DNA of 64,000 nucleotides, taken from assembly GCF_003600645.1 (NCBI RefSeq), contig NZ_CP032482.1:1240001-1304000 (forward strand), in the 5' to 3' direction. The stretch comes from Yersinia rochesterensis (lineage in GTDB: Bacteria; Pseudomonadota; Gammaproteobacteria; Enterobacterales; Enterobacteriaceae). Below, in pieces: positions 1 through 64,000 of the stretch (position 1 is the first letter of the stretch; every line of letters begins with the position of its first letter). The notes beneath the pieces are model-generated. The model worked only from the letters and a program-made list of their open reading frames with translations, had not been told where the DNA came from and made no database searches. A program made the translations under genes and the position numbers.

Positions 1-558
1 TTTAACCATTTCATTATGGCTAAATTGGAAGAAGCCGGTATTCCAACCCAGATGGAAAGCTTGCTGTCAGACACTGAAGTGCTGGTGAAAAAGCTGGAAA
101 TGATCCCGGTTGAGTGTGTTATCCGTAACCGTGCCGCAGGTTCTTTGGTAAAGCGTTTGGGTATCGAAGAAGGTCTGGAACTGAATCCACCGCTGTTTGA
201 CTTGTTCTTGAAAAATGACGCCATGCATGACCCGATGGTCAATGAGTCTTACTGCAAAACATTTGGTTGGGCGACAGAAGCACAATTAGCGCGGATGAAA
301 GAACTGAGCTATTTGGCCAATGACGTGTTGAGCAAGTTGTTTGATGATGCTGGTTTAATCTTGGTGGACTTCAAGTTGGAATTCGGCCTGTTCAATGGCG
401 AAGTGGTGTTGGGTGATGAGTTTTCTCCTGATGGTAGCCGTTTGTGGGATAAGAAAACCCTGAACAAAATGGATAAAGACCGCTATCGCCAAAGCTTGGG
501 CGGCTTGATTGAAGCCTACGAAGAAGTTGCGCACCGTATCGGCGTAAAATTAGACTAA
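1..558 (+). CDS. purC: SAICAR synthetase (partial, 5' end outside window)
   Basis: Phosphoribosylaminoimidazole-succinocarboxamide synthase joins aspartate to CAIR in cytosolic purine biosynthesis, using ATP. The open frame runs in from base 1 (reading F-N-H-F-I-M) and 185 residues are visible. About 50 N-terminal residues of the usual ~237 are therefore missing to the left, and the ATG at 16 is internal. Family blocks seen are [18 protein letters not shown], the [10 protein letters not shown] segment, and the C-terminal [12 protein letters not shown] and [11 protein letters not shown] stretches. Identification is near certain. The downstream neighbour ypfJ is the same as in E. coli. Confidence 0.97.
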
Positions 559-596
559 CTGCGCAATCGATTACGTTTTCTCTGACATAACTGTTT

Positions 597-722
<126 letters not shown>

Positions 723-853
723 AGGGGAGATAACCTCTATCTCCCCCTATTCTTCTTATTCCCCCTGCGGCATTAATCATTTGTTCTTTTAATGGTATTC
801 GCCTTACGGATTTCCTACGATAATACATAAGGAATATATCTGGAGGCAAAGCT

Positions 854-1723
854 ATGCGTTGGCAAGGTCGTCGCGAAAGTGACAATGTAGAAGACAGGCG
901 GGGTGATTCCTCTGGCGGCGGTGGCGGTTTTCGGCCACCCATTGGCGGCAAAGGCGGCCTAGTCATCCTCATCGTCGTGCTGGTGGCGGGTTATTATGGG
1001 GTTGACTTGACGCCATTGCTAAATGGCAGTGACCCTATGTCTCAAACCCAGACTCAACCTCGATCACAAAGCGCTGTCAGCGCCAAAGATGATCAATATG
1101 CCAAATTTACCTCCGTGGTACTGGCTGACACTGAAGATACCTGGAAACCTATTTTTCAAGAAATGGGCCGCAGTTACCAAGAGCCAAAATTGGTGATGTA
1201 CCGTGGTGCAACTCGCACCGGGTGTGGCACCGGTCAGTCGGTGATGGGGCCATTTTATTGCCCGGCGGACAGCACGGTTTATATCGATTTATCTTTCTAT
1301 GAAGATATGAAAAACAAACTGGGTGCGGACGGTGACTTTGCTCAAGCCTATGTGATTGCTCATGAAGTTGGGCATCATGTGCAACATTTGTTGGGCATTG
1401 ACACCAAAGTGCGGCAACAGCAGCAGGGTGTTTCTGAAGCAGAAGCTAATCGCCTATCAGTCAAAATGGAATTGCAGGCAGATTGCTTTGCTGGTGTATG
1501 GGGCAAAGCGATGGAAAAGCAAAATGTGTTGGAAATCGGCGACTTACAAGAAGCGTTGAATGCCGCACAGGCCATTGGTGATGATAGATTACAGCAACAA
1601 CGCCAAGGGCGGGTGGTGCCAGATAGCTTCACTCATGGTACTTCAGCACAACGCTATACGTGGTTTAAACGGGGTTTCGACAGTGGCGATCCTAATAACT
1701 GCAACACCTTTGCCACCCGCTAA
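854..1723 (+). CDS. ypfJ: Putative neutral zinc metallopeptidase, YpfJ family
   Basis: A 289-residue membrane-anchored predicted zinc peptidase of the family represented by E. coli YpfJ (similar length). An N-terminal Gly/Arg-rich stretch is followed by one hydrophobic segment (about residues 35-52). The HEXXH zinc motif is HEVGHH at about residues 170-175. Downstream, the [12 protein letters not shown] segment supplies a likely third ligand region. The start is the ATG after a GGAGG ribosome site. The substrate is not known for the family. Its place next to purC and upstream of tmcA matches E. coli. Confidence 0.92.
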
Positions 1724-1760
1724 TAGCGCTAGAACCTCACGTAAGCAGAGACTATTATAA

Positions 1761-2270
<510 letters not shown>

Positions 2271-2271
2271 G

Positions 2272-4341
2272 GTGACCAACGGCATTATCGCCAGCCAAGC
2301 GCTGATGGCGCAGCAGGGACATCGGCGTTTACTGGTGCTCAGTGGCAGTGCTGATTGGGCGCGGCAGCAGGCGATAAATCTGTCCGAGCAATTGCCCGGA
2401 GATTGGTGGTGGATTGGGGAATCTTTGCCGCCAAATATTAATGGAATCCGGCCTACTGCGGCCAAAACCTTGTTGGGGCAGGAGGGGCTACACGGTGTGT
2501 TTGATGCCAGCAATGGCCTGAATACAGAAGCGCTGGCGGTGTTGGCGGGGACATTGCGGGCTGGCAGTTGGTTGGTGATGTTGGTGCCAGAGTGGGGCAG
2601 TTGGCCACTTTTACCCGATGCCGACAGTTTGCGTTGGAGTGAGCAGAATGCCCCAATCACGACGCCAAATTTTATCCGCCATCTACAGCGCCAACTTCTG
2701 GCCTCTCCCGATGTCGTTTTGTGGCAGCAGGGGCTGTTGCCGCCAGAACTGCAGTTTGATATTCGCCCACATTGGCAGCAACCCGACGGCACGCCCACCG
2801 CAGAACAGCAAAATATTCTTCAGCGCTTGATGCAGGCCAAACAAGGTGTTTGGGTGCTGACGGCGGCTCGTGGGCGCGGTAAGTCGACACTGGCGGGTAT
2901 GTTGGTGGCGCAGTGGCCGGGCAAATGCTGGGTCACCGGGCCGGGCAAGGCAGCAACTCAAGTATTAAGCCAGCGAGCCGGAGAGCGCGCGCGTTTTTGG
3001 GCACCAGATGCGCTGCTAGATTTCTGTCAACGCCATGATGTCAGTGATGTTGACTGGCTATTGATTGATGAGGCCGCCGCCATCCCAACCGCGCTACTGT
3101 CGGCGCTTTTGGCCTACTTCCCACGAGCATTGTTAACCACCACGGTGCAAGGCTATGAAGGCACCGGGCGCGGATTTTTATTAAAGTTTTGCGCGACCTT
3201 GAGTGATTGGCATCATTTAACATTGACCAACCCGATCCGCTGGGCCAGCCATGACCCACTGGAACAGATTATCGACGACATCATGTTATTTAATGATGAC
3301 CGGCTTAATGATGATTGGGTGAATGATATATTGTCGCCGACAGCATCCGCCATTGCACAGATCGAAATCTCCACTTGTGAACAGCCTGATTGGCTGAATA
3401 ATCCCGAATTATTGCGCCGCTTTTACGGCTTGCTTTCCAGTGCCCATTACCGCACCACTCCGCTGGATTTACGGCGTTTGATGGATGCACCGGGCATGCA
3501 TTTTTCTGCCGCCAAGATGGCGAATTCAGTGATAGGCGCTTTGTGGCTGGTGGATGAGGGCGGGCTGGATAGCCGATTAGCGCTCGAGATTTGGGCGGGC
3601 AGGCGGCGGCCAAAGGGCAGTTTAGTGGCGCAATCGCTAGCCGCTCACAGCGGTCAATGGCAAACACCGACCTTATTATCCAGACGAATCAGTCGCGTTG
3701 CGGTAGCGCCATCCTGGCGAAAACAAGGGATTGCCCGGCAGATGATTGTTGCCGAACAAGCTCGTGCGCAACGGGAAGGGCTAGATTTTCTTTCGGTCAG
3801 TTTTGGCTATACCGCAGAATTAGCGTGTTTTTGGTGTGCCTGCGGTTTTCAACTGGTGCGCATGGGCAGTCACAAAGAGGCCAGTAGCGGCTGTTACGCG
3901 GCAATGGCCATGCTGCCCCTCAGTCCGGCAGGGGAAATGCTCTGTGAGACCGCGCGGCAGCAATTAGTGCGTGATTGGTATTGGTTGCAGCAATGGATTG
4001 GTCTGGAAACGCCAGTATCCTTACTGCCGCCAGAGCAACCTGATATCACCTTAAATGATGATGATTGGCGTGAGTTGGCCGGTTTTGCTTTTGCTTTCCG
4101 CCCGTTAGAGGCGAGTTTGCCCGCGTTACAGCGGTTACTATTACAAAATAAATTATTACAAACAGAATTACCGCTTCCCGCCTTGCGGCAATATTTGCAG
4201 CAGGGGCATACGGCAGCGGAAATTGTTCATCAATTGGGCCTTTCCGGGCGCAAAGCATTGGTGACTAAGTGGCGGCAGGAGGCCGCCGAGGGGATGGCGG
4301 CGATTGATGTTGATAAAACACACATTCCGGCCCCGCTTTGA
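2272..4341 (+). CDS. tmcA: tRNA(Met) cytidine acetyltransferase TmcA
   Basis: RNA helicase-like acetyltransferase that makes N4-acetylcytidine at the wobble position of elongator tRNA-Met, using ATP and acetyl-CoA. A 689-residue product is predicted from the GTG at 2272, one base after the DUF441 stop. The next in-frame ATG is 30 bases further on. The Walker A motif ARGRGKST lies near residue 198 and the Walker B region reads [11 protein letters not shown]. The [10 protein letters not shown] segment follows, then a GNAT fold around residues 470-550 ([16 protein letters not shown]). Family length is about 670 residues. The start choice is inferred from alignment with E. coli TmcA. Confidence 0.93.
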
Positions 4342-4482
4342 CTGCATGAATTCCCAAGAGTGGGATGAACAATGCCACTCTTTCAATTCTCTGCACCAAC
4401 TTCATCAATAAAACCCAATATCCTTTTCAAACCAGCCGCCTATAGTTAACCGTATAATTATTTTGATACTAAAGGCTGCGAG

Positions 4483-5118
4483 ATGAGTAAAAAATACATT
4501 GTGGTGCAACAACCGGCACAACCCGAACAATTAATTTTGTTATTTCATGGTGTTGGCGACAGTGCTGCCGGGATGGCACCGGTCGGTAGCCATTTTGCTC
4601 AAGTTTTTCCTCAGGCGCTGGTGGTCAGTATTGATGGGCCGTTTGCCAGCGGAATGGGCAGTGGGCGGCAGTGGTTTTCCGTACAGGGGATAACCGAGCA
4701 GGGGCGGCAAGGGCGTATTGATGAAGTGATGCCCGAATTTATTGCCACTGTGCGCCATTGGCAGCAACAAAGTGGGCTTGGCGCACGGCAAACTGCATTG
4801 GTGGGGTTCTCGCAGGGCACCATAATGTCATTGGAAGGGGTGAAAGTTCAGCCACAATTAGCCGGGCAGGTCATCGGGTTCAGTGGGCGTTTTGCCACTT
4901 TGCCGCAGCAACCTATCACTGACGTGGCCGTCCATCTGATTCATGGCGAACAGGATGGTGTTATTCCGGTTGGACAGGCCACCGCCGCAGCGCGGTGCTT
5001 AACGGCATTGGGGGCTTCTGTGACATTGGATCTGGATGCCAATACTGGGCATGGCATTAATCAGCCGATGCTGGCGCGGGCTATTGCCCATTTGCGCCAG
5101 GATTTTGCGGGGAATTAA
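4483..5118 (+). CDS. ypfH: Alpha/beta-hydrolase esterase YpfH
   Basis: A 211-residue cytosolic serine esterase of the phospholipase/carboxylesterase family. The nucleophile elbow is GFSQG with Ser about residue 110. The acid and base are probably in HGEQDGVIP and TGHGI near the C-terminus, and the oxyanion region is FHGVGDS. E. coli YpfH is slightly longer (about 232). It is a separate transcription unit after tmcA, with an ATG following a purine-rich site. The natural substrate is not known. Confidence 0.9.
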   Translation: MSKKYIVVQQPAQPEQLILLFHGVGDSAAGMAPVGSHFAQVFPQALVVSIDGPFASGMGSGRQWFSVQGITEQGRQGRIDEVMPEFIATVRHWQQQSGLGARQTALVGFSQGTIMSLEGVKVQPQLAGQVIGFSGRFATLPQQPITDVAVHLIHGEQDGVIPVGQATAAARCLTALGASVTLDLDANTGHGINQPMLARAIAHLRQDFAGN

Positions 5119-5143
5119 CTCAGGTAAACCGTGCTCCGGCCAT

Positions 5144-5335
5144 TTACTTTTTCTTGTCTTTGTCCGGCCAGTCGTCGTCATCCCACTGCGCATTATTGTC
5201 GCGGTGGGGAGGGATCTCCGGCTTATTACTCAAAAATTTCTTATGATCAAGACGACGTAACTCTTTGATGCCATTTAAGATCATGCCGACAAGTATGATA
5301 AGAATGACCCACCAGTAATCAGCTAGCCAATGCAT
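5144..5335 (-). CDS. ypfN: Small membrane protein YpfN (UPF0370)
   Basis: A 63-residue protein with one N-terminal membrane segment ([17 protein letters not shown]) followed by a charged cytosolic tail rich in Asp/Lys. It is the UPF0370 family member found beside dapE in E. coli. The start ATG at 5335 follows an AAAGGAATT ribosome site. It converges with ypfH. Function is unknown. Confidence 0.9.
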
Positions 5336-5346
5336 GTTAAATTCCT

Positions 5347-5394
5347 TTACCCGTCATATTTCAAGCAATTGTGTCTTGAAACCCATTGGGTATA
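5347..5394. repeat. Internally deleted ERIC remnant (about 48 bp)
   Basis: Only the two outer arms of an ERIC element remain: TACCCGTCATATTTCAAG on the left and CATTGGGTATA on the right. It overlaps the 3' end of the M15 peptidase gene and supplies its last codons and stop. Confidence 0.65.
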
Positions 5395-6062
5395 GTTATA
5401 AATCGTGAAAAAATCATGGGTAAATGGCTGACAAGCCACTCACTACCCGCTACATCCTGTGCTTGCCAAGCTTCCAGTAGGATTGCTGGTGTCAGTAAAT
5501 GCTGCGCCGTTGCCGCCAGAGGGTGGTAACTCAGGTGCCAAGGCTCTGCGGCAACACCGCCGGTGTCTTTGCTAAAGGGCCGGTAAAAACCAAATTCAGT
5601 CATGTGCGCATCAAGCCATTGAGTTAGCGGATAAAAATAACCCTCCGCTTGATACTCCCACGGCTCCAGTTGCAGTTTTTCCCCCATGGGTAACAGTGAT
5701 GGATCGTAAATATCTAAATCACTGCCCCAATGGTGGCGGCTGGCCCCCGGGAGAGCAGACCAGTGCAAAATAGCTTCGCAACGGGCGGCGGCATCAAACC
5801 GAGAAATGTCTATCGGCTGGCTGTCTTTATCTAATACTGGCCGCTCGCCGCGAAATTTACCATTCCAGATAGCCAATTGGCGGTCAAAATCGCGAAAAGT
5901 GCTGGCTGGCTGTAAATCCAAACCCGCCACTTTAGCCGCCTGTTGCATGGCCCGAAAGGCATCAACAGCCGCTGGCTGCAAGCGGTGGTTACCGGTTAAC
6001 ACCACTAAATGCGCCGTTGAGCGCCCGGTAAGCATCTGTGGTGTCAATGTATTAGCTGTCAT
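5361..6062 (-). CDS. M15 family D-Ala-D-Ala carboxypeptidase-like metallopeptidase
   Basis: A 233-residue protein with the full M15 (VanY/DacA-type) zinc signature. S108-x-H110 and D117 sit in [13 protein letters not shown], and E173-P-W-H176 supplies the catalytic Glu and third ligand. No signal peptide is evident, so it may act in the cytosol or be exported in another way. Likely substrates are peptidoglycan peptides ending in D-amino acids. Its ATG overlaps the dapE stop (ATGA), so it is probably translated from the dapE mRNA. E. coli has no gene here. The last ten codons lie in ERIC-derived DNA. Confidence 0.87.
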
Positions 6063-7186
6063 GCGATGAGTTGCTCCATGATTCTCTGATACATTCGGCT
6101 GAGCAGTTGTAAATCAGCGGCGTGAACGCATTCATTCACTTTATGGATCGTGGCATTGACCGGCCCCAGCTCAACCACCTGCGCGCCCATTAAGGCAATA
6201 AAGCGGCCATCGGAGGTGCCACCGGTGGTCAATAATTGTGGCGTAATTTCAGCATAATGTTCGACGGCGTTGACCACGGCATCCACCAATGCGCCACGGG
6301 CGGTCAGGAATGGCTGGCCAGATAATACCCATTCGAGGGTGTAATTGAGTTGATAGCTGTCTAGCAAAGCTTCAACTCGCTGCTTAATCATGCTGTCAGT
6401 CAGTTCAGTGCTAAAGCGGAAGTTAAACTGCACATAGAACTCACCGGGGATCACGTTATTACTGCCCGTTCCGGCATGCAAATTGGCGATTTGCATACTG
6501 GTAGCGGGGAAAAACTCATTGCCTTCATCCCATTGCGTGGCAACCAGCTCATTCAGGGCGGGCATCGCGCGGTGAACCGGGTTGTCAGCCAAATGAGGAT
6601 AAGCCACGTGCCCTTGAACACCATGGATATGCAAGTTGGCGGTGATTGAACCGCGGCGGCCATTTTTCACCACATCACCGACGCGGTCGGTGCTGGATGG
6701 CTCACCCACCAGACAATAATCCAGCCGCTCATGACGCGCCATCAGGGCGTTAACCACTTTAACGGTGCCATTAATGGCTTTGGCTTCCTCATCGGAGGTA
6801 ATCATAAATGCCAACCGGCCTTGATGATTAGGGTGTGCGGCAACAAAGCGCTCTGCCGCAACTACCATGGCTGCCAGCGAACCTTTCATATCGGCGGCAC
6901 CCCGACCATACAGCATGCCATCGCGGATGGTCGGTTCAAATGGCGGGCTGTTCCAGTGGCTTTCATCGCCGGTAGGAACCACGTCGGTATGGCCGGCAAA
7001 CGCCAGTGTTTTACCTTCGCCACGCCATGCCCAGAAATTAAGGGTATCACCAAAATTCATCGGCTCGACAGTAAAGCCGATAGCCTCTAAGCGCTGAATC
7101 ATGATCTCCTGGCAGCCCGCATCATTTGGGCTGAGCGACGGGCGTTTAATCAATTGTTGGGCCAGGTCGATTACCGGACAGATCAT
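6059..7186 (-). CDS. dapE: Succinyl-diaminopimelate desuccinylase
   Basis: Di-zinc M20 hydrolase that releases succinate from N-succinyl-LL-diaminopimelate in lysine and meso-DAP (peptidoglycan) synthesis. From the ATG at 7186, 375 residues, identical in length to E. coli DapE. Metal-site blocks are [26 protein letters not shown] and GEPSS, with the C-terminal His in [12 protein letters not shown]. This start is preceded by GAGGTG at a good distance, whereas a longer form from 7201 would overlap yffB. It lies one base after the yffB stop and overlaps the M15 gene. Confidence 0.96.
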
Positions 7187-7187
7187 G

Positions 7188-7616
7188 TTATTGCACCTCA
7201 ATAGCGTTTTGGTTATGGGTCATGTTTTGTTGCGCCAGATGTTGCTGAATAAATAGTTGGTAACTTTCTATTTTGAAGCCCAATAGCATCTCGCCATTGG
7301 CGGCTTCCAGCAGCGGGCGTTTGATGATAGCGGGCTGCTCCAGCATCAGTAATTTGGCCGATTGCGCATCAGTGATGGTATCGCGCTGGGTCTGCGGCAG
7401 TTTGCGCCAGGTGGTACCACGGGTGTTCAGCAACGGCTCCCAACCCAGTTTATCGATAAAACCTTGCAACTGCTCGTCACTCAATCCATCCACGCGATAA
7501 TCGTGAAACTGATAGGTAATACCTTGCTCTTCCAGCCAGCGACGGGCCTTTTTTATGGTGTCACAATTTTTAATGCCATAAAGTCGCAATAATGGGGCTG
7601 CTGGGTTATCTGACAT
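7188..7616 (-). CDS. yffB: ArsC/Spx family protein YffB
   Basis: A 142-residue thioredoxin-fold protein of the ArsC/Spx family. [14 protein letters not shown] near the N-terminus carries the single active-site-type Cys, followed by WLEEQGI and the RGTTWRKL region. It is first in the yffB-dapE-M15 operon. It is longer than E. coli YffB (about 118) because of a Gln/Asn-rich tail after KIESYQLF. Reductase activity is a family-based assumption and has not been shown. Confidence 0.9.
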
Positions 7617-7927
7617 GGGAAAATAATACCTATATGTGCGTGTTAGTTCCGAACAACAATTATCTGGCGATGATTTAGATCGCCAAGAATCAATGTTGAC
7701 TAGATACTTCGATGATAACGCAAGTTGCTACGACTTTGATCCCAAATATGAACTAATCGTGGATCGGGGGGGAAGTGCTGAATTGGGTGGGGAGAGGATC
7801 GAGGAAGGTTAGAGTCATATACCAAGAAAATTAAATCTTCCCTTAACCCAAATATTATTACACTCATCAACACGAAAGGACTAAAATCGCCCAATGGATA
7901 TGTTATATAAAACAAGGAATAAGTTTG
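7617..7927. other. Intergenic region, left edge of accessory insertion
   Basis: No convincing gene. A frame on the minus strand (7700-7915) has no ribosome site or recognisable sequence. The stretch must hold the promoters of yffB and of the PAAR gene. I could not place either securely. A G-rich patch lies at about 7764-7806. Confidence 0.4.
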
Positions 7928-9226
7928 ATGTCAACCGGATATTGGATAGTTAAAGGCGATAAAACCAGTTGTGGCGGGATAGTACATGAGGGGATGGCAG
8001 AGAGGACATTTGCTAATAACCCGGTCGCTGTGAATGGCAGTAAAGTCTCGTGCGGGAAACACCCCGGCAGCTACAGCGTGGGTGGAGGGCATCCGGGCGA
8101 GATAGTACATGGGCATTATGTCGCCAGTACGCTATATAGCCGTTCAACTTGCCCGTGCAAAGCTTTTTTTATTCCGTCACAGACGTGGGCATCTCATGGC
8201 CCTTATCAGGGAGGGCTACAGGCCGCCGCTTCCCGTTCAGTGGTAGATTCGTCAGTGGCCGAGCCACAGCAGTTCGCCCAGTCAGCCAAAAAAACCAATC
8301 TACCGCCGTATCTTACTGGCGATAAAGCTCCCTCCGAATTTGTACCTGATTATCCAGTACTGCGTAATACAAGGGATTTGCCCGATTTAAAAGTCCGTGA
8401 TTTATTACGCAACAATAATCATGACATTATGTTCCTGACGGCAGAAGAAGCCTATGAAGTACTAGCCGATTGGGGAACATATCAAAAAGGTTGGGTTGAT
8501 ATTACCCAAAGCCCATTAGGTGAGGTTGTCGTAAACTACGGAACAAATATCAAGGATGTGGTCACGACATCAAAACTTATTGTTGATCTCGGTGGTTTGG
8601 GTATTCAGGCGACAATGTATATCAATCATAAAGGCACTGAGTTAATTAAATTAACCGGATATCCAGGAATCCGTAAAGTACTTAATGCTCCAGTATTTGC
8701 GGCTAAAAATCCCAAGGTTGTTGATTTAGGTATTGGTAAATATGGTTTGAATAATTCAATTGTACAGGGAGCCCGATTAACATTCTATGTGGCTGCGGCT
8801 TTCAGAACGCTTGATTATATTCTTAATGACGAAGTCTCCTTAGCTAAATTTATCGGCAGTTTAGCAACTGATATTGTTAAGATAGGATTATCCTCTGGTG
8901 CAGCATGGCTTGGGGGAACTATAGCCACAGTATTCTTTGCATCAGCCCTTGCTCCAGTAGTTGTTGCTGTGACTGTTGGTTTTTTTGCTGCAATAGGTCT
9001 AAACGCTCTTGATGAAAAATTTGGCATAACAGATAAACTTATTGAGTTAATTGAAAAGTCACAACAAGATATTGCACAGAAAGCTAATGATTTAAAACAA
9101 GGGATTGTTGACATTGTTGCTCTTGAAATGGATGCAATGCTTGATAAGGGAATTGAATTTACTCAATATGAAATGAGAAAATACATTAAAAATGTAATGT
9201 CTGAGTTAATTAGAGGGCATTTTTGA
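7928..9226 (+). CDS. PAAR-domain protein, candidate type VI secretion effector
   Basis: A 432-residue protein. Residues 1 to about 95 form a PAAR domain (KGDKTSCGG, the NPVAVNGSKVSCG repeat, HGHYVAS), which sharpens the VgrG spike tip in type VI secretion. The middle is unfamiliar. Residues about 309-365 are a long, almost uncharged hydrophobic stretch (GAAWLGGTIATVFFASALAP) followed by an amphipathic, Lys/Gln-rich helix. A pore-forming or membrane-targeting toxin end is therefore inferred. The ATG at 7928 follows AAGGA. The coding region becomes AT-rich after about 8400, unlike its neighbours. No other type VI gene is in the window. Confidence 0.82.
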   Translation: MSTGYWIVKGDKTSCGGIVHEGMAERTFANNPVAVNGSKVSCGKHPGSYSVGGGHPGEIVHGHYVASTLYSRSTCPCKAFFIPSQTWASHGPYQGGLQAAASRSVVDSSVAEPQQFAQSAKKTNLPPYLTGDKAPSEFVPDYPVLRNTRDLPDLKVRDLLRNNNHDIMFLTAEEAYEVLADWGTYQKGWVDITQSPLGEVVVNYGTNIKDVVTTSKLIVDLGGLGIQATMYINHKGTELIKLTGYPGIRKVLNAPVFAAKNPKVVDLGIGKYGLNNSIVQGARLTFYVAAAFRTLDYILNDEVSLAKFIGSLATDIVKIGLSSGAAWLGGTIATVFFASALAPVVVAVTVGFFAAIGLNALDEKFGITDKLIELIEKSQQDIAQKANDLKQGIVDIVALEMDAMLDKGIEFTQYEMRKYIKNVMSELIRGHF

Positions 9227-9666
9227 TGGAAAAGATACCACTAAAAATGAGATGCATTGCATTTTCTTTTATCGTCTTTCTTCTTACACCACTATGTATT
9301 TTCATAATGTATATACTGGTTGATGAGTTAAGAGATTGGTCAGAATCCCCAGACATTCTGGTTTTTTCTTCACTTAGTATAGCCGCCGGAGTAATAGCCC
9401 CACTATTTTTAATAATATTAGTCATTATTTCTATTGAACCAATTTTTAAAGGCCGTAGAGCATCGATTATGTTACAAACGGCATGCTCCAAGTTGCTGTA
9501 TTTATTGATGATTATTGGTTTTGTGGTGAATTTAGGTTTTAATTATTATTATACAGGGAAGTTAGTTGAACAAGGTTATACTAAATGCAGAGGCATACCG
9601 TCCGGTTCGATGCCCGGAATGGCGACAAAATATGCAAAATCAGAAAGTTTGTGCTATTTGAAATAA
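9226..9666 (+). CDS. Small polytopic membrane protein, candidate immunity protein
   Basis: A 146-residue protein with three to four hydrophobic segments (about residues 10-30, 45-68, 85-108). It ends in a Cys-containing tail reading GYTKCRGIPSGSMPGMATKY. From memory this tail resembles DUF1240 proteins, which I could not verify. Its ATG overlaps the PAAR gene stop by one base (TGATG), so the two are cotranslated. A membrane immunity protein is the usual partner of an effector acting on the inner membrane. Base composition is AT-rich like the toxin end. Confidence 0.72.
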   Translation: MEKIPLKMRCIAFSFIVFLLTPLCIFIMYILVDELRDWSESPDILVFSSLSIAAGVIAPLFLIILVIISIEPIFKGRRASIMLQTACSKLLYLLMIIGFVVNLGFNYYYTGKLVEQGYTKCRGIPSGSMPGMATKYAKSESLCYLK

Positions 9667-9708
9667 TCGTCACAATGAGTAAGTATACTGCAATTCGGTA
9701 CGCGGGAG

Positions 9709-9731
9709 GGCCACAATCACGTGGCCTTTTT
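9709..9731 (+). terminator. Rho-independent terminator after the PAAR/immunity pair
   Basis: Stem GGCCAC/GTGGCC with a six-base loop, followed directly by a T run. It lies 43 bases after the immunity gene stop. Confidence 0.8.
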
Positions 9732-9821
9732 GTTTTCTGGTACTGCTTATATTTGCCCATAATACGAAAAATGGGGTTTTAATTCAGATGGCTATAAGGG
9801 CGAAAATGCAGCCAAGAGTTT

Positions 9822-10295
9822 TTAGCCAATCCGGTCAAGATCAGCAGCATATTGGCGAATGGCTTTCTGGTAGAGGCTGATATCCTGATGATTTGAAGTT
9901 TCAGCCAGCAATATCAATAAGGTGGCGACCGCTTCTTTGGTTTCACCCAGATTGTACAGGGTCATCGCCCGGAACAAGGTTATTTCTTTGGCCTGTGGGA
10001 AACTCACCAGCGCGCGATCAAAAGTATCCAATGATTCTTGATATAACCCCAAAGCTCGATAAGTGCTACCCAGCCCCAGATAAGCCTCCTGTAACTCTTG
10101 ACCCGCCAGATTATGCTCGATAGCAGCACGATAGAAGGGGATCGCTTGCAACTCTAACCCTTGCACATCATACAACGAGGCAATCTTATACAGCAGGCTG
10201 GCGTTATGGGGATCACCGCGCAGTAAGTTTTGCGCCATTGCCACTGCATCATCATAACGGCCCAACTCTTTCAGCGAATCAATAGAATGCTTCAT
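9822..10295 (-). CDS. Tetratricopeptide repeat protein
   Basis: A 157-residue, probably cytosolic protein built of about four TPR helix pairs, including NLLRGDPHNASLLYKIASLY, EAYLGLGSTYRALGLYQESL and LFRAMTLYNLGETKEAVA. Such repeats mediate protein contacts. No catalytic motif or signal peptide is seen. It lies alone on the minus strand between the PAAR pair and the ABC transporter, so its partner cannot be deduced. I do not recognise the specific family. Confidence 0.8.
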   Translation of the reverse strand: MKHSIDSLKELGRYDDAVAMAQNLLRGDPHNASLLYKIASLYDVQGLELQAIPFYRAAIEHNLAGQELQEAYLGLGSTYRALGLYQESLDTFDRALVSFPQAKEITLFRAMTLYNLGETKEAVATLLILLAETSNHQDISLYQKAIRQYAADLDRIG

Positions 10296-10338
10296 GGTTT
10301 TACTCTGTATTTTACCAATATATGTCCAAAGAACTTGC

Positions 10339-10412
10339 TATATCCCAAGAACTTGGCGTTGCAGGTAGGCAGCAAGCGAACACCCCTGCAGCTTCAAGTG
10401 CGAAGGGGATAT
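10339..10412. repeat. Internally deleted ERIC-like element (about 74 bp)
   Basis: It begins TATATCCCAAGAACTTGG, has GCGTTGCAGGTAGGCAGCAAGCGAA-like internal sequence in common with the copy at 28187, and ends CAGCTTCAAGTGCGAAGGGG. The central arms are missing. It lies in the 364-base gap before the ABC transporter, which otherwise shows only the upstream region of the binding-protein gene. Confidence 0.6.
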
Positions 10413-10659
10413 ATGTGCACGCTACTCCGGAATTACCTAACAGGCAAGCAAAGTGGCGGTTTACTCACTAATCGGCCCCTTTTGTATTCCACTCTAATCT
10501 TTGTGGATAATTTTATTGAGTGATAATTACACTAAGTTAAGGTTAAAAAACGAGCACTATCACAAAATAGGAAGACAAAGAATTAACTTCATTGCTAATT
10601 AATGGATATTGAATATATGTTCGTAATTGGTTTCATAAATGTAAATTGGAGTTAATTCT

Positions 10660-11760
10660 ATGTTATGGAAGATTAAGGTGTTTATGATCAGCGCAGTGGC
10701 ACTGGCGGCTTTCTCTATGTCCGCTCAATCCGCAGCGCAACCCCCAGTTTATTACCCCGCTGATTATCAAAAAATTGTAGAAGGTGCCCAAAAGGAGGGC
10801 AAAGTGGTGGTGTATGCCTCCACGGATATCAAAGCTGCCGCCCCACTGATTAAGGGTTTTGAAGCCGCCTATCCGAGGATTAAAGTTGAATATAACGACA
10901 TGAATAGCACCGAGTTATACAACCGTTATATCAGTGAACAAGCATCGGGCAGTGGTAGTGGTGACGTGGTGTGGAGTTCCTCTATGGATACTGCCCTGAA
11001 ATTGGCGATTGATTATGCGCAGGAATATCTCTCGCCAGAACAGCAAGAATTGCCCACATGGGCGGTATGGAAAAATAAAGCCTATGGCACCACTTACGAG
11101 CCGGTGGTGTTTATTTATAACAAGCGGCTGATACCGCCAGCCGACTTCCCAACCACCCACGCCGCCCTGGCCAAATTTATCGCCAGCCAGCCGGATAAAT
11201 TCAAAAAGAAAGTCACCACCTATGATATTGAAAAGTCAGGTTTAGGATTCATGCTGTCAGTACAGGATTTCAAAGCTGATCCTAACTATTTCGCGACCTT
11301 GGCGGATATGGCCAAAGGGGGGCTGACAGTGCAGTCTTCCACCGGCACGATGATGGAAAGAGTGTCATCCGGCGAAAATCTGATTGGTTTCAATCTCCTC
11401 GGTTCTTACGCGGAAGCTCGAGCCAAAACCGACCCTTCTCTTGGGATTGCCTACCCGCAGGACTACACCTTGGTGCTGTCGCGCGTCATTTTCATCAGTA
11501 AAAATGCAGGCAATAATAATGCGGCCAAACTGTGGCTTAATTATGTGCTATCGGAAAAAGGCCAAAATATTTTGGCTAATCAGTCCGATATTCCTTCTAT
11601 CCGCAATGATATCGACGGCAGTAATGACATCGACGGGATGACCAAAAAACTGGGGGCGGCACTCAAGCCTATCCCGGTTGATGAAAGTCTCTTGGAATAT
11701 ATGGGGCAGGCTAAGCGTCTGGACTATATCAAGCAATGGCGTCTTGCTGCGGCGAAATAA
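10660..11760 (+). CDS. ABC transporter periplasmic binding protein (iron/Fbp-like type)
   Basis: A 366-residue class-II extracellular solute-binding protein. The signal peptide covers about residues 1-26 (KVFMISAVALAAFSMSAQS). The mature protein has the GKVVVYASTD and IKGFEAAYPRIKVEYND blocks typical of the Fbp/AfuA ferric-iron group. The adjacent fused permease also fits that group. Ligands in the family range from ferric iron to phosphorylated or phosphonate compounds, so the substrate remains uncertain. The ATG follows a TTGGAGTT site, and the permease gene begins 89 bases downstream. Confidence 0.82.
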   Translation: MLWKIKVFMISAVALAAFSMSAQSAAQPPVYYPADYQKIVEGAQKEGKVVVYASTDIKAAAPLIKGFEAAYPRIKVEYNDMNSTELYNRYISEQASGSGSGDVVWSSSMDTALKLAIDYAQEYLSPEQQELPTWAVWKNKAYGTTYEPVVFIYNKRLIPPADFPTTHAALAKFIASQPDKFKKKVTTYDIEKSGLGFMLSVQDFKADPNYFATLADMAKGGLTVQSSTGTMMERVSSGENLIGFNLLGSYAEARAKTDPSLGIAYPQDYTLVLSRVIFISKNAGNNNAAKLWLNYVLSEKGQNILANQSDIPSIRNDIDGSNDIDGMTKKLGAALKPIPVDESLLEYMGQAKRLDYIKQWRLAAAK

Positions 11761-11849
11761 AGGCCTCCTCTGGTGCGTATTGCCGATGGCGGTGCGCACC
11801 CCTGATTTACCCTTTGTTATTCATGGATATCTAACCCACAGGACTCATT

Positions 11850-13619
11850 ATGAAAGCATTGCGCAGAAAGTGGCAGGGCTTGCCGCGCGGCTTGGTAGTG
11901 TTGATAACAACATTGGTTATTTACATACCGCTGTCATTTATTGTTATTCAAAGTTTCCTTTCAGCCCCTTTCTTCTCACCCGCCAAAGTGCTCAGCTTCG
12001 AAGCATTCCGCTTTATTTTTGCTGATCCTGATTTTTATAAGGCACTGAAAAGCGGATTTATTCTGGCCTTCGGGCTGGTGGTTATTGCTATTCCGCTCGG
12101 GGGGATCCTGGCCTTTCTGATGGTCAGGACGGACTTACCGGGGCGGCGGATAATAGAACCCTTAATTTTGGTGCCTATTTTTGTTTCCCCGATGGTGCTG
12201 GCGTTTGGTTACGTGGTGGCGGTCGGGCCGGTGGGCTTTATGTCCTTGTGGGCGGAAACCTTACTGGGCGTGGTGCCGTGGAATATTTATGCCATGTCCA
12301 GCATTGTGGTGATTGCCGGCTTAACGCATGTTCCCCATGCTTATTTGTATATCTCATCGGCATTACGCAGTGTGGGTTCTGATGTTGAAGAAGCCGCGCG
12401 CACGGCGGGGGCCTCTCCTCTACAGGTCATGAGTTCGGTGAGTTTGCCGATGGTGCGCCCGTCAATCCTCTATGCCACGGTATTACTGTTCTTCCTCGGG
12501 CTGGAAGTGTTTGGGCTGATGTTGGTATTGGGTGATCCTGAGGGCAACCTGGTGCTGGCAACTTATCTCTACCAGTTGACCAATAAACTGGGTACTCCGT
12601 CCTACCATCTAATGGCCGCGGTTGCCGTGGTGCTTATCTGCATCACTATTCCGTTAGTGATGTTACAGCGCGTATTGATGCGCACCGCTAATCGTTTCGT
12701 GACAGTCAAAGGCAAAGCTGCTCAGGCGCGACTCTTACCATTGGGCAAATGGCGTTGGGTGGCGGGGGGCGTGGTGGCCTTTTGGCTAACCGTCACTATT
12801 GGCGTCCCGCTGCTGGGGGTGGTGCTGCGCGCTTTTGTGTCCAACTGGGGGGTGGGGATATCTATCTGGGATGAGTTATCTATCGAGACTTTCCGCACTA
12901 TTTGGCAGCAACCTAATCTGTTGCGCGCTATCGTCAACTCAATGGCCATCGGGGTGTTCGGCGGTGCGCTGGCGGTTATCTGTTATCTGTTTATCGGCAT
13001 TGCCATGCACCGCAAGCCGGATGGCGTCACGCGCTTTCTCGACTACAGCGTGCTGGTGCCGCGTGCGGTTCCGGGCTTGCTGGCGGGGCTGGCATTCCTC
13101 TGGGTCTTCCTGTTTTTGCCAATGTGGCTGGATAACTCATTGAAAGAGGGCTGGTTATCTGTCTTGCCGATGGCTGAATGGTTGCGGGAACATCTGGTGG
13201 TGTGGCTCCGTTCTTTGCGCAGCACCATCTTCAGCGTTTGGTTGGCCTACACCGTGGTGTGGATGGCCTATGGTCTACGGCTGATTTCCTCGACATTGCT
13301 ACAAGTGGGGCCAGAGTTGGAAGAAGCGGCGCGCAGCAATGGGGCCAGCCGGGGCCAGGTCACTCGCCATGTCACCATTCCGTTAGCCCGCTATGGTCTG
13401 ATTGGCTCGTGGTTGCTGATGTTCTTGATTTTTGAGCGCGAATATTCCACCGGGGTTTATCTGCTTTCTCCGGGGACGGAAACGATCGGCTCAATGTTGG
13501 TCTCGCTGTGGGCGGCTGGTGCGATTGATATCGTCGCCGCACTCTCTTTTATTAATATCCTGCTGGTGGTGTTGGGGCTGGGTGTTGCATTGCGCTTTGG
13601 AGTTAAATTAAATGATTGA
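11850..13619 (+). CDS. ABC transporter permease, two fused membrane domains
   Basis: A 589-residue inner-membrane protein with about 12 membrane helices in two homologous halves. Each half carries an EAA loop that contacts the ATPase: EEAARTAGASPLQVMSSVSLP in the first half and EEAARSNGASRGQVTRHVTIP in the second. The two-in-one arrangement is typical of FbpB/SfuB-type iron importers. The stop codon overlaps the ATPase gene by eight bases. Transport of ferric iron is a family-based inference. Confidence 0.87.
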   Translation: MKALRRKWQGLPRGLVVLITTLVIYIPLSFIVIQSFLSAPFFSPAKVLSFEAFRFIFADPDFYKALKSGFILAFGLVVIAIPLGGILAFLMVRTDLPGRRIIEPLILVPIFVSPMVLAFGYVVAVGPVGFMSLWAETLLGVVPWNIYAMSSIVVIAGLTHVPHAYLYISSALRSVGSDVEEAARTAGASPLQVMSSVSLPMVRPSILYATVLLFFLGLEVFGLMLVLGDPEGNLVLATYLYQLTNKLGTPSYHLMAAVAVVLICITIPLVMLQRVLMRTANRFVTVKGKAAQARLLPLGKWRWVAGGVVAFWLTVTIGVPLLGVVLRAFVSNWGVGISIWDELSIETFRTIWQQPNLLRAIVNSMAIGVFGGALAVICYLFIGIAMHRKPDGVTRFLDYSVLVPRAVPGLLAGLAFLWVFLFLPMWLDNSLKEGWLSVLPMAEWLREHLVVWLRSLRSTIFSVWLAYTVVWMAYGLRLISSTLLQVGPELEEAARSNGASRGQVTRHVTIPLARYGLIGSWLLMFLIFEREYSTGVYLLSPGTETIGSMLVSLWAAGAIDIVAALSFINILLVVLGLGVALRFGVKLND

Positions 13620-14682
13620 ACTTTCAGTAGATAACTTGCATTTAACTTATGGCGATAACCCCGTATTAAAAGGGGTATCGATGCAATTAAAGCGCGGTGA
13701 GGTCGTCTCACTGCTGGGGCCATCGGGGAGTGGCAAAACGACGTTATTGCGGGCAGTTGCCGGGCTGGAAAAGCCGGTGCAAGGGTGCATTATCATTGGT
13801 GAAAATACAGTTTATGACGGTATGTCGCGCCATGAAATCCCTGCTGAAGAACGCAATCTGGGCTTGGTGTTCCAGTCTTATGCTTTGTGGCCACATAAAA
13901 CGGTGTTTGAGAATATTGCTTACCCGTTGAAATTACGCAAAATCTCGGCGGTAGAAATCACCCGACGGGTACAAAATGTACTGGATCAATTGGGACTGGG
14001 GGAATTGGGCCATCGTCATCCTCACCAACTTTCCGGTGGTCAGCAGCAACGTGTAGCCATTGGTCGAGCACTGATTTACAACCCGCCGGTGATTTTGCTG
14101 GATGAGCCGCTGTCGAATCTGGACGCCAAACTGCGCGAAGAAGCGCGGGTATTCTTGCGCGAATTGATCATTAAACTCGGCTTGTCCGCACTTATGGTCA
14201 CCCATGACCAAAACGAGGCCATGGCAATATCGGATCGTATCTTATTGCTTAATAATGGGAAAATTGAGCAGCAAGGTACGCCACAGGAAATGTACGGCTC
14301 GCCATCGACGTTATTCACGGCTGAATTTATGGGCAGCAATAACCGCTTACACGGCAAGGTTACGCAGGTACATGAGGGTAAGGCGCGAATCGAGGGTAAA
14401 GATTGGGCCTTATGGGGACGGGCTGCTGAGGGGGTTATTGCTGGTCAGGAGGGGACGGCGGTGATCCGTGTGGAGCGCGTCTGTCTAGGGGATGACCCGA
14501 ATGGCAACCAACTGACTTTACCTCTGCTAACCAGCATGTATCTGGGAGACCGCTGGGAATACCTGTTCCGCACGGCGGCTGAGGATTTTGTCATCCGTGC
14601 TTATGGCGCGAAAGTGGGGCAGGAAGAACTCTGCCAGCTCTCTTTGCCTGTGGAGCATTTATGGGTCTTCCCTAAAGTGTAA
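13612..14682 (+). CDS. ABC transporter ATP-binding protein
   Basis: A 356-residue importer ATPase. Walker [10 protein letters not shown] lies near residue 38, the signature LSGGQQQR near 138 and the Walker B ILLDEPLSNLD directly after. The switch His is in VTHDQNEA, and a C-terminal TOBE-like regulatory domain covers about 240-356. It overlaps the permease gene and completes a three-gene uptake operon. The sequence resembles FbpC/PotA-type subunits. Substrate follows from the binding protein and is unproven. Confidence 0.9.
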   Translation: MIELSVDNLHLTYGDNPVLKGVSMQLKRGEVVSLLGPSGSGKTTLLRAVAGLEKPVQGCIIIGENTVYDGMSRHEIPAEERNLGLVFQSYALWPHKTVFENIAYPLKLRKISAVEITRRVQNVLDQLGLGELGHRHPHQLSGGQQQRVAIGRALIYNPPVILLDEPLSNLDAKLREEARVFLRELIIKLGLSALMVTHDQNEAMAISDRILLLNNGKIEQQGTPQEMYGSPSTLFTAEFMGSNNRLHGKVTQVHEGKARIEGKDWALWGRAAEGVIAGQEGTAVIRVERVCLGDDPNGNQLTLPLLTSMYLGDRWEYLFRTAAEDFVIRAYGAKVGQEELCQLSLPVEHLWVFPKV

Positions 14683-14714
14683 ATCTGCCTTGCAGCATTA
14701 ATAAACTGGGTGAC

Positions 14715-14747
14715 CCCGGCCAGCTTCCCCCAAAGTAGGCCGGGTTT
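14715..14747 (+). terminator. Terminator after the ABC transporter operon
   Basis: Perfect seven-base stem CCCGGCC/GGCCGGG with a 16-base loop, followed by TTTG. It lies 33 bases after the ATPase stop. The T run is short. Confidence 0.65.
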
Positions 14748-14788
14748 GTCGCCCATTCGCTGGCTTTCTCATTCGGCGGTTTTCAATT

Positions 14789-14816
14789 TTGACTGTTCAA
14801 AAAATAGGCGTATAAT
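14789..14816 (+). promoter_or_regulatory. Sigma-70 promoter of ypfM
   Basis: A -35 box TTGACT (14789-14794) and a perfect -10 box TATAAT (14811-14816) are separated by 16 bases. Transcription should start near 14823, about 20 bases before the ypfM start codon. Confidence 0.8.
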
Positions 14817-14842
14817 GAGTCGCGATAATTGAAGAGGAAGTT

Positions 14843-14905
14843 ATGGTCGATTTTGAATTAAGTACGTGGAAAGAGTTTATCGAGGCTATGCTGCGCAAGG
14901 CATAA
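14843..14905 (+). CDS. ypfM: 20-residue microprotein YpfM
   Basis: A very short gene encoding 20 residues containing the core ELSTWKEFIEAMLRKA. It matches the 19-residue E. coli YpfM, whose equivalent core is ELGNWKDFIEVMLRK. Support comes from a strong ribosome site (GAGGAAG seven bases before ATG), a near-consensus promoter upstream and an intrinsic terminator downstream. Its location next to acrD on the opposite strand matches E. coli. The peptide is probably one amphipathic helix. Function is unknown. Confidence 0.9.
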   Translation: MVDFELSTWKEFIEAMLRKA

Positions 14906-14984
14906 GCGAATAAACCAGCAGTAAGAATTGATATCTTTTGTTGTTTTATCGATACACACCAAGGGGCGAGGCTTCGCTCGCAGA

Positions 14985-15016
14985 AAGGCAGAAACTTTAT
15001 AGCTTCTGCCTTTTTT
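14985..15016 (+). terminator. Rho-independent terminator of ypfM
   Basis: Nine-base stem AAGGCAGAA/TTCTGCCTT with a ten-base loop ending in six T. The transcript from the ypfM promoter would be about 190 bases, so most of it is 3' untranslated sequence. Confidence 0.85.
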
Positions 15017-15017
15017 A

Positions 15018-15057
15018 TGCCCGTCATCTTTCAAGCCGCCGGTTTTCAAGCCGCCAG
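15018..15057. repeat. ERIC end fragment with a 15-bp duplication
   Basis: GCCCGTCATCTTTCAAGC resembles the outer arm of an ERIC element. The segment TTTCAAGCCGCC occurs twice, at 15029 and 15044. The rest of the element is absent. It lies just before the 3' end of acrD. Confidence 0.4.
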
Positions 15058-15064
15058 TGTTGGC

Positions 15065-18000
15065 CTATTGTTGTTTCACGCGCGGCGGTCTGCCAGGGAA
15101 GCGGCGGCGAACCAAGACAAAGAACAGTGGCACGAAGAAAATAGCCAGCACAGTTGCAGAAATCATCCCGCCCATCACGCCGGTACCCACCGCATGTTGG
15201 CTACCTGAGCCAACGCCTTGACTGATAGCCATCGGCAATACACCAAAGATAAATGCCAGTGATGTCATCAGAATTGGCCGCAACCGCAGGCGGGAAGCTT
15301 CAAGCGTCGCCTCCACCAAATCCTTGCCTTTATGGTTCAACTCACTGGCAAATTCGACAATCAATATGGCATTTTTGGCGGATAGCCCAATAATGGTCAG
15401 CAATCCGACTTGGAAATAGACATCATTTTCCAAGCCCCGCATCCAGGTGGCAGCGACCGCCCCAATCACTCCGAGCGGCACCACTAACATCACCGAGAAG
15501 GGTATCGACCAACTTTCATATAACGCCGCCAGACATAAAAACACCACTAATAGCGAGATAGCATACAACGCCGGCGCTTGTGAGCCAGATAGCCGCTCCT
15601 GATAGGACATTCCCGTCCATTCCAGGCCGAATCCATTGGGCAGTTGTTTAACCAACCCTTCCATCACATTCATGGCGGTACCGGTACTGACGCCCGGAGC
15701 GGCTTCGCCGACAATTTCTAATGCCGAATAGCCGTTGTAGCGCTCCAGCCGCGGCGACCCATATTCCCAGCGGGTGGTAGAAAATGCCGAGAAAGGCACC
15801 ATGCTGCCACTTTTATTGCGCACAAACCATTTGTTGACGTCTTCCGGCAGCATCCGCGCCGTGGCTTCGGATTGGACATACACTTTCTTCACTCGGCCGC
15901 GGTCAACAAAGTCATTAACGTAAGTCGAACCCCACGCGGTTTTTAGCGTGTTGTTAATATCATCCAATGACACGCCCAGTGCTTGTGCTTTGCGCTGATC
16001 AATATCTATCTGCAATTGCGGGCTATCATCTAACCCGTTATGGCGCACGCGAGTCAGCGCGGGGTCTTGGGCAGCCATTTGCAGTAATTGGTCACGGGCG
16101 GCCATCAGTTTATCGTGGCCTAAGCCGCCGTGATCTTGTAATTCCATATCAAAACCTGATGAGCCACCTAAACCTGAAATGGCCGGTGGGCTGCTGACCG
16201 AGACTCGGGCCTCGACAATTTTATTAAACACTTTGGTGGCGCGTTCAATAATGGCAAAAGATGAGTCATTGCTGTCTTTTCGCTGTTCCCAATCTGCCAG
16301 CCGAATGAACAAGCGCGCGACGTTTTGGCCATTACCGCCGGGGCCGGACCCCACGGTAGCGAATACCGACAGCACATTATTTTTCTCTGCTGTCAGGAAG
16401 TAATTCTCGACTTTCTGCACCACTTTGAGTGTTTGTTGCTGAGTGGAGCCGACAGGAAGTTGCACTTGCGCCATAAACACGCCACGGTCTTCCAGCGGCA
16501 AAAATGAAGTCGGTAACTTGATAAACAGCAGTGCCAGCCCACCTAACAGCAATACATACAGCAGCATATAACGCGCACTATGGTGCAATACGCGCGCTAC
16601 GCCCCGCTCGTAGCGGTGCGCATTGCGGTCAAACATGCGGTTAAACCAGCCAAAAAAACCGCGTTTGGCATGATGATGCCCCGGTTTGATGGGTTTGAGC
16701 ATGGTGGCGCAAAGTGCCGGGGTCAGAATCAAAGCCACCAGTACGGAAAGCACCATGGCGGAGACGATAGTAATGGAGAACTGGCGGTAAATGGCCCCGG
16801 TGGTGCCACCGAAGAAAGCCATCGGGATAAACACCGCCGACAGCACCAGCGCAATGCCCACCAGTGCGCCCTGAATTTGCCCCATAGATTTACGGGTGGC
16901 TTCGCGCGGATCAAGCCCTTCTTCGCTCATCACGCGCTCCACGTTTTCCACCACCACGATAGCATCATCGACTAACAGGCCGATGGCTAACACAATGGCA
17001 AACATGGTTAAGGTATTGATACTGAAACCGAATGCCGACAGTATCGCGAAAGTGCCCAATAACACCACCGGCACGGCGATAGTCGGAATGAGTGTGGCGC
17101 GGAAGTTTTGTAAGAACAAATACATCACCAGGAAAACCAGCAAAATGGCTTCCAGCAATGTTTTCACCACATCCTTAATGGAAGCTTTCACAAAGGGGGT
17201 GGTTTCGTAAGCGACTTTTGCCTCAAGGCCATGGGGGAAGAAAGGCGTCAGTTCGGCAATACGCGCTTTCACCAGAGCATCGGTTTGCAATTCGTTGGCA
17301 CCGGAAGCCAACTGAATACTCATCCCCGATGCGGCCTGGCCATTGTAGCGGCTAAGGTAATTGTAATTCTCTGCACCCAATTCGACTTTTGCGACATCAC
17401 CCAAGGTGACCAACGAACCGTCCTGATTGACTCGCAGCGTGATAGCTCTGAATTGCTCGGGTGTTTGCAATTGGGATTGTGCATTAATCGTGGCATTCAA
17501 AGATTGGCTGTCTACCGCGGGCGTCCCCCCAAGCTGGCCCACCGCAATTTGGCTATTTTGTGATTGGATGGCGGTGACAATATCTTGTGTCGTCAGTTGA
17601 TAATTATTGAGCTTATTGGGGTCGAGCCAAATCCGCATTGCATATTGCGAGCCAAAAGCATTGATACTGCCAACCCCTTCGATTCGGCTCAGTGGATCTT
17701 GCAGATTACTGGCGACATAGTCGGCAATATCTTGTTTATCCATGCTGTCATCGGTGGACACAAAGGCCAGCATCATCAAGGTGCTATCACCGGATTTGGA
17801 GACTGAAATACCTTGCTGCTGGACATCCTGCGGCAGTTTTTTGGTCGCCGATTGCAGCTGGTTTTGCACTTGCTGCATAGCTTCATTGGGGTTAGTGCCC
17901 GCCTGGAAAGTCAACGTGACGGTGGCCGTACCTGCGCTGCTGCTTTGTGACGACATATACAGCAAGTTATCCAGCCCGGTCATACTTTGTTCTATGACCT

Positions 18001-18187
18001 GCGTGACAGTATTTTCCAGTGTTTGCGCCGAAGCTCCGGGATAGGAGGCACTAATGCGCACATTTGGCGGTGCAAGGTTGGGATATTGCTCAACCGGGAG
18101 GGTGGAGATTGCCAATGCGCCAGTAAGACACAAAATTATCGCCAATACCCAAGCAAAGATTGGGCGGTCGATGAAAAAATTTGCCAT
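15065..18187 (-). CDS. acrD: RND multidrug efflux transporter AcrD
   Basis: A 1040-residue proton-driven inner-membrane pump of the HAE-1 family. In E. coli it works with AcrA and TolC to expel aminoglycosides and other amphiphilic drugs. It starts [17 protein letters not shown], the family N-terminus. It has 12 membrane helices in two halves, and the proton-relay Asp pair is in [20 protein letters not shown]. The periplasmic [10 protein letters not shown] and [14 protein letters not shown] blocks follow. An upstream extension to 18253 is not supported. No partner adaptor gene is adjacent. Confidence 0.95.
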
Positions 18188-18398
18188 GCAGTGCCAGCCT
18201 CTCAAGTTAAATGCAGCAGAATCTACCGTGCACTTTACGCGGGAATCCGGCATAAAACGTGAAGAAAATAAGGAGAAGCTGTAAATAACATCGTTAAAAT
18301 TTGAGTTAATTCATCTTGATGGTGATAAGAATGATAAACAGGCGTTTTTTCGGCTATCAAGTAGACTATTGAGTAGCTATCCAACCTAGGAAGGTATT

Positions 18399-18677
18399 AT
18401 GGAACTTAATCCGGTATTTGCTCGTCGTCTCTACCTTTGCTGGCTTATCAGCCGAGGGGAGTCATTGAATGTGCCGCGCTTAATGGAATTGACGGGGTGG
18501 CCGCGGCGCACATTGCAGGATGTCTTGAAAGCGCTGCCAGGATTGGGCATTACAATGACATTTGTGCAGGATGGGGTGCGCAATAATGCTGGATATTACC
18601 GGTTAGATAGCTGGGGGCCACTGAATAAAAAATGGATAGACGATAACCATGTTTTTATTTTAGCAGCCATTGAATAA
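18399..18677 (+). CDS. Small winged helix-turn-helix protein
   Basis: A 92-residue protein whose N-terminal half looks like a winged helix (LMELTGWPRRTLQDVLKALPGLGI). The wing-like segment is AGYYRLDSWGP. Probably DNA binding; target and ligand are unknown. The ATG follows an AGGAAGG ribosome site. It stands alone between acrD (divergent) and narP (convergent). I do not recognise a named gene with confidence. Confidence 0.75.
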   Translation: MELNPVFARRLYLCWLISRGESLNVPRLMELTGWPRRTLQDVLKALPGLGITMTFVQDGVRNNAGYYRLDSWGPLNKKWIDDNHVFILAAIE

Positions 18678-18697
18678 CCTAATAGCTTGGCTGCTAT

Positions 18698-18824
<127 letters not shown>

Positions 18825-18840
18825 GATAATAGGGTAGTTA

Positions 18841-19470
18841 TTAGTATTTTTTATTTTCTAAAAATAGGATGGTTGCCGCAACACGCGAGCGAACATTCAG
18901 TTTCCGTAATAAATTACGAATATGCACTTTTACCGTCTCTTCAGAAATGTGTAACTCAAACGCGACCTGTTTATTGGACATTCCGCGTGCGACCTCTTGC
19001 AAAACATCTAATTCCCGCTCGGTTAATTCAGAGAATGGATTAACCTGTTCGTGTCGGGAAGATAAATATTGTGTGACCTCATCACTGAATACTTTCTCAC
19101 CCTTTGCAGCAAGGCGGATATTTTCTAGCAATATTTCAGGTTCGCTGTCTTTGAGCAGGTAGCCATCTGCACCAGCATCTATCATTGCATACACATCACT
19201 GCGCGCATCAGAGACAGTCAAAACAATAATTCGCGCATCTATGCCTTCATTGCGTAATGCTTTCAAGGTATCCAGCCCAGACATTCCTTTCATGTTCAGA
19301 TCAAGCAGAATGACATCCGGCTGACACGCGGCCGCTTTGGTAATAGCATCGCTGCCGCAGTTGGCTTCAGCAATCACATTAAAATTGCTATCCAGTTCAA
19401 GTAACTGTTTTATCCCACGGCGCATGAGAGGATGATCATCAACGATCATAATGGTGTGATTTTGGGTCAT
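18841..19470 (-). CDS. narP: Nitrate/nitrite response regulator NarP
   Basis: A 209-residue LuxR/NarL-type response regulator. The receiver domain has acidic residues MIVDDHP and phosphoacceptor D57 in VILLDLNMKG. The C-terminal helix-turn-helix reads LTERELDVLQEVARGMSNKQVA and ISEETVKVHIRNLLRKLNV. Sequence is closer to NarP than to NarL (GMSGLDTL, LRKLNVRSRVAATILFL). The ATG at 19470 is chosen by alignment. It diverges from the nap operon it probably activates. No NarQ-type sensor gene is in the window. Confidence 0.93.
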   Translation of the reverse strand: MTQNHTIMIVDDHPLMRRGIKQLLELDSNFNVIAEANCGSDAITKAAACQPDVILLDLNMKGMSGLDTLKALRNEGIDARIIVLTVSDARSDVYAMIDAGADGYLLKDSEPEILLENIRLAAKGEKVFSDEVTQYLSSRHEQVNPFSELTERELDVLQEVARGMSNKQVAFELHISEETVKVHIRNLLRKLNVRSRVAATILFLENKKY

Positions 19471-19764
19471 GATAAGTAAGGTCCCTGTAACCAATAACAT
19501 TAAATGATTGGCTGTTGATCGTGGATTATTTGGGGTCGTTAATTTGGCCGACCATGTTATCCATCATAGTTAGTTTAACCACGCTTTGAGTGTACCTTAA
19601 AACGCCGGCCAAATTCATTTAACAGCGGCAATTTATCTGAAGAATAATGACTAAATTGCATTTCTTTTTGATAGCGATTCTCATCAAATGAATCGTTATA
19701 TAAAAAATGTAATAACGCAAATAGATTTAACAGTGAGAAACCACGCAAATAACCACTAAATTAA

Positions 19765-19778
19765 TTGATCTTGCTCAA
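19765..19778 (+). promoter_or_regulatory. Candidate FNR site upstream of napF
   Basis: TTGATCTTGCTCAA matches the FNR consensus TTGAT-N4-ATCAA at nine of ten positions. It lies about 195 bases before the napF start in the 502-base narP-napF gap. Anaerobic activation of nap by FNR and NarP is known in E. coli. A TACTCAT heptamer, like a NarP half-site, lies at 19818. Confidence 0.6.
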
Positions 19779-19972
19779 TATCTACCGACGATTAACTCTA
19801 AAGAGTAATTATTTTATTACTCATTATTCTGTATCTAATACCTCAACACTGGGGAATCTTCTTTAATACAAATAAGAATTATTATCATTATATTGGTGTA
19901 ACTCACCAAGCTTTAAATGAACACTTAGCTCACGTATACGCACGCGCGCCAGTAGATGTTAAGGATATCAGC

Positions 19973-20465
19973 ATGACTGATTTATCACGGCGTAAATTGT
20001 TGACTGGCTTTTGGCAAGCCGGTAAGCAGCAGCCCTCAGTGATTCGGCCACCGTGGTCAGTCATCGAAAGCGATTTTATTGCTGGCTGTACGCGTTGCCA
20101 TGACTGTGTTGCCACTTGTGAAACTGGCGTGTTGATTGCTGGTAGTGGTGGGTTCCCCGAAATAGATTTTCAGCGTGCCGAGTGCAATTTCTGTCAAGCC
20201 TGTGTACAGGCCTGTGAAGCGGATGTTTTCACCGCGACCGCACTGCCCGCCTGGTCGCTAAAAATCAACATATCAGACTGCTGTTTACCTTTTCACAATA
20301 TTGAATGTCGCAGTTGTCAGGACAGTTGTGAAACGCGGGCGATTAAATTCCGCCCACGGCTAAATGGTATTGCTCAACCCGAATTAGACCTTCCTGCTTG
20401 TACCGGCTGTGGTGCCTGTGTACCCAGTTGCCCAGTCCAGGCAGTAACCCTCACCCGGAGTGAAG

Positions 20466-20476
<11 letters not shown>
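19973..20476 (+). CDS. napF: Ferredoxin-type protein NapF
   Basis: A 167-residue cytosolic iron-sulfur protein that helps mature or energise the periplasmic nitrate reductase. Cys clusters are CTRCHDCVATC, CNFCQACVQAC, CRSCQDSCE and CTGCGACVPSC, enough for about four [4Fe-4S] centres. It starts MTDLSRRKLLTGFW after an AAGGATAT site, and the twin-Arg-like start is usual for NapF. First gene of napFDABC; it overlaps napD by 11 bases. Confidence 0.95.
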
Positions 20477-23224
<2,748 letters not shown>

Positions 23225-23258
23225 TTGTGCAAAAGACGCGGTCTTTCAGGAGAAAATA

Positions 23259-23726
23259 ATGAATAACACGATGTTTCATGCATTCAGCCGCCGGGTAATC
23301 TCTGTGATATCACTACTGGCGGTGTTGGTAGTGGCCGGTGTTGTTAATGCTGCCAGCAATGTCGAGATGGATTTAAGCCAATCGCCCGAGGTCTCCGGCA
23401 CGGCGGAGGGGACGGTGAAAATGCCCAAACAGCAACAGCGGATGGCACTGAACTATGTTAACCAACCGCCGATGGTGCCACACAGTGTGGATGGTTATCA
23501 GGTCAGCAAAAACACCAACCGCTGTCTACAATGCCACGGTGTTGAACATTACCGGGCTACGGGCGCGCCGCGTGTGAGCCCAACCCACTTTATTGACCGC
23601 GATGGCAAGGTATCGAGTGAAGTTTCGCCGCGTCGCTACTTCTGCTTGCAATGCCATGTGCCGCAAACTGATGCAGCACCAATTGTCGGTAATAGCTTCC
23701 AGCCAGCACCTGGTTTTGGTCAATAA
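23259..23726 (+). CDS. napB: Diheme cytochrome c NapB
   Basis: A 155-residue periplasmic small subunit of nitrate reductase that passes electrons from NapC to NapA. The signal peptide covers about residues 1-32. Two heme-binding CXXCH motifs are present, RCLQCHG and FCLQCHV. The ATG at 23259 follows a CAGGAG ribosome site and gives the usual length. It begins 34 bases after napA, where E. coli has napGH in between. Confidence 0.95.
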   Translation: MNNTMFHAFSRRVISVISLLAVLVVAGVVNAASNVEMDLSQSPEVSGTAEGTVKMPKQQQRMALNYVNQPPMVPHSVDGYQVSKNTNRCLQCHGVEHYRATGAPRVSPTHFIDRDGKVSSEVSPRRYFCLQCHVPQTDAAPIVGNSFQPAPGFGQ

Positions 23727-23753
23727 GTAAGATGGTTATTGTGAGAATAAACA

Positions 23754-24353
23754 ATGAATGAGACTAAAAAGCCCGGTATTATCAAACGATTATGGCATTG
23801 GTGGCGCAGGCCTAGCCGGCTGGCACTCGGGACGTTACTGCTGATTGGCTTTGTTAGTGGCATCATTTTCTGGGGCGGTTTTAATACCGGCATGGAAATG
23901 GCGAATACTGAGAAATTCTGTATTAGCTGCCATGAAATGAAAGACAACGTTTATCAGGAATACATGGGAACCATCCACTACAGCAACCGCAGTGGTGTGA
24001 AGGCGACCTGTCCGGATTGCCATGTTCCCCATGAGTGGGGGCCGAAAATGGTGCGTAAAATCAAGGCCAGCAAGGAATTGTATGCCAAAACTTTTGGTTT
24101 GATTGACACGCAGCAGAAGTTTGAGGCTCATCGCCTGACCATGGCTGAAAATGAGTGGGCGCGAATGAAAGCCAATGGTTCGCAAGAATGCCGCAACTGC
24201 CATAATTTCGACAATATGGACTTCACGGCACAGAAAACGGTGGCGGCGAAAATGCACAGTAAAGCCATTGAAGCAGGTAAAACCTGTATCGATTGCCATA
24301 AAGGTATTGCCCATAAGTTGCCGGATATGAAGGATGTGCCGACCGGTTTCTAA
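23754..24353 (+). CDS. napC: Membrane tetraheme cytochrome c NapC
   Basis: A 199-residue NapC/NirT quinol dehydrogenase. One N-terminal membrane anchor covers about residues 20-42. Four CXXCH motifs follow: CISCH, CPDCH, CRNCH and CIDCH. It takes electrons from quinol and gives them to NapB. With napGH missing, NapC is the only visible quinol route for this reductase. Last gene of the operon, followed by a strong terminator. Confidence 0.96.
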   Translation: MNETKKPGIIKRLWHWWRRPSRLALGTLLLIGFVSGIIFWGGFNTGMEMANTEKFCISCHEMKDNVYQEYMGTIHYSNRSGVKATCPDCHVPHEWGPKMVRKIKASKELYAKTFGLIDTQQKFEAHRLTMAENEWARMKANGSQECRNCHNFDNMDFTAQKTVAAKMHSKAIEAGKTCIDCHKGIAHKLPDMKDVPTGF

Positions 24354-24401
24354 TCCCCTGCGAACTTGAAACCGGGTTGGCTGCGCTCGTTAACCCGAAT
24401 C

Positions 24402-24440
24402 AAATGCTCTGTGGACTGCGTGTCGACAGAGCATTTTTTA
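24402..24440 (+). terminator. Rho-independent terminator of the nap operon
   Basis: Eleven-base stem AAATGCTCTGT/ACAGAGCATTT closing a 13-base loop, followed by a T run. Confidence 0.9.
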
Positions 24441-24489
24441 TTGCTATATTAGGTATCCTTTTGCATAATAAGACCTGTTAACTGGTCTT
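24441..24489 (+). promoter_or_regulatory. Promoter and palindromic operator of the stbDE pair
   Basis: A -35 box TTGCTA (24441-24446) and a -10 box CATAAT (24464-24469) are separated by 17 bases. A 20-base near-perfect palindrome (24470-24489), with AAGACC and GGTCTT arms around GTTAAC, adjoins the -10 box. It ends 12 bases before the antitoxin start. It is well placed for autorepression by the antitoxin complex, which is inferred. Confidence 0.65.
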
Positions 24490-24501
24490 TTGGGGGTGCT
24501 T

Positions 24502-24753
24502 ATGCCAAGTGTAATTTTGTCAGATACTAGCGCGAGTGTGAGTGAACTGAAGAAAAATCCCATGGCGACAGTGAATGCCGGAGCTGGTTTCCCTGTTGCT
24601 ATCCTGAACCGTAATCAACCTGCGTTTTATTGTGTGCCTGCTGAACTTTATGAACAAATAATGGAAGCGCTTGACGATAATGAATTGGCTAAGTTGGTTA
24701 ACGAACGTCGTAACCAACCACTTCATGATATTGATTTGGAAAGCTATTTATGA
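24502..24753 (+). CDS. stbD: Antitoxin, StbD/Phd-YefM-like
   Basis: An 83-residue antitoxin of the StbD type. The N-terminal DNA-binding part reads SVSELKKNPMATV and GFPVAILNRNQPAFYCVPAELYE. The acidic C-terminal tail (LHDIDLESYL) would wrap the toxin. The ATG at 24502 follows a GGGGG ribosome site, and an upstream TTG is unlikely. It overlaps the toxin gene by four bases. From memory it is nearly identical to StbD copies on enterobacterial plasmids, which suggests mobility. Confidence 0.85.
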   Translation: MPSVILSDTSASVSELKKNPMATVNAGAGFPVAILNRNQPAFYCVPAELYEQIMEALDDNELAKLVNERRNQPLHDIDLESYL

Positions 24754-25037
24754 TCTATACCGTTAAGTTCAGAGAAGAGGCGCTAAAGGAATGGCACAAA
24801 CTGGATAAGACGATACAACAGCAGTTCGCCAAAAAATTAAAAAAGTGCAGCGATAATCCACATATTGAGAGTGCTAAACTACGTGGGATGAAAGACTGTT
24901 ACAAAATTAAATTACGGTCCTCAGGTTTCCGACTAGTGTATGAAGTTATTGATGATATTTTGATAGTTGCTGTGGTTGCAGTAGGAAAAAGAGAACGTAG
25001 CGAGGTTTATAAACTTGCCAGTGAAAGATTACGCTAA
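24750..25037 (+). CDS. stbE: RelE-type mRNA interferase toxin, StbE
   Basis: A 95-residue basic protein with the RelE/ParE fold. Family blocks are KFREEALKEWHKLD, KLKKCSDNPHIESAKLRG and CYKIKLRSSGFRLVYEV, with the end VAVGKRERSEVYKLA. RelE family toxins cut mRNA on the ribosome. Cotranslated with the antitoxin. No inactivating change is seen, so the pair appears intact. Confidence 0.87.
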   Translation: MIYTVKFREEALKEWHKLDKTIQQQFAKKLKKCSDNPHIESAKLRGMKDCYKIKLRSSGFRLVYEVIDDILIVAVVAVGKRERSEVYKLASERLR

Positions 25038-25065
25038 TTATTGTTAGCCCGCTAAAGAAGGTGCT

Positions 25066-25641
25066 ATGTCAGTCAAAATTGAGAATATCCAAAAAGAACT
25101 GTTATCAAAAAACTGGTTCAAACTACATAAATATACCTTTGATTTAATAACCGATAATGGAACCCCGGTACAACAAACTCGTGAAGTGTATGACCGGGGG
25201 AATGGCGCGACTATTCTGTTATATAACCGCCCCAATGGCACTGTGGTGCTGACTAACCAATTTCGCATGCCAACCTATGTAAACGGTAATTCCGACGGTA
25301 TGTTGCTGGAAACCTGTGCCGGCTTGCTGGATAACGATTCACCGGAAGAATGTATTCGCCGTGAAGCGGTTGAAGAGACTGGTTATCAGGTCGATAAAGT
25401 ACAAAAACTGTTTGAGGCTTATATGTCACCGGGCGGAGTGACTGAAATTGTCCATTTCTTTGCCGCTGAATATCATCCGGATCAGAAAGTCACCGATGAT
25501 GTCGGTGTGGAGGACGAAGTTATTGAAGTGGTGGAGTTGCCGTTCACTGAAGCCATTGCCATGATGGCAGATGGCCGAATTAAAGATGGTAAAACCATTA
25601 TGCTGTTGCAGTATGCGCAAATTCACGGCTTATTAAATTAA
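25066..25641 (+). CDS. nudK: GDP-mannose pyrophosphatase NudK
   Basis: A 191-residue Nudix hydrolase that splits GDP-mannose to GMP and mannose-1-phosphate. The Nudix core reads REAVEETG with the preceding GLLDND. Other family blocks are [15 protein letters not shown] and [14 protein letters not shown] [15 protein letters not shown]. Length equals E. coli NudK (191). Start ATG at 25066 after a GAAGGTG site. It stands alone between the toxin-antitoxin pair and maeB. Confidence 0.93.
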
Positions 25642-25865
25642 TAATCTTCTTATGTGGATTACAGCGCTATGTTGTTGCCGTGATTTCGCGGCACTTAATT
25701 CTCCCATTGTTGATAACTCCCCCTGATTGATAAGTAAATTCTTCTGTTGATGCAAAAATGTTATGCAGAGTATGGCCTGCTTCATAGATTGTGATAATTC
25801 ACTCACTATACTGGTTCTGTTATTGGTCATACCACCTCAAAGCATAAAAGCAAAGGGAACCTACA

Positions 25866-28145
25866 ATGGACGAACAATTGAAACAGAGTGCGCTTGATTT
25901 TCACCAATATCCTACTCCAGGGAAAATTCAGGTGTCGCCAACCAAACCGCTAGCGACCCAACGGGATTTGGCGCTAGCTTATTCTCCTGGTGTTGCTGCA
26001 CCCTGTCTGGAAATTGCTGCCGATCCACTGGCCGCCTATAAATATACTGCGCGCGGGAACTTGGTCGCGGTTATTTCGAACGGTACTGCGGTACTGGGGC
26101 TGGGCAACATTGGCGCATTAGCGGGTAAGCCGGTCATGGAGGGGAAAGGGGTTCTGTTCAAGAAATTCTCCGGTATTGATGTGTTTGATATTGAGATAGA
26201 TGAACTCGATCCTGACAAACTGATCGACATTATTGCTTCGCTGGAACCCACTTTCGGCGGTATCAATCTGGAAGATATCAAAGCACCGGAATGTTTTTAT
26301 ATTGAGAAGAAACTGCGCGAGCGCATGAAAATCCCGGTGTTCCATGATGACCAACACGGCACGGCGATTATCTGTACCGCCGCGGTGCTCAACGGCTTGC
26401 GGGTGGTGAAGAAAGATATTAGTGATGTGAAATTGGTGGTCTCTGGGGCTGGGGCGGCATCCATTGCCTGCTTGAACTTGCTAGTCGCACTGGGATTAAA
26501 GCCACACAATATCACTGCATGTGATTCCAAGGGCGTGATTTATAAAGGCCGTGAAGCCAATATGGCGGAAACTAAAGCGGCTTACGCAATTGAAGATAAT
26601 GGTCAGCGCACACTGGGCGATGCTATGCCGGGTGCGGATATCTTCCTCGGCTGCTCCGGCCCCGGTGTGCTTACGCAAGACATGGTCAAAACCATGGCAC
26701 CTAGCCCGCTGATTCTGGCGTTGGCGAACCCGGAACCTGAAATTTTACCGCCATTAGCCAAAGCGGTGCGCCCAGATGCGATTATCTGCACTGGCCGCTC
26801 GGATTATCCTAATCAGGTCAACAACGTACTCTGCTTCCCGTTTATCTTCCGTGGTGCATTGGATGTAGGCGCGACCACCATTAACGAAGAAATGAAACTG
26901 GCTTGTGTGCATGCTATTGCCGATCTGGCACTGGCTGAGCAGAGTGATGTGGTGGCATCCGCTTATGGTGAACAAGACCTTTCCTTTGGCCCTGAATACA
27001 TCATTCCTAAACCATTCGACCCGCGTTTGATTGTGAAAATTGCACCGGCGGTGGCGAAAGCGGCGATGGAGTCCGGTGTGGCCACGCGCCCAATCACAGA
27101 TTTTAGTGCTTACGTCGAGAAACTGTCGGAATTTGTCTATAAAACCAACCTGTTTATGAAGCCGATTTTCTCGCAGGCGAAAAAAGAGATGAAGCGGGTG
27201 GTGTTGGCTGAAGGTGAAGAAGAGCGCGTATTACATGCTACTCAAGAGCTGATTTCTCAAGGGTTGGCGTATCCAATCTTGATTGGTCGCCCGAGTGTGA
27301 TTGAGACTCGACTGAAGAAATTGGGCCTGCAAATTACTGCCGGGAAAGACTTCGAAGTGGTTAATAATGAATCTGACCCGCGTTTTAAAGATTATTGGCA
27401 TGAATACTATCAAATCATGAAGCGCCGAGGCGTTTCACAGGAACAAGCGCGGCGCGCCGTGATTGGCAACCCAACACTGATTGGCTCCATCATGGTTCAT
27501 CGGGGCGAAGCCGATGCGATGATTTGCGGCACTATTGGCACTTATCATGAGCATTATGATGTGGTTGAGAAAGTCTTCGGTTTCCGCAAGGGCGCGCATG
27601 TGGCGGGCGCAATGAATGCGCTGCTGTTGCCCACCGGTAACACGTTTATCGCCGACACTTACGTCAATGATGACCCGACGCCAGAGCAGCTAGCCGAGAT
27701 TACCTTGATGGCGGCTGAAACGGTGCGCCGTTTTGGTATTGAGCCAAAAGTGGCGTTGTTGTCTCATTCAAGTTTTGGTACCTCGAATTGCCCTGCGGCC
27801 CGTAAAATGCGCCGTACTCTGGAATTGGTGAATCAGATGGCACCTGAACTGGAGATCGACGGTGAAATGCACGGTGATGCGGCGCTGGTGGAAAGTATCC
27901 GCCATAACCTGATGCCGGACAGCCCACTGAAAGGGGCGGCTAACGTGCTGATTATGCCGAATATGGAAGCGGCGCGAATCAGTTATAACTTGCTGCGCGT
28001 AACTTCTTCAGAGGGCGTAACAGTCGGGCCAGTGCTGATGGGGGTAGCAAAACCGGTGCATATTCTGACGCCGATTGCTTCGGTGCGCCGAATTGTGAAT
28101 ATGGTGGCGTTGGCGGTGGTTGAAGCACAAACCGAGCCACTATAA
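25866..28145 (+). CDS. maeB: NADP-dependent malic enzyme MaeB
   Basis: A 759-residue two-domain enzyme that converts malate to pyruvate and CO2 with reduction of NADP. Residues 1 to about 425 are the malic-enzyme part ([23 protein letters not shown](P) motif VVSGAGAAS). Residues about 430-759 are a phosphotransacetylase-like domain, thought to be regulatory. Length equals E. coli MaeB. The ATG follows AAAGGGA. It is monocistronic. Confidence 0.97.
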
Positions 28146-28186
28146 AACCTCTTCCGCTTCGGTAGTTTTTTGTGAAATGAAAAACT

Positions 28187-28312
28187 TATACCCAAAGTAA
28201 TTGGAGTTGCAGGTAGGCAGCCAGCAAGCAAATCCCGATGAGCTTACACTTGTAAGTGATTCGGGTGAGTGCGCGCAGCTAACAACCCTGCGGCTTCAAG
28301 AACGAAGGGTAT
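28187..28312. repeat. ERIC element (about 126 bp)
   Basis: Runs from TATACCCAAAGTAATTGG to ACGAAGGGTAT, with the central ATCCCGATGAGCTTACACTT and the ATTCGGGTGAG arm. It lies between convergent maeB and yaiI and includes the last five sense codons and stop of yaiI. Confidence 0.88.
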
Positions 28313-28768
28313 TTCGGCGGTTTTTGCTGGCCTGCTGTAACCACTTATCCAGCTCGTTGGCAAATTGCTGGCGATCCCGCTGATTTAAGGTGTTGGGGCC
28401 GCCGGTTTGAATACCACTGGCGCGCATGGTGTCCATAAAGTCGCGCATATTCAACCGCTCACGAATGGTATCCGGGGTATAACGCTCACCGCGAGGGTTT
28501 AGCGCAATCCCCCCTTTTTCAATCACTTCTGCCGCCAGCGGAATATCGGCGGTGATCACTAAGTCGTTTTTTTCGACGCGCTGCACGATTTCGTTATCGG
28601 CAACATCAAAGCCGGAAGCAACCTGTAAGGTGCGGATAAACTTCGAGGGCGGTGTTTTAAGTGGCTGATTTGCCACCAAAGTGACCATCATGCCGGTTCT
28701 GTCTGCGGCACGAAATAATACATCCTTAATGACATTCGGACAGGCGTCTGCATCAACCCAAATTTGCA

Positions 28769-28769
<1 letters not shown>
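28296..28769 (-). CDS. yaiI: YaiI/YqxD family protein (UPF0178)
   Basis: A 157-residue predicted PIN-like nuclease-fold protein. Family blocks are [36 protein letters not shown] and [14 protein letters not shown], with Asp residues suited to metal binding. Activity is undetermined. It begins one base inside the hemF stop (TGATG), indicating coupling. The C-terminal residues NTLRS come from ERIC DNA. Confidence 0.9.
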
Positions 28770-29746
<977 letters not shown>

Positions 29747-29930
29747 TTACTGTCATTGTTGTACTCTCGGTGCGTATGAGTGCTGAATGGGAAATATTCT
29801 GGCGAGATTTATCTGGATCTTCTCAAATATCATTACGGACTATCACTATGGGAAATATCACTTTATTATTGCGTGATATAATAAGGCGTAATGATCAACA
29901 TATTCATTTTACTCAAGGGTGCGAATATCC

Positions 29931-30356
29931 ATGGAAATCCGCGTATTTCAGCAAGGCGATTTTGAAGAAGTGATTCTGCTGTGGGAGCATTGCGATTTGT
30001 TGCGGCCATGGAACGACCCAGAAATGGATATTGAGCGTAAGCTGAATCATGACCCCGAATTGTTCCTGGTAGCGGAAGTCAGCGGCGCGATTGTCGGCTC
30101 GGTGATGGGCGGTTATGACGGCCACCGAGGCTCCGCTTATTATCTGGGAGTTCACCCTGACTTTCGTGGTCGTGGCTTTGCCAATGCGCTGATCAGCCGC
30201 CTTGAGAAGAAACTCATCGCCCGTGGCTGCCCGAAGCTCAATATCATGGTGCGCGAAGACAATGACGCAGTCATTGGCATGTATGAAAAGCTCGATTACG
30301 AAACCCAAGACAGCATCATGCTGGGCAAACGGTTGATTGTCGATCAGGAGTATTGA
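29931..30356 (+). CDS. ypeA: GNAT acetyltransferase YpeA
   Basis: A 141-residue acetyl-CoA-dependent N-acetyltransferase. The acetyl-CoA loop is [14 protein letters not shown]. Other YpeA blocks are [31 protein letters not shown] and MYEKLDYE. The ATG at 29931 is chosen because it gives MEIRVFQ as in E. coli YpeA. It diverges from hemF. The target amine is unknown. Confidence 0.92.
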
Positions 30357-30485
30357 GGGTTTAGTGGGTTGAATTTTAAATATATTTAATTCATACCTGC
30401 TGAGGGAATTAAGGTGTTAGTGTCTACCTGGCCGAATCATTGACTGCCCGTTGACCTTAAAATAAATAGACTCATCGGGATTAAT

Positions 30486-30642
30486 GAGCCTCATCCTGGA
30501 GGCTCACCCTACGGGCTAGCATAAATGCTGTTCAAATCGGTTCCCGACCGATTTGTTATTCACTTGCTGCTTACCTGCGCTTCCAATGATTGTGCGGCGT
30601 GACATTATTATCTGGAGTCGCAAGCCAAAGAGCTGCGACTCC
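30486..30642. repeat. Cluster of three hairpin-forming inverted repeats
   Basis: Three perfect inverted repeats lie in the 309-base ypeA to YgiW-like gap. They are GAGCCTC/GAGGCTC (30486-30505), AAATCGG/CCGATTT (30534-30554) and GGAGTCGCA/TGCGACTCC (30614-30642). The last may terminate the YgiW-like gene but has no T run. The first two look like part of another intergenic repeat family. Confidence 0.55.
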
Positions 30643-30665
30643 CATAATTTTAGCTATCAGATTGA

Positions 30666-31079
30666 TTATTTAATCTTGGTAATGTTTTTCACATCGACTT
30701 CCACAGAGTTCCAGTCTTTATCTACTTTCCCTTCGATTTGGACTTTATCTTGTGGCGTAATGGTTTGGCCTTTCCAACGCTTGCTGTCGATATCCACCGT
30801 AATGGTGCCGGTGCTATCGCGGAAAGTATAGGTATCATGGCTGAGCCGCTCTACGATGCTCCCTTGTAAAGTGACATAGGCGTCATCACGCATGGTACTC
30901 ACTTTATCTACCGTCGTGCTACTGGTGCTCGGGCCAGAGAAGCCGCCTTGTGTTGCTGGCTGAGCCTGTGTTGTTGCCGGGCCGTCAAAACCCCCTTGCG
31001 CAGTGTTTGTCGCACTTTGCGCCAGTAATGGCGTGCTGCATAACATAACCAAGGTGGCAGCTAAGGTCAGTTTCTTCAT
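30666..31079 (-). CDS. YgiW/YdeI family periplasmic stress protein (BOF domain)
   Basis: A 137-residue periplasmic protein. The signal peptide covers about residues 1-20 (MKKLTLAATLVMLCSTPLLA). A low-complexity spacer with two GGF-GP repeats (QGGFDGPATT, QGGFSGPSTS) follows. The bacterial OB-fold (BOF) domain covers about residues 60-137 (YVTLQGSIVERLSHDTYTFRD, WNSVEVDVKNI). Members such as E. coli YgiW aid tolerance to peroxide, acid and cationic peptides. No regulator sits beside it. Confidence 0.88.
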   Translation of the reverse strand: MKKLTLAATLVMLCSTPLLAQSATNTAQGGFDGPATTQAQPATQGGFSGPSTSSTTVDKVSTMRDDAYVTLQGSIVERLSHDTYTFRDSTGTITVDIDSKRWKGQTITPQDKVQIEGKVDKDWNSVEVDVKNITKIK

Positions 31080-31288
31080 TTTATTGCTCCTTCAATGAAT
31101 GAATTATTGCATTTGAAACCAGAGACCTTTTCGGCCTCGCTACCCAATACTAGACTAAAATCACATTAGAATTTACTGATTATAAGAAAGAATGATGAAA
31201 GCTGATTGTGTTATGGCACTTTTTCAGCGAGTTGGACTCCAATCTCTGGTTATCATTTTTCAACTGTCATGCTTTTGCTTCTGTGCAA

Positions 31289-31332
31289 GGTTCTCTGTAA
31301 AAAGGTTCTTTGTAGAAAATGTTCTTTGCAGA
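31289..31332 (+). repeat. Three short direct repeats in the yfeY leader
   Basis: GTTCTCTGTAAAA, GTTCTTTGTAGAA and GTTCTTTGCAGAC start at 31290, 31305 and 31321, a 15-16 base period. They lie 40-80 bases before the yfeY start. Confidence 0.5.
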
Positions 31333-31371
31333 CAAGCTGATGGGATGCAGTGGTTTTTTAAGGAGTTTTAG

Positions 31372-31983
31372 ATGAATATTCGCCTACGGTTGTCAGGGGT
31401 GCGCTTGTTATTACTGGGGGCCCCTCTGTTATTGGCCGGGTGTTCAGCCACGTCCGGGTTTTCTTGGTCAAGTTTGTCTCCGCTTAATTGGTTTAGTGGC
31501 AGCAGCAGTATGCAAGTGACTGATAATGGTGTCGGTGGTATCACGGCCAGTACCCCTTTGAGCGAAAATGAGATTAAAGAAGGGCTGAAAGGTGATTATC
31601 GGTTGCGCAGCGGTATGGCAACTAATGATGGCAAGCTGGTTTCTTTCTACCAAGCCATGAAAGAAAACCAAGTTAAGTTGGTTATCTCTGGTCAGCCCAA
31701 AGGCACGGTAGAGCGCATTGATGTCATGGATAAAGATATTCCGAGCCAATGGGGCGTTAGTATTGGTGCGCCATTCAGTCAGTTATATAAAAAAGCTTTT
31801 GGTGTTTGTCAGAAAGGCACTGGTGATGATAGTGGGCAAATAGAATGTGCCGCGCCCGATAGCAAGCATGTTAGCTATTTATTTGCGGGCAACTGGCATG
31901 GCCCTGAGGGCTTAATGCCATCTGACGATACTTTGCAAAGCTGGAAAGTGAGCAAGATTATCTGGCGTGCTAAAAGCGAATAA
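31372..31983 (+). CDS. yfeY: Outer-membrane lipoprotein YfeY
   Basis: A 203-residue predicted lipoprotein. The signal peptide ends in the lipobox LLLAGC with the modified Cys at about residue 24. The mature part contains LKGDYRLRSGM and a C-terminal block ending in WKVSKIIWRAK. The E. coli homologue is described as a sigma-E regulated lipoprotein. I could not find a convincing sigma-E promoter here. It is followed by yfeX in the same order as E. coli. Function is unknown. Confidence 0.87.
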   Translation: MNIRLRLSGVRLLLLGAPLLLAGCSATSGFSWSSLSPLNWFSGSSSMQVTDNGVGGITASTPLSENEIKEGLKGDYRLRSGMATNDGKLVSFYQAMKENQVKLVISGQPKGTVERIDVMDKDIPSQWGVSIGAPFSQLYKKAFGVCQKGTGDDSGQIECAAPDSKHVSYLFAGNWHGPEGLMPSDDTLQSWKVSKIIWRAKSE

Positions 31984-32157
31984 ATATTATTCTCCTGTTA
32001 AGGCGCGGCTTACATTTAGCGCCTTAATAATAATCCCATCCCGTTAAAAACCCTTTTCCCTTCACCCAATTTTATTTTGCGTTGACACAAGGTTATTTTA
32101 ATCGCTTCAGTTATGATATTTGGCATAATCGATATGGTTTTTTAGTGAGGAAAAGAA

Positions 32158-33063
32158 ATGACTCAAGTTCAGAGTGGCATTTTGCTGGAGCATTGCCGTT
32201 TTGCCATTTTTATGGAAGCAAGAGTACAGGGCGAATTTGATGCCATTCGCCAAGGGTGCAAAAAATTCTGCCTTTCATTGCAAGAGTTACAACAAAAATT
32301 CCCTAATGAGCATTTGGGCGCAGTTATCGCGTTTGGTTCAGATATTTGGCATGACCTATCCAATGGTCAAGGTGCACCAGAATTAAAGCCTTTTGTTGCC
32401 TTGGGCAAAGCGCCGATGATTGCTCCTGCCACCCAACGTGATTTATTGATTCATATTCAGTCATTACGCCAAGATATTAACTTTACTTTAGCACAAGCCG
32501 CTATTGCCGCTTTTGGTGATGCTATTGCAGTTGAAGAAGAGACCCATGGTTTCCGTTGGGTGGAAGAGCGTGATTTTACTGGCTTTATTGACGGTACAGA
32601 GAATCCGCAAGGAGAAAGTCGGCCAGAAGTTGCTGTCATTGCTGAGGGCGAAGAAGATGCCGGTGGCAGTTATGTATTAGTTCAGCGCTATGAGCATGAC
32701 CTGAAAAAATGGCAGCGTATCCCGGAACATAAACAAGAACAAATTGTGGGGCGGACCAAGCATGACAGCGAAGAGTTGCCATCGGACCAGCGCCCTGATA
32801 CTTCCCATGTTAGCCGGGTTGACCTTAAAGAGAATGGCAAAGGGCTGAAAATTCTACGTCAAAGTTTGCCTTACGGCACCGCCAGCGGTAAACACGGTTT
32901 GTATTTCATTGCCTATTGTGCGCGCTTACACAATATCGAGCAGCAATTATTGAGCATGTTCGGCTCAATTGACGGCAAGCACGATCTGTTATTAGGTTTT
33001 AGTAAGCCAGTGACCGGCAGTTATTACTTTGCGCCGTCACTAACTAAATTATTGTCTTTATAA
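32158..33063 (+). CDS. yfeX: Dye-decolorizing heme peroxidase YfeX
   Basis: A 301-residue cytosolic DyP-type peroxidase. The distal GXXDG motif is GFIDGTENP with catalytic Asp145. The proximal heme ligand is likely H217 in [10 protein letters not shown], and the distal Arg is probably R234 in ILRQSLPYG. There is no signal peptide, unlike EfeB. YfeX has been reported to oxidise porphyrinogens; release of iron from heme is disputed. The ATG follows GAGGAAAAGA. Confidence 0.94.
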
Positions 33064-33084
33064 TTGCTCTTATTCTGAATGACA

Positions 33085-33106
33085 AAAGGTCGGTTTCCCG
33101 GCCTTT
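33085..33106. terminator. Bidirectional terminator between yfeX and nanA
   Basis: AAAGG(T)CGG pairs with CCGGCCTTT across a short loop, between two convergent genes. It is flanked by A-rich and T-rich sequence on either side. Confidence 0.6.
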
Positions 33107-33135
33107 ATCTTTTGGTGACTCATTCGGTATTGTAA

Positions 33136-34026
33136 TTACATCGCTATTGCGTCGCGCATTCTGTTGACGACGGTCTGTTTCTGTTCTTTGGTCAGTGTGC
33201 GCAATGGTAAGCGCGGATTACCGGCATCAATGCCGTGTAATTGCATTGCTGCTTTACCAGCGGCAACACCACCAAATTCAACTAAGACGCGAATAAGTGC
33301 AATAACCTGATCCATACCGCGTTGCACAGCAACTTGGTTACCTGCATTAAAATCAGCAATAATTTTATGGAACAACGGCGCTGCATAATTATAAGTGCTG
33401 CCAACTGCGCCAATAGCGCCGACGGCCAGACCACCCGGTAAATGCTCATCAACCCCGAATGGAATATCAAATTTACCGCCGCTGACACGCAGACAGCGCT
33501 GGAATTCATACAAATCCGCATTATTGAATTTAATCCCTGACAGGTTTGGGATTTTTGATTCGGCTTTGATGAGGAATTGTTCCATATCCAAATTCACACC
33601 GGACATTCCGGAATGATAATAATAAAAGCCTTTCGAGGGAGCCGCTGCCGCGATTGCCTGACAATAAGCAATAAGGTCGTCAATATTACCCGGTTTGAAG
33701 AAGCAAGGGCCGATGGCCGAGGTTGCGAAGATATCCAGTGTTTCGGCATGGCGAGAAAGGTCGACGGCATCTTTAATACTCAATGCGCCAGTATGTAAGG
33801 TAATACTCAGTTTACCTTGCGCCGCTTTTACCCAGCGCTCGGCAACTTTTTTGCGCTCTTCTACTGAGCAATGAATACCTTCACCCGTGGTGCCACACAC
33901 ATAGACCCCTGTCACACCATCATTGACCAGATGCTCGGCAATTTGGTCGATGACGGGATAATTAACTTCACCCTGCTCATCAAAGGGAGTGTGCGGAGCT
34001 GCGATCAGGCCGGTTAACTTTTTCAT
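33136..34026 (-). CDS. nanA: N-acetylneuraminate lyase
   Basis: A 296-residue class I aldolase that cleaves sialic acid to N-acetylmannosamine and pyruvate. Substrate carboxylate motif GTTGEG is at about 45-50, catalytic Tyr137 is in FYYYHSG, and the Schiff-base Lys166 is in SGIKFNN. The ATG at 34026 follows AAGGATG, and the longer frame to 34095 is rejected. Transcribed after nanE with a 78-base gap. Confidence 0.93.
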   Translation of the reverse strand: MKKLTGLIAAPHTPFDEQGEVNYPVIDQIAEHLVNDGVTGVYVCGTTGEGIHCSVEERKKVAERWVKAAQGKLSITLHTGALSIKDAVDLSRHAETLDIFATSAIGPCFFKPGNIDDLIAYCQAIAAAAPSKGFYYYHSGMSGVNLDMEQFLIKAESKIPNLSGIKFNNADLYEFQRCLRVSGGKFDIPFGVDEHLPGGLAVGAIGAVGSTYNYAAPLFHKIIADFNAGNQVAVQRGMDQVIALIRVLVEFGGVAAGKAAMQLHGIDAGNPRLPLRTLTKEQKQTVVNRMRDAIAM

Positions 34027-34104
34027 ACGCATCCTTAATAAATCAGAGAGAGTGGGGGCATGGTTAGCCAAAATAGTTTTGGGTACAAGTGACATCTCGT
34101 GTGA

Positions 34105-34836
34105 TCAGTTTTTCGTCTGTTTTGCTGCTTCGTGTTTTTGTGATGTATTTTGTTGAATAGCTTCACAAAACCAACTGCAAATATGTTCTATACGCGTAAT
34201 GGCAGAACCGACGGTGACAGCATAAGCGCCTGCTGATATTGCCGCTGCGGCTAATGCTGGCGAGTTATAACGGCCCTCTGCAATCACTCTACAGCCCGCT
34301 TGGGATAGCTGTTTTACCAGTTCTAAGTCCGGTTCGGTGGGAATTGACGTTTGGGTATAACCCGACAATGTGGTGCCGATAAAATCGATACCTAACCGGT
34401 GCGCTAACAGAGCATCTTCAATATTAGAGGAATCTGCCATTGTCAGGCAGCCTGTTGCTTTTGCCCGCTGGAATAAATCTTCTACTGAAACTGGGCGAGG
34501 GCGGCAGGTGACGTCAAAAGCGATAATATCGGCCCCGGCGGCACTTAACGCATCTACATCTTCCAGCCAGGGGGTGATTCTGACTTCTGAGTCAGACAAA
34601 TCACGTTTAATAATGCCAATAACGGGGGCATCGGTAACCCGGCGCACCGCTTCAATATTCCTAATGCCCTCAACACGCAGACCAACCGCACCACCCGCCA
34701 GTGATGCTAATGCCATTGCCGCCACAATTTCTGGCGTATCCATGGCGCTGCCGGGGACAGGTTGGCACGAGGCGATAAGGCCATTTTGGAGCTGGTGGCG
34801 GAGACGACTTTTTTTACTTAGGTTCAGATTGCTCAC
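34105..34836 (-). CDS. nanE: N-acetylmannosamine-6-phosphate 2-epimerase
   Basis: A 243-residue TIM-barrel enzyme that turns ManNAc-6-P into GlcNAc-6-P. Blocks seen are [30 protein letters not shown], the FDVTCRPRP loop and [14 protein letters not shown] start at 34836 is preceded by GGAG. First gene of nanE-nanA, with an operator-like inverted repeat 30 bases upstream. The Lys/Gln-rich C-terminal tail is beyond the usual fold. Confidence 0.92.
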
Positions 34837-34865
34837 GGTCTTTAGCTCCGATAAAATATTTTAAA

Positions 34866-34880
34866 TGAAGTTTTACTCCA
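34866..34880. promoter_or_regulatory. nan operator 1 (nanE side)
   Basis: TGAAGTTTTACTCCA is an imperfect inverted repeat of the type TGGAGT-N3-ACTCCA. Related copies lie at 34952 and 37706, all upstream of nan genes. A binding site for the RpiR-type regulator is inferred. Confidence 0.65.
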
Positions 34881-34951
34881 TTATGTTAGATCTTTTATCT
34901 GTAGGGTGCAATGGTCAACCTTTCATTAATTGGGTCAAAAAGTATTTATTG

Positions 34952-34966
34952 TGGAGCGTAACTCCA
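34952..34966. promoter_or_regulatory. nan operator 2 (nanK side)
   Basis: TGGAGCGTAACTCCA, a symmetric inverted repeat in the divergent nanE-nanK region, 86 bases before nanK. A half-site TGGAGTTGTGAC follows at 34982. Confidence 0.65.
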
Positions 34967-35051
34967 GTATGAAAATAATAATGGAGTTGTGACAAGAAAA
35001 TTGTCATAGTCATCCTATCAACATCATTACAGATATAGGGGGTTGCGCCAG

Positions 35052-35960
35052 ATGGGAAAAGTGTTGGCACTGGATATCGGTGGAACAAAGATTGCTGCGG
35101 CGGTGGTGACTGAGAGCGGCATGTTAGTTGGCCGTCAGCAAATAGCGACACCACATGGCGGGGCAGCACAGCTGGCGATAGCACTGGAAACGCTGATTGC
35201 ACCTTATCGGCATCTGGTTGATTTTATTGCGGTTGCTTCAACTGGCATTATCAATGGTGGCCGCTTGACGGCACTTAATCCTGCGAATTTGGGCGGTTTA
35301 GCGGATTTTCCGTTACAAGATTGCATCCAGTCGATCACTGATTTGCCTTGTGTGTTGCTCAATGATGGGCAGGCGGCCGCTTGGGCTGAGTATCAGGCGT
35401 TAAGTCGTGATGGTAACAATGAAATTTCGGTAAAAAATATAATTTCTGTAAAAAATATGATGTTCGTGACGGTTTCCACCGGTGTGGGCGGCGGCATCGT
35501 GTTGGATAAAAAATTGCTGGTTGGTCATCATGGATTGGCCGGTCACATTGGCCACACATTGGCAGATCCCCACGGCCTGTTATGTGGCTGTGGCCGTCGA
35601 GGATGTGTTGAAAGTGTCGCCTCCGGGACGGCAATCGGCGCAGAAACACTGGGTTGGAAACAACCGGTTGCTGCCGCCAAAGTATTTGAATTGGCACAAC
35701 TTGGTAATATTCATGCAGAAAATATTATTAACCGCTCCGCGACTGCGATTGCTCAAATGCTGGCCGATATGAAAATGGCATTGGATCTGGAAATAGTCAT
35801 TTTGGGCGGCAGTGTTGGGCTGGCGGCGGGGTATTTGGAGCGGGTTATTGGGGCACAAAATATATTGCCGGAAATCTATCGTGTGCCAGTTCAGGCTGCC
35901 CATCACCAGCAAGATAGCGGGTTGTTGGGCGCGGCACTGTGGGCCAGATCATCACTGTAG
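35052..35960 (+). CDS. nanK: N-acetylmannosamine kinase
   Basis: A 302-residue ROK-family kinase that phosphorylates ManNAc at position 6. N-terminal ATP motif [13 protein letters not shown], catalytic region [11 protein letters not shown], and zinc-binding cluster [13 protein letters not shown]. The ATG at 35052 follows AGGGGG. Residues about 125-136 contain a six-residue tandem duplication (ISVKNI then ISVKNM) not found in E. coli NanK. It lies just before the active-site strand, so it may be tolerated or may alter activity. Confidence 0.92.
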
Positions 35961-35966
35961 TCATAA

Positions 35967-36476
<510 letters not shown>

Positions 36477-36515
36477 TTTTTAAATAATAAGAAAGCACGT
36501 TATCTTTGACATCTT

Positions 36516-36538
36516 CCCCGGACCCCCGGGGTTTTTTT
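36516..36538 (+). terminator. Rho-independent terminator after nanK-nanQ
   Basis: Stem CCCCGG/CCGGGG with a four-base loop, followed by seven T. Confidence 0.9.
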
Positions 36539-36653
36539 ATTGATCTCACCCCGCACAATACCGCCATTTGTCTTCACGAAATGGGCCAATTATGTCATGA
36601 TGCGCGGCAGAAGCGTCCCTATCCGTCAATTCTCTTTCCCTTGAGGTGTCCGC

Positions 36654-37532
36654 GTGAATACTGGTGCCCCCCGTTTTAAGCCAGGTAAAATTCTTGATGC
36701 CTTGGGTGCGATGCAAAATAGCCTGACCCGCTCAGCGCAGCGCATTGCCGCCTATATTTTGGCGGAACCCGCCAAAGTTACTCAGCTTTCTATTGCCGAC
36801 CTTTCCTCCCTGACACAGGCCGGTGAAGCCACTATCATCCGTTTTTGCCGCACACTGGGTTATAAAGGATTCCAAGATTTCAAAATGGATTTGGCCATTG
36901 AGGTGGCAACCCGCCATCACAGTGAAAACAGCCTGTTAGATGCTGATGTGCAAGAGGGCGATGATGCATTGGCGATTGGCAATAAATTGCAATCGGCAAT
37001 TAATAATGTGCTGTCTGAAACTCTGAATCTGCTGTCTTTTGAGAGTGTTGAACAGGTGGTTAAGCTATTGCGCCCGGCTGATCGCATCTGCATTTTTGGT
37101 GTTGGCTCATCCGGTATCACTGCGGAAGATGCCAAAGGTAAATTGATGCGTATCGGATTGCGGGTCGATGCGGCCACAAATAATCATTTCATGTATATGC
37201 AGGCTTCTTTGATGCGCCCCGGTGATGTGGCAATTGGTATCAGCCATTCGGGTACCTCAGCCGAAACCGTGCAAGCACTAAAACTGGCGAAGCAGGCCGG
37301 TGCCACCACAGTGGCGCTGACGCACAATATGGGCTCCACCATTACGGAACTGGCCGATTATGTGCTGATTAACGGTAACCGTCAGGGGCAGTTGCAAGGG
37401 GACTCCATCGGCACCAAAATTGCGCAATTGTTTGTTTTGGATCTGATTTATGCCCTGTTAGTCAAAGCGGATCCTGCTCAGGCAGAAAGCATTAAACGTA
37501 AAACAACCCAAGCCGTCAGTCAAAATGGATGA
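36654..37532 (+). CDS. RpiR-family transcriptional regulator of the nan cluster
   Basis: A 292-residue regulator. The N-terminal RpiR helix-turn-helix covers residues 1 to about 80 (IADLSSLTQAGEATIIRFCR). The C-terminal SIS sugar-phosphate domain covers about 130-270 (RICIFGVGSSGITAEDAKGKL, GISHSGTSAETVQAL). It probably binds a sialic-acid intermediate such as ManNAc-6-P or GlcNAc-6-P. E. coli NanR is of the GntR type, so this is a different regulator class. It sits between nanQ and nanT. The start codon is GTG or ATG near 36654. Confidence 0.87.
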   Translation: MNTGAPRFKPGKILDALGAMQNSLTRSAQRIAAYILAEPAKVTQLSIADLSSLTQAGEATIIRFCRTLGYKGFQDFKMDLAIEVATRHHSENSLLDADVQEGDDALAIGNKLQSAINNVLSETLNLLSFESVEQVVKLLRPADRICIFGVGSSGITAEDAKGKLMRIGLRVDAATNNHFMYMQASLMRPGDVAIGISHSGTSAETVQALKLAKQAGATTVALTHNMGSTITELADYVLINGNRQGQLQGDSIGTKIAQLFVLDLIYALLVKADPAQAESIKRKTTQAVSQNG

Positions 37533-37705
37533 CCGGTAATCTTTTTCTGCTGCCATATCTAGCTGCTGCTGCGGAGATCTTTCGCCCGCAGTGGTAAATA
37601 CCCCATCATTCTGTTGCTTATCTTACTCACTCTGGCATTTCGCTATCTTTGTCACGTTTTAGACACATTGTGATTGAAATAGCGGGCTGATCTTATACAC
37701 TCAAA

Positions 37706-37720
37706 TGGAGTTTTACTCCT
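37706..37720. promoter_or_regulatory. nan operator 3 (nanT side)
   Basis: TGGAGTTTTACTCCT, nearly identical to the nanE-side copy, about 165 bases before nanT. A second related sequence TGGAGTAAAACCACA starts at 37736. The 353-base gap before nanT holds no gene. Confidence 0.65.
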
Positions 37721-37759
37721 CTTATGCATTTTGTTTGGAGTAAAACCACATAAATATAA

Positions 37760-39412
<1,653 letters not shown>

Positions 39413-39429
39413 AATAATGACTTTTTATT

Positions 39430-39456
39430 GCCCGGTGCAGGTTGGCCGGGCTTTTT
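39430..39456 (+). terminator. Rho-independent terminator of nanT
   Basis: Stem GCCCGG/CCGGGC with a ten-base loop, followed by TTTTT. Confidence 0.88.
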
Positions 39457-39659
39457 ATTGACCAGACATAAGTGAAATAGGTGGCTGGCGACCAGCATCG
39501 TGACTGGCTTAGAGCATTTGATACTTGAACATCACTAAACGGTATATAAAAGCGTTATAGGTATGCACCTAGTTATAAATACACTGAACATAATTTAAGG
39601 GCACAACATTCTCAATGAAGAAGCTTGCTGCCGAATGAACCCAGTGAATAAGGTGCAAA

Positions 39660-40688
39660 ATGAAACAGATTTCAATAAAGAAAAATGGATGGACTCGAGT
39701 TGCCTTATTTAGCGCGCTAATCTTCGGCAGTGCAACCGCGAGTGCCACCGAGCTGCTTAATAGTTCTTATGATGTGTCCCGCGAGTTATTCAGTGCCTTA
39801 AACCCCGGTTTTGAAAAACAGTGGGAACAGCAAAATCCTGGTGACAAGCTGACCATCAAACAATCTCATGCCGGTTCCTCCAAACAGGCGTTGGCAATCT
39901 TGCAAGGGCTTAAAGCGGACGTGGTGACCTATAACCAAGTCACTGATGTGCAAATCTTGCATGACCGCGGCAATCTCATCCCGCCTGACTGGCAAGCGCG
40001 TTTACCTAACAACAGCTCGCCGTTCTACTCCACCATGGCTTTTCTGGTGCGTAAGGACAATCCAAAGAACATCCATAGCTGGGATGATTTGGTGCGCGAA
40101 GACGTCAAGCTGGTATTCCCGAATCCAAAAACCTCCGGTAATGGCCGTTATACCTATCTGGCCGCTTGGGGGGCAACTGAACAAGCCAATGGTAAAGACC
40201 AGGCCCAAACCCGTGATTGGATGAAGCGTTTCCTGAAAAACGTGGTGGTTTTTGACACCGGCGGTAGAGGGGCGACCACCACTTTTGTTGAGCGCGGCTT
40301 GGGTGATGTGCTGATCAGTTTCGAATCTGAAGTGAACAATATTCGCAAAGAGTATGGCAGCGACAAATATGAAGTCATTGTCCCGCCAGTCGATATTCTG
40401 GCGGAATTCCCAGTAGCTTGGGTGGATAAAAATGTCGAGAAAAATGGCACTGAAAAAGCCGCCAAAGCTTATCTCAATTACCTCTACAGTCCACCGGCAC
40501 AGCAGGTAATCACCAGCTTTAACTACCGTGTTTATGATAAAGCGGCGATGGAAGCGGCTAAATCCCAATTCCCTGATACCAAATTATTCCGCGTTGAAGA
40601 GCAATTCGGTAGTTGGCCACAGGTGATGAGCACTCACTTCGCCACTGGCGGCGTGCTGGATAAATTGTTAGCAGAAGGTCATCAGTAA
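39660..40688 (+). CDS. cysP: Thiosulfate/sulfate-binding protein CysP
   Basis: A 342-residue periplasmic binding protein for thiosulfate and sulfate. The signal peptide covers about residues 1-29 (ending ATASA). Family blocks are [31 protein letters not shown] and FPVAWVD. First gene of cysPTWAM; its stop overlaps the cysT start by one base. CysB activation is expected, but no clear site was identified. Confidence 0.96.
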
Positions 40689-41524
40689 TGATGTCGGCAT
40701 CGAGTAAACGGGTTCTGCCCGGATTTACCCTCAGTCTTGGGAGCAGCCTGCTTTACACCTGCCTGATTTTGTTATTACCACTCAGCGCGTTAGTGATGCA
40801 AGTTGCTCAGATGAGTTGGGCACAGTATTGGGAGGTGATAACCAACCCTCAGGTGGTCGCCGCTTATAAAGTCACCTTACTGGCCGCCGGTGTAGCCAGT
40901 ATTTTCAATGCGGTATTTGGCATGTTGATGGCCTGGATTTTGACGCGCTATCAATTCCCCGGCCGCAGTTTACTTGATGGTTTGATGGATTTACCCTTCG
41001 CCTTACCCACGGCGGTAGCGGGCTTGACACTGGCAACCTTGTTCTCCACCACCGGTTGGTACGGTGCCTGGTTATACGATGTTTTGGGGATCAAAGTCTC
41101 CTTTACCTGGTTAGGGATTGCGGTCGCCATGGCCTTTACCAGCTTGCCGTTTGTCGTGCGCACCGTGCAGCCGGTATTGGAAGAGTTAGGGCCAGAATAT
41201 GAAGAAGCGGCGGAAACTTTAGGGGCCAGCCGCTGGCAGAGTTTCCGTCTGGTGGTGATGCCGGAATTGGCTCCGGCCTTGCTGGCGGGCACTGCATTAT
41301 CCTTTACCCGCAGTTTGGGTGAATTCGGCGCGGTGATTTTTATCGCCGGTAACATCGCCTGGAAGACGGAAGTGACTTCGCTGATGATTTTCATCCGCTT
41401 GCAAGAGTTTGATTACCCGGCAGCCAGCGCCATTGCGTCAGTCATTCTGGCGGTTTCACTGGTGCTGTTGTTCGGGATTAACACGTTACAAAGTCGCTTT
41501 GGTCGGCGGATAGGGGGGCATTGA
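40688..41524 (+). CDS. cysT: Sulfate/thiosulfate ABC permease CysT (CysU)
   Basis: A 278-residue inner-membrane permease with about six helices. The EAA loop reads EEAAETLGASRWQSFRLVVMP. The N-terminus RVLPGFTLSLGSSLLYTCLI matches E. coli CysU. Two adjacent ATG codons at 40688 and 40691 are possible. It overlaps both cysP and cysW, so the operon is tightly coupled. Confidence 0.95.
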   Translation: MMSASSKRVLPGFTLSLGSSLLYTCLILLLPLSALVMQVAQMSWAQYWEVITNPQVVAAYKVTLLAAGVASIFNAVFGMLMAWILTRYQFPGRSLLDGLMDLPFALPTAVAGLTLATLFSTTGWYGAWLYDVLGIKVSFTWLGIAVAMAFTSLPFVVRTVQPVLEELGPEYEEAAETLGASRWQSFRLVVMPELAPALLAGTALSFTRSLGEFGAVIFIAGNIAWKTEVTSLMIFIRLQEFDYPAASAIASVILAVSLVLLFGINTLQSRFGRRIGGH

Positions 41525-42393
41525 TGGCTGATATCACAGAATTTAATGGTGTGGCCCGCCCGCCCATCAACTGGGGCAAATGGACGTTGATCGCCATCGG
41601 CGCACTGTTCTCGTTTTTACTGCTAGTGATCCCGATGGTGTGGATCTTTATCACCGCATTTTCGAAAGGGATCGAGGTGGTCGGGCAGAACTTATCTGAC
41701 CCCGATATGCTGCACGCCATTTGGCTGACGGTGCTGGTGGCGCTGATTACCGTGCCGGTGAACCTGGTATTCGGTGTGGTACTGGCTTGGCTGGTGACGC
41801 GGTTTGTTTTCCCCGGTCGCCAGTTATTGATGACATTAATTGATATTCCGTTTGCCGTTTCACCGGTGGTTGCCGGTTTGATGTATCTGTTGTTTTACGG
41901 CTCAAACGGCGTGGTGGGCGGTTGGTTGGATTCTCACGATATCCAATTGATGTTCTCCTGGCCCGGAATGGTGCTGGTCACCATCTTCGTCACCTGCCCA
42001 TTTGTGGTGCGTGAACTGGTGCCGGTGATGATGAGTCAGGGCAGTCAGGAAGATGAGGCCGCCGTGTTGTTGGGGGCCTCAGGTTGGCAAATGTTCCGCC
42101 GTGTGACCTTGCCGAACATTCGCTGGGCATTGCTGTATGGCGTGGTGTTGACCAACGCCCGCGCTATTGGTGAGTTTGGTGCGGTTTCGGTGGTTTCCGG
42201 TTCTATTCGTGGCGAGACCTACACCTTGCCGCTGCAAGTTGAGTTATTGCATCAGGATTACAACACCGCCGGGGCCTTCACCGCCGCCGCGTTGTTGACG
42301 CTGATGGCAATAGTGACCCTTTTTCTGAAAAGCGGCCTGCAATGGCGCTTAGCGCGTCAGGTTGTTCGTCTCGAACAGGAGCAAAAAGCATGA
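41521..42393 (+). CDS. cysW: Sulfate/thiosulfate ABC permease CysW
   Basis: A 290-residue inner-membrane permease that pairs with CysT. The EAA loop is [22 protein letters not shown]. Further CysW blocks are [17 protein letters not shown] and [15 protein letters not shown]. The start ATG overlaps the cysT stop and the stop overlaps cysA (ATGA). Confidence 0.95.
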
Positions 42394-43481
42394 GCATTGA
42401 GATTGATAATATCAGTAAGTATTTTGGCCGCACCAAAGTGCTGAATAACATCACACTTGATATTCCTTCAGGCCAAATGGTGGCTTTGCTTGGCCCTTCT
42501 GGTTCGGGAAAAACCACTTTATTGCGCATTATTGCCGGGTTGGAAAACCAAAACGCCGGGCGTTTAAGTTTCCACGGCACTGATGTGAGCCGCTTGCATG
42601 CCCGTGACCGCCGTGTTGGGTTTGTATTTCAGCATTACGCGCTGTTCCGCCACATGACGGTGTTCGATAACATTGCTTTTGGTTTGACAGTGTTACCTCG
42701 CCGTGAGCGCCCAAATGCGGCGGCTATCAAGCAGAAAGTGTCGCAATTGCTGGAAATGGTGCAATTGGGCCATTTGGCTAGCCGCTATCCATCACAACTT
42801 TCTGGTGGCCAAAAGCAGCGAGTGGCTTTGGCGCGCGCGCTGGCGGTTGAACCACAAATTCTGTTGCTGGACGAGCCGTTTGGTGCCCTGGACGCGCAAG
42901 TGCGCAAAGAGCTACGCCGCTGGTTGCGCCAGTTGCATGATGAATTGAAATTTACCAGCGTCTTTGTCACGCACGATCAAGAAGAAGCCATGGAAGTGGC
43001 TGATCGAGTGGTGGTGATGAGTCAGGGCAATATTGAACAGGTCGGGACACCCGATGAAGTGTGGCGCGACCCCGCGACTCGCTTTGTGTTGGAGTTCCTC
43101 GGTGAAGTTAACCGCCTGAGCGGTGAAATTCGCGGGTCACAGCTGTTTATTGGTGCCCATCATTGGCCGCTGGATTTAGCCCCAATGCACCAAGGCAATG
43201 TGGATCTCTTCCTGCGCCCTTGGGAGATGGAAGTCAACATTCAATCAAGTGCCCGCTGTCCGCTGCCGGTTCAGGTGCTTGAAGTCAGCCCGCGCGGCCA
43301 CTTCTGGCAATTAACAGTGCAACCTATTGGTTGGCATCAGGATCCTATCAGCGTGGTCTTGCCAGAAGGTAACATTGACGCCCCGGTGCGCGGCAATCGC
43401 TATTATGTTGGCGGGTTAAATGCGCGCTTATATTCTGGCGATCAATTGCTGCAACCCATTGCTTTAGCCCAAAGCGCCTGA
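42390..43481 (+). CDS. cysA: Sulfate/thiosulfate ABC transporter ATPase CysA
   Basis: A 363-residue importer ATPase. Walker [10 protein letters not shown], signature LSGGQKQR, Walker [13 protein letters not shown], switch His in VTHDQEEA, and a C-terminal TOBE-like domain with LRPWEMEV. The ATG at 42390 follows CAGGAG. In E. coli, cysM follows directly; here a deleted ERIC copy separates them. Confidence 0.96.
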
Positions 43482-43513
43482 TAGGTTTTTCTTCTTTTTG
43501 TAAACACAGAGTC

Positions 43514-43569
43514 ATACCCAAAGTCATTGGAGCGGCGAACACCTCTGCCGCTTCAAGAAGAAAGGGTAT
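43514..43569. repeat. Internally deleted ERIC element (56 bp)
   Basis: ATACCCAAAGTCATTGGAG joined to CTTCAAGAAGAAAGGGTAT, with the centre missing. It occupies the cysA-cysM gap and ends nine bases before the cysM start codon. Confidence 0.7.
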
Positions 43570-43578
43570 CTAAAGGTA

Positions 43579-44466
43579 ATGAATGTGACGACCCTCGAAC
43601 ACTGCATCGGCAACACCCCACTGGTAAAACTGCAACGCATGAGCCAAGGGCTGAATGCACAGATTTGGGTCAAACTGGAGGGCAATAATCCGGCCGGTTC
43701 GGTGAAAGACAGGGCGGCACTGGCCATGATCCAGCAAGCGGAATTGCGCGGAGAAATATCTCCGGGCGATGTATTGATTGAAGCCACCAGTGGTAATACC
43801 GGCATTGCGCTGGCGATGATTGCCGCCATCAAGGGCTATAAGCTGAAATTACTGATGCCGGAAAACATGAGCCAAGAGCGGCAGGCCGCCATGCGCGCCT
43901 ATGGGGCCGAGCTGATTTTGGTCAGCCGTGAGCAGGGTATGGAGGGCGCGCGGGATCAAGCGCTGGCGATGCAAGCACGAGGGCAGGGTAAGGTGCTGGA
44001 TCAGTTTAATAATACTGACAATCCGTATGCGCATTTTACCGGTACCGGGCCGGAAATCTGGCAGCAAACCGCGGGTAAAGTGAGCCATTTTGTTTCCAGC
44101 ATGGGGACGACCGGCACTATCACAGGGGTTAGCCAATATCTGAAAAGTCAAAATCCGGAGATAACTATTATCGGCTTGCAACCGGCCGAGGGCAGCAGTA
44201 TTCCGGGAATTCGTCGTTGGTCACCAGAATATATGCCGGGAATTTTCCGCTCCGAGCTGGTGGATCAGGTGCTGGATATCACACAAATTTCAGCTGAACA
44301 AACCATGCGCCGCCTGGCCACAGAAGAGGGAATTTTCTGCGGTGTTAGCTCCGGTGGTGCAGTGGCCGGGGCATTGCGAGTAGCCGCCGAAAACCCAGGT
44401 GCGGTGATTGTGGCGATTATCTGTGATCGCGGGGACCGCTATTTATCAACTGGAGTTTTTGAGTAA
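43579..44466 (+). CDS. cysM: Cysteine synthase B
   Basis: A 295-residue PLP enzyme that makes cysteine from O-acetylserine and sulfide, or S-sulfocysteine from thiosulfate. The PLP Lys lies in NPAGSVKDRAAL, phosphate loop SMGTTGTITGV, substrate loop TSGNTGIAL. The ATG at 43579 follows AAAGG just after the ERIC remnant. It ends GDRYLSTGVFE, a few residues short of E. coli CysM (303). It is last in the sulfate/thiosulfate operon. Confidence 0.95.
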   Translation: MNVTTLEHCIGNTPLVKLQRMSQGLNAQIWVKLEGNNPAGSVKDRAALAMIQQAELRGEISPGDVLIEATSGNTGIALAMIAAIKGYKLKLLMPENMSQERQAAMRAYGAELILVSREQGMEGARDQALAMQARGQGKVLDQFNNTDNPYAHFTGTGPEIWQQTAGKVSHFVSSMGTTGTITGVSQYLKSQNPEITIIGLQPAEGSSIPGIRRWSPEYMPGIFRSELVDQVLDITQISAEQTMRRLATEEGIFCGVSSGGAVAGALRVAAENPGAVIVAIICDRGDRYLSTGVFE

Positions 44467-44878
44467 TTAAAGGGGATTTTCCCCTTGATGAACCCAAAAC
44501 AGATCATTGGGTTAGCGTTTATCTTGATGATTCATTGTGGTTCGAGCCGGGTTTGAATCACGTCCTGCTCGATAACACATTGCAAAAATTTCAAACCCTA
44601 CTCAATCCCAAACCCTATTGTCACCCCCATCTTTTGGGCGCGCTGTAGCGCAGACCCGCATGATATTCATCGGCTGTAACCTATTGCATAATCGGTCAAA
44701 ATTCCTTGAGCTACAATGAAGAAAAGAGTGAAACCAACGGCCATGGGATTATTGACCCATCAAAGCCGATGAGGGTGAATCAAATAAAACTCAAGGATAT
44801 GTAAGGATTGAGTAAAATCGGCTGCGCGCAAGTCAAATAGGCATGAAAATAGCCGAAATCAGGCTGGAGAGCGAAGAG
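44467..44878. other. Intergenic region before the two-component system
   Basis: It opens with a hairpin AAGGGGA/TCCCCTT (44470-44486) that may end cysM transcription but lacks a T run. The rest must hold the promoter of the response-regulator gene. No gene or repeat was recognised. Confidence 0.5.
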
Positions 44879-45562
44879 ATGAAAATTTTGTTAGTCGATG
44901 ATGATGTTGAGCTGGGCAGCATGCTGAGGGAATACCTAAGCGGCGAGGGTTTTAATGCCGAATTGGTCGTCACCGGTAAAGCGGGCATTGCCGCGGCTTT
45001 GTCTGGGGACTATACCGCCTTGATTCTCGACATTATGTTGCCTGACATGAGTGGCATCGATGTTTTGCGCCAAGTGCGTAAAAAAAACCGTTTACCCATT
45101 ATTATGCTGACGGCCAAAGGCGACAATATTGACCGTGTTATCGGCCTGGAAATGGGCGCTGATGATTATATGCCGAAGCCGTGTTACCCACGTGAATTGG
45201 TGGCCCGACTGCGCGCAGTATTACGCCGTTTTGACGAGCACCCCGATGCGCTTTCGGCGGATGATAGTGTCATTACACATAGCGACTTGATGCTCAATCC
45301 GTCGACCCGCAGCAGTGAATGGCAGGGCAAACCCTTTGATTTGACAGCTTCTGAGTTTAATTTATTGGAATTGTTATTGCGCTCGTCAGAGCGGGTGGTC
45401 ACCAAAGATGAGTTATCTGACAAAGGCTTAGGCCGGCCGCGGGAAGCCTATGACCGCAGTGTCGATGTGCATATCAGCAATATCAGACAGAAACTCGCGG
45501 CATTGCCGGGGAATACGTTAAATATTGAAACGGTCCGTAGCATTGGCTACCGCATCAGATAA
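44879..45562 (+). CDS. OmpR/CpxR-like response regulator
   Basis: A 227-residue response regulator. The receiver domain has VDDD at residues 6-9, phosphoacceptor D51 in ALILDIMLPDMSG and the conserved Lys in MLTAKG. The C-terminal winged helix is of the OmpR type (FDLTASEFNLLELLL, VDVHISNIRQKL). The ATG at 44879 follows GGAGAGCGAAGAG; an ATG at 44843 is possible. It resembles CpxR, but the signal and targets are unknown. E. coli has no two-component pair between cysM and crr. Confidence 0.87.
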   Translation: MKILLVDDDVELGSMLREYLSGEGFNAELVVTGKAGIAAALSGDYTALILDIMLPDMSGIDVLRQVRKKNRLPIIMLTAKGDNIDRVIGLEMGADDYMPKPCYPRELVARLRAVLRRFDEHPDALSADDSVITHSDLMLNPSTRSSEWQGKPFDLTASEFNLLELLLRSSERVVTKDELSDKGLGRPREAYDRSVDVHISNIRQKLAALPGNTLNIETVRSIGYRIR

Positions 45563-45587
45563 TTGCCATTGGTGGAGTCAGTTAAGT

Positions 45588-46955
45588 ATGCGTGGACGGT
45601 TATTCTGGAAAATCCTACTGGGGTTTTGGCTGACCTTTATTTTAATGACCCAGATGCTCTGGGTGGTATTTTCCTTTTACGGCAATCGCCATGAACCACT
45701 TGAGCGCGAAATGATACGCCAGATTGCTAAGTTACAGGTCGCTTCTGCGGCCTCGGTGCTACAAAGTGGTGGCCTGCCAGCCCTAAATGCCATGACGGCG
45801 AACTGGCCGGAAACAGATAAAAATCACTTTTCGGTATTGCCAGCGACAGAAATACCCCAAGTGACGACGGAATCACCGGATAAAACGTTGCCAGCCAAAG
45901 GTCGAGGGCCAGAATTTTACAGTAGAGAAGTTACAGCTTGGGTCAAAGGATCGGATGGTCAGAATTATCGTATCAGTTACGACATTGATGGATTGCGGGA
46001 AGTCAATCAACAGGGAAGGTCCGATGGAGGCCGCCATGAAATATTGAACATTCCGATCCCCATGATTTGGATGGGAGTGCTGGGCGGCTTGTTCTTCAGT
46101 ACCTTGCTGGCCTGGAACCTGACGCGGCCAATGCGCCAACTGCGTGCTGGTTTCGAACGGGTGGCGCAGGGCGATTTGTCGGTGCGGCTGTTGCCTGTTA
46201 TGCGTCATCGCCATGACGAACTGACCGAAGTGGCGCGTGATTTTGATTCAATGGCTGAGCGGCTGAAAGAGTTGGTTAGTGCCCGCGAGCAATTATTGCA
46301 CGACGTTTCTCATGAATTACGTTCTCCACTGGCTCGCTTGCAATTAGCGATTGGATTAGCACGTCAAAACCCCAAAAATGTCGAAAATTCATTGCTGCGC
46401 ATTGAACATGAATCTGAACGGCTGGATAAGATGATTGGTGAGTTATTGGCGTTATCTCGCACCGAAAATCACAATATCGCCGATGATGACGAGTATTTCG
46501 ATTTGTACGAGTTAGTGGCCGTGGTGGTCAATGATGCTCGCTATGAAGCACAGGTGCCGGGTGTTGAAATACTGCTACAGGTATCACCGCAAGTTGACTA
46601 TACCGTCAAGGGGAATGCCGAGCTGATGCGGCGGGCGATTGATAATATTGTCCGTAATGCGCTGCGATTCTCCGCCCAAGGCCAACAGGTAAAAGTGGTG
46701 CTTTCATTGACTGATGAGAGTTACCAGATTCAGGTTTCTGATCAAGGGCCGGGTGTTGAAGACAGTAAACTCTCCAGTATTTTTGATCCCTTTGTCCGGG
46801 TCCAATCAGCTCTCTCCGGCAAAGGCTATGGTCTGGGTCTGGCCATCACCCGCAAGGTGATTTTGGCGCATGGTGGGCAGGTTGAAGCAAGAAACGGCGA
46901 GCAGGGTGGGTTGGTGATTATCTTGCGAGTGCCGCGTTGGAGTGCGATAGAATAA
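45588..46955 (+). CDS. Membrane histidine kinase, CpxA-like
   Basis: A 455-residue sensor partner of the upstream regulator, 25 bases downstream. First membrane segment about residues 7-30, a periplasmic domain of roughly 130 residues, and second segment about 160-180. A HAMP linker follows. Phosphoacceptor H242 is in HDVSHELRSPLARLQ. ATPase blocks are NIVRNALRFS, DQGPGVE and GYGLGLAIT. The periplasmic sensor part is Pro/Thr-rich and unlike CpxA in my reading, so the stimulus cannot be named. Confidence 0.87.
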   Translation: MRGRLFWKILLGFWLTFILMTQMLWVVFSFYGNRHEPLEREMIRQIAKLQVASAASVLQSGGLPALNAMTANWPETDKNHFSVLPATEIPQVTTESPDKTLPAKGRGPEFYSREVTAWVKGSDGQNYRISYDIDGLREVNQQGRSDGGRHEILNIPIPMIWMGVLGGLFFSTLLAWNLTRPMRQLRAGFERVAQGDLSVRLLPVMRHRHDELTEVARDFDSMAERLKELVSAREQLLHDVSHELRSPLARLQLAIGLARQNPKNVENSLLRIEHESERLDKMIGELLALSRTENHNIADDDEYFDLYELVAVVVNDARYEAQVPGVEILLQVSPQVDYTVKGNAELMRRAIDNIVRNALRFSAQGQQVKVVLSLTDESYQIQVSDQGPGVEDSKLSSIFDPFVRVQSALSGKGYGLGLAITRKVILAHGGQVEARNGEQGGLVIILRVPRWSAIE

Positions 46956-46966
46956 ATTATCAAACA

Positions 46967-46992
46967 AAAACGGCGCACAAAGGCGCCGTTTT
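46967..46992. terminator. Bidirectional terminator between kinase gene and crr
   Basis: AAAACGGCG pairs with CGCCGTTTT across an eight-base loop, between convergent genes. Confidence 0.85.
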
Positions 46993-47008
46993 CCATATTC
47001 GTATGAAA

Positions 47009-47518
47009 TTATTTCTTGATACGAATAATCGGCGTCTCACCCACGGTGACACTACCGGACAGTTTAATCAGTTCTTTAATCTCGTCCATGTTGGAGATAA
47101 CCACCGGCGTCAAAGTAGACTTGGCTTTCTCTTCCAGCAGGGCCAGATTGAACTCAATAACTACATCGCCTTTCTTGACGCGTTGGCCTTCTTCAGCGAT
47201 GCGTTTGAAGCCTTCGCCTTTCAGTTCAACAGTATCAATACCGAAGTGGACGAACAGCTCAATGCCGCTGTCTGATTCGATAGAAAAAGCATGGTTAGTT
47301 TCGAAAATTTTACCGATGGTGCCGTCAACAGGAGCAACCATTTTATTGCCTGAAGGCTTGATGGCAATCCCATCACCAACGATTTTCTCTGCAAAAACAA
47401 CATCAGGAACATCTTCGATGTTGACGATCTCACCAGACAACGGCGCGACGATTTCAATAGTGCCACTGTCTTTTTTATCATCTGAAACCAGTGATTTCAG
47501 TTTATCGAACAAACCCAT
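47009..47518 (-). CDS. crr: Glucose-specific EIIA component, Crr
   Basis: A 169-residue cytosolic phosphocarrier of the glucose PTS that also signals to adenylate cyclase and sugar permeases. The active-site His are H76 in TNHAFSIES and H91 in LFVHFGID. Length matches E. coli exactly. Last gene of ptsHI-crr, separated from ptsI by a full ERIC element. Confidence 0.97.
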
Positions 47519-47536
47519 GATCTTCTCCTAAGTATT

Positions 47537-47667
47537 TATACTCGTCATACTTCAAGCTGCATATGCGTTGGCTGCGTTCAATCACCCGAATCACTTACAA
47601 CACAGTAAGCTCATCGGGACTCTCTCACTTGCCACCTTTCCGCAACTCGAATTATTTAGAGTTTATA
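47537..47667. repeat. ERIC element within the pts operon (about 131 bp)
   Basis: Runs from TATACTCGTCATACTTCAAG to ATTTAGAGTTTATA and contains ACAGTAAGCTCATCGGGACT. It lies between ptsI and crr, which are close together in E. coli. Confidence 0.88.
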
Positions 47668-47693
47668 TTGGGCAGCAGTCCAGTATCGTGGAA

Positions 47694-49421
47694 TTAGCAG
47701 AGCGTTTTTTCTTCGATGAATGTGGTAACCAAATCCATCAATTCCTTCGCTGTTGGTTGAGCTAGTGCTTGCTCCGCCAACACTTTCACATCTTCGAAAT
47801 TCGTATTACGGATAATTTTCTTGATGCGTGGGATCGAAATCGCACTCATGCTGAACTCATCCAGCCCCATGCCCAATAGCAACAGTGTAGCACGTTCGTC
47901 GCCAGCAAGTTCACCGCACATACCGGTCCACTTACCTTCAGCGTGAGATGCATCAATTACCTGTTTGATCAGGCCCAATACCGATGGCGACATTGGATTA
48001 TAGAGATGAGAAATCAGCTCATTGCCACGATCTACAGCCAGAGTATACTGAGTTAGATCGTTTGTCCCAATACTAAAGAAGTCAACTTCTTTAGCTAAAT
48101 GGCGAGCGATGACCGCCGCCGCAGGTGTTTCAACCATCACACCGACCTCGATAGTTTCATCAAAGGCCTTATTTTCTTCACGTAATTGGCTTTTCAGCAG
48201 CTCAAGTTCTGCTTTCAGTTCGCGTACTTCTTCAACCGAAATAATCATCGGGAACATGATACGCAATTTACCAAACGCCGATGCACGCAAGATGGCGCGC
48301 AGCTGTGCGTGCAGAATCTCTTTGCGATCCATAGCAATACGGATGGCACGCCAGCCCAAGAATGGGTTTTCTTCTTTTGGCAAGTTCATGTACGGCAGGT
48401 CTTTATCACCGCCGATGTCCATAGTACGGACGATAACTGCCTGAGAGCCCATGGCTTCCGCAACGGCTTTATAAGCCTGGAACTGCTCTTCTTCAGTCGG
48501 CAGAGAGTCGCGGTCCATGAACAGGAATTCGGTACGATACAGACCTACACCTTCAGCGCCATTACGTTCAGCACCGGCGATATCACGCACTGTGCCGATG
48601 TTGGCAACCACTTCAACCTGATGACCATCAAGGGTTATTGCAGGCAAGTCTTTCAGTTTGGCCAGATCATTTCTTTCGGTGATGTACTGAGCTTTCACCG
48701 CTTTCAGTCGCTCAATCACTTCAGTCGTTGGGTTTAAATAAATTTTGTTATTGACCGCATCGAGGATCAAATAATCATCATTCTGGATTTCTTTGGTCGC
48801 ATTACTGGTCCCGACGATAGCCGGTAATTCTAGTGAACGAGCCATAATCGAGGTGTGAGAGGTGCGGCCACCTAAATCGGTGATGAACCCTAACACTTTA
48901 TCCAGATTAAGCTGCGCGGTTTCTGACGGGGTCAAATCGGTTGCAACCAGAATCACTTCATCCGGAATAGCGCTCAAATCAACAATGGTCAGGCCGAGAA
49001 TGTTCTTCAGAAGGCGTTTACCGATATCACGTACGTCAGCCGCACGTTCTTTCAGGTATTCGTCATCCAGTTCTTCCAGTGCTTTCGCCTGGCCTTCAAT
49101 GACGGAATAAGCCGCGGCATCCGCAGACTGCTTATCATCTTTGATGAGGGCTATGATTTCCTGCTCAAGCTCTTCGTCTTCCAACAGCATGATATGCCCT
49201 TCGAAGATGGCAGCTTTCTCTTCGCCGAGACTGGCTTCAGCTTTGGTCTTGATCGCTTCCAACTGTTCAGCAGCTTTAGCCCGCCCAGTTTTGAAACGCT
49301 CGACTTCTTGCTCCACTTGGTCAGCAGAGATCTTTTTCCGGTTGATGACAATCTCATCTTCTTTCAGTAAAAGTGCTTTACCAAAAGCGATACCCGGTGA
49401 TACTAAAATGCCTGAAATCAT
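47694..49421 (-). CDS. ptsI: PTS enzyme I
   Basis: A 575-residue PEP-protein phosphotransferase that starts the PTS chain by phosphorylating HPr. The active-site His (position 189) is in [18 protein letters not shown]. The C-terminal PEP barrel has the Mg ligands and catalytic Cys in [13 protein letters not shown]. Length equals E. coli enzyme I. It follows ptsH by 47 bases. Confidence 0.98.
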
Positions 49422-49468
49422 AACCCTACCTTACTCTTGACTGGTGTTAACTAAAAAAGCACGCGTGA

Positions 49469-49726
49469 TTACTCAAGCTCTGCCATCAGTTTTACCAGAT
49501 GCTCAACAGCTTTCTTCTCATCTTCGCCTTCGGCCGAGATCGTAACAACAGTCCCTTGGGTCAGGCCCAGAGTTTGCAGTTTGAACAGGCTCTTGGCACT
49601 AGCGCTTTTACCGTTAGAAATCACGGTAATTTCGCTTGCAAAGCCTTTTGCTTCTTTTACGAACTGGGCAGCAGGGCGGGTATGCAGACCGTTTGGTGCT
49701 GTAATAGTAACTTCTTGCTGGAACAT
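49469..49726 (-). CDS. ptsH: Phosphocarrier protein HPr
   Basis: An 85-residue protein that passes phosphate from enzyme I to EIIA domains through H15 ([13 protein letters not shown]). The sequence is nearly identical to E. coli HPr. First gene of ptsHI-crr. The 448-base region upstream, shared with convergent-side cysK terminator, holds the promoters and a long inverted repeat. Confidence 0.99.
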
Positions 49727-49762
49727 TGTATTTCCCCAACTTATTGGATTTATGTTGTGGAG

Positions 49763-49792
49763 CTAAAGTTTAGTGTAAAAACCAAACTTTAG
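49763..49792. promoter_or_regulatory. Inverted repeat in the ptsH leader
   Basis: A perfect nine-base inverted repeat CTAAAGTTT/AAACTTTAG with a 12-base spacer, about 37 bases before the ptsH start. It could be an operator or a leader hairpin. No known site for Mlc, Cra or CRP is evident in it. Confidence 0.5.
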
Positions 49793-50123
49793 CCTGTATT
49801 GGTGCGCGCATAACTCATCATTCAACTCGCGCATGACTATGCCTCAACCAGTGACAAGTCACAAAGACAGTTTCTGATGCAACCCTAATTCAGGTCTAAA
49901 ATCATCACTATCAGTTTTAAGAATAATGCTCTCTTTGCGTTATGTCTTCAATCAGCGTTCAGTGATGACATTTTTTGTTGTGTTGCATAATTGATAAATC
50001 GATTCAGCCAGAGAGGCGCTCAATACGTGATTAATTTCGCGTATCGAAATAATTGACCGGTTAAATACTAAACCCAGAGGGTAAAATCAATCTTTATGTA
50101 GTAAAAACTTTGAAGCGCGCCAC

Positions 50124-50152
50124 AAAAAAAGCACCCACGAGGGTGCTTTTTT
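50124..50152. terminator. Rho-independent terminator of cysK
   Basis: Stem GCACCC/GGGTGC with a four-base loop, flanked by seven A and six T, so it works in either direction. It lies just beyond the cysK stop. Confidence 0.9.
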
Positions 50153-50174
50153 AGCATTTAGTGCGACGGCCTGA

Positions 50175-51143
50175 CTACTGTTGCAGCTCTTGTTCAGTGA
50201 ACAAATCTGCAAACAACGCCGTGCTTAAATAGCGCTCACCCGAGGACGGAAGAATAACCACAATTGTTTTGTCAGTAAAGTCATCTTCTTCAGAAAGCTT
50301 GACCGCTGCTGCAACGGCTGCACCAGAAGAAATACCGGCTAAAATGCCTTCTTCATCCATTAAACGGCGCGCCATCGAGATGGCTTCATCATTGGTGACC
50401 AGTGCAACACGATCAACCAGACTCAGGTCGAGGTTACCGGGAATAAAGCCAGCGCCGATCCCTTGAATCTTGTGCGGGCCGGGTTTTATTTCCTGGCCAG
50501 CTAATGCCTGAGTAATTACCGGAGAATCTGTTGGTTCAACCGCAACCGTGGTAATCGCCTTGCCTTTGGTATTTTTAATGTAGCGGCTGACACCGGTTAG
50601 GGTACCGCCGGTACCGACACCCGCGATAAAAACATCGACTTCGCCATCAGTATCTTCCCAGATTTCTGGGCCGGTGGTTTTTTCGTGAATATCTGGGTTC
50701 GCTGGGTTGCTGAATTGCTGCAAGATAAGATAGCGGTCTGGATCGGTTGCTTGAATTTCTTCTGCTTTGGCAATGGCCCCTTTCATCCCTTTGGCGCCTT
50801 CGGTTAGCACCAAATTAGCCCCCAGTGCTTTGAGCAGTTTACGGCGCTCAATACTCATGGTTTCGGGCATGGTCAGAGTTAATTTATAACCGCGTGCGGC
50901 GGCAACAAATGCCAGCGCGATACCGGTATTACCACTGGTCGGTTCTACCAGTTCTTTGTCTTTGGTCAGAATGCCACGATTTTCGGCGTCCCAAATCATA
51001 TTGGCACCGATACGGCATTTAACACTGAAACTTGGATTGCGTGACTCAACCTTCGCCAAAATGCGCCCGTTACCGATACGGTTCAGACGAACCAGCGGCG
51101 TATGGCCGATTGTTAAAGAGTTGTCTTCATATATCTTGCTCAT
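50175..51143 (-). CDS. cysK: Cysteine synthase A
   Basis: A 322-residue PLP enzyme making cysteine from O-acetylserine and sulfide. The PLP Lys is in [16 protein letters not shown], the phosphate loop reads [14 protein letters not shown], and the substrate loop [10 protein letters not shown]. Length matches E. coli CysK (323). It stands alone, upstream-neighboured by cysZ as in E. coli. Confidence 0.98.
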
Positions 51144-51332
51144 AGCCCGTCCTTTAACTCTATGAAAATGTAGGAATCGTTCAAAGCATACGCTAACAGT
51201 ATGGCTATGGAAGTAAGGAATTGGTATATCGATATGTTATTAGGAAATAAGTTTTAATCCCAATAACTTTTAATCTTGGTAAATCACTTTTATTCTCGGC
51301 AATAGGGGCGCGACCAGCACGCCCAGGCAAAA

Positions 51333-52100
51333 TTATTGTGATGACTGAACAAACTGATCGCGGTAGCGCTCGACCCACATTGCTGTGGCACCACAGACCG
51401 CGACTGGCATAATCACCAAGTTGAGGAAAGGAATCATAGTGAATAAACTCACTAAAGCGCCAAACTGCAGGTTATCGACCTTATTTTGACGCAGAGCACT
51501 GCGCATATGCTGAAAACTCACTTTATGGTTATCAAAAGGGTAATCACAATATTGTATCGAGAGCATCCAGGCGCTAAACAGGAACCACAGAACCGGAGCG
51601 AGGGTTTGGCCAATACCGGGAATGAAGTACAGCAGCAATAGCACCAAAGCCCGTGGCAAGTAATAGGCTAATTTCCGCCATTCACGCGCCATAATCCGTG
51701 GCAGATCTTTCAGGATACCCATAATACCGGTGTCTGGTAGCGGTTTACCGGTCAGGCTGGCTTCTAACTGTTCGGCCAGCAAACCGTTAAAGGGGGCCGC
51801 AATGAAATTGGCGAGGGTACTAAATAGATAACTGAACACCAGTAGCACTGAAATCACCATTACAGGCCACAATAAATAACTGAGCCACTGCAACCAGTCA
51901 GGGACATAACTCATTAACTGGGGAACCCAGTCACCTATCCGGTTGAATAACCACCAAAAAGCTCCTCCCATCAGCAGAATATTCACCAATAAAGGCAAAA
52001 TCACGAATCGCCGGATACCCGGACGGGAAATTAACTGCCATCCTTGGGCAAAATAATGGATACCATTGACCTTTTTTACTGCTTTTTGCGTATACGCCAT
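51333..52100 (-). CDS. cysZ: Sulfate permease CysZ
   Basis: A 255-residue inner-membrane protein for sulfate uptake in the assimilatory pathway. Several hydrophobic segments (for example [20 protein letters not shown] and [21 protein letters not shown]). Family blocks are [14 protein letters not shown] and [15 protein letters not shown]. Length is close to E. coli CysZ (253). It diverges from zipA. Confidence 0.94.
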
Positions 52101-52319
52101 GCCATTCAGTTCTCTATAAGCTTGTTGACCGGTGTATCATATCGGTATGATTTCCCACTGCATAGTCACATTTTGTGCGAAAAATAAGCAAAACATCTAG
52201 TATAATCATCTTTCTTTGAAGAAAATTGAGCACGGACTTGCACTTGTGTACGTTGGGAAATAGAGTTAAAGGGTGAATGTTTGCCGCGGTGGCAATGTAT
52301 AGGAACAACAGAGATAGTA

Positions 52320-53318
52320 ATGATGCAGGATTTGCGTCTGATATTAATCGTTGTTGGCGCGATCGCCATAATAGCGTTGTTATTGCATGGTTTATGGACC
52401 AGCCGTAAAGAACGCTCATCAATTTTTCGCGATCGCCCAGTTAAACGTCCGAAACAAGAACGAATTGAAACCCCGATCGAGACTCTCGATGAAGGGGTGG
52501 GAGAAGTGCGCGTCCGCACTGCTCATCCACAAGAGAAGCCTTCGTTTAATCATCTTGATGAAGACGACGATGAATTGCCGGTAATTCAGCATACTGAAAC
52601 CAAACCGGCTTCGGCTAAGGCGGAACCTCGCCAGAAACCTTTTGCTTCAGTGCAAACAGGCTCAGTGGAAATAGAAAACGATGACCCTCTTTTGGGTGGG
52701 CTATCTGCTGAGCAACCACCGCATGAATCACAGCGTGATCCTTTGTTTGGCTCGGTTGGGGAATATGACTCACAACCGCGTCACGCAGAACCACAACCTG
52801 TGGCTACACATGCCGCTCGGGTGGTTCCGCAACCTGTGGAATCACAACCAGAGCCTGTCGCTCCAGCTCCTGAAGTGAAACCACAAAAGCTGAAAGAAAC
52901 CGTTTTGGTGCTGCATGTTGCAGCCCATCATGGCGGGGCTCTTGGGGGGGAAGTGCTACTACAAAGTGTACTTCAGTCTGGCTTCCAGTTTGGTGAAATG
53001 GGGATTTTCCATCGCCATCTTAGCCCGGCTGGCAGTGGCCCAGTATTATTCAGCTTGGCAAATATGGTGAAACCGGGTTCTTTTGACCCTGACACTATGT
53101 CTGACTTCTCAACGCCGGGTGTCTCAATGTTTATGATGGTGCCGTCTTATGGCGATGCACATCAAAACTTTAAGTTGATGCTGCAATCAGCCCAGCGTAT
53201 TGCTGATGATGTCGGCGGTGTGGTGTTGGATGATGAGCGCCGCATGATGACCCCGCAAAAACTGGAAACGTACAAGGCCCGCATCCGCGAAGTGTTGGAT
53301 GCAAACGCAACCGCCTGA
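52320..53318 (+). CDS. zipA: Cell division protein ZipA
   Basis: A 332-residue essential division protein that tethers FtsZ polymers to the membrane. The N-terminal membrane helix covers about residues 5-25 ([17 protein letters not shown]), followed by a basic patch RKERSS. A long Pro/Gln/Glu-rich linker covers about 40-185. The C-terminal FtsZ-binding domain covers about 190-330 ([21 protein letters not shown]). The start MMQDLRL matches E. coli ZipA. Confidence 0.97.
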
Positions 53319-53353
53319 TAATGTTGCCTCGCAATGAATTGAATTAACCCGAA

Positions 53354-53376
53354 CCCCCGCATGCCGGGGGTTTTTT
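53354..53376 (+). terminator. Rho-independent terminator of zipA
   Basis: Stem CCCCCG/CGGGGG with a five-base loop and six T, between zipA and ligA. Confidence 0.88.
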
Positions 53377-53390
53377 ATCTTTGATGGTGA

Positions 53391-55406
<2,016 letters not shown>

Positions 55407-55438
55407 TCTTACTCATGAAAGGGCATTCGGAGGGGCAT

Positions 55439-55654
55439 GTGGAAAAAGAAAATTTAGTTGAGATCGCCAATACCCGTATGCCTTTCGGTAAATATCAGGG
55501 CCGGGTATTGATCGATCTTCCGGAGGAGTATCTGCTTTGGTTTGCGCGCAAAGGTGAGTTTCCTCAAGGCAAGCTGGGTATGCTGATGGAGATGACTCTG
55601 GCCATCAAGATTGAAGGGCTGGATAGTTTAGTTAAACCACTTAAACGCGGCTAA
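55439..55654 (+). CDS. ypeB: DUF3820 protein YpeB
   Basis: A 71-residue protein matching E. coli YpeB (IANTRMPFGKYQGRVLIDLPEEYLLWFARKG shortened here to the key run MPFGKYQGR). GTG at 55439 is chosen over an ATG at 55415. A strong GGAGGGG ribosome site lies directly before it and the resulting N-terminus MEKENLVEIAN aligns with E. coli. It follows ligA by 32 bases, as in E. coli. Function is unknown. Confidence 0.85.
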   Translation: MEKENLVEIANTRMPFGKYQGRVLIDLPEEYLLWFARKGEFPQGKLGMLMEMTLAIKIEGLDSLVKPLKRG

Positions 55655-55729
55655 TCTGGCATTCTAAAATATGGCGATGGGCGGATGCCCGTCATCGCCA
55701 TAGTCTTGTTTTTTAAGGCATCACCGGCA

Positions 55730-56065
55730 TTAAATATAAACGTCAATCTGGTTCTGTACCGAAGGGCGGTTGACGCCATCACCGGCCGGTGCGCTGACAG
55801 TATTGTTGTCCCCTTCTTTGGTTTTCTCCGCTTCTTTGGCTTGAATACGCGCAATTTCAGCTTGTAGTGCAGCAATTTGATTCTGAATTTGGTGTTGCTG
55901 TTTTTTTAACTCATCAGCAGTTAAATCCGAGTCTGTTAAGGTACTTAACTTTTCGGTCAGTTTTTGGATCTCTTGATTAATGGATTTAATCTGTGCCGCG
56001 CTACTGTTGTCTGACGAGCTACTACTGCTCACAGAGATTGATGCTGCAGATATTGTGGTCGACAT
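55730..56065 (-). CDS. FlxA-like coiled-coil protein
   Basis: A 111-residue protein. The N-terminus is a Ser-rich run, and residues about 30-90 form a heptad-like coiled coil (EIQKLTEKLSTLTDSDL, ALQAEIARIQAKEAEK). This is the pattern of FlxA-family proteins. Two adjacent ATG codons at 56068 and 56065 follow AAGGA, and the second has the better spacing. It stands alone; no flagellar gene is near. Function is unknown. Confidence 0.7.
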   Translation of the reverse strand: MSTTISAASISVSSSSSSDNSSAAQIKSINQEIQKLTEKLSTLTDSDLTADELKKQQHQIQNQIAALQAEIARIQAKEAEKTKEGDNNTVSAPAGDGVNRPSVQNQIDVYI

Positions 56066-56191
56066 CATTATTCCTTGAAATAACATGAGTGGAGTAATGC
56101 TTATCGACGAGGGGGATATTAACCTTTAACTTCTAAGGGCGGTTTTACACAATATTATCACTTGGCGTTTTTTTTGAGCGCTTATGTGTGG

Positions 56192-56752
56192 CTAAACCAC
56201 CAAGCGCAATTCAGGCCAATGTTGTTGCCAACCTTTGCTATTGACCCGCTGATAGTAAGTATCGATTTCACCATTTTTGCTGTTCAGCGTAATAGTTTTA
56301 CTAAACAAAGCAGCCAAACCGAACGGGGTGACCAGCTCAATATCGCCATTCTCTTTAAGGCTGGCACCAATGGCCGTTTCCACTTCAACCCAATAGCTGA
56401 TGGCATCTTCGGTGCTGGTGTAAGGTTGGCGTCCAGTGCGCAGGTGCATTCTGGCCTGATTTTTGACTGACCACGGGAATGATTGATGCCGGGCTGATGT
56501 TGAGTGATTAAGTTGATCTTCAAGCTGTGAATCATGCTGCTCGCGGGTGTTTTGCTCATCGAAATAGACTAAATCGATATCATTAAGTGGGGTAGAGGAA
56601 GGGTATCGATGCAGCTTATCCCACACCAGATTACGGACAAATCCTGCGGCCAAGCACCACTGGTTTAACCGAAGTTCACGGGCAAAAGATAAAGCTTGCA
56701 TCCGATAGGGGTCGGCACGTAACCATTCAATGATTTGCTGTCGTTGGTTCAT
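56192..56752 (-). CDS. Nucleotidyltransferase-fold protein (DUF925/COG3575 type)
   Basis: A 186-residue cytosolic protein. The motif GFVRNLVWDKLH followed by LNDIDLVYFD supplies the paired Asp of the polymerase-beta nucleotidyltransferase fold. Other blocks are NQARMHLRTGRQPY and ELVTPFGLAALF. The nucleotide and target are unknown. It is monocistronic, upstream of the tRNA-Ala pair. Confidence 0.8.
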   Translation of the reverse strand: MNQRQQIIEWLRADPYRMQALSFARELRLNQWCLAAGFVRNLVWDKLHRYPSSTPLNDIDLVYFDEQNTREQHDSQLEDQLNHSTSARHQSFPWSVKNQARMHLRTGRQPYTSTEDAISYWVEVETAIGASLKENGDIELVTPFGLAALFSKTITLNSKNGEIDTYYQRVNSKGWQQHWPELRLVV

Positions 56753-56897
56753 CGGCTACTTCCTCTGTAATCAATGTATTTGAAGAAAAAACAGATTTGA
56801 AGAAAAACAGAATAACAGTGCGGAATGATAAATTAGAGAATAACGGGAGCAAAGCTTAAAAGGCAAAAGACCGGCCATAGGCCGGTCTTTTAAAGAG

Positions 56898-56973
<76 letters not shown>

Positions 56974-57047
56974 ACAAATGTGGTTGTTCGTATTGAATTA
57001 TATGCCATCCACTTATCGAGTTTGAAAACTTTACCAAACAAGAAATT

Positions 57048-57123
<76 letters not shown>

Positions 57124-57249
57124 AATGCGCACATAATAAATTGTGTGAACGGGGCGCATGATATGAAACCCCTGAAACAGTGTCAACGGCTAATTCTATT
57201 TCTTAGGTTAAGCGCTGAAAAAGCCGCCAAATCAGTGAGAAAACAGCAT

Positions 57250-57281
57250 AAAAAAGGCGACTTTAGTCAGCCGCCTAATAA
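57250..57281 (-). terminator. Probable terminator of gltX
   Basis: An imperfect hairpin (core GACT/AGTC with flanking AGGC and GCCT arms) and an A run on the plus strand, which is a T run for gltX. It lies 13 bases past the gltX stop. Confidence 0.5.
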
Positions 57282-57293
57282 ATGAGTTAGAAT

Positions 57294-58709
57294 TTATTGC
57301 TGCGCTTCACGCTCACTGATAAAAGCCAGAGCTTTATCAATACGTGCTAGCGAGCGCGCCTGCCCGATGGCATGAACAGTGACATCCATACCCGGTGATT
57401 GGCCTGCGCCAGTGACAGCAACACGCAGCGGCATGCCAACTTTGCCCATACCTACACCTAGCTCATCAGCGGTGCCCTGAATGGCATTGTGAACGTTTTC
57501 AGTCGTCCATTCGGTGATAGCAGCCAGTTTGGCTTTAACTGCCTCCAGGGGCTGACGGGCCACAGGGCGCAAATGTTTTTTCGCCGCGTCTGCATCGAAC
57601 TCATCAAACTCTTCATAGAAATAGTGGCAAGATTCGGCCATTTCTTTTAATGTCTTACAGCGCTCACCTAATAACTTAACTATCTCGGCCAACTCAGGGC
57701 CATTGCGAGTATCAATACCCAACTGCTCAACCTGCCATGACAAGTGAACTGCAACCTGTTCTGGCGGCAAGCTATTGATATAGTGATGATTCAGCCATTG
57801 TAGTTTTTCAGTATTGAAGGCACTGGCAGATTTGCTGACCGCATCCAGTGTGAATAGCTCGGTCATCTCAGCAACAGAAAATATTTCCTGATCACCATGA
57901 GACCAGCCCAGGCGGACCAGGTAGTTCAACAGCGCTTCTGGCAGATAGCCGTCATCGCGGTATTGCATCACACCGACCGCGCCATGGCGCTTAGACAGTT
58001 TTTTGCCGTCATCACCCAAAATCATTGAAACGTGGGCATATTCAGGAACCGGCGCGCCCAGCGCTTTCAAGATATTAATCTGGCGCGGGGTATTATTGAT
58101 ATGGTCTTCACCACGGATAACATGGGTGATTTCCATATCCCAGTCATCAACCACCACGCAGAAGTTATAAGTCGGCGAACCATCGGTACGGCGGATAATT
58201 AGATCATCCAGCTCTTGGTTGCTGAATTCGATTGGGCCACGGATTTTATCATCGAAAATAACCGAGCCTTCCTGTGGGTTACGAAAACGCACGACAGAAG
58301 GTTCATCAGCACCATGGGTACACTGGCTATCGCGGCAGCGGCCATCGTAGCGGGGTTTTTCACCATTGGCCATTTGGGCTTCGCGCAATTCATCCAGACG
58401 CTCTCTGGAGCAATAGCATCTATAAGCAGTGCCGTTTTCCAACATTTGGTCAATGACCGCATTGTAGCGATCGAAACGTTTGGTTTGGAAATACGGGCCC
58501 TCATCCCAATCCAGATTTAGCCAGTTCATACCGTCCATAATGGCGTCGATAGCTTCCTGAGTTGAGCGCTCAAGATCAGTATCTTCAATACGCAAAACAA
58601 ATTCACCACCAAAGTGGCGAGTGAACAACCAGGAATACAACGCGGTACGTGCGCCACCGACGTGAAGATAGCCGGTAGGACTGGGTGCAAAACGGGTTTT
58701 GATTTTCAT
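57294..58709 (-). CDS. gltX: Glutamyl-tRNA synthetase
   Basis: A 471-residue class I aminoacyl-tRNA synthetase that charges tRNA-Glu. The HIGH-type motif is in [17 protein letters not shown] and the KMSKS-type motif is KLSKRHGA. A zinc-binding Cys cluster (CYCSRE, CRDSQC) lies near residues 100-130. Length equals E. coli GltX. It is flanked by tRNA-Ala and tRNA-Val genes as in E. coli. Confidence 0.98.
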
Positions 58710-58904
58710 TGGGTTCGATGCCTTATTACGCTACGCCGACCAGCAAAAGCTGGCTGTTGCTCGAAATTCGAAAAAGTAGGCGACATTCTACCACCCTGAG
58801 ACAATTCCTCAACGATGTTACCGGTATGCCAAGGTTCATAGTGGCGATAAATATCGCATCCTGTTTAAATTTGCGGCGAACGATTGTTTTCGTTTTAAAA
58901 ACCG

Positions 58905-58932
58905 TTGACTCACTTCGAACTATCCCTATAAT
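58905..58932 (+). promoter_or_regulatory. Promoter of the tRNA-Val/Lys operon
   Basis: A -35 TTGACT (58905-58910) and a -10 TATAAT (58927-58932) are 16 bases apart. A GC-rich discriminator (GCGACTCC) follows, typical of stringently controlled stable-RNA promoters. Confidence 0.85.
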
Positions 58933-58952
58933 GCGACTCCAACAACACGGCG

Positions 58953-59028
58953 GGGCGATTAGCTCAGTTGGTAGAGCATCTCCTTTACACGGAGGGGGTC
59001 ATCAGTTCGAATCTGGTATCGCCCACCA
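58953..59028 (+). tRNA. valU: tRNA-Val (TAC)
   Basis: A 76-base tRNA with encoded CCA. The anticodon stem-loop CTCCT-TTACACG-AGG region shows anticodon TAC. First of three identical copies. Confidence 0.97.
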
Positions 59029-59082
59029 AACTCGACGTGTTATAAAGTAAATGAAATACAAAGCATTAAATGAGATAGATGA

Positions 59083-59158
59083 GGGCGATTAGCTCAGTTG
59101 GTAGAGCATCTCCTTTACACGGAGGGGGTCATCAGTTCGAATCTGGTATCGCCCACCA
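59083..59158 (+). tRNA. valX: tRNA-Val (TAC), second copy
   Basis: Identical to the copy at 58953, with a 54-base spacer. Anticodon TAC, CCA encoded. Confidence 0.97.
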
Positions 59159-59197
59159 CTCATCTCTCATTGTTTGAAGTATCAAAGTAGTAAAAGT

Positions 59198-59273
59198 GGG
59201 CGATTAGCTCAGTTGGTAGAGCATCTCCTTTACACGGAGGGGGTCATCAGTTCGAATCTGGTATCGCCCACCA
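59198..59273 (+). tRNA. valY: tRNA-Val (TAC), third copy
   Basis: Identical to the other two, with a 39-base spacer. Anticodon TAC, CCA encoded. Confidence 0.97.
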
Positions 59274-59299
59274 CTTTTATACTTTCAGCATTATATAAT

Positions 59300-59375
59300 G
59301 GGTCGTTAGCTCAGTTGGTAGAGCAGTTGACTTTTAATCAATTGGTCGCAGGTTCGAATCCCGCACGACCCACCA
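59300..59375 (+). tRNA. lysV: tRNA-Lys (TTT)
   Basis: A 76-base tRNA, the last of the Val-Val-Val-Lys operon as in E. coli. The anticodon loop CTTTTAA gives TTT. The 3' part (59358-59375, including CCA) is copied twice downstream as part of the tandem repeat. Confidence 0.97.
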
Positions 59376-59725
59376 TTATATCTAGTATCTTATTAAATCC
59401 CTCAAACTCAGAAGTTGCATACTACACGATATCGTGTGGGTGAGATCCTGCGTTCAGGTTCGAGCCGAGCGAAGCGAGACAGCAACGCTTTAGCGTTGAC
59501 CCGAAGGGCGAGGCCCGCGGCCGAGTCATCCCGCACGACCCACCATTATATCTAGTATCTTATTAAATCCCTCAAACTCAGAAGTTGCATACTACACGAT
59601 ATCGTGTGGGTGAGATCCTGCGTTCAGGTTCGAGCCGAGCGAAGCGAGACAGCAACGCTTTAGCGTTGACCCGAAGGGCGAGGCCCGCGGCCGAGTCATC
59701 CCGCACGACCCACCATTATATCCAG
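59361..59725 (+). repeat. Tandem 170-bp repeat carrying tRNA-Lys 3' ends
   Basis: Two identical units (59361-59530 and 59531-59700) and a third truncated copy (59701 to about 59725). Each begins with CCGCACGACCCACCA, the tRNA-Lys acceptor 3' strand with CCA. Each complete unit has a 14-base palindrome ACACGATATCGTGT (59424, 59594), a hairpin CAACGC-TTTA-GCGTTG (59483, 59653) and a GGCC-CGC-GGCC hairpin near its end. In total the 18-base tRNA tail occurs three times. Confidence 0.97.
59376..59715 (+). ncRNA. Candidate rtT-like processed RNA downstream of tRNA-Lys
   Basis: Each unit after the tRNA ends in a tRNA-like CCA tail. Processing of the operon transcript at these tails would release about 170-nt structured RNAs. 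E. coli tyrT has the same design: ~178-bp repeats with 19 bases of tRNA-Tyr 3' end, giving rtT RNA. Homology to rtT is not shown; only the arrangement matches. The region is not terminated until beyond the repeat. Confidence 0.5.
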
Positions 59726-59859
59726 TACCTTAGTAACCCCCCCAAAACTTCCAAATAGCTATTTCCCCCATTTCTTTTTACCGACTTATATCTTTAGCTT
59801 TTTAACCTGCCAATAAGCATCATTACATCAAATAGCATGCCCTCGAATCACAGGCATAA

Positions 59860-59883
59860 AAAAAGGCGCCGTAGCGCCTTTTT
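59860..59883. terminator. Terminator of nupC (bidirectional)
   Basis: Perfect ten-base stem AAAAAGGCGC/GCGCCTTTTT with loop CGTA. It lies 20 bases past the nupC stop and could also end read-through from the tRNA operon. Confidence 0.92.
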
Positions 59884-59902
59884 AGAGATTATTTTCTGAT
59901 AC

Positions 59903-61087
59903 TTAGAGTACCAGGCCCGCGATAGACGCAGACAGCACACTGACCAGTGTAGAGCCGTACAGCAGCTTCAAGCCAAAACGAGAAACGACATTACCTTGGT
60001 GCTCATTCAGGCCTTTAATCGCACCGGCGACGATGCCGATGGAAGAGAAGTTAGCGAATGAAACCAGGAATACGGACAGAATACCCACACTACGTGGTGA
60101 CAATTCTGATGCCACTTTCTGCAAGTCCATCATGGCCACAAATTCGTTAGAAACCAATTTGGTTGCCATTATACCGCCGACTTGCAAGGCTTCATGAGCA
60201 GGAATGCCCATTACCCAAGCAAACGGGAAGAAGACATAGCCCAAAATACCCTGGAAGCTAATACCAAACAGCAGGCTAAACAGAGCATTCATCGCAGCAA
60301 TCAATGCGATAAAACCAATCAGCATTGCTGCTACGATAATGGCAACTTTGAAACCGGCCAAGATGTATTCACCCAGCATTTCAAAGAAGCTTTGACCTTC
60401 ATGCAAGTTGCTCAGCTGTAACTCTTCTTCATCCTCAGCTTTATACGGGTTGATTAGCGACAACACGATAAAGGTGCTGAACATGTTAAGCACCAGCGCG
60501 GCGACCACGAATTTCGCATCCAGCATTGACATATAAGCACCGACAATTGACATCGAGACTGTCGACATTGCCGTTGCTGCCATGGTGTACATGCGTTTTT
60601 CAGACATTTTGCCTAAAATATCTTTATAGGCGATGAAGTTTTCAGATTGGCCCAGAATCAGTGAACTGACTGCGTTGAATGATTCCAGCTTACCCATGCC
60701 GTTAACTTTGGACAATAAAGTCCCAATAATACGAATAATGACGGGCAGAACTTTAATGTACTGCAGAATACCAATGAGAGCAGAAATAAAGACGATAGGA
60801 CACAGCACTCTCAGGAAGAAGAATGCGAGGCCTTTATCCCCCATGTTACCGAAGACAAAATCAGTGCCGGTAGCAGCGAACCCCAGTAATTTGTCGAAAA
60901 AGCCCGCGAATCCTTTCACAAAACCTAATCCAACTTCTGAATGGAGGAAGAAGTACGCCAGCAACACTTCAATAACCAATAATTGAATAACAAACCGAAT
61001 GCGGATGCTTTTGCGATCTTTGCAGATAACAAGAGCCAATATGGCCACTACGACTAAGGCCAACGCAAACTGTAGAATATGGGACAT
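59903..61087 (-). CDS. nupC: Nucleoside/proton symporter NupC
   Basis: A 394-residue concentrative nucleoside transporter of the inner membrane, preferring pyrimidine nucleosides and adenosine in E. coli. It is hydrophobic throughout, with blocks [37 protein letters not shown] and [18 protein letters not shown]. Length is near E. coli NupC (400). Expression in E. coli depends on CRP and CytR; a CRP-like site lies upstream here. Confidence 0.96.
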
Positions 61088-61204
61088 ATGTGCTCCAAAT
61101 TAGAGGCAGACTAGGTTTTGGTGGACATTTTATGTAACGGCTACATTAAAAACGAGATATAGACAGCAAATATAGAAATTCACTTTCATAAATGCAAACA
61201 AATT

Positions 61205-61220
61205 AGTGGGGTTGATCACA
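61205..61220. promoter_or_regulatory. Candidate CRP site upstream of nupC
   Basis: AGTGG-GGTTGA-TCACA, with one perfect half-site and one degenerate half-site of TGTGA-N6-TCACA, 118 bases before the nupC start. In E. coli, nupC is CRP-CytR controlled. Confidence 0.4.
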
Positions 61221-61415
61221 AAAAATAGGATGTTAATAATATGCTACAGGGATAGTGTAAATATGCTAGTTTGAACAATTGTAGTGAGCGAGCTCGGAAA
61301 TTGCGATGCAGTATTTAACACAATTTTTCAGAAACCAAGAGCGCCTCCCTTACTGCACGGCAGATTACGCGGTATTAGCTATCAGAGAGATAAGTTTCAC
61401 CATTCCAAATGCGCT

Positions 61416-61430
61416 TGATAATTATTATCA
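61416..61430. promoter_or_regulatory. Candidate Fur site upstream of mntH
   Basis: TGATAATTATTATCA is a perfect 15-base palindrome. By eye the surrounding 19 bases match 14 positions of the Fur consensus. It lies 56 bases before mntH, which is repressed by Fur and MntR in E. coli. No clear MntR box was found. Confidence 0.6.
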
Positions 61431-61485
61431 TTTAGATATTATGGGTGATAAGAGAGTAGCCGTAAATTTCCAAGGGTAATACTGA

Positions 61486-62715
61486 ATGTTGAATAGCCGT
61501 GCTGTCGATACACCCCGCCGTAACTCAAGGAGGATAAAACTCTCCCTGATGGGGCCTGCCTTTATTGCTGCCATTGCCTATATCGACCCCGGTAACTTTG
61601 CGACTAACATTCAAGCCGGAGCTACCTTTGGCTATACTCTCTTATGGGTGGTGGTGTGGGCTAATGTCATGGCGATGTTAGTCCAATTGCTGTCAGCAAA
61701 ACTTGGGATCGCGACCGGTAAGAATCTGGCGGAGCATATTCGTGATCGTTTCCCACGCCCGGTAGTATGGGCTTACTGGGTGCAGGCCGAGATTATCGTG
61801 ATGGCAACAGACTTGGCCGAGTTTATCGGGGCCGCTATCGGCTTCAAATTGCTGCTAGGTGTAACACTGCTACAAGGCGCGGTACTGACTGGCATCGCCA
61901 CTTTCCTCATTCTTATGCTGCAAAACCGTGGGCAAAAGCCAATCGAAATGGTGATTGGTGGGCTGCTTTTGTTCGTCGCGGCATCTTATATTGTTGAACT
62001 GATTTTCTCTCAACCTGAACTGGCGGCCCTGGGGCGCGGGATGATTATTCCGAGCTTACCTAACAGTAACGCGGTGTTTTTAGCCGCCGGGGTCTTGGGG
62101 GCGACAATTATGCCGCACGTCATTTACCTGCATTCAGCATTAACACAGACGGAAAGCAAAGAATCCAAAACTGAGCGCTACGCCTCAACCAAGTTTGATG
62201 TGGCGATTGCCATGACGATTGCTGGTTTTGTGAATTTGGCCATGATGGCAACCGCTGCTGCGGCTTTCCATTTCAATGGTTATCAACATGTTGCCGAAAT
62301 CGAAGAAGCCTATTTGACCTTACAACCCTTGCTGGGCAATGCTGCCGCCACAGTTTTTGGTTTGAGTTTGGTTGCCGCCGGCCTGTCATCGACAGTGGTG
62401 GGCACCATGGCTGGGCAAGTGGTGATGCAGGGGTTTGTGCACTTTTATATTCCAATGTGGCTACGCCGCGCGATCACTATGTTGCCGTCCTTTATTGTCA
62501 TTATGATCGGCATGGACGCGACTAAAATACTGGTGATGAGCCAAGTTTTACTGAGCTTTGGCATTGCATTGGCGCTGGTGCCGTTATTGGTATTCACCGG
62601 CAATAAAGAATTGATGGGGGAGTTGGTTGATAACAAACTGACTCAGATTCTGGGTAAATTTGTTGTCTTGTTCGTAATCGGATTAAATGGTTATCTGCTG
62701 GCGAGTCTGCTTTAG
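61486..62715 (+). CDS. mntH: Mn(II)/Fe(II)-proton symporter MntH (NRAMP)
   Basis: A 409-residue NRAMP-family metal importer of the inner membrane. The metal-binding DPGN motif is in [17 protein letters not shown] and the paired motif is [11 protein letters not shown]. There are eleven predicted membrane segments. Length is near E. coli MntH (412). It diverges from nupC, as in E. coli, across a 398-base region with a Fur-like palindrome. Confidence 0.97.
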
Positions 62716-62725
62716 GTTTATCAGT

Positions 62726-62754
62726 CAGACGGGTTAAAGATATAAACCCGTCTG
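62726..62754. terminator. Hairpin between mntH and ypeC
   Basis: Perfect ten-base stem CAGACGGGTT/AACCCGTCTG with a nine-base loop between convergent genes. No T run, so termination activity is uncertain. Confidence 0.55.
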
Positions 62755-62770
62755 AGAGACTGCACGCGAG

Positions 62771-63214
62771 TTAGTCGTGATGGTGATGATCACGCCCTTG
62801 GCCACGGTGATGTTTTTTGCCGCGGTTGTCATGATGCTTGTCATGTTTCCAGTAGCGCCCTTCGCGGTAATAATAGTTCTTTTTCCACCAATTTCTCTCT
62901 TGCCAGCGGTGACCATCCCAGTAATGACCATGACGATTACGCTCGCCTAAATCTCGCCCTTGATGATTTTTCCACCATTGGCGGTCGCGCCAGTCATAAC
63001 CATCCCAATAATTACCATTGCGATCCTGTTCGCCAATGTGTAAAGAAATACTGGGCAGCAATTCAATGCTCTCGGCATTCGCCATGGGGATAAGAGGGAA
63101 CCAGGCTAATATTGTTATCAGCAATATGGTTATCGACGGCCAAGGTTTTATCTTTCTCGGCCTCAGGATACTCAGTTTTAACATTATTGATTTAAATATG
63201 GCCGTCTTTAACAT
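62771..63214 (-). CDS. ypeC: DUF2502 His/Trp-rich periplasmic protein, YpeC-like
   Basis: A 147-residue exported protein. The signal-like segment covers about residues 28-48 ([20 protein letters not shown]) with a longer than usual N-region. The mature part has [20 protein letters not shown] and repeats of the type [24 protein letters not shown], and ends in a His/Asp-rich tail. It matches E. coli YpeC, which also lies beside mntH. The His-rich end suggests metal binding, which is inference. ATG at 63214 after AAGGATAA. Confidence 0.85.
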
Positions 63215-63336
63215 TATTTATCCTTTTTTGCCTTATAGGCTATGGCGTCATCTTAAACAGAAAGTCAGCCGTTGAGATTCGGATAAAACTGTAAAATACG
63301 GATTTAGGATTTATCTGTGGGGGTAATGAAGAGGGT

Positions 63337-63357
63337 ACAGGGGGCATCCCCCCTGTT
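63337..63357. terminator. Hairpin downstream of the aldo/keto reductase gene
   Basis: ACAGGGGG pairs with CCCCCTGT across a short loop, 22 bases past the reductase stop, on the side that would terminate it. Confidence 0.6.
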
Positions 63358-63378
63358 TAGTGATTAAAAAGAGAACGT

Positions 63379-64000
63379 TTACACTAAAATATCTTCAATC
63401 GCTTTTATTTCTGCGTCACTGAACTCGGTATTTGCCAACATGCCGACGGCATCATCAATTTGGCTGGTTTTACTGGCCCCAATCAGGGCTGACGTCACCC
63501 GCCCACCACGTAATACCCAAGCTAACGACATTTGCGACAGTTTCTGCCCGCGATCAAGCGCCAGTTCATTTAATTGACGAACCTTGACCAGTTTCTCTGC
63601 TGAAAGTTGCTCTGGATTCAGGAACTTACTGTCACTGGCTGCCCGAGAATCCAATGGAATTCCTGCCAGATAGCGGTCAGTTAACAAGCCGCCCGCCAGT
63701 GGCGAGAAAGCAATAGAACCGACGCCATATTCATCCAACGTATCTTGTAACTCGGCTTCAATCCAGCGCTCAAACATAGAGTATTTAGGTTGGTGAATCA
63801 GGCAGGGGGTGCCGAGCTGTGCGAGAATTTCACAGGCTTGGCGCGCTTGTGCCGCAGGGTAGTTCGACAAGCCGATATACAAGGCTTTGCCTTGGCGCAC
63901 CAGTAAATCCAGTGCCGCCATGGTCTCTTCTAGCGGGGTATTAGGGTCTGGCCGGTGATGATAGAAAATATCAACATAATCCAAACCCATGCGCTGCAAA
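63379..64000 (-). CDS. Aldo/keto reductase, YghZ-like (partial, 5' end outside window)
   Basis: 206 residues of the C-terminal two-thirds of a (beta/alpha)8-barrel NADPH reductase. It resembles E. coli YghZ, an L-glyceraldehyde-3-phosphate reductase that also detoxifies methylglyoxal. Blocks seen are MGLDYVDIFYHHRPD, LIHQPKYSMFERWIE, the GSIAFSPLAGGLLTDRY motif and the NADPH-binding VTSALIGASKTSQIDDA. The gene runs off the right edge, and the catalytic Tyr/Lys part lies outside. Confidence 0.87.
   Translation of the reverse strand, partial: LQRMGLDYVDIFYHHRPDPNTPLEETMAALDLLVRQGKALYIGLSNYPAAQARQACEILAQLGTPCLIHQPKYSMFERWIEAELQDTLDEYGVGSIAFSPLAGGLLTDRYLAGIPLDSRAASDSKFLNPEQLSAEKLVKVRQLNELALDRGQKLSQMSLAWVLRGGRVTSALIGASKTSQIDDAVGMLANTEFSDAEIKAIEDILV

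What the first reader, a model, noticed from the sequence alone, without database searches (positions are those of the whole stretch)
59361..59725. 170-bp tandem repeat built from the tRNA-Lys 3' end, an rtT-like arrangement
Seen in the sequence: two identical 170-bp units plus a truncated third, each opening with the last 15-18 bases of the tRNA-Lys gene including CCA. They contain a 14-base palindrome and several hairpins. Established: the E. coli tyrT operon carries about 178-bp repeats with 19 bases of tRNA-Tyr 3' end, and these give the rtT RNA. Inference: an independent or related RNA is made here from the Val-Lys tRNA operon. The perfect identity of the units suggests recent amplification or gene conversion.
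Basis: partly seen in the sequence, partly recalled or inferred. Interest (0 to 1): 0.85.

Follow-up and report, generated by a model that had tools for sequence, protein, structure and literature searches.

The report
RtT tRNA-tail repeats after tRNA-Lys
Behind a lysine tRNA gene of a Yersinia genome sits a short tandem array of a known bacterial repeat (RtT); each unit ends with a copy of the tRNA's own last 18 letters, and comparing genomes suggests that repeat and tRNA exchange these endings.

Summary
Observation confirmed. Two identical 170-bp units (59376-59545, 59546-59715) and a truncated third follow tRNA-Lys; each ends in tRNA bases 59-76. Both are RtT (Rfam RF00391, 107.6 bits, gathering score 45), so related to the E. 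coli tyrT repeats. The genus is Yersinia; the genome holds 16 more RtT matches, 13 of them one identical tandem. Family-wide: (1) units end with the neighbouring tRNA from T-loop position 58/59 to CCA, seen with Lys, Tyr, Ser, Pro, Arg, Gln, weakly Glu and Ala; 46 of 160 loci showed no such unit. (2) Many carry an inverted copy of that tRNA's T-arm. (3) Unit tails equal their own tRNA's variant in 134 of 158 units, another same-isotype variant in 0. (4) Units are lost exactly at tail repeats; in one clade the tRNA apparently inherited the unit's tail. (5) In 44 of 119 first units a terminator-like hairpin separates tRNA and RtT. No RNA was measured. A new member of a known kind; the tail exchange is the interesting part.

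The parts
58905..58932 (+). sigma-70-type promoter-like site (TTGACT-16-TATAAT) upstream of the Val-Lys tRNA operon
   Evidence: 11 of 12 consensus matches; 2 such sites found on both strands of 58700-60000, 1.7 expected in shuffles
58953..59273 (+). three tRNA-Val(TAC) genes of the operon
   Evidence: ARAGORN; Rfam tRNA
59300..59375 (+). tRNA-Lys(TTT) gene; its last 18 bases (59358-59375) are the tail repeated in each unit; T-stem reads GCAGG/CCCGC (A51.C63 mismatch)
59376..59545 (+). RtT unit 1 (170 bp): trailer, inverted T-arm, direct T-arm half, core, tail with CCA
   Evidence: RF00391 match 59420-59545, 107.6 bits
59546..59715 (+). RtT unit 2, identical to unit 1
   Evidence: RF00391 match 59590-59715, 107.6 bits
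59716..59736 (+). truncated third copy (trailer only, diverging)
   Evidence: (repeat ends 59736)
59434..59441 (+). segment p of unit 1, complementary to tail bases 60-67 (closing helix P1); same in unit 2 at 59604-59611
59444..59452 (+). segment a of unit 1, complementary to the tRNA T-stem 5' strand; with p an imperfect inverted T-arm; unit 2 at 59614-59622
59455..59463 (+). segment b of unit 1, direct copy of the T-stem 5' strand and T-loop up to A58 (CAGGTTCGA); unit 2 at 59625-59633
59464..59527 (+). structured core of unit 1 between b and the tail; short stems at 59483-59498 (CAACGC/GCGTTG), 59500-59508 (CCC/GGG), 59512-59522 (GGCC/GGCC)
59528..59545 (+). tail copy (tRNA positions 59-76 incl. 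CCA) ending unit 1; unit 2 tail at 59698-59715

Best explanation
This is an RtT array (RF00391) on the valine-lysine tRNA operon. Probably the operon transcript runs through it, and each unit is released by the same 3' processing that matures tRNA-Lys, giving an RNA of about 160-170 nt that ends in CCA; this step is inferred from E. coli rttR. In each unit an inverted T-arm (p, a) precedes a direct T-arm whose T-loop holds a core of about 65 nt (b, core, tail). As RNA, p pairs with the tail and a pairs with b or with the tRNA's own T-stem. What mainly shapes and maintains the array is DNA-level exchange: the 18-base tails are direct repeats with the tRNA gene itself, so slippage or recombination between them adds and removes whole units exactly at the CCA, keeps the tails equal to the tRNA, and can pass a unit's tail into the tRNA. 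Shown by comparison: anatomy, tail tracking, exact losses, copy-number variation. Inferred: the direction of exchange, transcription here, and that no specific regulatory target is needed for persistence.
For: RF00391 matches. In 114 of 160 genus and order loci, 136 tRNAs (Lys 54, Tyr 36, Ser 16, Arg 14, Pro 11, Glu 3, Ala 2) are followed by a copy of their own tail; the exact match from CCA is 18 or 19 bases in 159 of 190 units and never exceeds 19, and 18 or 19 in 35 of 41 units of 40 class-level loci. Tail variants: 134 of 158 units equal their own tRNA's variant, 0 of 158 another same-isotype variant, 24 neither; permuted within isotype mean 68.4, maximum 86 of 2000; restricted to variants within the finder's tolerance 132 of 156 own, 0 other. 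Exact losses: E. coli 98203 has no annotated RtT at the two tyrT positions and each tRNA CCA joins a sequence like the one that follows the units in MG1655; genome G014 has none while its sister G015 has one. Tail inheritance: G016 has a unit tail ..ACGGCCCACCA followed by TTATGTAGCAGTACAAGT; G002 and G005, in the same supported clade, lack RtT there and their tRNA-Lys ends ..ACGGCCCACCA followed by the same TTATGTAGCAGTACAAGT. Unit number: 18 matches in the own genome incl. 13 identical units; 0 to 8 annotated units in the E. coli tyrT regions opened. E. coli rttR is annotated as 171 nt and ends at the repeat CCA.
Against: No RNA and no recombination was measured. 46 of 160 loci gave no own-tail unit: 26 have a tRNA within 420 nt upstream (decayed tails, or duplicates of arrays counted elsewhere), 9 have a core without a tRNA near, 7 gave no core motif, 4 lie at a contig start. 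Structure is conserved beyond sequence (second core stem of at least 4 bp in 95 of 118 parsed cores, 24 different stems; covariation for several helices but not for one proposed helix, passages of PMC7657543 and PMC8250186), which points to selection and not only exchange. RtT RNAs of Actinobacillus gave Northern signals (PMC4986893, passages). The tail finder allowed at most 2 mismatches in 14 bases, so absolute match rates are biased upward. The direction of the G69 exchange is not proven: one lysT tRNA of G005 also carries G69.
Confidence: 0.6

Rival explanations
1. RtT is mainly a regulatory or housekeeping small RNA released from tRNA transcripts, possibly acting on the stringent response or on its own tRNA through the antisense T-arm; the repeats are kept for RNA dosage.
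For: Annotated as a small RNA (rttR; 'RtT sRNA'); Northern and RNA-seq signals for two RtT RNAs in Actinobacillus and conservation in Pasteurellaceae (PMC4986893 passages); P1 and the second core stem conserved. The segment upstream of b pairs with its own tRNA at mean -28.7 kcal/mol against -18.6 for other isotypes and -13.4 for shuffles; own beats at least 90% of other tails in 131 of 160. Where unit b differs from the tRNA, a pairs better with the tRNA in 43 of 52.
Against: No RtT is annotated in the tyrT regions opened of two E. coli strains (98203; AVS0713; the rest of these genomes was not checked), and laboratory strain OV2 lost one tRNA-Tyr gene and RtT (PMC12584984 passage). 44 of 119 first units lie beyond a terminator-like hairpin, although small RNAs made by terminator read-through are known (PMC8144298, abstract passage). 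Unit number is very variable.
Confidence: 0.25
2. RtT derives from, or still is, a mobile element that enters tRNA genes at the T-loop (position 58/59), like integrases that use tRNA 3' ends; the 18-19 base tail is its target duplication.
For: The same 58/59 boundary at several isotypes; nearly full or half tRNA genes interrupted by the core exactly there (L104, L106 tRNA-Lys; L154, L155; Arg units); core tree needs 17 isotype changes where 5 is the minimum.
Against: No element body in the 170-bp units. The window's Lys-type unit matches only 1 of 50,697 phage and 3 of 72,556 plasmid records (other isotypes were not searched), and the two plasmid matches opened lie in the ybgF/cpoB to nadA/pnuC context. 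Isotype is strongly clustered on the core tree (17 changes against 65.2 shuffled). Split tRNAs are also explained by deletion between the two GGTTCGA copies. At the window locus losses, not gains, are inferred.
Confidence: 0.1
3. RtT serves as a transcription end or buffer region of tRNA operons (E. coli tyrT is recalled to end Rho-dependently in its repeats).
For: RtT follows the tRNA directly; some rtT-like sequences were linked to attenuator-like BIMEs (PMC2965389 passage).
Against: 43 of 136 arrays are followed within 150 nt by another co-oriented tRNA, 11 of them tRNA-Tyr arrays followed by tRNA-Gly; in the own genome this lies upstream of a gene that I recognise by reading as tufB-like. 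Others lie behind a terminator-like hairpin already.
Confidence: 0.05

Closest known systems
RtT RNA family, Rfam RF00391; E. coli tyrT/tyrV repeats (rttR)
   Same: Same core and structure by covariance model (107.6 bits), tandem units of about 170-178 bp after a tRNA, each ending in the tRNA tail with CCA.
   Different: Follows tRNA-Lys, not tRNA-Tyr; MG1655 has one unit between tyrT and tyrV and three after tyrV, here two after the Val-Lys operon and 13 identical ones at the lysT-like cluster. ORFs of 35-89 aa overlap the units here; similarity to E. coli tpr was not tested.
rtT RNA as VNTR in Salmonella Paratyphi A (PMC2658671, table passage seen)
   Same: A 175-bp tandem-repeat difference in rtT RNA between strains, as here among species and strains.
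   Different: The passage seen lists the difference only; nothing on tail exchange.
tRNA-3'-end direct repeats of integrated islands (recalled)
   Same: A copy of the tRNA 3' end of about 18 bases lies downstream of an intact tRNA.
   Different: No integrase or cargo in the units; about 65-nt structured core; tandem units; inverted T-arm.
Small RNAs from tRNA or rRNA transcript spacers (3'ETS-leuZ, recalled; rrA/rrB/rrF, PMC8144298 abstract passage)
   Same: RNA by-products of stable-RNA operons, some beyond a first terminator.
   Different: No repeated tRNA tail and no antisense T-arm in the passages seen.

Membership tests
RtT (RF00391) | Covariance-model score above the curated gathering score (45 bits) | tested here: met
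   Two matches of 107.6 bits over the full model, 1-130
RtT (RF00391) | Lies downstream of a tRNA and ends with a copy of that tRNA's 3' end and CCA | tested here: met
   18-base tail at 59358, 59528, 59698
RtT (RF00391) | Closing helix between an upstream segment and the tRNA tail | tested here: met
   Model alignment; GTGTGGG against CCCGCAC, one G-U pair
RtT (RF00391) | Released as a processed RNA of about 171 nt ending at the repeat CCA | not testable with these tools
   No expression data; for E. coli rttR from its annotation
E. coli tyrT repeat | Host tRNA is tRNA-Tyr | tested here: not met
   Host is tRNA-Lys(TTT); the own genome also has a Tyr-type unit at C1:4042166
tRNA-integrated mobile island | Integrase gene or cargo between tail repeats | tested here: not met
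   Units are 170 bp; of the ORFs that begin in a unit none exceeds 57 aa
Mobile element on phages or plasmids | Carried by phage or plasmid records | tested here: not met
   For the window unit 1 phage and 3 plasmid records match; 2 of the 3 plasmid matches opened, both in chromosomal gene context; the phage record is an unverified contig without annotation; the third plasmid match was not opened

The most novel reading that the evidence does not exclude
Across Gammaproteobacteria RtT is a tRNA-tracking satellite: each unit holds an antisense T-arm and a sense T-arm split by a core, re-written to match whichever tRNA it sits behind, and it can write its tail back into that tRNA, so that short repeats next to tRNA genes steer tRNA 3'-half evolution. 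Its RNA may pair with unfolded copies of its own tRNA.
Probability: 0.25. Interest if true: 0.8.

Novelty: new member of a known kind. Interest (0 to 1): 0.5.

Why it matters
RtT is annotated automatically as a small RNA with an uncertain function. If units and tRNA really exchange tails, tRNA 3' ends (T-stem, acceptor stem) do not evolve alone but together with a neighbouring repeat, which would explain concerted changes. The locus-specific antisense T-arm makes a testable prediction for tRNA folding or quality control. It also warns that 'RtT sRNA' labels may mark DNA that is hardly transcribed at some tRNAs.

Tried and rejected
Independent origin of the Yersinia repeat: rejected by the RF00391 score. 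Decoy attachment site for islands: I opened E. coli regions whose tyrT match broke off at the tRNA or array end; L9, 2020N21-110-15 and PEC148 simply continued into narI, AVS0713 and CFT073 carry a gene block without an annotated integrase in the stretch shown, and FDAARGOS_536 has an IS4-family transposase gene after its RtT; dropped. Column-based covariation with MAFFT and RNAalifold failed because the alignment was too gappy (118 sequences, 217 columns, 5 pairs); replaced by stem detection per core (118 cores parsed, 2 not), in which the second stem was strong but the first (37 of 118 at 4 bp or more) and last (71 of 118) were weak against shuffles. Single-sequence folding of one unit alone was not better than shuffles (z -0.93); tRNA plus unit was (z -2.97). 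P1 compensation at C63: one Yersinia Lys lineage has G opposite C63, the lysT-type units keep A (A.C mismatch), so I do not claim general compensation (read). For the Yersinia Arg units p and a do not follow the tRNA (Arg duplex mean -14.9). In the antisense test only 79 of 194 units had a unique anchor; Gln (b better in 2 of 2) and Lys (1 better with b, 1 equal, of 2) did not follow the trend. Same-isotype variants reach 14 of 20 inverted T-arm matches in 39%, so that test separates isotypes better than variants. Units shorter than 90 nt or 100 nt and repeats of identical units were dropped before counts; arrays identical to one already counted were dropped. A first try at listing tRNA-Lys tails returned nothing because of a wrong pattern length and was repeated. 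Papers: the original rtT paper is not held; ten searches of an open-access library only, and none of the listings or passages seen described tail exchange or an inverted T-arm; subscription papers were not searched, and no paper was read whole.

Full report
What is there. Behind the tRNA-Lys gene (59300-59375) of a Val-Val-Val-Lys operon lie two identical 170-bp units and a truncated third. Both units match Rfam RF00391 (RtT) over the whole model with 107.6 bits against a gathering score of 45. The neighbours are a gltX-like ORF upstream on the other strand and a nucleoside-permease-like (nupC-like) ORF on the other strand downstream; these names are from reading the ORFs and recall, not from a family search. 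The genus is Yersinia: a 55-base stretch of the unit type occurs in named Y. nurmii and Y. ruckeri records; the window's own species was not identified.

The rest of the genome. The own genome has 18 RtT matches: two in the window, one after tRNA-Tyr in a Thr-Tyr-Gly-Thr tRNA cluster upstream of a gene that I recognise by reading as tufB-like, and 15 in a cluster of four tRNA-Lys genes (upstream of a gene that reads as nadA-like), of which 13 are one tandem of identical 169-bp units. The window unit and the 13-fold unit agree at 153 of 172 aligned positions: arrays are uniform inside and different from each other.

Anatomy of a unit. Reading from the tRNA CCA: trailer; segment p, complementary to tRNA 60-67; segment a, complementary to the T-stem 5' strand; segment b, a direct copy of the T-stem 5' strand and T-loop to A58; a core of about 65 nt with short stems; then tRNA 58/59-76 with CCA. 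p plus a is an inverted copy of the T-arm: rc(47-66) is matched at 14 or more of 20 positions in 109 of 194 distinct units (83 of 158 order, 26 of 36 class), against 9.4% for other-isotype tRNAs and 39% for same-isotype variants. In some Ser-type units of distant Gammaproteobacteria the inverted copy is nearly exact, T-loop included (18 of 20 in three units; sequences). b matches the local tRNA 49-52 in at least 3 of 4 positions in 109 of 144 units with an anchor, against 20.3% for other isotypes; p forms at least 7 of 8 pairs with local 60-67 in 98 of 143, against 21.8% (163 distinct units of 90 nt or more).

The tail boundary. In genus and order loci, 136 tRNAs of seven isotypes are followed by 190 units with their own tail; the exact match is 18 or 19 bases in 159 of 190 and never longer than 19. 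These lie in 114 of 160 loci; in the other 46 no such unit was found: 26 have a tRNA within 420 nt upstream (decayed tails, or duplicates of arrays counted elsewhere), 9 have a core and no tRNA near, 7 gave no core motif and 4 lie at a contig start. In 40 class-level loci, 29 have such a unit (Ser 15, Gln 10, Tyr 4), 35 of 41 units with 18 or 19 bases; 11 loci gave none. Glu (1 of 3 units at 19) and Ala (none at 18 or 19) are weak. The finder demanded near-matching tails, so the informative points are the sharp left limit and the variant test: among isotypes with several tail variants, 134 of 158 units carry exactly their own tRNA's variant, 0 carry another same-isotype variant and 24 neither; shuffled within isotype gives mean 68.4, maximum 86. 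Restricted to variants that the finder could not have excluded, it is 132 own and 0 other of 156.

Turnover at one locus. The downstream flank was found in 25 of 25 genus genomes; tRNA-Lys is linked to it in 18 of the 25 loci. There I count 2 units in two genomes, 1 in eight (one with a partial second, one with a cut tail), composite units in three, decayed ones in two and none in three (read). On a tree of the flanking gene region G014 (none) is sister to G015 (one unit), so a loss is the simplest reading. G002 and G005 (none) group with G016 in a supported clade of five. G016 has a unit tail with G at tRNA position 69, followed by TTATGTAGCAGTACAAGT, while its tRNA has A69; in G002 and G005 the tRNA itself has G69 and is followed directly by TTATGTAGCAGTACAAGT. 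The simplest account is a deletion between tRNA tail and unit tail that left the tRNA with the unit's tail. One lysT tRNA-Lys of G005 also has G69, and the TTATGTAGCAGTACA trailer also follows a lysT tRNA-Lys of G002, so exchange between loci is a further possibility and the direction is not proven.

Strain variation in E. coli. The tyrT region matches 5,391 records (5,375 of 5,426 genomes) with very different coverage. In the rows and strains opened, annotated RtT number in the tyrT region is 4 (MG1655-type row), 0 (98203, AVS0713), 1 (IAL7250, QML220601, FDAARGOS_536, CFT073), 5 (2022N21-074, L9, 2020N21-110-15) and 8 (PEC148). In 98203 both RtT places are empty; the first tRNA CCA is followed by the sequence that follows the unit in MG1655, the second by a closely similar flank. 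Laboratory strain OV2 lost one tRNA-Tyr gene and RtT (PMC12584984, passage). A 175-bp rtT VNTR is listed for Salmonella Paratyphi A and related serovar comparisons (PMC2658671, table passage).

Split tRNAs. In G015 and G016 (L104, L106) a decayed but nearly full-length tRNA-Lys is interrupted by the core exactly between 58 and 59; Lys units L154 and L155 and ten Yersinia Arg units carry tRNA stretches (14-31 bases exact, L106 27) that end at 58. Insertion into the T-loop or deletion between the two GGTTCGA copies would both give this.

Transcription. In the window nothing terminator-like was listed between tRNA-Lys and the units and a good promoter-like site precedes the operon. Elsewhere, a terminator-like hairpin lies between the tRNA and the core in 44 of 119 first units: Ser 16 of 16, Pro 9 of 9, Arg 10 of 12, Lys 9 of 45 (genus 0 of 31), Tyr 0 of 34, Glu 0 of 3; shuffled heads 14 of 595. 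In the class sample it is 11 of 29. 43 of 136 arrays are followed within 150 nt by a further co-oriented tRNA, which speaks against a terminator role. Read-through small RNAs exist (PMC8144298, abstract passage), so position beyond a terminator does not prove silence. RtT RNAs of Actinobacillus were seen on Northern blots (PMC4986893, passages).

Antisense T-arm. The segment upstream of b pairs with tRNA 44-69 at mean -28.7 kcal/mol for its own tRNA, -18.6 for other isotypes and -13.4 for shuffles; own beats at least 90% of other-isotype tails in 131 of 160; in the window -29.8. Where unit b differs from the tRNA, a pairs better with the tRNA in 43 of 52, with b in 4, equally in 5 (79 of 194 units testable, mostly Tyr and Ser, not independent by descent). 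So in Tyr and Ser types a is matched to the tRNA rather than to the unit's own copy, either because DNA copying is templated by the tRNA or because the RNA pairs with the tRNA. My data do not decide.

Origin and spread. The core tree (121 rows, 66 columns, poorly resolved) needs 17 isotype changes where 5 is the minimum and 65.2 is the shuffled mean: mostly inherited per isotype, with some switches. RtT matches at E 0.001 occur in 25 of 25 genus genomes, 62 of 295 order genomes (43 over the family cut-off) and 51 of 274 class genomes (19 over the cut-off); these tallies include the own genome, and the two larger searches used stricter filters. The window's Lys-type unit is nearly absent from phage and plasmid records; other types were not searched there.

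Verdict. The array is an ordinary new member of RtT in a Val-Lys operon. The family-wide picture, a tail-exchanging repeat with an inverted T-arm behind many tRNA isotypes, is not described in the open-access listings and passages that I saw (ten searches), and is worth testing in E. coli K-12.

Noticed in passing
59300-59375 and tRNA-Lys genes of the genus: tRNA-Lys carries an A51.C63 mismatch in the T-stem (GCAGG/CCCGC). The C63 pattern occurs in 23 of 25 genus genomes and the T63 pattern in 0 of 25; 2 genomes matched neither. The Lys loci of other genera that I fetched mostly read T63. One unit at the lysT-like cluster still reads T63.
   Followed up: partly
L019 1372-3568 (G000:C1:1458771-1460967): Thirteen identical 169-bp RtT units in one tandem behind the fourth tRNA-Lys of the cluster.
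   Followed up: yes
L194, L200, L180: Composite units with two different cores in a row inside one tail-to-tail interval.
   Followed up: no
L076, L079, L102, L123, L125, L157, L160, L172, L173: RtT-like core motif without a tRNA within 420 nt upstream; in L079, L123 and L125 tRNA-Lys genes are present in the locus but not upstream.
   Followed up: partly
L223 (Providencia alcalifaciens record NZ_OU659131.1): An aminoglycoside 6-adenylyltransferase gene is annotated between the RtT tail and nadA; described only.
   Followed up: no
L209/L216 (E. coli AVS0713) and L218 (CFT073): A block of desaturase, epimerase and ketosynthase-like genes lies between the tyrT region and narI; AVS0713 has one tRNA-Tyr and no annotated RtT there, CFT073 two and one RtT.
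   Followed up: partly
56898-57123 (-): Two tRNA-Ala(GGC) genes on the opposite strand; no RtT match there.
   Followed up: no
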